From Planctomycetota bacterium (GTDB lineage: Bacteria; Planctomycetota; Phycisphaerae; Phycisphaerales; Phycisphaeraceae): a stretch of 37,905 nucleotides of DNA. Under the pieces are notes generated by a model, which had not been told where the DNA came from, ran no database searches, and was given only the letters and a program-made list of their open reading frames with translations. Location of the stretch: NCBI GenBank assembly GCA_024276075.1, contig JAJRXX010000071.1:1-37905 (forward strand), written 5' to 3'. Below, piece after piece: positions 1 to 37,905 of this stretch. Positions within the stretch are counted from its first letter, which is position 1; every line of letters begins with the position of its first letter. Both the position numbers and the translations under genes were made by a program.

Positions 1-1
1 A

Positions 2-946
2 CTGCCGATGACAATCGCCGTACTCGAAAAAATCGACGACGAGCACCTCGCCGTAGCGCTGCTGCTGGGCGTGGCGTACGCGGCGAACATCGGCGGGCTG
101 GGCACTCCCATCGGCTCTCCGCCAAATGTCATTTTCATGGGTGTCTACCAGCAGGTAACAGGGATTGAAATGACCTTTCTGGATTGGATGGGAGTGGGGC
201 TGCCGGTTGTGGTGCTGCTGCTACCGATCACATGGCTGGTCCTGACGCGACGGGTCCGCAGCTCCAAACCAATCGACCTACCGCCGGCAGGCCCATGGCG
301 ACCCGCTGAAGTCAGAACACTCATCGTCTTCACGATCACAGCCGTCGCTTGGGTCACCCGAACAGCACCCTTTGGCGGCTGGAGCGAGCTGTTGGGCATC
401 CCGGGCGCCGGCGACAGCACGGTCGCGCTAGCGGCAGCGGCGGTCCTATTCACCATCCCCGACGGCACCGGCGAACGCCTAATGGACTGGGACACCGCGC
501 GACGCGTCCCGTGGGGCATACTCATCCTGTTCGGCGGCGGGTTGGCAATCGCCAAGGCGTTTACTGAATCCGGGTTGAGCCAATCGCTGGGCGACGCGCT
601 TTCGGTAATCACGGTCTGGCCGGTCTTGGCCATGATCCTGGCCATCTGCCTGTCGGTTACTTTTCTGACCGAAGTCACGTCGAACACGGCGACGGCAACC
701 ATGATGATGCCCATCCTCGCGGCAGCCGCAAAAGCAGCCGGCCTCGATCCCGCATCGCTGATGATTCCCGCTGCACTCTCCGCTAGCTGCGCGTTCATGC
801 TGCCCGTGGCGACACCACCGAATGCGATCGTGTTCGGCACGGAACGGATCACCATCCGCCGTATGGCCAAGGAGGGCTTTGCGCTTAATCTGCTGGGGGC
901 AGTTGTGATCACCGCCGTCTGCGCGCTGCTCGTCGTCAGACGGTAG
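2..946 (+). CDS. SLC13/DASS family anion transporter, C-terminal part (5' truncated)
   Basis: This is the C-terminal part of a sodium-coupled or proton-coupled anion transporter of the divalent anion:Na+ symporter (SLC13) family, an inner-membrane protein that imports dicarboxylates, sulfate or similar anions. The reading frame is open to the window edge (codons before the first ATG read Leu-Pro), so the start lies outside. Two family signatures are visible: GTPIGSPPN near the start and the SNTATATMMMPI loop with ATPPNAIVFG about 50 residues later. These are the paired Ser-Asn-Thr and Pro-Pro-Asn elements that line the substrate and sodium sites in this family. Several hydrophobic membrane segments surround them. 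About 314 residues are present against 450-500 in full members. The substrate cannot be told from sequence. The gene converges on mqnC with a 20-base gap. Confidence 0.88.
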   Translation: MPMTIAVLEKIDDEHLAVALLLGVAYAANIGGLGTPIGSPPNVIFMGVYQQVTGIEMTFLDWMGVGLPVVVLLLPITWLVLTRRVRSSKPIDLPPAGPWRPAEVRTLIVFTITAVAWVTRTAPFGGWSELLGIPGAGDSTVALAAAAVLFTIPDGTGERLMDWDTARRVPWGILILFGGGLAIAKAFTESGLSQSLGDALSVITVWPVLAMILAICLSVTFLTEVTSNTATATMMMPILAAAAKAAGLDPASLMIPAALSASCAFMLPVATPPNAIVFGTERITIRRMAKEGFALNLLGAVVITAVCALLVVRR

Positions 947-966
947 CGATAGGGGGAAGCCCGTTT

Positions 967-2445
967 TTACACCGACGGGCCAATCTCCGGCGACGATACC
1001 GTCACCCGCACCACATCCGCCGGCGGCTGCGCCACAGCGACGTCGCCCGCCTGGTGCAGCCTCGCCACCCGCTGCGTTGACCAGTCCGTCACGCTCAGGT
1101 CCGGCGATTCGGAACCCTCGTGTTCTTTGAGGATGGCATAACGGTTATCCCGTTGAGCAGGGACGAAGCCAGCGTCGCGGATCAGTCGGCACAGCACCGG
1201 CTCGTTTAGGCAATACGTTGTACCCGCAGCGCTCACGACGTTTTCCTCCATCATCACCGAACCCATGTCGTTTGCCCCGTAAAACAAAGCAAGCTGGCCT
1301 ATCTTCGGGCCCATCGTCACCCAAGAGCTGCCGATGGAATGGATGTTATCCAAAAACAGACGGCTGATCGCCTGCACCCGCAGGTATTCCGTCGCACCCG
1401 CCAGGCGAAGACTCTTGCCCGCAAGATCGTGCGCACGCCCCAGCGATAGCTCATCTCCCGGAAACGGATCACCACTCTCAACGTCCCAGCGCGGCAACCG
1501 TCCCAGCGGGGTGTTCTCCGGTTGAAACGGCCAACTGATGAACGAAAGGTACCGCCCCGGCCAACCCTCTCGCATCGCCTCGTCCTGCGCCACACGGACA
1601 CGGGCCATGTGGTCAATCCTGTCAGCAACACCCTCGATGTGACCAAACATCATCGTCGCGCTGGTGAACATCCCCAACCGATGCCCCACCGACATGACAT
1701 CGAGCCACTGTTGCGTCGTCGCCTTGCCGACACCGATCCGCCGACGCACCTCCGGCACAAAGATTTCGCCACCCCCACCCGGGATCGAGTCGAGGCCCGC
1801 AGCTATCAGACGCCCGAGAATCACTTCGAGCTTGCCGACCCACACATCCCGCGGTAGTTCATCGCTCTGACCCGGCGCCGTCGTGGGGTACCCGTCCACC
1901 TCAAACACCGCGACAAATTCCACGATCTCAGGCGGAGAAAACGCGTGCAAATGTAACCCCGGAAACGCCGCCTTCAGGCCCCGCAATAGCTGCTCGTAAA
2001 ACTCGATCGGAAGATCGGGGTGCATACCACCCTGCAACAAGACCTGTGTGCCCCCGATCGCCAGAAGCCCGCGCACCTTTTCGTGTAGCTGTTCCGTGCT
2101 AAGCGTGTAAGCGTCGGGGTCGTCGAGGTCACGCTTAAATGCACAAAACGTGCAGTGCGCCGAGCAGACGTTCGTATAGTTGATGTTCCGGTCGATCACG
2201 TACGTGCGTAACCGATTGCCGTGGATGCGCTCGCACATCTGCGACGACCACATGCCAAGGTCGTGCAGCGACGCGTGGTAATAGAGTTCCATCGCCTGGT
2301 CCGGCGTCAGGCGCGACCGGCCCTCGACCACAGCGTCGATGTCAACCCCACGCCCAATGTCCGTACCACCTGTAACCAAACCAGGTACTCCATTCGTTAG
2401 CACAACCGAAGCTGCGCGAACGGTTCCATTCGCCGCACCTGCCAC
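967..2445 (-). CDS. mqnC: cyclic dehypoxanthinyl futalosine synthase (MqnC), menaquinone biosynthesis
   Basis: This is a radical SAM enzyme of the futalosine route to menaquinone; it cyclises dehypoxanthine futalosine. The cluster motif CSAHCTFC (C-x3-C-x2-C) follows the hallmark DRNINYTNVC, which separates MqnC from its relatives MqnE, CofG and CofH. Other family segments are LLQGGMHPDLPI, the glycine-rich PGGGGEIF and a C-terminal PAQRDNRY. The protein has 492 residues, longer than the usual 370 or so. About 30 extra residues at the N-terminus and a Pro/Val-rich tail account for much of this. The upstream start is GTG at 2445. A TTG at 2379 with GGAG eight bases before it would give a more family-like N-terminus. 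The presence of mqnC implies menaquinone-based respiration. The other mqn genes are not in this window. The identification is firm; the exact start is not. Confidence 0.9.
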   Translation of the reverse strand: MAGAANGTVRAASVVLTNGVPGLVTGGTDIGRGVDIDAVVEGRSRLTPDQAMELYYHASLHDLGMWSSQMCERIHGNRLRTYVIDRNINYTNVCSAHCTFCAFKRDLDDPDAYTLSTEQLHEKVRGLLAIGGTQVLLQGGMHPDLPIEFYEQLLRGLKAAFPGLHLHAFSPPEIVEFVAVFEVDGYPTTAPGQSDELPRDVWVGKLEVILGRLIAAGLDSIPGGGGEIFVPEVRRRIGVGKATTQQWLDVMSVGHRLGMFTSATMMFGHIEGVADRIDHMARVRVAQDEAMREGWPGRYLSFISWPFQPENTPLGRLPRWDVESGDPFPGDELSLGRAHDLAGKSLRLAGATEYLRVQAISRLFLDNIHSIGSSWVTMGPKIGQLALFYGANDMGSVMMEENVVSAAGTTYCLNEPVLCRLIRDAGFVPAQRDNRYAILKEHEGSESPDLSVTDWSTQRVARLHQAGDVAVAQPPADVVRVTVSSPEIGPSV

Positions 2446-2607
2446 ACACCAAAATTCACGTTGGCAGACAGGCTAAATCTTATACAAATGATAGCAGGGA
2501 TTATCCCGGCCCTTGTACACGGGCCTGAGATGCAAAGACATGTAGGGTCAAACCACACGCACACAAACACAATCCGCATGCGCCCATAGTGCCCCACCGG
2601 ACTGCCG

Positions 2608-2844
2608 TCAGGCCCGGGCTTTCTTCTTTTTCTTCTTCGATAGCACGGAACGGGCCGAGACCAAACCCATCAGCCCACCCAAGGCCACACCAGCCCAATT
2701 CGTCGTCCAGAACTGGGGGTCGCGAACGTCAAAAGTGATCTCGGGCATCGACGGCAGATACGGCGTCACGAACCAACCGCTCAGAACAAACACGCAGGTA
2801 AATACTAGAACAAAAGATATGGCTGCCGTGACCAGCTTTTTCAT
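2608..2844 (-). CDS. small two-helix membrane protein, unknown function
   Basis: This is a 78-residue hypothetical protein. An N-terminal hydrophobic segment (residues about 5-27, starting KKLVTAAISFVLVF) is followed by a short polar loop and a second hydrophobic stretch around residues 48-65 (NWAGVALGGLMGLVSA). The tail is strongly basic (SKKKKKKARA). This layout suggests two membrane helices with the lysine tail in the cytoplasm. A good ribosome binding site, AAGGGGAG, lies ten bases before the ATG. No family was recognised. It sits between mqnC and frr on the same strand, about 160 bases from mqnC and 230 from frr, so it is probably transcribed separately from frr. A longer frame that overlaps its start has no convincing protein features. 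Confidence 0.65.
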   Translation of the reverse strand: MKKLVTAAISFVLVFTCVFVLSGWFVTPYLPSMPEITFDVRDPQFWTTNWAGVALGGLMGLVSARSVLSKKKKKKARA

Positions 2845-3073
2845 GAGACCCGCTCCCCTTCTTCTGCTGCTTCATCGCCCAGTACCCTTCGACGGCGAGA
2901 ACCGCCCAAGCGTACACCCATCCCCCTTATCGGCCCTTAAAACCAGCCTCATTAGTTCTATTTTACGCTCATACCAATCACCGTAAGTATTGTTCGACTG
3001 TCCTTGTATGCCCGATCAGGTGTCACAAATATTTACGAATATACAACGCGGCCAAAACATGCGCGGGTGCGTA

Positions 3074-3640
3074 TTACACCTCCTGGATTTCCTTGATCTT
3101 ACTCTCCATCAACCCATCCACCTGCTTCTCGTAACGCTTGAGCAGGTCCTGGATCTCCGTCTTCGCTCGCTCCACGTCGTCTTCGCTGATGTGGCTGGTC
3201 TTGTCCTTGGCAGCCTGATCAATGTGCTTGTTCGCGTCCCGACGCGCGTTGCGGATCGTGACCTTGCTCTGCTCAGCGGTTTGTTTGATCGACCCGACCA
3301 ACTGCTGGCGACGGTCGCCCGACAAGGACGGCAGCATCAAGCGGATATGCTTCCCCTCGACCACCGGGTTGAGCCCCAGGCCCGCAGCTTGAATCGCTTT
3401 GCTCACCTGTTGGATCGACGACGGATCGAACGGCTTAATCAATAGCTGCGTCGGCTCGGGAACGCTGATCACCGCCAACTGACGCAGGTCGGTCATCGAC
3501 CCGTAGCAGTCCACCTTGATGTAATCGACCAGACCCGTCGACGCACGTCCCGTACGCATACCCCGAAGCTCATTCTTGAGGTAGTCGATCGCCTTCTCCA
3601 TCGCTTCCTCAGCGGTAAGCTGAATTTCATCCAGGTCCAT
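3074..3640 (-). CDS. frr: ribosome recycling factor
   Basis: Ribosome recycling factor acts with EF-G to split the post-termination ribosome so that its subunits can be reused. The 188-residue product matches the family length of about 185. It shows the conserved core: LRGMRTGRAST near the N-terminus, PFDPSSIQQVSKAI, the loop PSLSGDRRQQLV, and the helical C-terminal arm with RNARRDANKHI. I chose the ATG at 3640 because GGAGGT lies four bases upstream; a TTG 12 bases further upstream would place its start inside that ribosome binding site. pyrH lies immediately upstream (81-base gap), the usual neighbour of frr in bacteria, and the two are probably co-transcribed. This is an essential housekeeping gene with nothing unusual. 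Confidence 0.97.
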   Translation of the reverse strand: MDLDEIQLTAEEAMEKAIDYLKNELRGMRTGRASTGLVDYIKVDCYGSMTDLRQLAVISVPEPTQLLIKPFDPSSIQQVSKAIQAAGLGLNPVVEGKHIRLMLPSLSGDRRQQLVGSIKQTAEQSKVTIRNARRDANKHIDQAAKDKTSHISEDDVERAKTEIQDLLKRYEKQVDGLMESKIKEIQEV

Positions 3641-3721
3641 CGATACCTCCAAGCCTACCCTCTGCTGCCAAGTCCGTTGTTAACCAACACCACCCGCGTT
3701 ACACACACCAACACAAAAAAC

Positions 3722-4462
3722 TCAACTCACCACGACCCGCGTGCCGTGATCCTTACCCTTGACCACCTCCGCGATGTGGCCGGGGGTTTTCATGTTAAAC
3801 ACCACAATCGGGATCTTGTGCTCCATGCACATGCTAAACGCTGTCAGGTCCATCACGCCCAATTGCTTGTCCATCACCTCTTTGAATGTAATCGTCTCGT
3901 ACCGCTGCGCATCGGAGTGCACCATGGGGTCCTTATCGTAGATGCCATCCACCTTCGTCGCTTTGAGCAACACGTCAGCCCCGATTTCCGTCGCACGCAG
4001 CGCCGCCGCTGTATCGGTCGTAAAAAACGGGTTGCCCGTGCCCGCAGCGAAGACCACCACCCGCCCCTTCTCCATGTGACGTACCGCTCGGCCACGGATA
4101 AACGACTCCGCCACCGCCGGCAGATTGATCGCGCTGAGCATGCGCGCCGGTTGGCCACGTTTTTCCAAAATCTCTCGCAGCGCCAGCCCATTGATCGCCG
4201 TGCCCAGCATGCCCATGTAATCCGCCGTCGCCTGCGGGATGTGGCCCTGCTTCGCCAGCGCAGCGCCCCGGATGATGTTCCCGCCCCCTACCACCACCGC
4301 TAGTTGCGTGCCCACCCTCGCTGCCGCGATGATCTCACCGGCGATCAACTCCAGATCGTCGCCGTCGATCCCGAACCCCCCCGGCTTGCAGAACGCCTCG
4401 CCACTGATTTTCAGTAGTACACGGTTATAAAAGGGTTTAGAATCTGGTTCAGCATCGGCCAT
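3722..4462 (-). CDS. pyrH: UMP kinase
   Basis: UMP kinase phosphorylates UMP to UDP with ATP in pyrimidine nucleotide synthesis. It is a cytosolic hexamer of the amino-acid-kinase fold and is unrelated to eukaryotic UMP/CMP kinases. The 246 residues fit the family. Visible signatures are RVLLKISGEAF at the N-terminus, the phosphate-binding VVGGGNIIRG, DYMGMLGTAING, the catalytic-site stretch GTGNPFFTTDTAAALRA, and LLKATKVDGIYDKDP. The start at 4462 is an ATG with only a weak AGGA-like site before it. frr follows 81 bases downstream on the same strand. tsf and rpsB, often upstream in other bacteria, are absent here, because the next gene upstream is a VPLPA-CTERM protein with its own terminator. 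Confidence 0.97.
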   Translation of the reverse strand: MADAEPDSKPFYNRVLLKISGEAFCKPGGFGIDGDDLELIAGEIIAAARVGTQLAVVVGGGNIIRGAALAKQGHIPQATADYMGMLGTAINGLALREILEKRGQPARMLSAINLPAVAESFIRGRAVRHMEKGRVVVFAAGTGNPFFTTDTAAALRATEIGADVLLKATKVDGIYDKDPMVHSDAQRYETITFKEVMDKQLGVMDLTAFSMCMEHKIPIVVFNMKTPGHIAEVVKGKDHGTRVVVS

Positions 4463-4523
4463 AAGGGTTAGATTCCTGTGTCAGGGTCACAATCGTCACG
4501 TATAAGCAGTGACTTGGTATGTG

Positions 4524-4552
4524 ATTTGACGGCTTTTGCCCTGGGACGTCAA
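4524..4552 (-). promoter_or_regulatory. candidate sigma-70-type promoter for pyrH-frr
   Basis: On the minus strand TTGACG (4552-4547) is followed after exactly 17 bases by TCAAAT (4529-4524). The -35 matches five of six consensus bases and the -10 only four of six. It lies about 60 bases before the pyrH ATG. The same TTGACG hexamer is found at four better-supported promoters in this window, which raises the likelihood that it is real. Confidence 0.45.
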
Positions 4553-4623
4553 GTAATACGCATCCGCGTAAGTTTTGACCGCGTCTGGCGATCGGTATAA
4601 CAGCCCGGACACCGGCTGAAAAT

Positions 4624-4658
4624 GAAAAAAAAGCCGGGCAGCGTCGAGCCACCCGGCT
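4624..4658 (-). terminator. Rho-independent terminator after the first VPLPA-CTERM gene
   Basis: Read on the minus strand, AGCCGGG (4658-4652) pairs with CCCGGCT (4638-4632) around a 13-base loop and is followed by a run of T (4632-4624). This is a textbook intrinsic terminator about 25 bases beyond the stop codon at 4684. It separates this gene from pyrH-frr. Confidence 0.9.
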
Positions 4659-4683
4659 AATCATGATAAAGTTGCAACAAGGA

Positions 4684-5460
4684 TCAAATAGCACGCACTG
4701 CGTGCTTCTTGATCCGTCGCACCACACCCAGCCCACCAAGTAAGCTCAGGCCCATCCACACCGACACGGGCAGCGGCACCACACGAACGACCATCTGAGT
4801 GCTTACCCTGTCCGCGCCTTCAACAGCGGTGAGAGTGAATAGGTAGTCCCCAGCCTTGTTGGGATCGAAACCGTTAATCGCACCCGGACCTGGATCGGCA
4901 AACCAACCGAAAACAGGATTCTGCGACGCTTGGTACAGATGTACGGGATCGCCATCACTGACTGAGTGAGGCCCATCACTAAGGCCATCGACCCGCGTCG
5001 TTGGCGTGGCGCTGGCGGAGCCATTGGTCTGCGAATCGATCGCGCCACGAATAAACGGATTGAGCAGGTCAATGACGGGTGCCGCGGGCGTGCTGCCACC
5101 AACGGTTGATATCTGCAAAACCAGTGCATCGAGAGTACTGATGTCGCCTGAGTAGGCGATGTGAAAGTCAAAATTCCATCGTGCCCGGTTCGGATTGACC
5201 GGCTCGGAGGCGATCCCACCCTGCGTGCCTGGAAGAACGGTGTAGACGTTACCGCTGGGGACGATATTGCCTAATTGCCTGAGCGTAGTCCGAATACCCA
5301 ATTGAATCTTCTCGCCAGCGATGCCGGATTCGGTGACCTGAAAATCACCATTGGCCTGCCCGGAGCCGACGTTCCAGATATTCACCGACGCCGCCCATGT
5401 CGTAGCGCTCATTAGACCGATCGCCATCACACCTGTCATCAAAACAGACTTCTTGAACAT
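4684..5460 (-). CDS. exported protein with VPLPA-type (PEP-CTERM-like) sorting tail, first copy
   Basis: This is a 258-residue exported protein. It begins with a signal peptide (MFKKSVLMTGVMAIG..., predicted cut after TTWAA near residue 24). The C-terminus has the three-part exosortase sorting signal: the VPLPVSVW motif, a short hydrophobic helix (MGLSLLGGLGVV) and a basic end (RRIKKH). In related systems an exosortase cuts at this motif and the protein is attached to the cell surface or exported to the matrix. The middle (Gly/Pro/Asn-rich, beta-like) matches no enzyme family I recognise. GGAGG lies seven bases before the ATG. A paralogue with a nearly identical tail lies upstream on the same strand. 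No exosortase gene is in the window. Confidence 0.85.
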   Translation of the reverse strand: MFKKSVLMTGVMAIGLMSATTWAASVNIWNVGSGQANGDFQVTESGIAGEKIQLGIRTTLRQLGNIVPSGNVYTVLPGTQGGIASEPVNPNRARWNFDFHIAYSGDISTLDALVLQISTVGGSTPAAPVIDLLNPFIRGAIDSQTNGSASATPTTRVDGLSDGPHSVSDGDPVHLYQASQNPVFGWFADPGPGAINGFDPNKAGDYLFTLTAVEGADRVSTQMVVRVVPLPVSVWMGLSLLGGLGVVRRIKKHAVRAI

Positions 5461-5785
5461 CGCTTGCCTCCAAAAATGATTTAACTCGAAGATAGGAGCG
5501 TACTCACTCCACTCTCACCAAATTATTCTGTGCTTAACACAAAATGGTTAACTGAAATACTGTTGCCTCTCGATACACGTTAGACCAACAAAGAAAGGAA
5601 TCCATGCCCTTCAATCGACGCCGTGCCGTTTGAAAAGCACCACTAGATAATGCTCCTCCAACTTTAAAGCACCACCCTATTTTTGTCAATAAAAAGATTA
5701 CAACGCATGTTAAAATAGGCAATTAACAGGCCCTGCACTCTATCACTCCCACACAGGCTAGCGCTCACCCCTGGCCTTTCTCCCT

Positions 5786-5975
5786 TTAGAGCGTTTTCTG
5801 ATTTCGCATGGGGGGATTCTCAGCGAGCCGCGCGCGTCAGCAAGCGGTTTTTTGGTTCTAATACGCATTCAAATTAATCCTTGTGCTTCAATCACAATAA
5901 AGAAGCCCGCTCGCTCACGGTCGCGGCTCGTAGCGAAGTCCTGTCAACCGTACACTCATTCAAAAAACACGCTAA
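5786..5975. repeat. decayed inverted-repeat element with two opposed repeat cores
   Basis: The 597-base gap between the two VPLPA-CTERM genes holds no convincing gene. Much of it is a repeat element. The left end (5786-5801) starts TTAGAGCGTTTTCTGA, and a degenerate inverted match lies at 5960-5975. Inside are two copies of the dispersed core that begins CGAGCCGCG: one on the plus strand (5823-5847) and one on the minus strand (5931-5907). Between them, 5861-5885 is similar to 30988-31010. The rest of the gap holds the upstream region of the gene at 5460 and the terminator at 5991-6020. Confidence 0.6.
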
Positions 5976-5990
5976 ACCACTGGTAGTCAT

Positions 5991-6020
5991 AAAAAAACCG
6001 AACGGCAACCTGCCGTTCGG
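5991..6020 (-). terminator. Rho-independent terminator after the second VPLPA-CTERM gene
   Basis: On the minus strand CCGAACGGCA (6020-6011) pairs perfectly with TGCCGTTCGG (6007-5998) across a three-base loop and is followed by seven T. The stem starts about 38 bases after the stop at 6058. Together with the terminator at 4624-4658 it shows that the two VPLPA-CTERM genes are separate transcription units. Confidence 0.93.
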
Positions 6021-6057
6021 CTCAATGATGACACGTAAATAATATGTAATGCTGTTG

Positions 6058-6870
6058 TCAGGATGCCGCGATAAAACGCCTCTTTATCTTCCACACGACG
6101 CCGAGGCCGCCCAGCAGGCTCAGACCCATCCACGCCGACGCGGGCAACGGCACGACCACCACACGCATACTCACTTGAGCCTCGATATCAGTGGGGTCAG
6201 TGGGGTTAAGAACCGACAGTCGAAAGTCGTAAATACCCGGTGCATTGGGATCAAAAACGCCAGGCCCTGCTCCCAGCCCGTTGAACAGCATGTTCTGCGA
6301 TGTCTGAGACAACAAGATCGGAGCCGTTGCGGGTACTCCCGCAAATGTAGCTGCAAGATTTAGATCGGTGGAGACAAACGACGTGGCAGCGGTGGGATCA
6401 ATATCCAACTCGAACACCACGTTAAAATTCCGCATGTCGTCGGGCGTGATCGCGGCTAGACCCAACTGCTGACGCAGATAGTCCGTGCCGAAATCCAAGT
6501 GAATTTCAAAATTCCACAGAGCACCCAACGCAAACGCGCCGCCAGGACCGGTCGTGGTCCCAGGGTCGACAAAATAAGTACTCCCGACACGAGTAGCCGG
6601 ACCGGTGAACCGATTGTGTGCACGCAGGCCTGCCTGAATGGCGCCGACGCCGCCGCCTGGCGTACCCACATACGTATCGGTAATAAATTCACCGTTGACC
6701 TGGCCGCTGCCACCGATGGGATAAATACCCGCTGCTGGATCCTGGGCAACCGTAGAGTCCCAGACGCTTACGTCAGCCCCAACCGCACCCACTCGAAAAG
6801 CCGTCGCGGGTGTAGCGATCATACCCACCACAACCACCACAATAATCGACGCAAAAACACCTTTGTTCAC
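6058..6870 (-). CDS. exported protein with VPLPA-type sorting tail, second copy
   Basis: This is a 270-residue exported protein. The signal peptide starts MNKGVFASIIVVVVVGM and probably ends after ATPATA (residue about 24). The C-terminus carries VPLPASAW, a hydrophobic helix and a basic end (WKIKRR), the exosortase-type sorting signal. The tail is almost the same as in the gene at 4684-5460, and the two bodies share layout: a GSGQVNGEF segment near the N-terminus and a FDPN.AG/PG.Y.F domain before the tail. They are therefore probably an old tandem duplication. The start is GTG at 6870 with AGGAGG six bases upstream; an overlapping ATG at 6875 stops after two codons. The central region has no recognised domain. 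A promoter lies at 6995-7022 and a strong terminator follows. Confidence 0.85.
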   Translation of the reverse strand: MNKGVFASIIVVVVVGMIATPATAFRVGAVGADVSVWDSTVAQDPAAGIYPIGGSGQVNGEFITDTYVGTPGGGVGAIQAGLRAHNRFTGPATRVGSTYFVDPGTTTGPGGAFALGALWNFEIHLDFGTDYLRQQLGLAAITPDDMRNFNVVFELDIDPTAATSFVSTDLNLAATFAGVPATAPILLSQTSQNMLFNGLGAGPGVFDPNAPGIYDFRLSVLNPTDPTDIEAQVSMRVVVVPLPASAWMGLSLLGGLGVVWKIKRRFIAAS

Positions 6871-6994
6871 AACATGCCTCCTATTTCTAGAATCACTGTA
6901 TGTATAGAGAAAAACTTTCTTCGCCTGCTGCGTCTTCTATCACTTTAAAAAGGCTTCACCACCACCCCAAGCCCCCCCAAACCACTCTTCGTAG

Positions 6995-7022
6995 ATAATA
7001 TCTAACTGAGCATTATCGTCAA
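6995..7022 (-). promoter_or_regulatory. sigma-70-type promoter of the second VPLPA-CTERM gene
   Basis: On the minus strand TTGACG (7022-7017), a 16-base spacer and TATTAT (7000-6995) match consensus at five of six positions in each hexamer. This implies a 5' leader of roughly 120 bases before the GTG at 6870. It lies only 15 bases from the end of the inverted-repeat element at 7038. Confidence 0.7.
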
Positions 7023-7037
7023 ATTGCGCTACGATTC

Positions 7038-7176
7038 GGTAGTGGTTCACTTTGAATCCAAACGCCACCGTAACGAGCCGCGACCGTCAGAGAGCGGGCC
7101 TCTTCTTGCTGGGAAACCCCTTGCTATCGTCTTTTGGAGGCAGCACTTGTCACAACATTCAAAGTGAACCACTACC
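7038..7176. mobile_element. 139-bp MITE-like element with 20-bp perfect inverted ends
   Basis: GGTAGTGGTTCACTTTGAAT at 7038-7057 is repeated as a perfect inverted copy at 7157-7176. The interior has no gene and holds the dispersed core starting ACGAGCCGCGACCGT (7073-7097). The left 43 bases recur with about five differences at 36385-36427. Small size, perfect terminal inverted repeats, no coding capacity and a second partial copy fit a non-autonomous miniature element. No clear target-site duplication is visible. It begins 18 bases beyond the ilvC stop and lies between ilvC and the promoter at 6995-7022. Confidence 0.7.
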
Positions 7177-7194
7177 CAATTCCCTGCCTAGACG

Positions 7195-8199
7195 CTACTT
7201 TTCCACAGGCTTGAGCCAAGGCATCATCGCACGCAGTTCCTTGCCCACCTTCTCGACGGGATGATTGCGGTCCTTCTCTCTCTGGGCCTTGAACCAAACA
7301 AAACCATTTGCGTAATCGTCGCGGAACGTCTTGGCAAATTTACCCGACTGGATGTCGGCCAGCACCTGCTTCATCGTTTCTTTGGTGCGTGCGTCCACAA
7401 TCTTCGGCCCCGTGTGATAGTCGCCGAACTCAGCGGTGTTGCTGATTGAATAGCGCATGTAGTTTAGCCCGCCACGCTCGATCAGATTGATGATCAGCTT
7501 CAACTCGTGGCACACCTCAAAGTACGCCAACTCCGGCGGGTATCCCGCCTCGGTGAGCACCTCGAACCCCGTCTTGATCAACTCGCTCAAGCCGCCGCAC
7601 AAGACACTCTGCTCACCAAACAGGTCGGTCTCACACTCGTCCTTAAACGTTGTCTTGAGCACACCCGCGCGACCACCGCCCACGCCGATCGCCCACGCCA
7701 TCGCGATGCCAAACGCTTTACCGCTAGCGTCCTGGTGCACCGCTAGCAGGCACGGTACGCCCCCGCCATTCTCATACTCGCTGCGCACCGTGTGCCCTGG
7801 GCCCTTCGGCGCCACCATAATCACGTCCACATCCGTCGGCGGGACGATCGTCTTGAAGTGAACGTTGAACCCGTGCGTCGAGCCCAGCGCCATGCCCGCG
7901 CGAAGGTTGGGCTTAATCGACTTCTCGTAAACCTCAGGCTGCACCTCGTCGGGCAACGCCACGATCACCACGTCGGCACGCTTAACCGCTTCGTCAACGG
8001 ACAACGGGTCAAACCCGTGCTCCTTAGCGAGCTTGCCGTTCGCCGAGTCTGCACGGTTTGCCACGATCACCGTCACGCCCGAGTCTCGCAGGTTCTGCGC
8101 GTGAGCGTGCCCCTGCGAGCCGTAGCCCAGCACCGCCACGGTCTTGCCGGATAGCGCGTCCAGTGAGCCGTCTTTGTCATATAGGGTTTCGATTGCCAT
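7195..8199 (-). CDS. ilvC: ketol-acid reductoisomerase
   Basis: This enzyme converts acetolactate or acetohydroxybutyrate to the dihydroxy acid in valine, isoleucine and leucine synthesis, using NAD(P)H and Mg2+. The 334-residue length fits the short class I form. The N-terminal Rossmann fold shows [20 protein letters not shown] with the cofactor loop [10 protein letters not shown]. The knotted C-terminal domain carries metal and substrate residues in [22 protein letters not shown] and [12 protein letters not shown]. The ATG at 8199 was chosen because GGAGG lies six bases upstream and the family N-terminus (AIETLYD) begins there; the frame is open further upstream but overlaps the promoter. 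leuA of the linked leucine pathway lies about 11 kb away in the window. Confidence 0.97.
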
Positions 8200-8260
8200 G
8201 GGAATCCTCCGGGGTTTCCGGGTTCTACTAAGATCACAGATATCCTGGAAAAGGCAGCCA

Positions 8261-8289
8261 ACAATAGATGCATGTCGCGCAAGCGTCAA
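8261..8289 (-). promoter_or_regulatory. sigma-70-type promoter of ilvC
   Basis: On the minus strand TTGACG (8289-8284), a 17-base spacer and TATTGT (8266-8261) are seen. The implied 5' leader is about 55 bases, ending in the GGAGG of ilvC. I looked for a branched-chain leader peptide or attenuator in this leader and found none, unlike leuA. Confidence 0.65.
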
Positions 8290-8315
8290 CGCATCGAGTC
8301 ACAACCACCCGTTAA

Positions 8316-8403
8316 TAGAGCGTTTTCTAAAATGGGTATAAGGTATTGAAAGGACTTCGCTCGGCCCACTTAGCCACGGGTGATGACACCCGTGGCATCC
8401 GAC
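8316..8403. repeat. TAGAGC-type end plus hairpin repeat shared with the secA 3' region
   Basis: At 8316-8328 TAGAGCGTTTTCT matches the left end of the element at 5786. At 8365-8403 is a 39-base repeat that differs at only two positions from 31730-31768. Its heart is CCACGGGTG (8374-8382) and CACCCGTGG (8387-8395), a nine-base-pair hairpin with a four-base loop. The hairpin lies 23 bases beyond the pgl stop, so it would end up in the pgl transcript; no T-run follows it. No gene is visible in the gap 8200-8425. Confidence 0.65.
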
Positions 8404-8425
8404 ACCACAACGCTTCACCCCGCCG

Positions 8426-9178
8426 TCATCCGACCGCAGCGGCATCGAGATACCACGTCAGCGTGCCGTCCGTGGGTTTAATCCCGGTAATCGGCAACTC
8501 CCGCGAGTCCGGGCCATGATCGCTTAATTGCTTCTCGACCCTGCGAAGCGTCGGGGCCTTCTTCGAGCCCGTCGCCAGCACTGCCACGTGTCGGGCCGCG
8601 TTCAGAAGCGGGTACGTCATCGTAATGCGAGGCGGGGGCGTCACCTGTGGGCCGATGTTGTTCACCACCCATTTGTCGTACACGCTCAGGGCTGGCGAAC
8701 CTGGAAATAAACTAGCCGTATGCGCATCGTCGCCCATGCCCAGCACCACAAAATCGAGACGGGCTGTGCCTTCGTCACCGAATACACGACGCAGCTCCTG
8801 CTCGTACCCCGCTGCGGGATCGTCTGCCAACACGGGTACGGGGTGCACCTGCCCCGCAGGCACCGCCACGCGATCAACGAGCGCACCGTGGATCATTCGA
8901 TAGTTATTCTGCTCGTCGTCTTCGGGCACACGGCGCTCATCGACGATCCACAGATGCGTCTTAGCCCAGGGCAGATCACTGTAACGAGCGTCGCTAGCGA
9001 GCATTTCGTAAAACGGCTTGGGCGTCGAACCGCCAGACAATGCCGCGTGAAACACACCCTGCTTCGCGACAGCCTGCTTAGCCGCGTCGGCCCACGCCTG
9101 ACCCAGCCGACCAAGCAGTTCGTCCATCGTGTCACAGACAACCACGCAGCCGGGCAATTGAATTAATTGATCGTTCAT
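8426..9178 (-). CDS. pgl: 6-phosphogluconolactonase
   Basis: This enzyme hydrolyses 6-phosphogluconolactone to 6-phosphogluconate, the second step of the oxidative pentose phosphate pathway. The 250-residue protein belongs to the DevB/SOL family related to glucosamine-6-phosphate isomerases. Signatures are HAALSGGSTPKPFYEML (phosphate-binding loop), WIVDERRVPEDDEQNN and FVVLGMGDDAHTASLFPGS, whose Gly-x-Gly-x-Asp-Gly/Asp-His-Thr-Ala-Ser pattern holds the catalytic residues. In most members the GMG is followed by DGHTAS; here it is DDAHTAS, a mild variant. zwf, encoding the preceding step, ends 69 bases upstream on the same strand, which supports both assignments and co-transcription. Confidence 0.95.
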   Translation of the reverse strand: MNDQLIQLPGCVVVCDTMDELLGRLGQAWADAAKQAVAKQGVFHAALSGGSTPKPFYEMLASDARYSDLPWAKTHLWIVDERRVPEDDEQNNYRMIHGALVDRVAVPAGQVHPVPVLADDPAAGYEQELRRVFGDEGTARLDFVVLGMGDDAHTASLFPGSPALSVYDKWVVNNIGPQVTPPPRITMTYPLLNAARHVAVLATGSKKAPTLRRVEKQLSDHGPDSRELPITGIKPTDGTLTWYLDAAAVG

Positions 9179-9247
9179 GAACAGACCCGCCCGAAACGCG
9201 ACACTCTACCCCATACCGCCACTGGACCTGTAGCCGAGCGTCAACGA

Positions 9248-10771
9248 TCACGCGTTGTGCCAGTGTCGACCGTCACGCTTGAGCATCGCGTCGGCAGCGG
9301 GCGGGCCCCACGAGCCGCTGGCGTAACTCGACTGATCGTCTACAGGGTGTTCCTGCCAGTAGTCGAGCACGGGCTGCACGATCCGCCAAGCCTCCCCGAT
9401 CTCCTCGCGGTGCTTGTACAGCGTCTGGTCGCCGCGGATGGCGTCGAGCAGCAACGTGGCGTAGGCCTCGGGCGGCTTCGCGTTGAACTGCTTGCCGTAG
9501 TCAAAGTCCATCACCACGTCCTTGATGTTCATGCCGGGACCGGGGACCTTGCCCTCAAAACGCAATCGAATCCCCTCGTCAGGCTGGACGTTGATCACGA
9601 TCTGATTCGGATTCAAAATCTTGCACGCCTCCTCACGGAACAGGCAGTGTGGCGTACTCTTAAAGTACACCACAATCTCGGTCGTCTTCTTCGCCATGCG
9701 CTTGCCCGACCGCAAGTAAAACGGCACGCCCTGCCATCGCCACGTATCAACGAACAGCTTCATGGCTGCGTACGTCTCCGTCTGGCTATCAGGCGCCACG
9801 CCGGGCTCGTCACGGTAGGCCGGTAGTTGTTTGCCGTTCATGTCACCAGAGCCGTACTGCCCCCGCACCGCCACATCAGGCACCTCATCGGGCATCGGCT
9901 GGCGCACCGCACTCAAAATCTTGAACTTCTCCATCCGAATGTCGCTATCCCGCATCGACACCGGCGGCTCCATCGCCACCAACGCCATCACTTGAAGCAA
10001 GTGCGTCGACACCATGTCGCGCATCGAACCACCGCTGGGAGAGTCGTAGTAACCACCGCGACCCTCCACGCCCACCGCCTCCGTGGCCGTCACCTGCACG
10101 TGGTCGATGTAATTACGATTCCAGAGCGGCTCAAAGATCGCATTGGCAAACCGAAAAACCAGCAGATTCTGCACGGTCTCCTTGCCCATGTAGTGATCGA
10201 TCCGGTAGATGCTCTCTTCCTCAAACACCCTGCCGAGTACGCGGTTCAGGTGCCCCGCCGACGTCAGGTCGTTCCCGAAGGGCTTCTCAACAATGATCCG
10301 CTGCCACGGCGGGTTGTCGTGGTTAATACTGCACCAGCTCTTGCCCTCGGTGATCATCTGGTGGGCGCTGATCTGGTCGATCGTTGGCTCGTACAGGTGC
10401 GGCGCCATCGCCAGGTACAGCAGCGCGTTCTCACTGGTCTTGTGCTTCGTCGCCAGCTCCGCCATCCGTTTCTTGAGCCCGGGGTACCCTTCCGCCTTCG
10501 TCGAGTCCGTCGCGTGGTAGTACACCCGCCCGACAAACTCACGCCACGTCTGCTCGTCAAATTTATGCGCAAACTGCTTGGCAAACTCTTCGAGCCTGGC
10601 GCGGAACTGGTCGTCGGGCAGCTCCGATCGACTCACGCCCAAGACCGCGAAATTCTCAGATAGTTGTTTACCCACGTACAGGTCGTACAACGCGGGGATG
10701 AGCTTGCGCTTCGTCAGGTCGCCCGAAGCACCGAAAATCACAATCAAGCACGGAGAGGGTTGATTTGTCAT
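9248..10771 (-). CDS. zwf: glucose-6-phosphate 1-dehydrogenase
   Basis: This enzyme oxidises glucose 6-phosphate to the lactone with NADP+, the entry step of the oxidative pentose phosphate pathway and a main NADPH source. The 507 residues fit the family. Visible elements are the nucleotide-binding IFGASGDLTKRKLIPALY near the N-terminus, IVEKPFGNDL, the active-site signature RIDHYMGKETVQN with the catalytic histidine region, and RSGKRMAKKTTEIVVYFK. Start is the ATG at 10771 with no clear Shine-Dalgarno sequence. mnmG ends 51 bases upstream and pgl starts 69 bases downstream, all on the minus strand, so mnmG-zwf-pgl may be one operon. Confidence 0.97.
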   Translation of the reverse strand: MTNQPSPCLIVIFGASGDLTKRKLIPALYDLYVGKQLSENFAVLGVSRSELPDDQFRARLEEFAKQFAHKFDEQTWREFVGRVYYHATDSTKAEGYPGLKKRMAELATKHKTSENALLYLAMAPHLYEPTIDQISAHQMITEGKSWCSINHDNPPWQRIIVEKPFGNDLTSAGHLNRVLGRVFEEESIYRIDHYMGKETVQNLLVFRFANAIFEPLWNRNYIDHVQVTATEAVGVEGRGGYYDSPSGGSMRDMVSTHLLQVMALVAMEPPVSMRDSDIRMEKFKILSAVRQPMPDEVPDVAVRGQYGSGDMNGKQLPAYRDEPGVAPDSQTETYAAMKLFVDTWRWQGVPFYLRSGKRMAKKTTEIVVYFKSTPHCLFREEACKILNPNQIVINVQPDEGIRLRFEGKVPGPGMNIKDVVMDFDYGKQFNAKPPEAYATLLLDAIRGDQTLYKHREEIGEAWRIVQPVLDYWQEHPVDDQSSYASGSWGPPAADAMLKRDGRHWHNA

Positions 10772-10822
10772 AGCTAGCGCGTCAGTTAAATTGAAATTGA
10801 TCGATTCTGCAAATGCGCCCGC

Positions 10823-12790
10823 TCACTTGAGCGCGACGCTCAACACCATCACATCCGCGGGCGTGACGCCAGCGAGCCGACTCGCCTGCCCCAGCGTACC
10901 GGGCCGAAAACGTGACAGCGTCTGCTGAGCCTCGCCACGCAAGCCCCCCACCCGGCTGTAATCCAGATCAGCCGGCAAAGCCGTCGCCTCACGCGCCGCC
11001 AATTGACGCACCTGATCACGCTGCCGCTCGATATACCCCGCATACTGAGCATCGGCTAACACACGCCCTACCAACCTGCGATCGCACGCCGGTACCGATA
11101 ACCCACCGCCACTACCCAACCGCTCGATCACCTCATCCACACCGACGCCCGACCGCCTTATCCAATCGATCATGCGCTGGTCGTCGACCTTGACCGCCGC
11201 CAGCCGCCCCTCCAATTCCACGATCCCCTGGGCCCGTTCCCGGTATCGCTCCCACTGCTCGTCGCCGATTAATCCCCACTGCCTACCCAATGGCGTCAAC
11301 CGTTGATCCGCGTTGTCCGCACGCAGCAGCAGCCGAAACTCAGCCCTGCTCGTAAACATCCGGTACGGCTCACGGGGCGTCTTCGTCACCAGGTCGTCTA
11401 GCATCACCCCGATGTACGCCTGCTCCCGTCCGATCCGTACCAGCAGATCGCCCCGCGCATGCCTCGCAGCATTGAGACCCGCGACCAGCCCCTGCCCACC
11501 CGCTTCCTCGTAACCGCTCGTCCCGTTGATCTGACCCGCTAGAAACAAACCCTCGACCCCCTTGGTCATACACGTCGCGTCAATCTGGTGCGGCCAAACC
11601 ACGTCGTACTCCACCGCATACCCGTGTCGAATAATCACCGCTCGCTCGCAGCCCGGCATCAGACGCACCACCTCGTCCTGCACGTCGGCTGGCAGCGAAG
11701 TGCTGATCCCGTTGCAGTACACCTCATTCGTGTCGAGCGACTCGGGCTCCAAATAAACGTGGTGACTATGACGATCAGCGAAGCGCACCACCTTGTCCTC
11801 AATACTCGGGCAATACCGCGGGCCGGCGGTCTGTATTTGGCCGTTGTACATCGGCGCCCGGTGTAGGTTCGCCCGGATCAGATCATGGACGCGCCCGTTG
11901 GTATGCGTAATGTGGCAAGGCATCAGGGGCATCGCCGGGAACCGCGCCAGATCGGTCATGTCGCTAAACGGCTGTGGCTGATCGTCCCCGGGCTGCAACT
12001 CAAGCGCGTCGAAGTCGATCGTCTCGGCAGCCAACCGCGGGGGCGTACCCGTCTTGAGCCGACCAAGCTCAAAGCCCAACCCTTGCAACGCTCCGCTTAT
12101 ACCCACAGCCGCACCCTCACCGACCCGGCCACCCGCTGATTTCCGCTCACCCGTGTGCATCAGCCCACGCATAAACGTGCCCGTGGTCAATACGACCGAC
12201 GCTGCCCGGATCGTCCGCCGCTCGCCGCCACCACCACCACTACCACCGCCACCACCACCACCACCACCGCCACCGCCATTGTCAGCAGCAGCACCATCAG
12301 CCGATCCGTTGCCCCCCCTGCTCACGCCAGCCACATCACCCGCCGGCGACGCCACGAATTCGACCCCAACCACGCGCCCCCCCTCGACCACGAACCCCTC
12401 GACCGTCCCAGCCAGGATCGTCACCCCCTGCCGCTGCCGCAGCAAACGCTGAACCTCGCCTGCGTAGCGGTACTTGTCCGCCTGAGCGCGCGGGCCTCGC
12501 ACTGCGGGTCCCTTCGAAGCGTTGAGCACGCGAAACTGAATACCCGTTGCGTCGATCGCACGCCCCATCAGCCCGCCCAGCGCGTCGATCTCGCGCACGA
12601 TCTGGCCCTTCGCCAAGCCGCCGATCGCTGGGTTGCAGCTCATCGCACCGATCTTGTCGGGGTCCATCGTGACCAGCGCCACCTGCGCGCCCAACCCCGC
12701 CGCCGCCCACGCAGCCTCAGCACCCGCGTGGCCACCGCCGATCACCACCACGTCATACCCATCTTTATCGGACGCACTTCGACGGATCAT
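10823..12790 (-). CDS. mnmG: tRNA uridine-5-carboxymethylaminomethyl modification enzyme MnmG with polyglycine insertion
   Basis: MnmG (GidA), together with MnmE, adds the aminomethyl or carboxymethylaminomethyl group to the wobble uridine of several tRNAs. The N-terminal FAD-binding motif is VVVIGGGHAGAEAAWA; other family segments are MSCNPAIGGLAKGQIVREID, RLKTGTPPRL, FLAGQINGTSGYEEAGGQG and EFRLLLRADNAD. At 655 residues it is somewhat longer than usual (about 620-630). The extra length is a low-complexity insertion of roughly 40 residues at about positions 150-190, ending in 12 Gly, one Ser and 5 Gly, just before the conserved AASVVLTTGTF strand. Catalytic motifs are intact, so the enzyme is probably active. 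The ATG at 12790 fits the family; a TTG at 12808 is also possible. zwf follows 51 bases downstream. Confidence 0.95.
   Translation of the reverse strand: MIRRSASDKDGYDVVVIGGGHAGAEAAWAAAGLGAQVALVTMDPDKIGAMSCNPAIGGLAKGQIVREIDALGGLMGRAIDATGIQFRVLNASKGPAVRGPRAQADKYRYAGEVQRLLRQRQGVTILAGTVEGFVVEGGRVVGVEFVASPAGDVAGVSRGGNGSADGAAADNGGGGGGGGGGGGSGGGGGERRTIRAASVVLTTGTFMRGLMHTGERKSAGGRVGEGAAVGISGALQGLGFELGRLKTGTPPRLAAETIDFDALELQPGDDQPQPFSDMTDLARFPAMPLMPCHITHTNGRVHDLIRANLHRAPMYNGQIQTAGPRYCPSIEDKVVRFADRHSHHVYLEPESLDTNEVYCNGISTSLPADVQDEVVRLMPGCERAVIIRHGYAVEYDVVWPHQIDATCMTKGVEGLFLAGQINGTSGYEEAGGQGLVAGLNAARHARGDLLVRIGREQAYIGVMLDDLVTKTPREPYRMFTSRAEFRLLLRADNADQRLTPLGRQWGLIGDEQWERYRERAQGIVELEGRLAAVKVDDQRMIDWIRRSGVGVDEVIERLGSGGGLSVPACDRRLVGRVLADAQYAGYIERQRDQVRQLAAREATALPADLDYSRVGGLRGEAQQTLSRFRPGTLGQASRLAGVTPADVMVLSVALK
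12224..12277 (-). repeat. GGT/GGC trinucleotide run encoding polyglycine in mnmG
   Basis: Fifty-four bases of almost pure GGT and GGC codons on the coding strand (read as CCA/GCC triplets on the plus strand) encode 17 glycines and one serine. In-frame slippage would change the length without breaking the gene. The strand is also rich in short G pairs that could form two-layer G-quadruplexes. Confidence 0.9.
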
Positions 12791-13026
12791 GCCCACAGCC
12801 CTACACAATTAACAACGTAAACCTATTCCATTACCGCATTTTCAACGCACCACCCACCAGCCCACGCCCGCAAGCCCCACGCTCACCCTGCCACATCGGC
12901 GAACGACCGTATCAATCCTAACGATTGTAATACCTGTACGAAATTTCGCGGTTATGACGCTTATCCGGTTAACCCGCGGGCCACCCCGGTCGATCTAAGA
13001 TGACCTAACGTCACCGGGACCTCCCT

Positions 13027-14172
13027 ATGTTTATTGGACTAGACGCCCGGACGATTTATCGGCACAACCGACGCGGCACGGGCAAGAACCTCATCGACCT
13101 GTACAGCCGCTTGGCTACGGTGCGCCCAAACTGGCGCGTCGTCGCCTACCACCGCCAGCCCGGACCGGTTGACAATTTACTGCCTAGCCACGCGGTACAA
13201 CCCAAGCTCATCGAGATGGTCGGCGACCGTTTCGACGCCTGGCAGCGGTGGCGCCTGCCCTTGGCAGCGAAGCGCGATCGTCTCGACGTATTGCACTGCC
13301 CCGCAAACCTCTGTCCCGCATGGATGCCACTCAAAACCATCGTAACTATCCACGACCTGATCCCGCTGGACTTTCCAGACACACTCCCGCCGGCTCAGGT
13401 CAGCCGCTTCGAGCGATCCGTGCGCAGAGCTTGCAAGAGCGCCGCAGGGATCATCTGCCCATCGAGCTACACGCGTGATCGCCTGGTCGTGCAATTCGGT
13501 GCCGACCCCCACCGCATCACCGTCAACCCCTGGGCTCCCGACACCTCCGTCCGCCCCGTACCCGAACACCGATGGGCACCCGTACTCGAGTCTTACGGGA
13601 TCACCAAGCCGTTTGTGCTGCACTTCGGCGCCGCCGAGCCGCGCAAGAACACCCGCCGCATGATCGAAGCCTGGGCCGCGTGCAATCCCCTGCAGCGCCG
13701 CCGTTGGCAATTACTCGTCGTCGGGCTCGACGCCAAGACCCACCAGGAGCTGACAAACGTTGTCTCAAAGCTCTCGCTCGGGTCGAGCGTCGTGCTGCAC
13801 GGTTTTGCCGACGAAGCGCACCTACCCACGCTGCTATGCGCCGCCAATCTCATCGCGTACCCGAGCCTCTCCGAAGGGTTTGGCCTGCCGATACTCGACG
13901 CCTGGGCAGCGGGGACGGCCATCCTCACCAGCGATTGCACCAGCCTCACGGAAGTCGCCCACGACGCAGCTGTACTGATCGACCCGTTGGACGCATTCTC
14001 CATTACGCGAGGCCTCAACCGGCTCATGCGTGACGCCAGGTTACGCAGCGAACTCGTCCACAAAGGCCGCAAACGACTAACGCTCTACTCCTGGCACGCC
14101 ACCACAGAGCGCTTCGCCGCCGCGATTGAACGCGCAGCCGGGCTAACCACTCACCTGCGCGCCGCAGCCTAA
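13027..14172 (+). CDS. family 4 glycosyltransferase (GT-B fold)
   Basis: This is a 381-residue cytosolic glycosyltransferase that probably moves a sugar from a nucleotide sugar to a glycan or lipid-linked acceptor. It has the two-domain GT-B layout: an N-terminal acceptor domain starting FIGLDARTIYRHNRRGTGKN with a glycine-rich loop, TIHDLIPLDFPDT in the middle, and a C-terminal donor domain from LHFGAAEPRKNTRRMIEAW. The donor-binding signature reads EGFGLPILDAWAAGT. The second acidic residue of the usual E-x7-E motif is Asp here, a conservative change. Its neighbour, 21 bases downstream in the same frame, is a second glycosyltransferase, so the pair probably builds one surface glycan. No strong Shine-Dalgarno sequence is seen. 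Substrate unknown. Confidence 0.88.
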   Translation: MFIGLDARTIYRHNRRGTGKNLIDLYSRLATVRPNWRVVAYHRQPGPVDNLLPSHAVQPKLIEMVGDRFDAWQRWRLPLAAKRDRLDVLHCPANLCPAWMPLKTIVTIHDLIPLDFPDTLPPAQVSRFERSVRRACKSAAGIICPSSYTRDRLVVQFGADPHRITVNPWAPDTSVRPVPEHRWAPVLESYGITKPFVLHFGAAEPRKNTRRMIEAWAACNPLQRRRWQLLVVGLDAKTHQELTNVVSKLSLGSSVVLHGFADEAHLPTLLCAANLIAYPSLSEGFGLPILDAWAAGTAILTSDCTSLTEVAHDAAVLIDPLDAFSITRGLNRLMRDARLRSELVHKGRKRLTLYSWHATTERFAAAIERAAGLTTHLRAAA

Positions 14173-14193
14173 AAAGAAAGGACACGCACAGCC

Positions 14194-15501
14194 ATCGCAA
14201 CCCCAAACCACCCCATCGACGTCCTGTTTGTCAGCGAGCACGCGCTTTGGCCGCTCGACCAGGGGTTCCGCGTACACGGGTACAACATGGCTACGGCGCT
14301 GCGCGACTTGGGCGTGCGGGTCGGCGTCGCCTGCCAAGCACCATCGCCCCGCACCGCACCGCAACACCTACGCGACATGTCCGTTCCCTGGCCCAAAGCA
14401 TTACACGAAGACGTCCGTGCATTACACCACGCCTGGCGCGGTCCCGCAGCCGCGGCCAGACGACGGCTAGCAAAATACCAAGGCAGAAACATCCGCCGTT
14501 TCGCGGGCATCATTCCGCTCGTCCAGCGACATCAGCCAGCGGTCGTCATCGCCTTGGGACAGCACGGCCCGCTCTTGCTACGCGCACTGGCCGACTTCCC
14601 CAACACACGCAAAGTCTGGTACGCAGCCGATGAGCCCGTATTCTTTCAGCTATCGTGTTTACGCCGCGAGCGACCCTCGCAGTGGCGCAACCGACTCTCA
14701 AAAATAGCGCTGTACGCGGGGCTCGAAACCCTCTTCGTCCGGGGCCTCGACGGTGCCATCGGCGTGAGCCCACTCGACACACGTCTCCTACGACTGGTCG
14801 GAGGTGTGCAACGCGCCGTCACGATCCGCAACGGCGTCGACCTCGACTACTTCACACCCCAACCCGACGAAGCCGCCAACGTACACCCACGATCGCTGGT
14901 CTTCTGGGGACGCATGGACTTCGAGCCCAACGCCGACGCCGTCATCTGGTTCGCCAAAAACGTTTGGCCCACGCTGCGCCATCAGCGCCAAGACGCCACC
15001 TGGCAGATAGTCGGCAAGAACCCGCTCCCCAGCGTTCAGCAGCTATCGAGCCTGCCAGGCGTGCAAGTCCTCGGCGAGGTGCCCGACATCCGACCCCACG
15101 CCCGGTCAGCAGCGGTCACCATCCTGCCCGTGCGATGCGGCGGAGGCATCAAAAACAAACTGCTCGAAGCCGCCGCCATGGGCCGTCCGATCGCCGCGTC
15201 ACCCAAAGCGCTGCAAGGCCTGGCATTCGATCAAAACCGTATGCCCGCACTCGTCTGCGACAAGCCCGAACAATGGGTCGAAACAATCCGCAGACTGTGG
15301 TCGGACCCATCCCTATCAACGTCGCTCCGATGCGCAGCCCAAGACTGGGTACGCTCACACCACACTTGGCCCGGAGCCGCGCGTCAACTCAAACATTGGC
15401 TCGAATCAATGCCAGGCGTCACCCCGCTCGACCAAACACCACCCACACACACCCAGCACCTCAAGATACGTCCCGCCGCGATCCGCAAAGCCGCCGCATA
15501 A
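14194..15501 (+). CDS. glycosyltransferase resembling the PEP-CTERM-associated sugar transferase type, probable non-ATG start
   Basis: This is a GT-B glycosyltransferase. The C-terminal half shows IRNGVDLDYFTP, GRMDFEPNADAVIWFA, WQIVGKNPLPSV and GGGIKNKLLEAAAMGRPIAAS, which resemble the sugar transferases found with PEP-CTERM/exosortase systems (family recall, not searched). The first ATG is at 14287, but homologous-looking sequence starts earlier: DVLFVSEHALWPLDQG, encoded from 14218, is the normal N-terminal strand of this fold. No ATG, GTG or TTG lies between the previous stop (14170-14172) and 14287. GAAAGGA at 14176-14182 followed 11 bases later by ATC GCA at 14194 suggests initiation at ATC. 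A one-base change would make it ATG. If initiation is at 14287, 31 residues and the first strand are lost. The function call is fairly sure; the start is inferred. Confidence 0.75.
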   Translation: MATPNHPIDVLFVSEHALWPLDQGFRVHGYNMATALRDLGVRVGVACQAPSPRTAPQHLRDMSVPWPKALHEDVRALHHAWRGPAAAARRRLAKYQGRNIRRFAGIIPLVQRHQPAVVIALGQHGPLLLRALADFPNTRKVWYAADEPVFFQLSCLRRERPSQWRNRLSKIALYAGLETLFVRGLDGAIGVSPLDTRLLRLVGGVQRAVTIRNGVDLDYFTPQPDEAANVHPRSLVFWGRMDFEPNADAVIWFAKNVWPTLRHQRQDATWQIVGKNPLPSVQQLSSLPGVQVLGEVPDIRPHARSAAVTILPVRCGGGIKNKLLEAAAMGRPIAASPKALQGLAFDQNRMPALVCDKPEQWVETIRRLWSDPSLSTSLRCAAQDWVRSHHTWPGAARQLKHWLESMPGVTPLDQTPPTHTQHLKIRPAAIRKAAA

Positions 15502-15569
15502 TCACGACCCGCTAATTAAACATTTCACAATCAGGCCAATCCCCGCGCCTCACCGCCAAACCCGTCTTG

Positions 15570-15575
15570 TATAAT
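15570..15575 (+). promoter_or_regulatory. consensus -10 box upstream of the small membrane protein gene
   Basis: TATAAT is a perfect -10 hexamer in the gap between the glycosyltransferase and the membrane protein gene. No good -35 is seen 16-18 bases upstream. The expected 5' leader to the ATG at 15656 would be about 75 bases. Confidence 0.45.
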
Positions 15576-15655
15576 GACCGAAAGAAAAACTGAGCGCACC
15601 CCCCGCAATCACTTATCAGACCCGCGGGACCGTGCCAGCGGTTGGGGAACCTTTC

Positions 15656-16225
15656 ATGGCCTGGACTACCATGCATTTTGCAGCCGGAATGGGTTGCGCG
15701 GGGACGGCAGCGGGCTTCGGTTGCATGTGGCTCCGACACGGGTGGCGGTGGATACCCGCAGCCATGACCGCGGGCGGAATCTGGGCGATGGTCCCTGACT
15801 TGCCCCGCTTATTCCGCGAAGATTTTTATTGGGAACCGATATCGAGTTGGCTCGGTCAACACGACCTTGAACGCTGGCTACACAAGTGGGGCGATCTGTT
15901 TTTCTTCCACCGAAGCCTCGACGCACAGCCACATGAATACGCGCTGCACGGACTGATTCTCATGCTCTTGTTCTACAACATGAGCATCTTTCTGCTGATG
16001 AAGCTCGAACACAAAAGCCGCAACAGCCTCGCCAACCGCGCCTGGCGCGCCCACCGTTCGCGCCCCGCACGCGATGCTCGCAGACGCATCGCACGCCTTA
16101 CCCATAGCACCGCTGACAAGCCCCCCGACACACACACCGCGCCAATCCCGCCAAACGACACCGACCACGACGTGATCTACCGCATCGGACCCGGTAGCGC
16201 CACCGGCACCGACTCCGACTCTTAG
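15656..16225 (+). CDS. putative membrane protein, unknown function
   Basis: This is a 189-residue protein with an N-terminal hydrophobic part (HFAAGMGCAGTAAGFGCMW, then WIPAAMTAGGIWAMVP) and a strongly hydrophobic helix (LHGLILMLLFYNMSIFLLM) at about residues 100-120. An Arg-rich and then Pro/Thr/Asp-rich hydrophilic tail follows. The pattern HFAAG ... VPDLPRLF ... FFFHRSLDAQPHEYALHG, with conserved-looking His and Asp near membrane segments, is loosely like small YdjM/DUF457 membrane hydrolases, but I cannot confirm that. The ATG at 15656 has GGGGA eight bases upstream; a GTG at 15632 is the alternative. Its stop codon TAG (16223-16225) lies inside the left end of the inverted-repeat element at 16222, so the native C-terminus may have been changed by that insertion. 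Confidence 0.6.
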   Translation: MAWTTMHFAAGMGCAGTAAGFGCMWLRHGWRWIPAAMTAGGIWAMVPDLPRLFREDFYWEPISSWLGQHDLERWLHKWGDLFFFHRSLDAQPHEYALHGLILMLLFYNMSIFLLMKLEHKSRNSLANRAWRAHRSRPARDARRRIARLTHSTADKPPDTHTAPIPPNDTDHDVIYRIGPGSATGTDSDS

Positions 16226-16360
16226 AGCGCCTAACAAAACCAGATTCAACCGAGCCGGCACGCTCCATCGAGCCATCGCAACGAGCCGCGACCGTGAGGA
16301 AGCGGACTTCTTTGTTTTTTAGAACCATATCCCCACATCCATTTTTGTTAGGCGCTCTAA
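16222..16360. mobile_element. 139-bp MITE-like element with 18-bp perfect inverted ends
   Basis: TTAGAGCGCCTAACAAAA at 16222-16239 has a perfect inverted copy at 16343-16360. The interior carries the dispersed core starting ACGAGCCGCGACCGT (16281-16305) and no gene. The element fills the gap between two converging genes: the TAG stop of the left gene is within its left end and the TAA stop of the right gene (16365-16363) is two bases beyond its right end. The TTAGAGC ends are shared with elements at 5786, 26270 and 29529. Confidence 0.75.
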
Positions 16361-16362
16361 AA

Positions 16363-17217
16363 TTAATCGCCGTCTTGCGCCTCAGCACTCACACTACCCA
16401 CGTCGAGCACCGGCACCTCCTCCGCTGACAGCGCCCGCCCACACTCGGGACACTTCGCGGACGTAACCCGATGCAACAAATAATTGCAGCCCGGGCAGCG
16501 GGGCTCCTCGATCTCGATGTGAAACTTCAGTCGGCAGCGCCCACAACGCGAGTGACCGTTGCTGACCGTCTGATCCAGCAGGCACCGTGGGCAAACGATC
16601 TTCAACGACAACGGCGTCGACTCGGTCTGATCGAGCTTGTCGATCTTGTACACCTTGCCCAAGATCGGCAGCCCAATCGATCCCAGTGCCGTTAATATCC
16701 CCAGCACACCGATGCACTGGATCATGATCGCGTTTTCGATCCCAAATACGATGGCCACACTGAGTGTCATCGCAAAAACAAACACCGTCTGAAGCGACGC
16801 GAACCGCACCCACCGCCACGACCCCGACGTGATCTGTACCAGCGAAAGCAGGCCCGCGTGCGGCAGCGCGACCGACCATATCCCGATCAACCACATCATT
16901 TGCCAGACCCAGTCGCTGTACCACGGATAGGGGTAGTTCAAGTTGAACACACCCCAGATCACCAACATGTACAGCACCAACCCCACACCGCTGATCGTCA
17001 GCGCAACAATCATCCCCACTCGCCAACGGTTACGCTCCAAAATAATCGAAGCACCCAACGACGTCAGGCTAAAAAAGCTCACCGTCAGCAGCGTCACGAA
17101 AATCTCTTCATCAACGGAGGAATGCAACCCGCCGGCAATGATCGCGACGATTCCCGCCAGCGCCACCGACGAAAGTGAGATGATCAGCGTCCAGAGAAAC
17201 GCCCGTTTCGTCACCAT
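16363..17217 (-). CDS. multi-spanning membrane protein with C-terminal double zinc ribbon
   Basis: This is a 284-residue protein in two parts. Residues 1 to about 195 form six or seven hydrophobic membrane helices. Residues about 205-265 form a cytoplasmic cysteine-rich region with two ribbons: CPRC plus CGRC, then CPGC plus CPEC, each pair able to bind a zinc ion. The end is acidic. Zinc ribbons attached to membrane domains are common in planctomycete hypothetical proteins, but no function is known to me. A -10-like TAAGAT (17229-17224) ends six bases before the ATG, which suggests a leaderless mRNA. The gene ends two bases from the inverted-repeat element at 16222-16360. Confidence 0.75.
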   Translation of the reverse strand: MVTKRAFLWTLIISLSSVALAGIVAIIAGGLHSSVDEEIFVTLLTVSFFSLTSLGASIILERNRWRVGMIVALTISGVGLVLYMLVIWGVFNLNYPYPWYSDWVWQMMWLIGIWSVALPHAGLLSLVQITSGSWRWVRFASLQTVFVFAMTLSVAIVFGIENAIMIQCIGVLGILTALGSIGLPILGKVYKIDKLDQTESTPLSLKIVCPRCLLDQTVSNGHSRCGRCRLKFHIEIEEPRCPGCNYLLHRVTSAKCPECGRALSAEEVPVLDVGSVSAEAQDGD

Positions 17218-17223
17218 GACATC

Positions 17224-17229
17224 ATCTTA
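17224..17229 (-). promoter_or_regulatory. -10-like box six bases before the zinc-ribbon membrane gene
   Basis: TAAGAT on the minus strand ends six bases before the ATG at 17217. A weak CTGAGT lies 17 bases upstream. If used, transcription would start at or next to the start codon. Confidence 0.35.
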
Positions 17230-17300
17230 AACTCAGAACAGATTTAACTCAGCACACCCTGCCCCAATACACAACGAACGAAACGAAAGCATCCGATTTA

Positions 17301-17323
17301 GCCCCACGTGAATCACGTGGGGC
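17301..17323. repeat. perfect 23-base palindrome 3' of phoH
   Basis: GCCCCACGTGA and TCACGTGGGGC flank a single A, an 11-base-pair perfect inverted repeat preceded by TTA. It lies about 76 bases beyond the phoH stop codon and resembles in layout the TTAGCC...GGC hairpins at 8374 and 31739. No T-run follows, so it is not an obvious terminator. Confidence 0.6.
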
Positions 17324-17398
17324 CCCGAGTACCACGCAGCCCCCGGTGCCACAGCTTCACACGCCAAAGGTACGTACACCGTGCTCACACCCCTTGCA

Positions 17399-18874
17399 CT
17401 AAAGCTTCTGAGCCGCCAGCGATGCGAGGTCCGACCGCTCACTCTTAGACAACGTCACGTGCCCCACCAGGTCCTGGCCTTTGAGACGCTCAACCATGTA
17501 CGACAGCCCATTAGATGAAGCGTCCAGATACGGGTTGTCGATCTGACCCACGTCGCCGGTGAGCACGATCTTCGTCCCTTCACCCACACGCGACACAATC
17601 GTCTTCACCTCGTGTGGCGTCAGATTCTGCGCCTCGTCCACGATCATAAACTGGTGCGGGATGCTGCGCCCTCGGATGTAGGTCAACGGCTCGAGCACGA
17701 GCTGACCCGCAATCAACAGATTCTCGATACGCTGCTCGGTCGAGTGGCTCTCAGCGTGCTGAGGCATGCCGCCACGCGTAGACAACAGATAGCCAAGATT
17801 ATCAAAAATCGGCTGCATCCACGCGGTGAGCTTTTCATCCTTCGTACCCGGCAGGTACCCGATATCCCTGCCCATAGGCATGATCGGACGCGCCACGAGC
17901 AGCTTGTCGTACCGCTGCTCGGTGTACACCTTGAGCATGCCCGCAGCGATCGCCAACAGCGTCTTTCCCGTACCCGCTGTACCCAGCAGCGTCACCAGCT
18001 TGACATCGTCGTCCAGCAGCAAGTCCAACGCCATGGTCTGTTGCAAATTCCTGGGTAAAATCCCAAACACAGGCTTGCGCGGGCCGTGCACCGGGATCAA
18101 GTGATCTGTATCCCCCAGCCGCCTCGCCAGACCCGAGTGCGAGCTGTCCGCCGCGTCGATCAGGTGCACAAACTGGTTCGCGTGCAGATCGATCCGCTGT
18201 TGCTGCTGATCGTCTGTTTCCTTTACGAGGTACGGCTCGACTCGCTCGATCTCAAGCTGCTTTTCGTCATAAAGCGAATCAATCAGCTCGCCGTCTAATT
18301 GAATGCTGACGTACCCGCTGTAGAGATGGTCTGCGTCGACCTTCTGTGCCTCGAAGTCTTCGGTATGAATGCCCAGCCCGTCGGACTTGAGCCGGACGTT
18401 GATGTCCTTTGAGATCAGGACCACTTTTTTTCCCGCCTGCAACAGCCCCCACGCCACGCCGATGATCCGGTTGTCGGGCTTGTCTTCGCTAAGCCACTTG
18501 GGCCTATCGTCACAGGAAAACTCGACGCGGATCGTCCCGCCGTGCCCGTTCCACTCGACGCCCTCATTGAGCTTGCCCCGCGACCGAAGCCGATCCAGGT
18601 GGCGGATCACCGCGCGGGCGTTGCGGCCCACGTCGTCGTTTTCTTTTTTGAATTTATCCAGCTCCTCGAGCACCGTGAACGGGATCACGACCTGATTGTC
18701 AGCAAACATGAACAACGCCGCTGGGTTGTGCAGCAAGACGTTCGTGTCAAGGACAAAATACTTCAGTTCCTCAGGCTGGGCTGGGCTCTTATCGACAGCC
18801 GAGTCGGCAGATGCGTTCAAATTGTTATCCTCCATCACGCCGTCGGTTTGCCCCGGGTCGGCGGTGATTGCCAC
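17399..18874 (-). CDS. PIN domain-PhoH family ATPase (PhoH2/YlaK type)
   Basis: This is a 491-residue two-domain protein. Residues about 38-185 are a PIN-like ribonuclease domain (YFVLDTNVLLHNP, IPFTVLEELDKFK, VVLISKDINVRLK) with the acidic residues of the active site. The C-terminal part is a PhoH P-loop ATPase: Walker A LLGTAGTGKTLLA, Walker B FMIVDEAQNLTPHE, sensor KIVLTGDVGQIDNPYLD. Studied relatives (PhoH2) unwind and cut RNA and can act in toxin-antitoxin pairs; no antitoxin gene is next to this one. The start is GTG at 18874 with AGGGAAG upstream; an ATG at codon 14 is also possible because the first 37 residues are poorly ordered. leuA ends 103 bases upstream. Confidence 0.92.
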   Translation of the reverse strand: MAITADPGQTDGVMEDNNLNASADSAVDKSPAQPEELKYFVLDTNVLLHNPAALFMFADNQVVIPFTVLEELDKFKKENDDVGRNARAVIRHLDRLRSRGKLNEGVEWNGHGGTIRVEFSCDDRPKWLSEDKPDNRIIGVAWGLLQAGKKVVLISKDINVRLKSDGLGIHTEDFEAQKVDADHLYSGYVSIQLDGELIDSLYDEKQLEIERVEPYLVKETDDQQQQRIDLHANQFVHLIDAADSSHSGLARRLGDTDHLIPVHGPRKPVFGILPRNLQQTMALDLLLDDDVKLVTLLGTAGTGKTLLAIAAGMLKVYTEQRYDKLLVARPIMPMGRDIGYLPGTKDEKLTAWMQPIFDNLGYLLSTRGGMPQHAESHSTEQRIENLLIAGQLVLEPLTYIRGRSIPHQFMIVDEAQNLTPHEVKTIVSRVGEGTKIVLTGDVGQIDNPYLDASSNGLSYMVERLKGQDLVGHVTLSKSERSDLASLAAQKL

Positions 18875-18977
18875 TGTTCTTCCCTACCTATCGGATAGAT
18901 CGCTAGGTCCGCGGTGGATACAAAATTCGCCTTACCCCAAGCCTTCTGTGTTATCTGCCACAAACCCTTTATAAGCC

Positions 18978-20585
18978 CTATTTCTTCTTACGAGCCGGGC
19001 CGCGTTTATGTTTGACCTTGGCGTTATTGGACCGGGTACGGGTTGATAATTTTTTTCTAGCTTCGCCGGCTTTGATCCGGTTAATCGCAGACAGATACGC
19101 ACCAGCCGCCGCCTCGATCACGTCCGTCGAGTAACCTCGGCCACGCACCTGACGATCGTTGTGATACAACTGCACCGTCGCCTCACCCTGCGCGTCCTTG
19201 CCAGCCGTCACCGCACGCGTCTGGTAATCCTTGAGCCTCACACGCACTCCCGTGATCCGCTGGATCGCCGAGTACAGCGCATCGATCGGCCCGTCACCCG
19301 TCGCCGCGTCCATGCGCTCGTGACCACTCGAATCACGCAGCACCACCATGGCCGTAGCGATCATCCCCGTGCCACTGGTCACCTGAAACCGCACCAGCTC
19401 CCACAATCGCCGCTCCGACCGGAGCTGCTGGTCGAGGATGATCTCGATGTCCTCGTCGTAGACCTCCTTCTTCTTGTCCGACAGCGCCTTAAATGCTTCG
19501 AAACCACTTTCAAGCGACGCCTTGTCCAGTTGAAATCCCAGGTGCTTCGCACGCTGGCGAAACGCGTGCCTGCCCGAATGTTTGCCCAGCACCAACTTAT
19601 TCTCCGGCAGCCCCACGTCACGCGGGTCCATAATCTCATACGTCGTCCGCTCCTTGAGCACGCCGTCCTGATGGATACCCGCTTCATGCGCAAACGCGTT
19701 ATCACCCACGATCGCCTTGTGCCGCTGCACCTGTAGCCCCGTCATCGCCGCCACCATCCGTGAGACCGGGTAGATGCGCTTCGTATTGATCTTCGTCGTG
19801 TACCGCTTGAAATAGTCCTTCCGCGTGCGCAGGGCCATGACGACTTCTTCGAGCGACGCGTTGCCCGCACGCTCACCGATACCGTTGACCGTGCACTCGA
19901 TTTGACGCGCACCGTTCTCAATCGCCGACAAGCTATTCGCCACCGCCAGCCCCAGGTCGTTGTGGCAGTGCGCCGACAGCACGATCTTCTTCTTATCCAA
20001 CACCGGCAACTGCTCGCGCAGATGGCTGAAAATGTACCCGTACTCATGAGGCACCGCGTAGCCCACCGTATCGGGCAGGTTCACCGTCGTAGCACCGGCC
20101 TCCACCACCGCAGCCGTGATGTCCACCAAGTAGTTTAGCTCCGTGCGCGATGCATCCTCTGGGCTAAACTCCACGTCATCGACGTACCCACGCGCCTGTC
20201 GAACCGACTCGACCGCCAGCTCGATGATCCTGCGGATCGGCATGCGCAGCTTGTGCGTCCGGTGGATCTTGCTCGTCGCACAGAAGACGTGTATCCGCCC
20301 GTGTGCCGCGCCCTTCAGCGCTTCACCCGCGCGGTCGATGTCACGGGGCACGCACCGCGCCAAGCCCGCAACCTTCGCGCGCGCCAGCTCGTGCGAGATC
20401 GCCCGCACCGCTTCGAAGTCGCCCTGGCTGGTGATCGGAAACCCCGCCTCGATGATATCCACGCCCAACGACTCTAGATTACGCGCGATCTCGATCTTCT
20501 CCTGGAAGTTCAGCGTCGCGCCCGGCGACTGCTCGCCGTCACGCAGCGTCGTGTCAAAAATACGGATCGGGGTCGGCCTGGCCAT
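18978..20585 (-). CDS. leuA: 2-isopropylmalate synthase
   Basis: This enzyme condenses 2-oxoisovalerate with acetyl-CoA, the first committed step of leucine synthesis. The 535-residue product has the DRE-TIM metallolyase domain: RIFDTTLRDGEQSPGA at the N-terminus and the metal-binding SAHCHNDLGLAVANS. These are followed by NGIGERAGNASLEEV, HEAGIHQDGVLK and a C-terminal domain of the type that binds leucine for feedback control (GDGPIDALYSAI). A lysine-rich tail of about 25 residues is extra. The ATG at 20585 has GAGGAG upstream and fits the family start. The 5' region carries a promoter, a leucine-rich leader peptide and a terminator (20648-20832), so transcription is probably controlled by leucine supply through attenuation. 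phoH follows 103 bases downstream. Confidence 0.96.
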   Translation of the reverse strand: MARPTPIRIFDTTLRDGEQSPGATLNFQEKIEIARNLESLGVDIIEAGFPITSQGDFEAVRAISHELARAKVAGLARCVPRDIDRAGEALKGAAHGRIHVFCATSKIHRTHKLRMPIRRIIELAVESVRQARGYVDDVEFSPEDASRTELNYLVDITAAVVEAGATTVNLPDTVGYAVPHEYGYIFSHLREQLPVLDKKKIVLSAHCHNDLGLAVANSLSAIENGARQIECTVNGIGERAGNASLEEVVMALRTRKDYFKRYTTKINTKRIYPVSRMVAAMTGLQVQRHKAIVGDNAFAHEAGIHQDGVLKERTTYEIMDPRDVGLPENKLVLGKHSGRHAFRQRAKHLGFQLDKASLESGFEAFKALSDKKKEVYDEDIEIILDQQLRSERRLWELVRFQVTSGTGMIATAMVVLRDSSGHERMDAATGDGPIDALYSAIQRITGVRVRLKDYQTRAVTAGKDAQGEATVQLYHNDRQVRGRGYSTDVIEAAAGAYLSAINRIKAGEARKKLSTRTRSNNAKVKHKRGPARKKK

Positions 20586-20647
20586 GGCTGTGCTCCTCAA
20601 GCAATTCTCTTCGCCTGCTCGTAACTACCTTCAATACACCTATAAAC

Positions 20648-20682
20648 AAAAACCCTGCCTCGATTCACGATCGGGACAGGGC
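20648..20682 (-). terminator. leuA attenuator terminator
   Basis: On the minus strand CCCTGTCCCGAT (20681-20670) pairs with ATCGAGGCAGGG (20664-20653) around a five-base loop: 11 of 12 positions pair, one of them G-U. Five T follow (20652-20648). It lies between the leader peptide stop and leuA, 62 bases before the leuA ATG. Its 5' arm can also pair with the segment GGGTAGGGC that overlaps the leader stop codon (20719-20711), giving an alternative antiterminator. Confidence 0.85.
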
Positions 20683-20713
20683 ATTCAAGATCAAGAAAAT
20701 TCGGTGATCAGCC

Positions 20714-20794
20714 CTACCCGACGCGCAGCAACCCTAGCCCTAGTAGCTCTAGGAGCAGGTCGTTACGGAGTCGGATGGTGCCTGATGTTTTCAT
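20714..20794 (-). CDS. leuL: leucine-rich leader peptide of leuA (attenuation control)
   Basis: This is a 26-codon frame, ATG 20794-20792 to TAG 20716-20714. The peptide begins MKTSGTIRLRND and then reads LLLELLGLGLLRVG. Nine of 26 residues are leucine, eight of them within residues 13-23. Four of the nine use CTA, which looks little used in the neighbouring GC-rich genes. The stop codon lies inside a segment able to pair with the 5' arm of the following terminator. This is the arrangement of enterobacterial leu, his and trp leader peptides: a ribosome stalled on leucine codons leaves the segment free to form the antiterminator, and a ribosome reaching the stop covers it. No Shine-Dalgarno site is visible. 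The promoter ends nine bases before the ATG, so the leader is probably translated as a leaderless frame. I do not know of a described leu attenuator in planctomycetes. Confidence 0.8.
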   Translation of the reverse strand: MKTSGTIRLRNDLLLELLGLGLLRVG

Positions 20795-20803
20795 AACAAA
20801 AAA

Positions 20804-20832
20804 ATACTATGACCATTCACAAGCCGCGTCAA
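20804..20832 (-). promoter_or_regulatory. sigma-70-type promoter of the leuL-leuA transcript
   Basis: On the minus strand TTGACG (20832-20827), a 17-base spacer and TAGTAT (20809-20804) are seen. The -10 ends nine bases before the leader peptide ATG, so transcription would begin only one to three bases before it. The icd promoter points the other way, with its -35 box 39 bases from this one. Confidence 0.72.
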
Positions 20833-20870
20833 CGGCCAACCCCTATATCGGCCCACCACCACACCCGGCT

Positions 20871-20899
20871 TTGACGGGCCACACACACCCCGATATTTT
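20871..20899 (+). promoter_or_regulatory. sigma-70-type promoter of icd
   Basis: TTGACG (20871-20876), a 17-base spacer and TATTTT (20894-20899) lie about 60 bases before the icd ATG. It is back to back with the leuL promoter. Confidence 0.65.
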
Positions 20900-20958
20900 C
20901 ACTGTTTCCGCAGCTTTTTTCGCTACAGACCCGAGAAACCCACTGGAAACCCCATCCG

Positions 20959-22209
<1,251 letters not shown>

Positions 22210-22295
22210 ATTTAGACCAGGCCAGAATTACATTTCCATCGATTTTAGTAAGTTAAGCAAATTCAATAATTTATCGTTAATTTAAACTTATTTTT

Positions 22296-22348
22296 GTTGA
22301 CAATGTGGCCGCTGTATGTTGACAATCAATCGCTTTTTAGTTGACAAT
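22296..22348 (+). promoter_or_regulatory. three GTTGACAAT direct repeats at 22-bp spacing (candidate operator)
   Basis: GTTGACAAT occurs at 22296-22304, 22318-22326 and 22340-22348, always exactly 22 bases apart, about two DNA helical turns, so all three sit on the same face. The last copy ends 15 bases before the ATG at 22364. Each includes TTGACA, but no copy has a good -10 box 16-18 bases downstream; the nearest match is the GACAAT of the next repeat at 18 bases. An array of binding sites for a repressor, perhaps the winged-helix protein encoded next, is the simplest reading. The surroundings are AT-rich. Confidence 0.75.
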
Positions 22349-22363
22349 AGCTATTAGTTCATC

Positions 22364-23404
22364 ATGCCTCAAATTACCAAGAAAACGCAACGCATTCGGT
22401 CTTTCCTTCTTAAAAATATCCCAGACCATCCCAAAGATGCCGCCACCCTGGCATGCGACAAATTTGGGATTAGCCGGCAATCGATCAATCGACACCTACA
22501 CGCGCTCATGAAACAGGGACTCGTAACCGCTTCTGGAAATACGAGGCAGCGTTCCTACCAACTGGCGACCCTTTTTTCTGAAATATTCGAGGTCGCGATT
22601 GCGGACTTGAAGGAAGACGTTCTCTGGCAAAAACGTGCTGCCCCTTTACTCAAAGACCTACCACAAAATGTGCTCCACATATGGCATTACGGCTTTACTG
22701 AAATGGTAAATAATGTCATCGACCATTCCGGCGGCACACGAATCCGTATCAGAATCCGAAAAACTGCGGTTTTCGTAAGCATAATTATCCTCGACGATGG
22801 CGTTGGAATCTTCCATAAAATCCAAAGTGAATTGGGTCTTGAAGATGAACGACACGCTGTCCTTGAACTATCAAAAGGGAAATTGACAACCGATCCTGAC
22901 AATCATACCGGCGAAGGAATATTTTTCTCTTCGCGTATGTTCGATGAATACACGATACGCTCTGGCAAAACTCAGTTTTCTCATCGCGGAAACGAAGACG
23001 AAGATTGGATCTTCGAAACCGCGCAACCAGAACAGGGAACCGCCGTATACATGTTGATTAGCAACGATAGCCGCAGAACCACGAAGAAAATCCTTGACCA
23101 ATATAGTTCTAACGATGGAGATTACCGCTTTATACGAACCGTTGTCCCTGTTCGATTGCTGAGGTACGGCCTCGAACAACTCGTTTCCAGATCACAAGCG
23201 AAACGACTATTGGCTCGAGTCGATCGTTTTAAAATAGTCCTGCTCGATTTCAAAGATGTCGACCGTATCGGCCAAGCATTCGCAGACGAAATATTTCGCG
23301 TGTTTGCCAATCAACACCCGGCCATCCAGATCGTTCCTGTCAATATGAGTGCTAGTGTAAAAAACATGGTAAACCGCGCAAAAGCAGAAGCGATGAATAA
23401 TTAA
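22364..23404 (+). CDS. winged-helix / GHKL ATPase / STAS-like (DUF4325) fusion regulator
   Basis: This is a 346-residue protein of three parts. Residues 5-70 form a winged-helix DNA-binding domain (FGISRQSINRHLHALMKQG, with a wing around 60-67). Residues about 100-235 form a GHKL ATPase fold: N-box EMVNNVIDHSGG (113-124), DDGVGIF (144-150) and the lid glycines HTGEGIFFSSRM (181-192). Residues about 262-340 match a STAS-like domain (SRSQAKRLLARV, LDFKDVDRIGQAFADEIF). No phospho-acceptor histidine domain or membrane helix is seen, so it is a cytosolic switch like an anti-sigma kinase joined to its partner, rather than a classical sensor kinase. The gene is much more AT-rich than its neighbours, which suggests transfer. 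Three regular repeats precede the start. What it controls is unknown. Confidence 0.8.
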   Translation: MPQITKKTQRIRSFLLKNIPDHPKDAATLACDKFGISRQSINRHLHALMKQGLVTASGNTRQRSYQLATLFSEIFEVAIADLKEDVLWQKRAAPLLKDLPQNVLHIWHYGFTEMVNNVIDHSGGTRIRIRIRKTAVFVSIIILDDGVGIFHKIQSELGLEDERHAVLELSKGKLTTDPDNHTGEGIFFSSRMFDEYTIRSGKTQFSHRGNEDEDWIFETAQPEQGTAVYMLISNDSRRTTKKILDQYSSNDGDYRFIRTVVPVRLLRYGLEQLVSRSQAKRLLARVDRFKIVLLDFKDVDRIGQAFADEIFRVFANQHPAIQIVPVNMSASVKNMVNRAKAEAMNN

Positions 23405-23491
23405 ATCGCTATTTATCCCGATCAACTATCTTTGTTTGCGTTACTGGCTCTCAACAACATCTGCAACCTGACTCTCACATCGTTAACGGAC

Positions 23492-23497
23492 TAAACT
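23492..23497 (+). promoter_or_regulatory. -10-like box seven bases before nfo
   Basis: TAAACT (four of six consensus bases) ends seven bases before the nfo ATG, with CTGACT about 18 bases upstream. If used, the nfo mRNA would be leaderless. No Shine-Dalgarno sequence is present. Confidence 0.35.
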
Positions 23498-23504
23498 TAC
23501 CCCC

Positions 23505-24446
23505 ATGTTCGGCTCGCACCTCTCCATCGCTGGCGGCTTGCACAACGCACTGATCGACGCGCAGCGCCTGGGCATGGACTGCGTGCAAATCTTCACCAAG
23601 AACCAACGCCAGTGGCGCATCCCGCCTCTGACCGACGAACAAATCGACCTCTGGCAACAGCACCAACGTGAAACCAAGATCAACCACGTCGTTAGCCACG
23701 ACAGCTACCTGATCAACCTCGCTAGCCCCGACGATCAAGCCTGGAAAAAATCCATTGCACTGTTCCGTGAGGAGTTGTTCCGCTGCGAAGCTCTGGGCAT
23801 ACCCGACCTGGTCGCGCACCCCGGCGCTCACATGAAATCCGGCGAACCCGCCGGCCTGAAGCGCATCGCCAAAGCACTCGATCAATTGCACAAGGACCTG
23901 CCCGGGCTAAACGTCGTCACTTGCCTCGAGGTCACCGCCGGCCAAGGCACCTCGCTGGGCGCACGCTTCGAGCACCTTGGTCAGATCATCGACGCAGTCA
24001 AAGACCCCGATCGTCTGGGCGCCTGCCTCGACACCGCTCACCTGCTCGAAGCAGGGTACGACCTGACCAGTGCTGCGGGATGTCGTGACACGCTCAAACA
24101 GTTCGACCAGACCGTTGGCCTCGACCGCGTGCGCGTCCTGCACATAAACGACTCGAAGACCCCCCGTGGCAGCCGGGTCGATCGCCACGACCACATCGGC
24201 AAGGGGCACGTCAGCCTCGACGCCTTTGGGGTGATCGTGAAGCACCCCCGCTTCAGGAAAGTGCCCAAAATCCTCGAAACACCCAAAGCCGACGCACCCG
24301 ACGGCCGACCCTGGGACACTGTCAACCTCGAACTGCTGCGCAGCCTCGCGGGGATTAAACCCAAACGCACCCCACGGCAACGCCCCGCCAAAATCGCCAA
24401 CACAAAAACCCAAAAAACGAAACCAAAACCCCACGCCAAAACTTGA
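23505..24446 (+). CDS. nfo: endonuclease IV (AP endonuclease)
   Basis: Endonuclease IV cuts DNA 5' of abasic sites and removes blocked 3' ends in base excision repair. The protein is a TIM barrel with three zinc ions. The start GSHLSIAGGLHNALIDA and the motifs SHDSYLINLAS, LVAHPGAHM, CLDTAHLLEAGYD, LHINDSK, DRHDHIGKGHVSLDAFG and PKILETPK supply the known His, Asp and Glu zinc ligands. The core is about 280 residues as expected. A Lys/Pro/Thr-rich tail of about 30 residues (ending KTKPKPHAKT) is extra and probably disordered; it could help bind DNA. No clear Shine-Dalgarno sequence precedes the ATG. The gene starts 101 bases after the AT-rich regulator. Confidence 0.96.
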   Translation: MFGSHLSIAGGLHNALIDAQRLGMDCVQIFTKNQRQWRIPPLTDEQIDLWQQHQRETKINHVVSHDSYLINLASPDDQAWKKSIALFREELFRCEALGIPDLVAHPGAHMKSGEPAGLKRIAKALDQLHKDLPGLNVVTCLEVTAGQGTSLGARFEHLGQIIDAVKDPDRLGACLDTAHLLEAGYDLTSAAGCRDTLKQFDQTVGLDRVRVLHINDSKTPRGSRVDRHDHIGKGHVSLDAFGVIVKHPRFRKVPKILETPKADAPDGRPWDTVNLELLRSLAGIKPKRTPRQRPAKIANTKTQKTKPKPHAKT

Positions 24447-24491
24447 CCCCACGCATGGTCGATACAAGAATTAACCAGACGAACAGATCAG

Positions 24492-24610
24492 GAAAGGAGG
24501 TGCACCGGGATTAGCCTATAAACCCTGATAAGACCCAGGCCGAGCGAGTGCACGCAAGATTTCCAGTTATTATTCCTACGGTTATCCCTGCTCGCCCGGC
24601 CATTTTTATG
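24492..24610 (+). other. intergenic region with orphan Shine-Dalgarno sequence and long-range hairpin; possible structured RNA
   Basis: GAAAGGAGGTG (24492-24502) is an 11-base perfect match to the anti-Shine-Dalgarno tail of 16S rRNA, but no usable start codon opens a frame of more than four codons behind it. Further on, GGCCGAGCGAG (24538-24548) pairs with CTCGCCCGGCC (24591-24601), ten of eleven positions, across a 42-base loop and is followed by ATTTTTAT. This could be a terminator for nfo, a small RNA, or the leader of upp. It lacks the conserved SRP RNA tetraloop sequence. No known riboswitch was recognised. Confidence 0.4.
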
Positions 24611-24643
24611 CGCGAGCGCCACGCTCCACTCCCCGCGCAAGCG

Positions 24644-24649
24644 TATACT
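24644..24649 (+). promoter_or_regulatory. -10 box of upp
   Basis: TATACT (five of six consensus bases) ends 13 bases before the upp ATG, implying a very short 5' leader of about six bases and no room for a Shine-Dalgarno sequence. The expected -35 region is GC-rich and poor. Confidence 0.45.
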
Positions 24650-24662
24650 GCCAGTCAACGCG

Positions 24663-25304
24663 ATGGCACAATCACACCCACAACTACACCTCGTCAAGCA
24701 CCCCCTGGTCGACCACCTGCTCACCGAAGCCCGCGACACCCAGACCCCGCCCGACCGCTTCGCGCAACTCGTGGGCCTCATCAGCGTCATCCTGGCATGC
24801 GAAGCCACTCGTGACCTGCGACTCAAGCCCCACCGCGTCCAAACCCCGCTGACCGACTTCGACGGCAAGCAACTCGCCGCACCACCCACCATCGTTCCCA
24901 TCCTCCGCGCAGGCCTGGGCATTGCCCACGACATGTTCCAGCTCATACCCGGCGCGCGCATGGGACACATCGGCGTCTACCGCGATGAAAAGAGCCTTAA
25001 ACCCGTTAACTACTACGAAAACCTACCCACCGACGCCGCGGCTGGCCCCGTCTTCGTCGTCGACCCCATGCTCGCCACAGGCGGTAGCGCCACCGCTGCG
25101 GTCGACCTCCTGCTAGCCCGCCAGTGCACCGACATCAAGCTCATCTGCCTCGTCGCCGCACCGGAAGGCGTCGACGCACTCAACGCAAAGCACCCTGCTG
25201 TACCCGTCTACGCAGCTGCGCTCGACCGCAACCTCGACTCACGCGGGTTCATCGTCCCCGGTCTGGGCGATGCGGGTGATCGACAGTTCGGCACCGGTGC
25301 CTGA
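24663..25304 (+). CDS. upp: uracil phosphoribosyltransferase
   Basis: This enzyme makes UMP from uracil and PRPP in pyrimidine salvage. The 213 residues fit the family (about 208). The PRPP-binding loop is VVDPMLATGGSATAA, preceded by IVPILRAGLGIAHDM, and the uracil-binding C-terminus reads FIVPGLGDAGDRQFGT. HIGVYRDEKSLKPVNYY matches the flexible arm. Together with pyrH in this window it feeds the UMP/UDP pool. It converges on aroK with a 40-base gap. A TATACT box lies just before the start. Confidence 0.96.
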   Translation: MAQSHPQLHLVKHPLVDHLLTEARDTQTPPDRFAQLVGLISVILACEATRDLRLKPHRVQTPLTDFDGKQLAAPPTIVPILRAGLGIAHDMFQLIPGARMGHIGVYRDEKSLKPVNYYENLPTDAAAGPVFVVDPMLATGGSATAAVDLLLARQCTDIKLICLVAAPEGVDALNAKHPAVPVYAAALDRNLDSRGFIVPGLGDAGDRQFGTGA

Positions 25305-25344
25305 CCCGATAGCCCTACATCATTTCTTAATTGAAACCGATCCC

Positions 25345-25872
25345 CTACAGGCACCGCTCGATCAGATACCGCATGCCGTTGTCGGGGTTGAGATGCGTCA
25401 CGTCGAGGACTTTGTCGGCCACCGCTTTGTAGGTCGGCTCACGCTCCGCCAAGACCTTTTCGATTTCCTCGATACCCCCGCCCAGTTTGGTCAGGTCTGG
25501 CCGACTTTCGCAGGACCCCGGGTCGCTGCTGATCCGCCGGTGCAGTTCCTCCGGCGAGCAATACAAATAAATCCTCACCGCGTCGGGTGCCTCCATCACC
25601 GCCCGCCTCGCGACGGGCTCCATCAGCGTGCCCCCGCCCAGCGCCACGACCTGCCCCCGCTTCTTGCAAATCTTCTCCGCCACTTCCACCTCCACGCGTC
25701 GCCACTCCTTTTCCCCGTGCTTCGTCCAGATTGCAGCAATCGACTGATTGTCAAACTTCTTACGCACCTCGTCGTCGAGATCGACGAACCCCATCCACTG
25801 ACGCTTGGCAATCATCTGCCCCAACGTGGTTTTCCCACTTCCGCGATAACCGATAAGGATGATATTCTTCAT
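25345..25872 (-). CDS. aroK: shikimate kinase
   Basis: Shikimate kinase phosphorylates shikimate with ATP in the aromatic amino acid pathway. The 175-residue product fits the family. The P-loop IGYRGSGKTTLGQ is at residues 7-19, then the Mg/shikimate motif FVDLDDEVRKKF, the substrate-binding VVALGGGTLM and the lid region with ESRPDL. The ATG at 25872 gives the canonical N-terminus (KNIILIGYRGSGKT). The frame is open for another 81 codons upstream, but that stretch overlaps the start of the divergent DciA-like gene and is not conserved in type. No strong Shine-Dalgarno site. The start codons of the two divergent genes are 45 bases apart. Confidence 0.93.
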   Translation of the reverse strand: MKNIILIGYRGSGKTTLGQMIAKRQWMGFVDLDDEVRKKFDNQSIAAIWTKHGEKEWRRVEVEVAEKICKKRGQVVALGGGTLMEPVARRAVMEAPDAVRIYLYCSPEELHRRISSDPGSCESRPDLTKLGGGIEEIEKVLAEREPTYKAVADKVLDVTHLNPDNGMRYLIERCL

Positions 25873-25917
25873 GTGATCGGCGATTGTAGCAGCAACAACG
25901 GACAATACTGAGTTATC

Positions 25918-26286
25918 ATGATCGGCATGGCCAACCCCGACCTCCAACGAGGCTACCTTGATCGGCTGCGTCAGTGGCGAAACCGACCCGATTTCGATTT
26001 CTCGCTGAACTTCCTCAAAGGGCAGTTCGAGCGGGAAGTCCAACGGCCATACAAACAACTCTCTACCATCGCACAAATCTGGGAATCGCTGGTCCCCGAG
26101 GACCTCGCCCAACACACAAAGATCGAGTCGCTTAGCAGAGGGGTCTTGCTCGTCTCGGTCAACAGCAGCGCCAGGCTATACCAACTCGACCGTTTGCTGC
26201 GGGGCGGACTACAACGCCAACTGATCACTCAGCACCGAGGCCCAGCATTTCGACGTGTAAAGCTACGCCTAGAGCACCTTGCATAA
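25918..26286 (+). CDS. DciA-like protein (DUF721 family)
   Basis: This is a 122-residue protein with the DUF721 fold, IWESLVPEDLAQHTKIESLSRG followed by VLLVSVNSSARLYQLDRL. Proteins of this family, typified by DciA, help place the replicative helicase DnaB on DNA in bacteria that lack DnaC. Here the family is recognised by pattern only. In many genomes the gene is next to gyrB or recF; here it is divergent from aroK. ATG at 25918 or 25927 can start it; neither has a Shine-Dalgarno site. The last codons and the TAA (26284-26286) lie within the left end of the inverted-repeat element at 26270, so the C-terminus may have been altered by its insertion. Confidence 0.75.
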   Translation: MIGMANPDLQRGYLDRLRQWRNRPDFDFSLNFLKGQFEREVQRPYKQLSTIAQIWESLVPEDLAQHTKIESLSRGVLLVSVNSSARLYQLDRLLRGGLQRQLITQHRGPAFRRVKLRLEHLA

Positions 26287-26374
26287 ATAATCGCCATGTC
26301 AGTTCTGGAGTAGGGCAGGTCATTGACCTGCCTTCTTCTTGGGGAGATGGAGAATAATTACGCAAGTTGCTCTA
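26270..26374. mobile_element. 105-bp element with TAGAGC ends and a central palindrome
   Basis: The left end (26270-26291, starting TAGAGCACCTTGCATAAATA) matches the inverse of the right end (26353-26374) at 18 of 22 positions. In the middle GGCAGGTCA and TGACCTGCC (26314-26332) form a perfect hairpin with a single T between. The right end AATTACGCAAGTTGCTCTA is nearly the same as the right end of the element at 29529-29655. The left end supplies the stop codon of the DciA-like gene. The remaining gap up to 26460 holds no gene that I can see. Confidence 0.7.
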
Positions 26375-26460
26375 ATCAACGCCGCAATGTAGCCGATTCA
26401 TGTCATGTTTAGACATGTTTAAATACACGCATGTGCGGCACCTTCTCGCACCCTTGTCGG

Positions 26461-28263
26461 TCAGGCCAAAACCGTCAACGGCCACAACATCGGCACCAGC
26501 GTCACCACCACAGACATGATCAACAGGTCCAACGGCAAACCAAAACGCACGTAATCACTAAATCGGTACCCGCCCACGCCGTACACCATCAGATGCGTCT
26601 GGTACGCGATCGGCGTCGCAAAACACGCAGACGCCGCCACCATAATGGTGATCGCAAACGGCAGCATATCCACACCCAGATTCTCCGGGCCCGCAGCGAC
26701 CTTCACAATCGGGTACACCAGCACCACCGCACCCGCGTGGCTGATAAACTCCGACAGCACCATCGTCGACGCGTACACACACACCAACACACCCCAAGGC
26801 CCCACCACGGACGACGCGTCGATCATCACCTTGGCAATTGCATCAGCGGTCCCCGTCGTCTCCAACGCACGCCCCACGCCCATCGCAGCGCCGATCGTCA
26901 ACAGCACCCGCCACGCAATACTGCTACGCGCCTCCTGACCCGAGCAGCACCGCGTCACGACCATCAGCCCCCCCGCCAACAGCGCCGCGTTCAGTAGTTG
27001 CATCGTCCCCGTCGCCGTCAGCACCACCATCGCCACCAGCAGCAGGATCGCGATCCACGCCCGGTCATGCCGAACCAACTCACTACCCGCAACGGTCGAC
27101 ACCAGGAAAAAATCCTGACGGTCACGCTGCTGCTCCACAAAACGAGGGTGCGTCTCCAGCAACAGCGTATCGCCAGGCCGAAGCACGATATCGCCGATCT
27201 TCTGCTCCATGTGCTCGCCGCTACGGTACACCGCGATCACCGCCGCGTTATAAAACGTCCGGAACCGCCCTTCACGGATACTCTTACCCACCAGCGGACA
27301 GGTATTGCTCACCACCGCCTCGACGAGTCGGCGATTCGGACGCGGGTCCGACAACTTAAACACCTGATCGGTCGCGGGCACCAGCCCACGGATCTTTTGC
27401 AGATCACGCACCGACTCGACCACACCCACAAAGATCAACCGGTCGTCGCCGCGCAGCACCTGCTCGGGGCCCACAGCCACCAACCGATCGCCACCACGCT
27501 CGATCTCCACCAGGTACGCACCCGGCAAGCTACGCAACCCCGCTTGCTCGATCGATTGGCCGTCGATCGTGCTCCCAGCCTCGACGAGCATCTCCACCGT
27601 ATACCGCCTCGCTTCCGCCAGGTTGATACTCACACCTTTCCGCTGCGGCAGCAGCTTCGGCGACGCAATCAATACGTAACACATACCCACCACCGCAGCA
27701 GGCAGCCCCACCGCAGCAATCGTAAACAGTCCCATACGCTGCTGAAGCGCGTCCGACATCATCCCGTAAACAACGAGATTCGTGCTCGTGCCGATCAGCG
27801 TGCATGTGCCACCGAAGATCGCCGCGTAGCTCAACGGAATAAACAGCTTCGACGGGCTGATACCCGTCTTCTTGCACCAATCACCGACCACGGGGATAAA
27901 CATCGCCACGATCGGCGTGTTATTCATAAACGCGCTCATACCCGCGATCGGCAGCATCAGCCTCACCTGCGCCGCAGCCGTCGACCGGGGCCGACCCAGC
28001 AGCGGACGCGTGATCAGGTTCATCGCCCCCGTCGCGTTCAAACCCGCCGCCACCACAAACAAAACCCCGATCGTGACCAGCCCCTCATTGCCGAACGCCG
28101 CCACCGCCTGTGCGGGCGTCGGAAACTTCTCCGAAAACACCCGCAGCGTCATCAGCAGCGTCATCCCACCCAGAAGCACCGTGTCCGGACCACCCATATT
28201 CCGGACCATGGCAAACACCATGACCCCCACCACCGCCAGCGTGACTATGATTTCCCACGACAT
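26461..28263 (-). CDS. SLC13-type permease with central RCK_C (TrkA-C) domains
   Basis: This is a 600-residue inner-membrane transporter. The N-terminal bundle has the SLC13-like signatures MSAFMNNTPIVAMFIPV and GTCTLIGTSTNLVVYG; the C-terminal bundle repeats the pattern with LSEFISHAGAVVLVYPI and CFATPIAYQTHLMVYG. Between them (residues about 205-390) lie two soluble RCK_C/TrkA-C domains (SLPGAYLVEIERGGDRLVAV and TFYNAAVIAVYRSGEH with DIVLRPGDTLLLE), which in relatives bind small ligands and may gate transport. This layout is found in many uncharacterised SLC13 permeases, sometimes tied to sulfate or sulfur compounds; the substrate here is unknown. GGGAG lies before the ATG. The frame opposite it is long but is a shadow of the GC-rich codon pattern. 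Confidence 0.9.
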   Translation of the reverse strand: MSWEIIVTLAVVGVMVFAMVRNMGGPDTVLLGGMTLLMTLRVFSEKFPTPAQAVAAFGNEGLVTIGVLFVVAAGLNATGAMNLITRPLLGRPRSTAAAQVRLMLPIAGMSAFMNNTPIVAMFIPVVGDWCKKTGISPSKLFIPLSYAAIFGGTCTLIGTSTNLVVYGMMSDALQQRMGLFTIAAVGLPAAVVGMCYVLIASPKLLPQRKGVSINLAEARRYTVEMLVEAGSTIDGQSIEQAGLRSLPGAYLVEIERGGDRLVAVGPEQVLRGDDRLIFVGVVESVRDLQKIRGLVPATDQVFKLSDPRPNRRLVEAVVSNTCPLVGKSIREGRFRTFYNAAVIAVYRSGEHMEQKIGDIVLRPGDTLLLETHPRFVEQQRDRQDFFLVSTVAGSELVRHDRAWIAILLLVAMVVLTATGTMQLLNAALLAGGLMVVTRCCSGQEARSSIAWRVLLTIGAAMGVGRALETTGTADAIAKVMIDASSVVGPWGVLVCVYASTMVLSEFISHAGAVVLVYPIVKVAAGPENLGVDMLPFAITIMVAASACFATPIAYQTHLMVYGVGGYRFSDYVRFGLPLDLLIMSVVVTLVPMLWPLTVLA

Positions 28264-28341
28264 CCCAGGCTCCCAGCCGCTGTAACACCATTAAACCGCC
28301 ACAAAAGGTAATCCCCGCTTACTCTCCCAATCGCCGGCGGG

Positions 28342-28347
28342 TATTGT
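28342..28347 (+). promoter_or_regulatory. -10-like box six bases before the putative lipoprotein gene
   Basis: TATTGT ends six bases before the ATG at 28354; the -35 region is poor. If used, the mRNA would be leaderless. The same hexamer is the -10 of the ilvC promoter. Confidence 0.35.
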
Positions 28348-28353
28348 ATCGGC

Positions 28354-29103
28354 ATGCCATGCCCTCATCTGCCAAAGACCAGCCGTGGAATCCTCCTAAT
28401 TGGCTTGGTATTACTGACCACACACACCGGCTGCATCACCGAGACGGGATTAGCCCCACCCTCTCTCAGCGCTGCCGCCCCCCCACTCCAGACAGCACCT
28501 ACCGCTCACGCTGCCGATCTATACCCCCTGATCGAACACACCGGCACACTTAGCCGAACCCTGGACGCCAAAAACACCCAGACCCTCGCGTACCGCCTTG
28601 AGCAGGTCAGTGAAAAACAGTGGGTACTCCGGATCAAGGGCGTACGGACCACACACCTCCAGCAAGCAGACGATGGCTCCATCCTGATCACCCGCGAAGA
28701 CGAGTTCGCCGACGCCGTATCCGTCATGTACGACCCGCCCCTGGTGGCGCTGCCCGCACAAATCGCCATGCAAAGACCAATCCACAGCAAATCCAAAATG
28801 ACGGTGAATAACCTCAAAAACGGCTCGCCACGCGACCACGGTTCATGTGAATATCAAGTACAACTGCTGGGCACCAGACCCATCACCACCGAGTCGGGCA
28901 CCTACGATAGTTACGTCGTGCAGACCCACCGCCTGATCAAGCTCAACTTGGCCTCAGCATCAATCAACACCAAGACCAGCTACGCTCCCGGTCGCGGTTG
29001 GCTGGGAGAAAATATCATCAAAATCACCCAACCCCTGAACCTATTCAAAATCAAACAAACCGAGACGCTCACCGTCCTCAACCAACGCACCCCTAACCCC
29101 TGA
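28354..29103 (+). CDS. putative exported lipoprotein, unknown function
   Basis: This is a 249-residue protein with a signal-like N-terminus: basic start, hydrophobic LLIGLVLLTTHTGC, then a low-complexity Ala/Pro/Thr stretch to about residue 52. The Cys at about 27 could be the lipidated residue, but the -3 position is His rather than Leu/Val, so the lipobox is imperfect. The rest looks like a beta-rich periplasmic domain (TYDSYVVQTHRLIKL, SYAPGRGWLGENI). The phrase APGRGWLGENI recalls secreted proteins of unknown function in which a processed precursor is tested for conversion over time, but no family was recognised. It is divergent from the SLC13-RCK permease with a 90-base gap. The codon use matches the host. 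Confidence 0.65.
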   Translation: MPCPHLPKTSRGILLIGLVLLTTHTGCITETGLAPPSLSAAAPPLQTAPTAHAADLYPLIEHTGTLSRTLDAKNTQTLAYRLEQVSEKQWVLRIKGVRTTHLQQADDGSILITREDEFADAVSVMYDPPLVALPAQIAMQRPIHSKSKMTVNNLKNGSPRDHGSCEYQVQLLGTRPITTESGTYDSYVVQTHRLIKLNLASASINTKTSYAPGRGWLGENIIKITQPLNLFKIKQTETLTVLNQRTPNP

Positions 29104-29302
29104 TGACCAATCGCCTGTCACACACTCAAACCTTATGCCCGATAAAAACCACGCCAGCGTTCATACATGTCATAACGTGCTGTAAAACAACAAGGTGTGT
29201 CCGTAGCACCACACCGATAAATACCCTCCGCATCAAGTAATGGCGCGATCGGTTCGATATAACTTCCAGATAATCCTTACCTATTTATAAAAGGGGCTCC
29301 CA

Positions 29303-29521
29303 ATGGCGGGAGGTACGCTACGCCTAATTTGTCCTAACCTTAAGTGCAAAGCGGTCTTGTCGGTCCCCTCCAACGCCCGCGGCAAGGACGTCGCCTGCCG
29401 TCAGTGCGGCATGCGCATCAAGATCCCACGCCCCAAGGCAGCTTCCGCCATCCCTCCAACCACTCCGCCTGCCGCCGCCCCCCCTGCCACCGACGCTGCC
29501 GGCGACAAACCCGCAGCTTGA
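29303..29521 (+). CDS. small zinc-ribbon protein
   Basis: This is a 72-residue protein. Residues 10-40 form a zinc ribbon with CPNLKC and CRQC pairs (LICPNLKCKAVLSVPS then DVACRQCGMRIKIP), close in pattern to the MJ0042-type fingers found at the N-termini of many planctomycete and myxobacterial proteins. The remainder is a low-complexity Ala/Pro/Thr tail, so the protein looks like a stand-alone finger with a flexible tail. AAGGGG lies eight bases before the ATG. Function unknown; such ribbons may bind protein or nucleic acid. The repeat element at 29529 begins eight bases after its stop codon. Confidence 0.75.
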   Translation: MAGGTLRLICPNLKCKAVLSVPSNARGKDVACRQCGMRIKIPRPKAASAIPPTTPPAAAPPATDAAGDKPAA

Positions 29522-29528
29522 CCCCTGC

Positions 29529-29655
29529 TTAGAGCAACCGGCGTCAATATTTTCCATCTTGATTGGATAGTAGGTGTAACAAACATCTGTATTTCACGGC
29601 TTGCAAGCAAGCCGTGCCACCCGGTCATGGCGATTAATTACGCCAGTTGCTCTAA
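29529..29655. mobile_element. 127-bp element with TTAGAGC ends carrying a hairpin module
   Basis: The left end TTAGAGCAACCGGCGT (29529-29544) matches the inverse of the right end (29640-29655) at 15 of 16 positions. Inside, CACGGCTTGC and GCAAGCCGTG (29595-29616) form a ten-base-pair hairpin. Variants of this hairpin (CACGGGTTGC...) stand alone at 30962 and 36480. The element lies between the zinc-ribbon gene and hemW, and its right end is 29 bases before the hemW ATG, where it may contribute to the promoter region. Confidence 0.7.
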
Positions 29656-29672
29656 TTTCGAGCCATTGCCGC

Positions 29673-29678
29673 TACAAT
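29673..29678 (+). promoter_or_regulatory. -10 box six bases before hemW
   Basis: TACAAT (five of six consensus bases) ends exactly six bases before the hemW ATG, which predicts transcription starting at the start codon. TTGCTC in the repeat element lies 20 bases upstream, too far for a standard -35. No Shine-Dalgarno sequence is present. Confidence 0.45.
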
Positions 29679-29684
29679 CGCGGT

Positions 29685-30920
29685 ATGACTCATGTCATAC
29701 CTCTCGATCAGCTCGCCCCCGATGCCACCCGACCCGCATCTGACTCATCCGTCAGCCAGGCCACAGACCCCTTAACAACCCACAGCCCAGCTACGATCGC
29801 CGCCTTGTACGCTCATATCCCGTTCTGCTTCCACAAGTGCCATTACTGTGATTTCTACAGCCTTGTAGAACCCGCGAATTCACCACACGACCGACAAAAG
29901 CAATTCACCCATCGCCTCACCAGCGAACTCCATTGGCGAGCCGCACAAACCGACCTGCGACCACGCACCCTCTTCATCGGGGGCGGCACACCCACACTCC
30001 TGCGACCACCGCTCTGGGAATCGCTCCTAGACACCCTCCACCAGACCCGCATCACCCAAAACGTCCAGGAATTCACCGTCGAGGCCAACCCTGAAACCGT
30101 CACCCCCAACCTGATGACCTTGCTCGCCACCGCGGGCGTCAACCGCGTGAGCATCGGCGCACAATCATTCGACCCGCACCTGTTGCACGCCCTCGAACGC
30201 TGGCACGACCCAGCAAACGTCGCCCACGCTGTGCACACCGTCCGTACCGCAGGCATCTCAAACATCAACCTCGACCTGATCTTCGCCATCCCAGGCCAGA
30301 CGCTCGACACGCTCCACGCCGACCTCCACGCCGCACTCGCACTCGAGCCCGACCACATCAGCTTCTACAACCTCACCTACGAGCCGAACACCCCCATGAC
30401 CGCTCGGCTCAAAAACGGCGCCATCACACCCGTACCCGAACACCTCGAACAGCAAATGTACGAATACCTGTTGGACGAACTCGAAGCCGCCGGCTACGAG
30501 CACTACGAGGTGAGCAACTGGGCCAAGCCCAGCCGACGATGCAAACACAACCTCAGCTACTGGACCAACGACAATTGGCTAGGCGTCGGACCCGCAGCCG
30601 CCAGCCACGTCAACGGCCACCGTTGGAAAAACGCACCCCACCTCGGACGATACCTCGCCTCACAAGATCAGCCGCCCACCGCCGATCACGAGCACCTACC
30701 CACCGCTCGCAGCGTCGGCGAGCAACTCATGCTTCGGCTGCGCTTGATCGACGGCGTACCTCACACTTGGCTAGACGACCACCTCCCGCACGACGACCCA
30801 CGCCACGGGGCCATCACCCGATTCACAAGCGCTGAGCTACTCGAACGCACCGACACCCACCTCCGCTTAACCCGCCGTGGCCTGTTCGTCGCCGACGCGC
30901 TGATACAAGAATTGTTGTGA
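29685..30920 (+). CDS. hemW: HemW, heme chaperone-like radical SAM protein
   Basis: This is a 411-residue radical SAM protein. The cluster motif is CFHKCHYC within IPFCFHKCHYCDF; further signatures are FIGGGTPTLL, EANPETV, VNRVSIGAQSF and NLDLIFAIPGQTL. It lacks the longer N-terminal extension of true coproporphyrinogen III dehydrogenase HemN, and so belongs to the HemW group, which bind heme and are thought to deliver it to respiratory enzymes. Older annotations call these HemN. The C-terminal wing domain ends in TRRGLFVADALIQELL. I chose the ATG at 29685; the same frame is open upstream through the repeat element. A -10-like TACAAT ends six bases before it. Confidence 0.93.
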   Translation: MTHVIPLDQLAPDATRPASDSSVSQATDPLTTHSPATIAALYAHIPFCFHKCHYCDFYSLVEPANSPHDRQKQFTHRLTSELHWRAAQTDLRPRTLFIGGGTPTLLRPPLWESLLDTLHQTRITQNVQEFTVEANPETVTPNLMTLLATAGVNRVSIGAQSFDPHLLHALERWHDPANVAHAVHTVRTAGISNINLDLIFAIPGQTLDTLHADLHAALALEPDHISFYNLTYEPNTPMTARLKNGAITPVPEHLEQQMYEYLLDELEAAGYEHYEVSNWAKPSRRCKHNLSYWTNDNWLGVGPAAASHVNGHRWKNAPHLGRYLASQDQPPTADHEHLPTARSVGEQLMLRLRLIDGVPHTWLDDHLPHDDPRHGAITRFTSAELLERTDTHLRLTRRGLFVADALIQELL

Positions 30921-30961
30921 GTAATAGCAAACCGTGTAGCGCTTAGTGATGCGACGGGTGG

Positions 30962-31111
30962 CACGGGTTGCTTGCAACCCGTGAGTCATACGCATTCAGA
31001 TAAATCCGTGCGTGCCCACCACGAGCCGCGACCGTGAGGGAGCGGTCCCGCATGAAAGAGAGTATCGATCGTCAAGCCATACTGCCGTACACGAAACTGA
31101 AAAATGCTCTA
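30962..31111. repeat. cluster of dispersed repeat modules between hemW and the His-rich protein gene
   Basis: The 211-base gap has no gene. It holds a hairpin CACGGGTTGC / GCAACCCGTG (30962-30983); a segment at 30988-31010 similar to 5861-5885; a copy of the core starting ACGAGCCGCGACCGT (31021-31045); and TGCTCTA (31105-31111), the inverted form of the TAGAGC end. It looks like a decayed member of the TTAGAGC family carrying two internal modules. Confidence 0.6.
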
Positions 31112-31131
31112 AAACATGATCGTATAGACCG

Positions 31132-31554
31132 TCAGTGATGGTCGTCACCATGCGCCGCAGCAGCGGGATCGGGTAGCTCCGGCCCACGCAGCTTCAGCGC
31201 CGGGATGCCCAACACCACCGCCGCTACGAACAGCCCCGCGATCACACGCACCACGCAGCCGTACCAAGACACATCCTCAGGCCGAGGCACCAACTGCTGC
31301 GCCGCTGCATACGCCGCGTCGTATTCGTCGTGTCCACCAACAGAGGAGGCATGACCCGCCGACGCGCCTTGATCTGCGTGCTTACCGCCACTGTCGCCGT
31401 GTCCATTGGCAGCCTCAGGCACGTCGGATGCACCGTGCTGGGCATCGCTGGCAAAGCTCACACCCGGGCCCAGTACCGAGACCAGGCCAGCCGCGTGCCA
31501 ACCCACCACCAATCCAATGGCCCCCGCCACCATCCTGCGTGTGATTCGCTTCAT
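31132..31554 (-). CDS. His-rich membrane-anchored exported protein, unknown function
   Basis: This is a 140-residue protein. An N-terminal hydrophobic segment (MVAGAIGLVVGWHAAGLVSVLG) acts as signal peptide or anchor, with a possible cut after SFAS near residue 36. A polar region rich in His, Gly, Asp and Ser (residues 37-80, for example HADQGASAGHASS) follows. A second hydrophobic helix (VRVIAGLFVAAVVLGIPAL, residues about 103-121) and a short tail ending HGDDHH complete it. The two His/Asp-rich stretches could bind metal. No family was recognised. It is on the same strand as secA, 217 bases downstream of it. AGGTAGGTG precedes the ATG but is a poor ribosome site. Confidence 0.6.
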   Translation of the reverse strand: MKRITRRMVAGAIGLVVGWHAAGLVSVLGPGVSFASDAQHGASDVPEAANGHGDSGGKHADQGASAGHASSVGGHDEYDAAYAAAQQLVPRPEDVSWYGCVVRVIAGLFVAAVVLGIPALKLRGPELPDPAAAAHGDDHH

Positions 31555-31655
31555 AGCCGCACCTACCTATATGTAGTACACCTCAAGACAAGCCAGAGTA
31601 TAGCCCAAATCCGGCCCCGGAGACAGTTCGGTGCCACAGTTGTGCACCCGTGTAG

Positions 31656-31768
31656 GGTCCGCTGTGCGGACCACTCCGATTGGTTTTGTCGTAACGAAGC
31701 CCACGCATTGCAATGCGTGAGGCCATTCTCCCACTTAGCCACGGGTGATACCACCCGTGGCATCCGAC
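31656..31768. repeat. three palindromic repeats 3' of secA
   Basis: The gap 31555-31771 has no gene but three hairpins. GGTCCGC-TGT-GCGGACC (31656-31672) recurs at 36508-36524. CACGCATTGCAATGCGTG (31702-31719) is a perfect 18-base palindrome. The 39-base repeat 31730-31768, with hairpin CCACGGGTG / CACCCGTGG, differs at two positions from 8365-8403 and lies three bases beyond the secA stop codon. Confidence 0.7.
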
Positions 31769-31771
31769 CAC

Positions 31772-34700
31772 CTACCTGCTCTTGCGTTTGCGTTTCTTGT
31801 GCTGGGGCGCTTGCTGCTTCTTGGTATCAGCATCGCTGGTCACCGCAGCACGACGACGCTGCTTGCGCGACATCTGCCGATTCGCCCCATCGTCCCCCGC
31901 CTGATCGGCAGCACGCATGTCCGCCTGCTGCTGGGACGTGCCCTGCCCAGCCGCGTGGGTCGCGGCACTGTGCACCGCGTTCTGAGGCTCCGCGTGCCCA
32001 GCCTCCATGTCTTGGTATACGCTGCGTACCTGGACGTTCGGCGTCAGCTTCGCACGGAAGATCAAGTCCGTCACCCGGTCGCGCACGCTCCCCTGCATCT
32101 GTGCAAATAGATTCGCGCCTTCACGCTTGTATTCGATCCGGGGGTCTTTTTCCGCGTAGCCGCGCAAGCCAACCGAGTCCTTGAGTTGGTCCATCGTATA
32201 AAGATGGTCCTTCCAGCTCGCGTCGAGTATCTGTAACAACACAAACCGTTCGAGCTGCGCTAGCTCCGTGCGAAGCATGTCCCTGCCTTTTTTCACCAAA
32301 AGCTGCCGCCGACCGTCGCTGTCCAGACCAGCCAACTCCTCCTCGTCGATCGCCTGAGCAAACCGCTCACTCGCCCACCTCGCTAGCTCCGACGCCCCAC
32401 CGTGCCGACCGACCGCTTCCCCCACCGTCGACTCCAGCTTCCCGTCCTCCGCTAGCCACTCGCGCGACGCCTCCATTAGCTGCTCCTGGATTTCACGCGG
32501 TTGTAGCTGCGTCACCTGATCCACCGTCCAGCCCATGTCGTACCGCTGGTTCGCCCAAGCCACCAATTGATTCGCCGCCCAACCCACGTCTTGCTGAGCG
32601 CCTTGCGAAACCACGTCGAGGATAAATTGCACCGGGTACGCTACCTCTCGCTCACGGTACGCATCCCGCGCCTCGTCGAGCACATGCCCAGCCAATTCCT
32701 CCTTATTAATCTCCGAGAGCTTCTCAGGCGACAGCTCCATGCCGAACTTATTCTGCGCCCACTCAGCGAGCTCACGATAAATATGCAACGGCTCAAGGAA
32801 CCGACCCACACCAGACAAGTCCTTGCGCTCGATCTGCTCCAACGCAGCCTCGACCAACTGGGCTTTAACCTGCTGGGCGTTCATCTGCTTAAGCTGATTC
32901 TGCTTGAGATCAACACTGAACCGGCTCATCGCCCACTGGCTTAAACCACGCAGGTCCCACTCATCAGGCGGCACATCCACCGACATGTACTCGCCCAGCG
33001 TCACGTCCACGATCTGCGCCACGTCCGCCCGCGCCTCTTTGCGGATCTGCTCCTGAAGACCACTCACGTCATCGACCCGGAGCTTCCCAGGCTCGATGCT
33101 CACGTCCAGCGTCGATTGGCACCACTGCGCCACCTGCGTGGGCACATAATCACCTTCCAGACGCGTACCCACAGCCTCCTGGACCGCCGCCTCGATGTAG
33201 TCAAAAATTAATTGCTCGATCTCCCTGCCCTCCACCACCTCCTGACGGATACCGTAAAACTGATTCCGCTGATACTCCATCACCTCGTCGTACTCGAGCA
33301 GGTTCTTACGAATCTCGTAGTTCCGCTCCTCGACCTTCCGCTGCGCGCGTTCCACGCTCTTGGTGATCCAGCGGTGCTCGATCGCGTCACCCTCCTTCAT
33401 CCCCAGCTTCGACAGCGCCGCCATCGTCGTCTTCCCCGCAAACATCTTCATCAGATCGTCTTCGAGTGAAATGAAAAACCGCGACGACCCTTGATCGCCC
33501 TGCCGACCCGCACGACCTCGAAGCTGATTATCGATCCGCCTGGCCTCGTGACGCTCCGTACCCACGATGTGCAAGCCACCCATCTGCTCGATATTGCTGT
33601 ACACCCGAAGCCGATGCAGCATAAACTCCGGCACGTTATCCAACACACCCACGCACTGGTCAGCGGTCATCTTGTCCGCCTTCGCCGGATCAGTCGGCGT
33701 CTGCTCACGCACCCAGTACCGAAGCAATTTTAATCGCGATTCCTCATCCCCCATCGCGTCGAGGTCTTTCTTATCAATACCAAGCTCCGTATGCGCCTGG
33801 TGCCGGTATGACATCGCGAGCAATTCGTCGTCGGACATCTCCGCACTAGCTTCCTTAGGCAATAGGTTGTGCTGCTGCCAGTGACGCACCAATACTGCAC
33901 GGTCGATCGGCGCCAGCTTGATATCCGTGCCGCGCCCAGCCATGTTCGTCGCAATCATCACCGCGCCCAGTTCACCCGCGTGCTCCACAATATGAGCCTC
34001 GCGCTCGTGCTGCTTCGCGTTGAGCACTTCGTGCTTGACCGTGTTCTTCTTCGTGAGCATCTGCGACAGCATCTCGGATTTTTCCACGCTCGTCGTACCC
34101 ACCAGCACAGGCCTGCCAATCGCGTGCACCCTGCCGATCTCCTCGATGATGATCTGCCACTTGTCCTTCTCCGATAGGAAAATCAAATCCTCTCGGTCAG
34201 CGCGGATCACCGGCACGTTCGTCGGGATACACACCACGTCTAATCCATATATCTCGTTAAACTCCGTCGCCTCCGTAATCGCCGTACCCGTCATGCCCGC
34301 CAGCCGCTTGTACAGCTTGAAGAAATTCTGAATCGTCACCGTCGCCAGCGTCTGCGTCTCCTGCTTGATCTGCACCTTTTCCTTCGACTCCACCGCCTGG
34401 TGCAGACCGTCCGACCACTGCCGCCCGACCATCAGCCGACCGGTGAACTCGTCGACGATGACGACCTCGCCGTTCTGGACCACGTATTCCTTGTCACGCT
34501 TGTAGATCACGTGTGCCCGAAGCGCATTCTCCAGCAAGTGGGGGAAGTCCATGTTATTCCCCACGTAAAACGAGCCGATACCCGCCTGCTTCTGCGCTTG
34601 GGCAATCCCCTCATGCGTTAGGTGCGCCGCCTTTTTGTCACGCTCAACCTCGTAGTACTGCGCGTACCGATCACGCGCCGCCTCTAGCCCAGGCAATTCC

Positions 34701-35824
34701 TCCTGAAGCGCCTTGAGCCGCTCACGCATCGCGGGCACCTTCGCCTTCTCACGAGCGTTGCGGATATCGCCCTCCAGGCCTTTGGCGTTCATCAGAACCT
34801 GCTGAAACTTCGCGTCCGCACCGTCCCAATCGCGCTGCTTCTGGATCAGGTGCGTAGCAATACTGTCCGCCAACCCGTACCGCGGCGCGTCGTCGTGCGC
34901 GGGACCCGAGATAATCAAAGGCGTTCGCGCCTCGTCGATTAAGATCGAGTCCACCTCGTCGATGATGCAAAAATCGCGTCGTCTCTGCACCTGCTCCGGG
35001 GCCGATAGCTTCATGTTATCGCGCAGGTAGTCGAACCCGAACTCACTGTTCGTCCCGTACACCACGTCGCACTGATACGCCTGCCCCTTCACCTCCGACG
35101 CCTGCATGTGAAACGGATGGATCGCGCCCACCGTCAGACCCAGGTGGTAATAGAACGGGAACACCCAATCGCGGTCACGCTGCACCAAATAGTCGTTCAC
35201 CGTCACCACGTGACACCGTAGACTCTCCAGACACGCCACGTAGCACGCCAAGGGCGCCACGATCGTCTTGCCCTCACCCGTTTTCATCTCCGCGATCCTG
35301 CCCTCACCCAGCACCATCCCGCCGATCAACTGCACATCAAACGGCCGAGCGCGAAACGGCGGACGACTCTGCTCGTACACCGCTCGCACCGCGTCGTACA
35401 ACGCCACAGGTACCTCTACCTGCTGCCAACCGGGCACCGGCACCTCGCAACCCAACTCCTCCACCGGCTCGATCGCCGAAGCCGCCGCCGCCACCCGCTC
35501 ATAAATCCCCCTCGCCTCCGACGAAAGCAAGCCCGCATCAAAACCGTGCTCCGGGTTCAGCACATTGCGAATACCCACCGACCGGTCCATCGCCTCCCGC
35601 GCTACCGCCAGCACGTGAGGCATCATCACCGCCATCGTCTCACCCTCACCGATCCGCCGACGAAACTCTTGCGTCTTACCCTTCAGCTCCGCGTCGGTCA
35701 GCACCCTGACCTCACCCTCCAACGCATTGATCTGCTCGACGCGCTTCGCGTACGACTTCACCAGCCGATCGTTGCGCGACCCGAACACCTTCGTATACGC
35801 CTTGCTGAGATACCTAATCACCAT
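31772..35824 (-). CDS. secA: preprotein translocase ATPase SecA, enlarged planctomycete-type
   Basis: SecA drives export of unfolded proteins through SecYEG using ATP. All motor motifs are present: FDVQLIGGMVL with Walker A AEMKTGEGKT (residue about 180), FCIIDEVDSILIDEARTPLI, GMTGTAITEATEF, MIATNMAGRGTDIKL and GTERHEARRIDNQLRGRAGRQGD. At 1350 residues it far exceeds the usual 830-950. Extra sequence lies at about residues 90-160 before FDVQLIGGM, in roughly 110 residues between NMAGRGTDIKL and GGLHIVGTERHE, and in a C-terminal region of about five repeats (32270-33140) before LLQILDASWKDHLY. The end is a basic tail with no Cys-Cys-Cys-His zinc motif. GAGG lies eight bases before the ATG at 35824. 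A frame open to 35917 was rejected as start. Confidence 0.96.
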   Translation of the reverse strand: MVIRYLSKAYTKVFGSRNDRLVKSYAKRVEQINALEGEVRVLTDAELKGKTQEFRRRIGEGETMAVMMPHVLAVAREAMDRSVGIRNVLNPEHGFDAGLLSSEARGIYERVAAAASAIEPVEELGCEVPVPGWQQVEVPVALYDAVRAVYEQSRPPFRARPFDVQLIGGMVLGEGRIAEMKTGEGKTIVAPLACYVACLESLRCHVVTVNDYLVQRDRDWVFPFYYHLGLTVGAIHPFHMQASEVKGQAYQCDVVYGTNSEFGFDYLRDNMKLSAPEQVQRRRDFCIIDEVDSILIDEARTPLIISGPAHDDAPRYGLADSIATHLIQKQRDWDGADAKFQQVLMNAKGLEGDIRNAREKAKVPAMRERLKALQEELPGLEAARDRYAQYYEVERDKKAAHLTHEGIAQAQKQAGIGSFYVGNNMDFPHLLENALRAHVIYKRDKEYVVQNGEVVIVDEFTGRLMVGRQWSDGLHQAVESKEKVQIKQETQTLATVTIQNFFKLYKRLAGMTGTAITEATEFNEIYGLDVVCIPTNVPVIRADREDLIFLSEKDKWQIIIEEIGRVHAIGRPVLVGTTSVEKSEMLSQMLTKKNTVKHEVLNAKQHEREAHIVEHAGELGAVMIATNMAGRGTDIKLAPIDRAVLVRHWQQHNLLPKEASAEMSDDELLAMSYRHQAHTELGIDKKDLDAMGDEESRLKLLRYWVREQTPTDPAKADKMTADQCVGVLDNVPEFMLHRLRVYSNIEQMGGLHIVGTERHEARRIDNQLRGRAGRQGDQGSSRFFISLEDDLMKMFAGKTTMAALSKLGMKEGDAIEHRWITKSVERAQRKVEERNYEIRKNLLEYDEVMEYQRNQFYGIRQEVVEGREIEQLIFDYIEAAVQEAVGTRLEGDYVPTQVAQWCQSTLDVSIEPGKLRVDDVSGLQEQIRKEARADVAQIVDVTLGEYMSVDVPPDEWDLRGLSQWAMSRFSVDLKQNQLKQMNAQQVKAQLVEAALEQIERKDLSGVGRFLEPLHIYRELAEWAQNKFGMELSPEKLSEINKEELAGHVLDEARDAYREREVAYPVQFILDVVSQGAQQDVGWAANQLVAWANQRYDMGWTVDQVTQLQPREIQEQLMEASREWLAEDGKLESTVGEAVGRHGGASELARWASERFAQAIDEEELAGLDSDGRRQLLVKKGRDMLRTELAQLERFVLLQILDASWKDHLYTMDQLKDSVGLRGYAEKDPRIEYKREGANLFAQMQGSVRDRVTDLIFRAKLTPNVQVRSVYQDMEAGHAEPQNAVHSAATHAAGQGTSQQQADMRAADQAGDDGANRQMSRKQRRRAAVTSDADTKKQQAPQHKKRKRKSR

Positions 35825-35959
35825 GTCGTAAGCCTCGGACAAATCTGTCCAGTTAATACGCCGCCCGTCAACGAAACCCGATTTCACCCAACCGGCAAAA
35901 CCCGTGACAAGCAACACGATCTTTTATTTTTGAAAATTAGCTTCGGCCGCCGTTTCCGC

Positions 35960-36334
35960 TCACGCACAGCAGCCCACAAGAAAGGACGACACACCAGGCG
36001 GCGGGATATTCGCCAAGCTCGCCAACGCCACCGTGCGAGGCTTCTCAATCCGCCCCGAAGCAGCGACCCCCTCACCGACCCCCGCAGCCAGCACAACCGA
36101 CACAACCGCCTCATTGACGACCACCACAGACGATTGGCCCCGTAGCCGACGAGCCGTGTCGCTCAACGCCGTCATCCACCGTCCCACCGGTTGACGCGAC
36201 GCATCCTGGCCTGACCGATCGCACCGGACAGCATAGACCAACACAGGCCCCGCGGAGCTGTCCGCAGCCCAGCCCACCCCCGCCACCAGTGCAGCCGCAA
36301 CCAGCGCCACACCACACACAGACTGTCTGTTCAT
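35960..36334 (-). CDS. small putative exported protein, unknown function
   Basis: This is a 124-residue protein starting MNRQSVCGVALVAAALVAG, a probable signal peptide cut after GWAA near residue 24. The rest has mixed alpha/beta character (VLVYAVRCDRSGQ, SSVVVVNEAVVSVVLAAG, PRTVALASLANIPPPG) and no recognised motif. The start could also be a GTG three codons upstream; no Shine-Dalgarno sequence is seen. It lies 135 bases upstream of secA on the same strand. GC-rich codon use is normal for the region. It may be real but is weakly supported. Confidence 0.5.
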   Translation of the reverse strand: MNRQSVCGVALVAAALVAGVGWAADSSAGPVLVYAVRCDRSGQDASRQPVGRWMTALSDTARRLRGQSSVVVVNEAVVSVVLAAGVGEGVAASGRIEKPRTVALASLANIPPPGVSSFLVGCCA

Positions 36335-36384
36335 ATTGACCACAGTAAACCGATTATCGACTCATTCCAACCCAAACGCCAATC

Positions 36385-36524
36385 GGTACTGGTTCACTTT
36401 GAATCCGAACGTCACCGCGACGAGCCGTGTAAGGTCCGCCCTGCAGACCACGCCAATCGCTCATCCAACGAAGGGGTGGCACGGGTTGCTTGCAACCCGT
36501 GTTGTAGGGTCCGCTGTGCGGACC
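36385..36524. repeat. mosaic of repeat modules upstream of sucC
   Basis: This 303-base gap has no gene. In order it holds 36385-36427, a copy of the left part of the 139-bp element at 7038 (about 38 of 43 bases the same), but no matching right end; a degenerate GGTCCGC...GCAGACC palindrome (36433-36449); the hairpin CACGGGTTGC / GCAACCCGTG (36480-36501); and GGTCCGC-TGT-GCGGACC (36508-36524). The modules lie end to end, as if repeats had inserted into repeats. The remaining 36525-36637 is the sucC upstream region, with a weak TATATC box at 36578-36583. Confidence 0.7.
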
Positions 36525-36637
36525 ACGCCAAACCCTGTATCCGACAGTCGACACGCTTGGCCAATCCACCGTTCGCCTATATCATCTGCCCTTCACAACC
36601 TATGAACATCGACAACACCTAGCCGGAACCGCACCCG

Positions 36638-37828
36638 ATGAAAATACACGAATACCAAGCTCGCGACCTGCTCGCCAAGTTCGGCCTACCCGTACCCCCA
36701 GGCATCGTCGTCAGTTCAGGCGACGAAGCCGCCAACGCTTTCACGCAACTAAATAGTCCCGTCGCCGTCGTCAAAGCTCAGGTACACGCAGGCGGACGTG
36801 GCAAGGGCGGCGGCGTCAAGCTCGTCAAATCAACCGACGAAGCTCGCAGCGTCGCTAACACCATCCTCAGCAAGCCCTTGGTCACACCCCAGACCGGCCC
36901 CGAGGGCGTACCCGTCCGCAAACTACTCGTCGCAGCGGGCGTCGACATCGCCAAAGAATATTACCTCGGTATGGCTGTCGACCGTGCGCGCAACTGCCCC
37001 GTCCTGATCGCCTCCAGCGAAGGCGGCGTCGAGATCGAGCAGGTCGCCCACGACACGCCCGATGCCATCATCCGTGAGCCGATCGACCCCGCGATGGGCC
37101 TTCAACCCTTCCAAGCACGCAAGGTCGCCTACCAACTCGGGTTTAAAGGCAAGCAAATCAGCCAGGCAGTCAAGGCCATGGTCAAGCTCGCCAACCTCTT
37201 CATCCAAACCGACGCCAGCCTCGCCGAGATCAACCCGCTGGTCGTCACCCCGCCCGACGCGGACAACCCCGACGGGCAAATCCTCGCCATCGACGCCAAA
37301 ATAAGCTTCGACGACAACGCCCTGTTCAGACACGACGACATCAAGCAGCTCGCCGACCCTCACGAAGAAGACCCCGCCGAAATCCAAGCCAACAAGTTCG
37401 GCCTGTCCTACGTCAAGCTCGACGGCAACATAGGCTGCCTCGTCAACGGCGCAGGCCTCGCCATGGCCACCATGGACCTCATCAAGCTCCACGGCGCAGA
37501 GCCCGCGAACTTCCTCGACGTCGGAGGATCAGCTACCGAAGAAGCCGTCACCGAAGCATTCCGCATCATCCTCAGCGACCCCAAGGTCAAGGGCATCCTG
37601 GTCAACATCTTCGGCGGGATCATGAAGTGCGACATCATCGCCCGTGCCATCGTCAGCGCCGCCAAGCAGATCGGGTTTAAGGTCCCACTGGTCGTCCGCC
37701 TCGAAGGCACAAACGTCCAGCCCGCTCGCCAGATCATCAAAGACGCCCAAGCCGACATCCCCACCCTCAGCGTCGGCACCGACCTCACCGACGCCGCCAA
37801 GAAGATCACCGCCGCGCTCGCCGCGTGA
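36638..37828 (+). CDS. sucC: succinate-CoA ligase (ADP-forming) beta subunit
   Basis: This is the beta subunit of succinyl-CoA synthetase, which makes ATP (or GTP) and succinate from succinyl-CoA in the TCA cycle. The 396-residue product has the ATP-grasp N-terminus ([34 protein letters not shown]) and the C-terminal CoA-ligase domain ([58 protein letters not shown]). [10 protein letters not shown] marks the Mg-nucleotide site. Length matches the family (about 388). Start ATG at 36638 has no Shine-Dalgarno sequence. sucD, encoding the alpha subunit, usually follows directly; the window ends 77 bases after the stop, so its presence cannot be judged. Confidence 0.97.
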
Positions 37829-37857
37829 CAATCCTCGCCTCACGCCATGCCTAAATT

Positions 37858-37893
37858 CTCCCTCTCCCTGCCAGCCAGAGGGCCGGAGTGAGG
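37858..37893. repeat. CCCTCT / AGAGGG hairpin-type intergenic repeat 3' of sucC
   Basis: CCCTCT (37860-37865) pairs with AGAGGG (37877-37882). The surrounding sequence, with GGGCCGGAGTGAGGGT, resembles a repeat often seen between genes in several bacterial phyla (recall, not searched). No T-run follows, so it is not a typical terminator. Confidence 0.45.
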
Positions 37894-37905
37894 GTCGAGT
37901 CAACG

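Follow-up and report, generated by a model that had tools for sequence, protein, structure and literature searches.

The attenuator of the enterobacterial leu operon (leuL), together with those of his and trp, provides the general model for control of transcription by a translated leader peptide, and a later case has reportedly come from the Firmicutes. The closest match in design to the leader described here is the leuL2/leuS attenuator of Streptomyces: in S. lividans, leuL2 lies before leuS and is followed by a hairpin and uridines, and both leuL1 and leuL2 are reported to be leaderless (PMC8079986). In the actinobacterial LEU element a Leu-rich leader precedes leuA, as it does in our locus, and a pseudoknot is described whose base stem consists of the Leu codons and the leuA Shine-Dalgarno sequence (PMC1262725), and leuL1 is reported to be without a typical terminator (PMC1262725, PMC8079986). 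In Sinorhizobium meliloti, trpL is a transcription attenuator with its leader ORF at the 5′ end of the transcript (PMC7298713), while the ilvB-II, ilvB-OMG and Leptospira ilvB motifs have upstream ORFs rich in branched-chain residues, with a terminator in the case of ilvB-II (PMC10272879). A 2016 study reported that Planctomycetes have leader genes located at set distances from other genes, and leuA is absent from its main text (PMC4833913). We found no example of leader-peptide attenuation from a planctomycete in the open-licence literature, which is compatible with the novelty inferred in the original prediction, made when the sequence was first read.

The locus lies in a stretch of 37,905 nt from a member of the Planctomycetota (positions 1 to 37,905 of contig JAJRXX010000071.1), hereafter called the window, and its features are collected in Table 1. 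A profile match to TIGR00973 (710.6 bits, cut-off 598.7) identifies leuA as a 2-isopropylmalate synthase gene, and the minus strand from 20832 to 20585 holds a sigma-70-type promoter, a leader ORF and a hairpin with a T-run, followed by leuA. The original prediction had named the promoter TTGACG-17-TAGTAT, a frame of 26 codons with nine Leu, four of them CTA, and a hairpin with a T-run 62 bases before leuA, and all of these were recovered; the Leu codons are 9, 13-15, 17, 18, 20, 22 and 23 of the leader, with CTA at 15, 17, 18 and 20. The promoter is one of two promoter-like sites in 701 nt, where 0.3 would be expected, and TTGACN stands at the -35 position in most family leaders with a recognised promoter. 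Because the gap between the -10 hexamer and the leader ATG is only 9 nt, transcription of the leader is predicted to start within a few nt of the ATG. The divergent neighbour of leuA is an isocitrate/isopropylmalate dehydrogenase-family gene (20959-22209, plus strand), for which there is a promoter-like TTGACG-17-TATTTT at 20871-20899 of the window (plus strand), back to back with the leuA promoter.

Table 1. Features of the leuA locus in the window, in the direction of transcription.
Feature	Coordinates	Strand	Basis or remark
-35 hexamer TTGACG	20827..20832	minus	promoter scan; 17-nt spacer to -10
-10 hexamer TAGTAT	20804..20809	minus	promoter scan
Leader ORF, 26 codons plus TAG, MKTSGTIRLRNDLLLELLGLGLLRVG	20714..20794	minus	ATG 20794, TAG 20716-20714
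1:2 hairpin over the antiterminator strand, predicted when the leader is ribosome-free; tip CCTAG-AGCTA-CTAGG	about 20710..20782	minus	folding
Antiterminator strand (strand 2) GTCGGGTAGGGC, includes the leader stop codon	20711..20722	minus	alignment, covariation, stall map
Strand 3 GCCCTGTCCCGA, predicted partner of strand 2 (antiterminator) or strand 4 (terminator)	20671..20682	minus	folding, covariation
Intrinsic terminator hairpin	20652..20682	minus	folding, covariation; stem 20682-20675 with 20659-20652
Terminator T-run, predicted end of the attenuated transcript	20648..20652	minus	sequence, alignment
Shine-Dalgarno-like GAGGAG of leuA	20597-20592	minus	upstream of ATG 20585
leuA, 2-isopropylmalate synthase	18978..20585	minus	ATG at 20585

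With enterobacterial leuL the window leader shares a run of Leu codons that includes CTA, a predicted terminator and antiterminator that exclude one another, and a candidate protector hairpin. It differs in its sequence, which has no Rfam match, in its predicted leaderless start and in having the stop codon inside the antiterminator strand; moreover, the gene next after leuA is PhoH-like (PhoH/PIN-domain) and not another leu gene. Unlike the LEU element and leuL1, as these are described in the papers cited above, the window has a terminator and an antiterminator before leuA. The predicted start of the leader ORF at the 5′ end of the transcript recalls S. meliloti trpL, although the latter uses Trp rather than Leu and belongs to the Alphaproteobacteria (PMC7298713), whereas the ilvB-II, ilvB-OMG and Leptospira ilvB motifs, in the account given of them, belong to another gene and have another structure (PMC10272879).

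The terminator hairpin has a folding energy of -18.3 kcal/mol (z -3.14), equalled by 2 of 200 shuffles, and it is absent from the output of a simple terminator scan of the window, probably because an internal mismatch breaks the stem. As originally proposed, the strand that overlaps the leader stop can pair with the 5′ arm of this hairpin, GGGTAGGGC (20719-20711) being the partner of GCCCTGTCCC (20682-20673). A CCTAG/CTAGG pair in the leader had been put forward as a pause hairpin; the pair is real, but it forms only the tip of the larger 1:2 hairpin (about 20782-20710). The z-score of the latter is -3.75 in the window and averages -1.79 over 38 family leaders, in which pairing of strand 2 reaches 0.70 versus 0.45 in shuffled sequences; across leaders, folding lends the 1:2 hairpin only moderate support.

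How might these parts work together? The promoter spacing suggests that the transcript would begin at most a few nt from the leader ATG, with a ribosome loading at its 5′ end. If leucyl-tRNA were scarce, the ribosome would stall in the Leu run (codons 9-20) and open the 1:2 hairpin, whereupon strand 2 (GTCGGGTAGGGC) would pair with strand 3, the terminator would be blocked and leuA would be transcribed. If leucyl-tRNA were plentiful, the ribosome would reach the UAG inside strand 2 and mask that strand, strand 3 would pair with strand 4 and transcription would end near 20648. With no ribosome on the leader, the 1:2 hairpin would hide strand 2 and the terminator would form.

We modelled these states by equilibrium folding with an assumed ribosome footprint of 29 nt. 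In the model of the window leader, the ribosome-free RNA forms both the 1:2 hairpin and the terminator, a ribosome at codons 5-14 leads to the antiterminator in both treatments of the upstream RNA, and one located between codon 22 and the stop leads to the terminator. A ribosome at codons 15-20 gives the antiterminator only if the upstream RNA cannot re-pair around it, and all four CTA codons of the window fall within the range that needs this assumption. Folding with the leader region masked, a check suggested with the original prediction, produced the expected switch in the window but a less clean one over the 38 leaders. With the ribosome at the stop the modelled terminator averaged 0.86 over all 38 and exceeded 0.5 in 36; with the ribosome at the first Leu codon the mean probability was 0.44 for the antiterminator versus 0.41 for the terminator; and by our criterion both halves of the switch appeared in 22 leaders and failed to do so in 16. 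As an equilibrium model, the picture over the 38 leaders is much less clean than that of the window.

The relatives provide evidence of another kind. LeuA-level matches (E 5e-95 or better) were found in 38 of 61 genomes, all from the family of the window (f1) or sister family f6, the remaining genomes having paralogs only, or nothing. The 19 order members in sister families f2-f5 gave no LeuA-level match, and the IlvB cut-off was passed by none of the 13 f2-f5 genomes tested, two of which had strong sub-cut-off matches; these organisms are possibly branched-chain amino-acid auxotrophs. From families f1 and f6 we used 40 leuA upstream regions, leaving out L007, which has just 44 nt of upstream sequence, and L027, in which the start of the gene is missing, and leader and terminator were alignable in 38, with 9 of the 38 stops set by hand from an earlier listing. 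A leader of the same form was not found at the other two, L032 and L039, of which L032 retains a matching terminator.

The alignment consists of a Leu-rich region, a near-invariant GGATAGG whose TAG is usually the leader stop (TAG is the stop in 32 of 38), and GCCCTGTCC...GGACAGGGT with a T-run. At least four Leu occur in the last 20 codons of 37 of the 38 aligned frames, the exception being the closest relative, L004, in which the GGGTAGGG strand is out of frame with its own Leu-rich ORF. When leaders were picked blind to residues, by stop motif and following terminator only, 31 of the 40 regions yielded a pick, and in 29 of these the frame of the stop held 4-8 Leu per 20 codons, with 0-3 in either of the remaining frames. 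The pattern failed twice: in the window the script settled on an earlier match, and in L004 the motif is not in frame with the Leu-rich ORF. This recurrence at leuA in relatives places the architecture beyond chance. CTA makes up 13.8% of Leu codons in the leaders versus 1.8% in the leuA stretches that go with them (Fisher p 1e-13, calculated on counts reconstructed from rounded fractions), and its share of 7.6% in 11 long ORFs of the window indicates that the codon is less rare in the window's genome. The best promoter has a -10 that ends 3-12 nt before an in-frame ATG in 29 of the 38 leuA leaders, where 2.2 would be expected by placement, and in eight no promoter reaches 8 of 12; from their sequences, many leuA leaders look leaderless.

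Both helices covary. In the antiterminator helix 79.7% of alignment cells are paired, versus 29.1-44.6% in slid versions, and double-changed cells number 23 versus 9.2 in shuffles (0/500), although double changes counted by base pair are a weaker signal (6 vs 4.1; 32/500); in the terminator helix 90.6% of cells are paired and 17 are double-changed versus 5.6 (0/500). The UAG within the antiterminator strand would usually form a U.G wobble, the U column facing G in 34 of the 38 leaders. In at least two loci (L024, L040) the stop codon has shifted yet the RNA strand has been kept, which argues for selection on the RNA. Automatic consensus folding of the leaders returned the terminator only, and not the antiterminator. 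The search among related Phycisphaerae for a conserved Leu-rich frame with covarying antiterminator and terminator stems, as first suggested, was thus positive. Likewise, over the 163 of 186 leuA and cimA regions that have a T-run hairpin and a stop, the native pairing of strand 2 with strand 3 averaged -15.41 kcal/mol versus -11.29 (sd 0.21) when strands were permuted between loci, and none of 2000 permutations matched it, overall or inside each of four groups. In other families the letters of the strands differ yet still match, as when TCGTAGGGA faces CCCTGCGA or CTTAGGGTT faces AACCCTGAG.

Could the hairpin simply be an intrinsic terminator, or belong to a small RNA encoded between the divergent genes, and play no part in regulation through translation? 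It is strong on its own, but a predicted promoter lies before it and leuA after it, all pointing the same way, and the antiterminator strand is conserved and covaries. Given that covariation and the strand permutation we rejected this reading, to which we assign only the slimmest probability. A leader that binds a ligand or tRNA (a riboswitch or T-box), or is bound by a protein, with the ORF incidental, would explain why blocks of sequence are conserved at the stop and the terminator, and protein binding has been proposed, in the description of the LEU element, for actinobacterial leuA leaders (PMC1262725). However, these blocks are the very strands that can pair with one another, and they change together between lineages, and the identity of the leader codons follows the downstream pathway. 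The riboswitch or T-box form was rejected because no Rfam family reached its gathering score in the window, a local Rfam search giving CrfA alone at a chance-level E of 2.5, and we regard this whole class of explanation as extremely unlikely.

The dependence of codon identity on pathway is seen at cimA, a paralog of leuA with ~30% identity that belongs to the isoleucine pathway and has the same antiterminator/terminator design with Ile codons. The paralog is a citramalate synthase according to TIGR00977 (598.6 bits in the window's genome, cut-off 450; 575-644 bits in all eight relatives' paralogs tested). When pairing and terminator were the sole guides to the choice of ORF, leuA leaders average 6.08 Leu, 0.68 Ile and 0.63 Val per 20 codons (38 of 40 regions) and cimA leaders 4.57 Ile, 1.13 Leu and 0.30 Val (30 of 37). 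At least four Ile occur in 27 of the 30 picked cimA leaders, that is in 27 of the 37 cimA regions (loci in L241-L256 and L261-L280), and promoter spacing is leaderless-like in 20 of 27. L002, the cimA locus of the window's own genome, showed no such Ile-type leader.

These Ile-rich peptides, encoded on the same RNA design before cimA, also speak against nascent-peptide arrest, in which the sequence of the leader peptide would itself stall the ribosome, sensing leucine or another molecule rather than a shortage of charged tRNA. Two points favour arrest: hydrophobic peptides can stall ribosomes, and translation of the leader would extend into the switch region. Across relatives, though, the composition of the leader is conserved while residue order and Leu positions are not, and we think arrest very improbable. 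We consider it highly likely that the leuA leader works, as originally proposed, by ribosome-mediated (leader-peptide) attenuation of transcription, and that it makes leuA responsive to charged tRNA-Leu. The evidence is computed: the parts themselves, their conservation in the alignment of relatives, the covariation of both helices and the strand permutation, the switching of the window model with stall position, and leader codons that match the pathway. We infer that the promoter is used, that the leader is translated, and that termination takes place in vivo and depends on leucine.

How far beyond the family does the element extend? At E up to 0.01, a model of the leuA leader (R1) matched 42 of the 58 leuA regions that came from other families of the class, or 44 of 60 once two training members are included; the match at L171, among the 42, spans the terminator end only. 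Of 80 named loci, 31 matched. Eleven are family members, of which 10 belong to the training set; 18 come from the 51 other loci that are unlabelled or carry the label Planctomycetota; and two weak ones come from the 18 loci with other labels (L073, Deferribacteraceae; L103, Verrucomicrobiales), which may represent real spread, misbinned contigs or chance. On inspection, weak matches at L258, L259 and L260 look like ordinary terminators of other genes and were rejected. The residue-blind pick gave at least four Leu in 34 of 47 picked regions of the class (58 examined), in 24 of 32 picked from named Planctomycetota or unlabelled loci (51 examined) and in 2 of 6 picked from other phyla (18 examined).

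In the window's genome a genome-wide model search with E up to 1 gave only three matches, the one at leuA having an E of 1e-11. A copy of the element with Leu codons lies before leuS in one genome (G017, 60.4 bits; L299:4631-4731, minus strand), and the 30 leuS loci searched, a set without the window's own leuS, gave no second strong match (best other 12.1 bits). The ilvB upstream regions (L181-L205) carry the motif TGAGCGG in 21 of 25, and their leaders are rich in Val on average, with means of 5.10 Val, 2.48 Leu and 0.90 Ile; TGAGCGG was chosen after the Val-rich ORFs had been seen, and hence these motif counts are not independent. Promoter spacing is leaderless-like in 18 of 21, a GCGGANGACCCGC-type stem-loop follows most ilvB leaders with TGAGCGG, a terminator-like hairpin precedes ilvB in only 4 of 21, and the UTRs are often C-rich; loci L185, L187, L194 and L198 have no Rfam match at gathering level. 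The ilvB leaders, without a conserved intrinsic terminator, are of another design than those of leuA and cimA, and are possibly Rho-dependent; it is on them that the ilvB-II, ilvB-OMG and Leptospira motifs, as described, bear (PMC10272879). At trpE in relatives we saw no convincing Trp-rich leader, no ORF in the 30 regions scanned having more than three Trp among its last 20 codons, a scan in which the offset was wrong for the contig-end loci L219 and L237. The suggestion that leuA is controlled alone needs refinement: the ilvB leader of the same genome (L187, G000:C33) has six Leu and four Val and relatives have an Ile version at cimA, so leuA is not the sole branched-chain gene with a leader.

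We conclude that the mechanism is a known one of which the leuA leader is very probably a well-supported new instance, and a wider one than first suggested. A broader picture is tentative, and taken as a whole we lean slightly against it: that the Planctomycetota have old, widely inherited translation-sensing leaders for branched-chain amino acids, with leaderless ORFs that read Leu (leuA, one leuS), Ile (cimA) or Val (ilvB), the stop codon being built into the antiterminator strand at leuA and cimA, where a single ancestral switch would have exchanged its Leu codons for Ile codons, or Ile for Leu, and ilvB being served by another route such as Rho. Leader-peptide attenuation would extend to a phylum for which the open-licence literature yielded no case. 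Leu codons before leuA and Ile codons before cimA, in the same RNA design and before related enzymes, amount to a natural codon swap that supports the logic of tRNA sensing without mutagenesis, and the leader codons may help to separate 2-isopropylmalate synthases from citramalate synthases.
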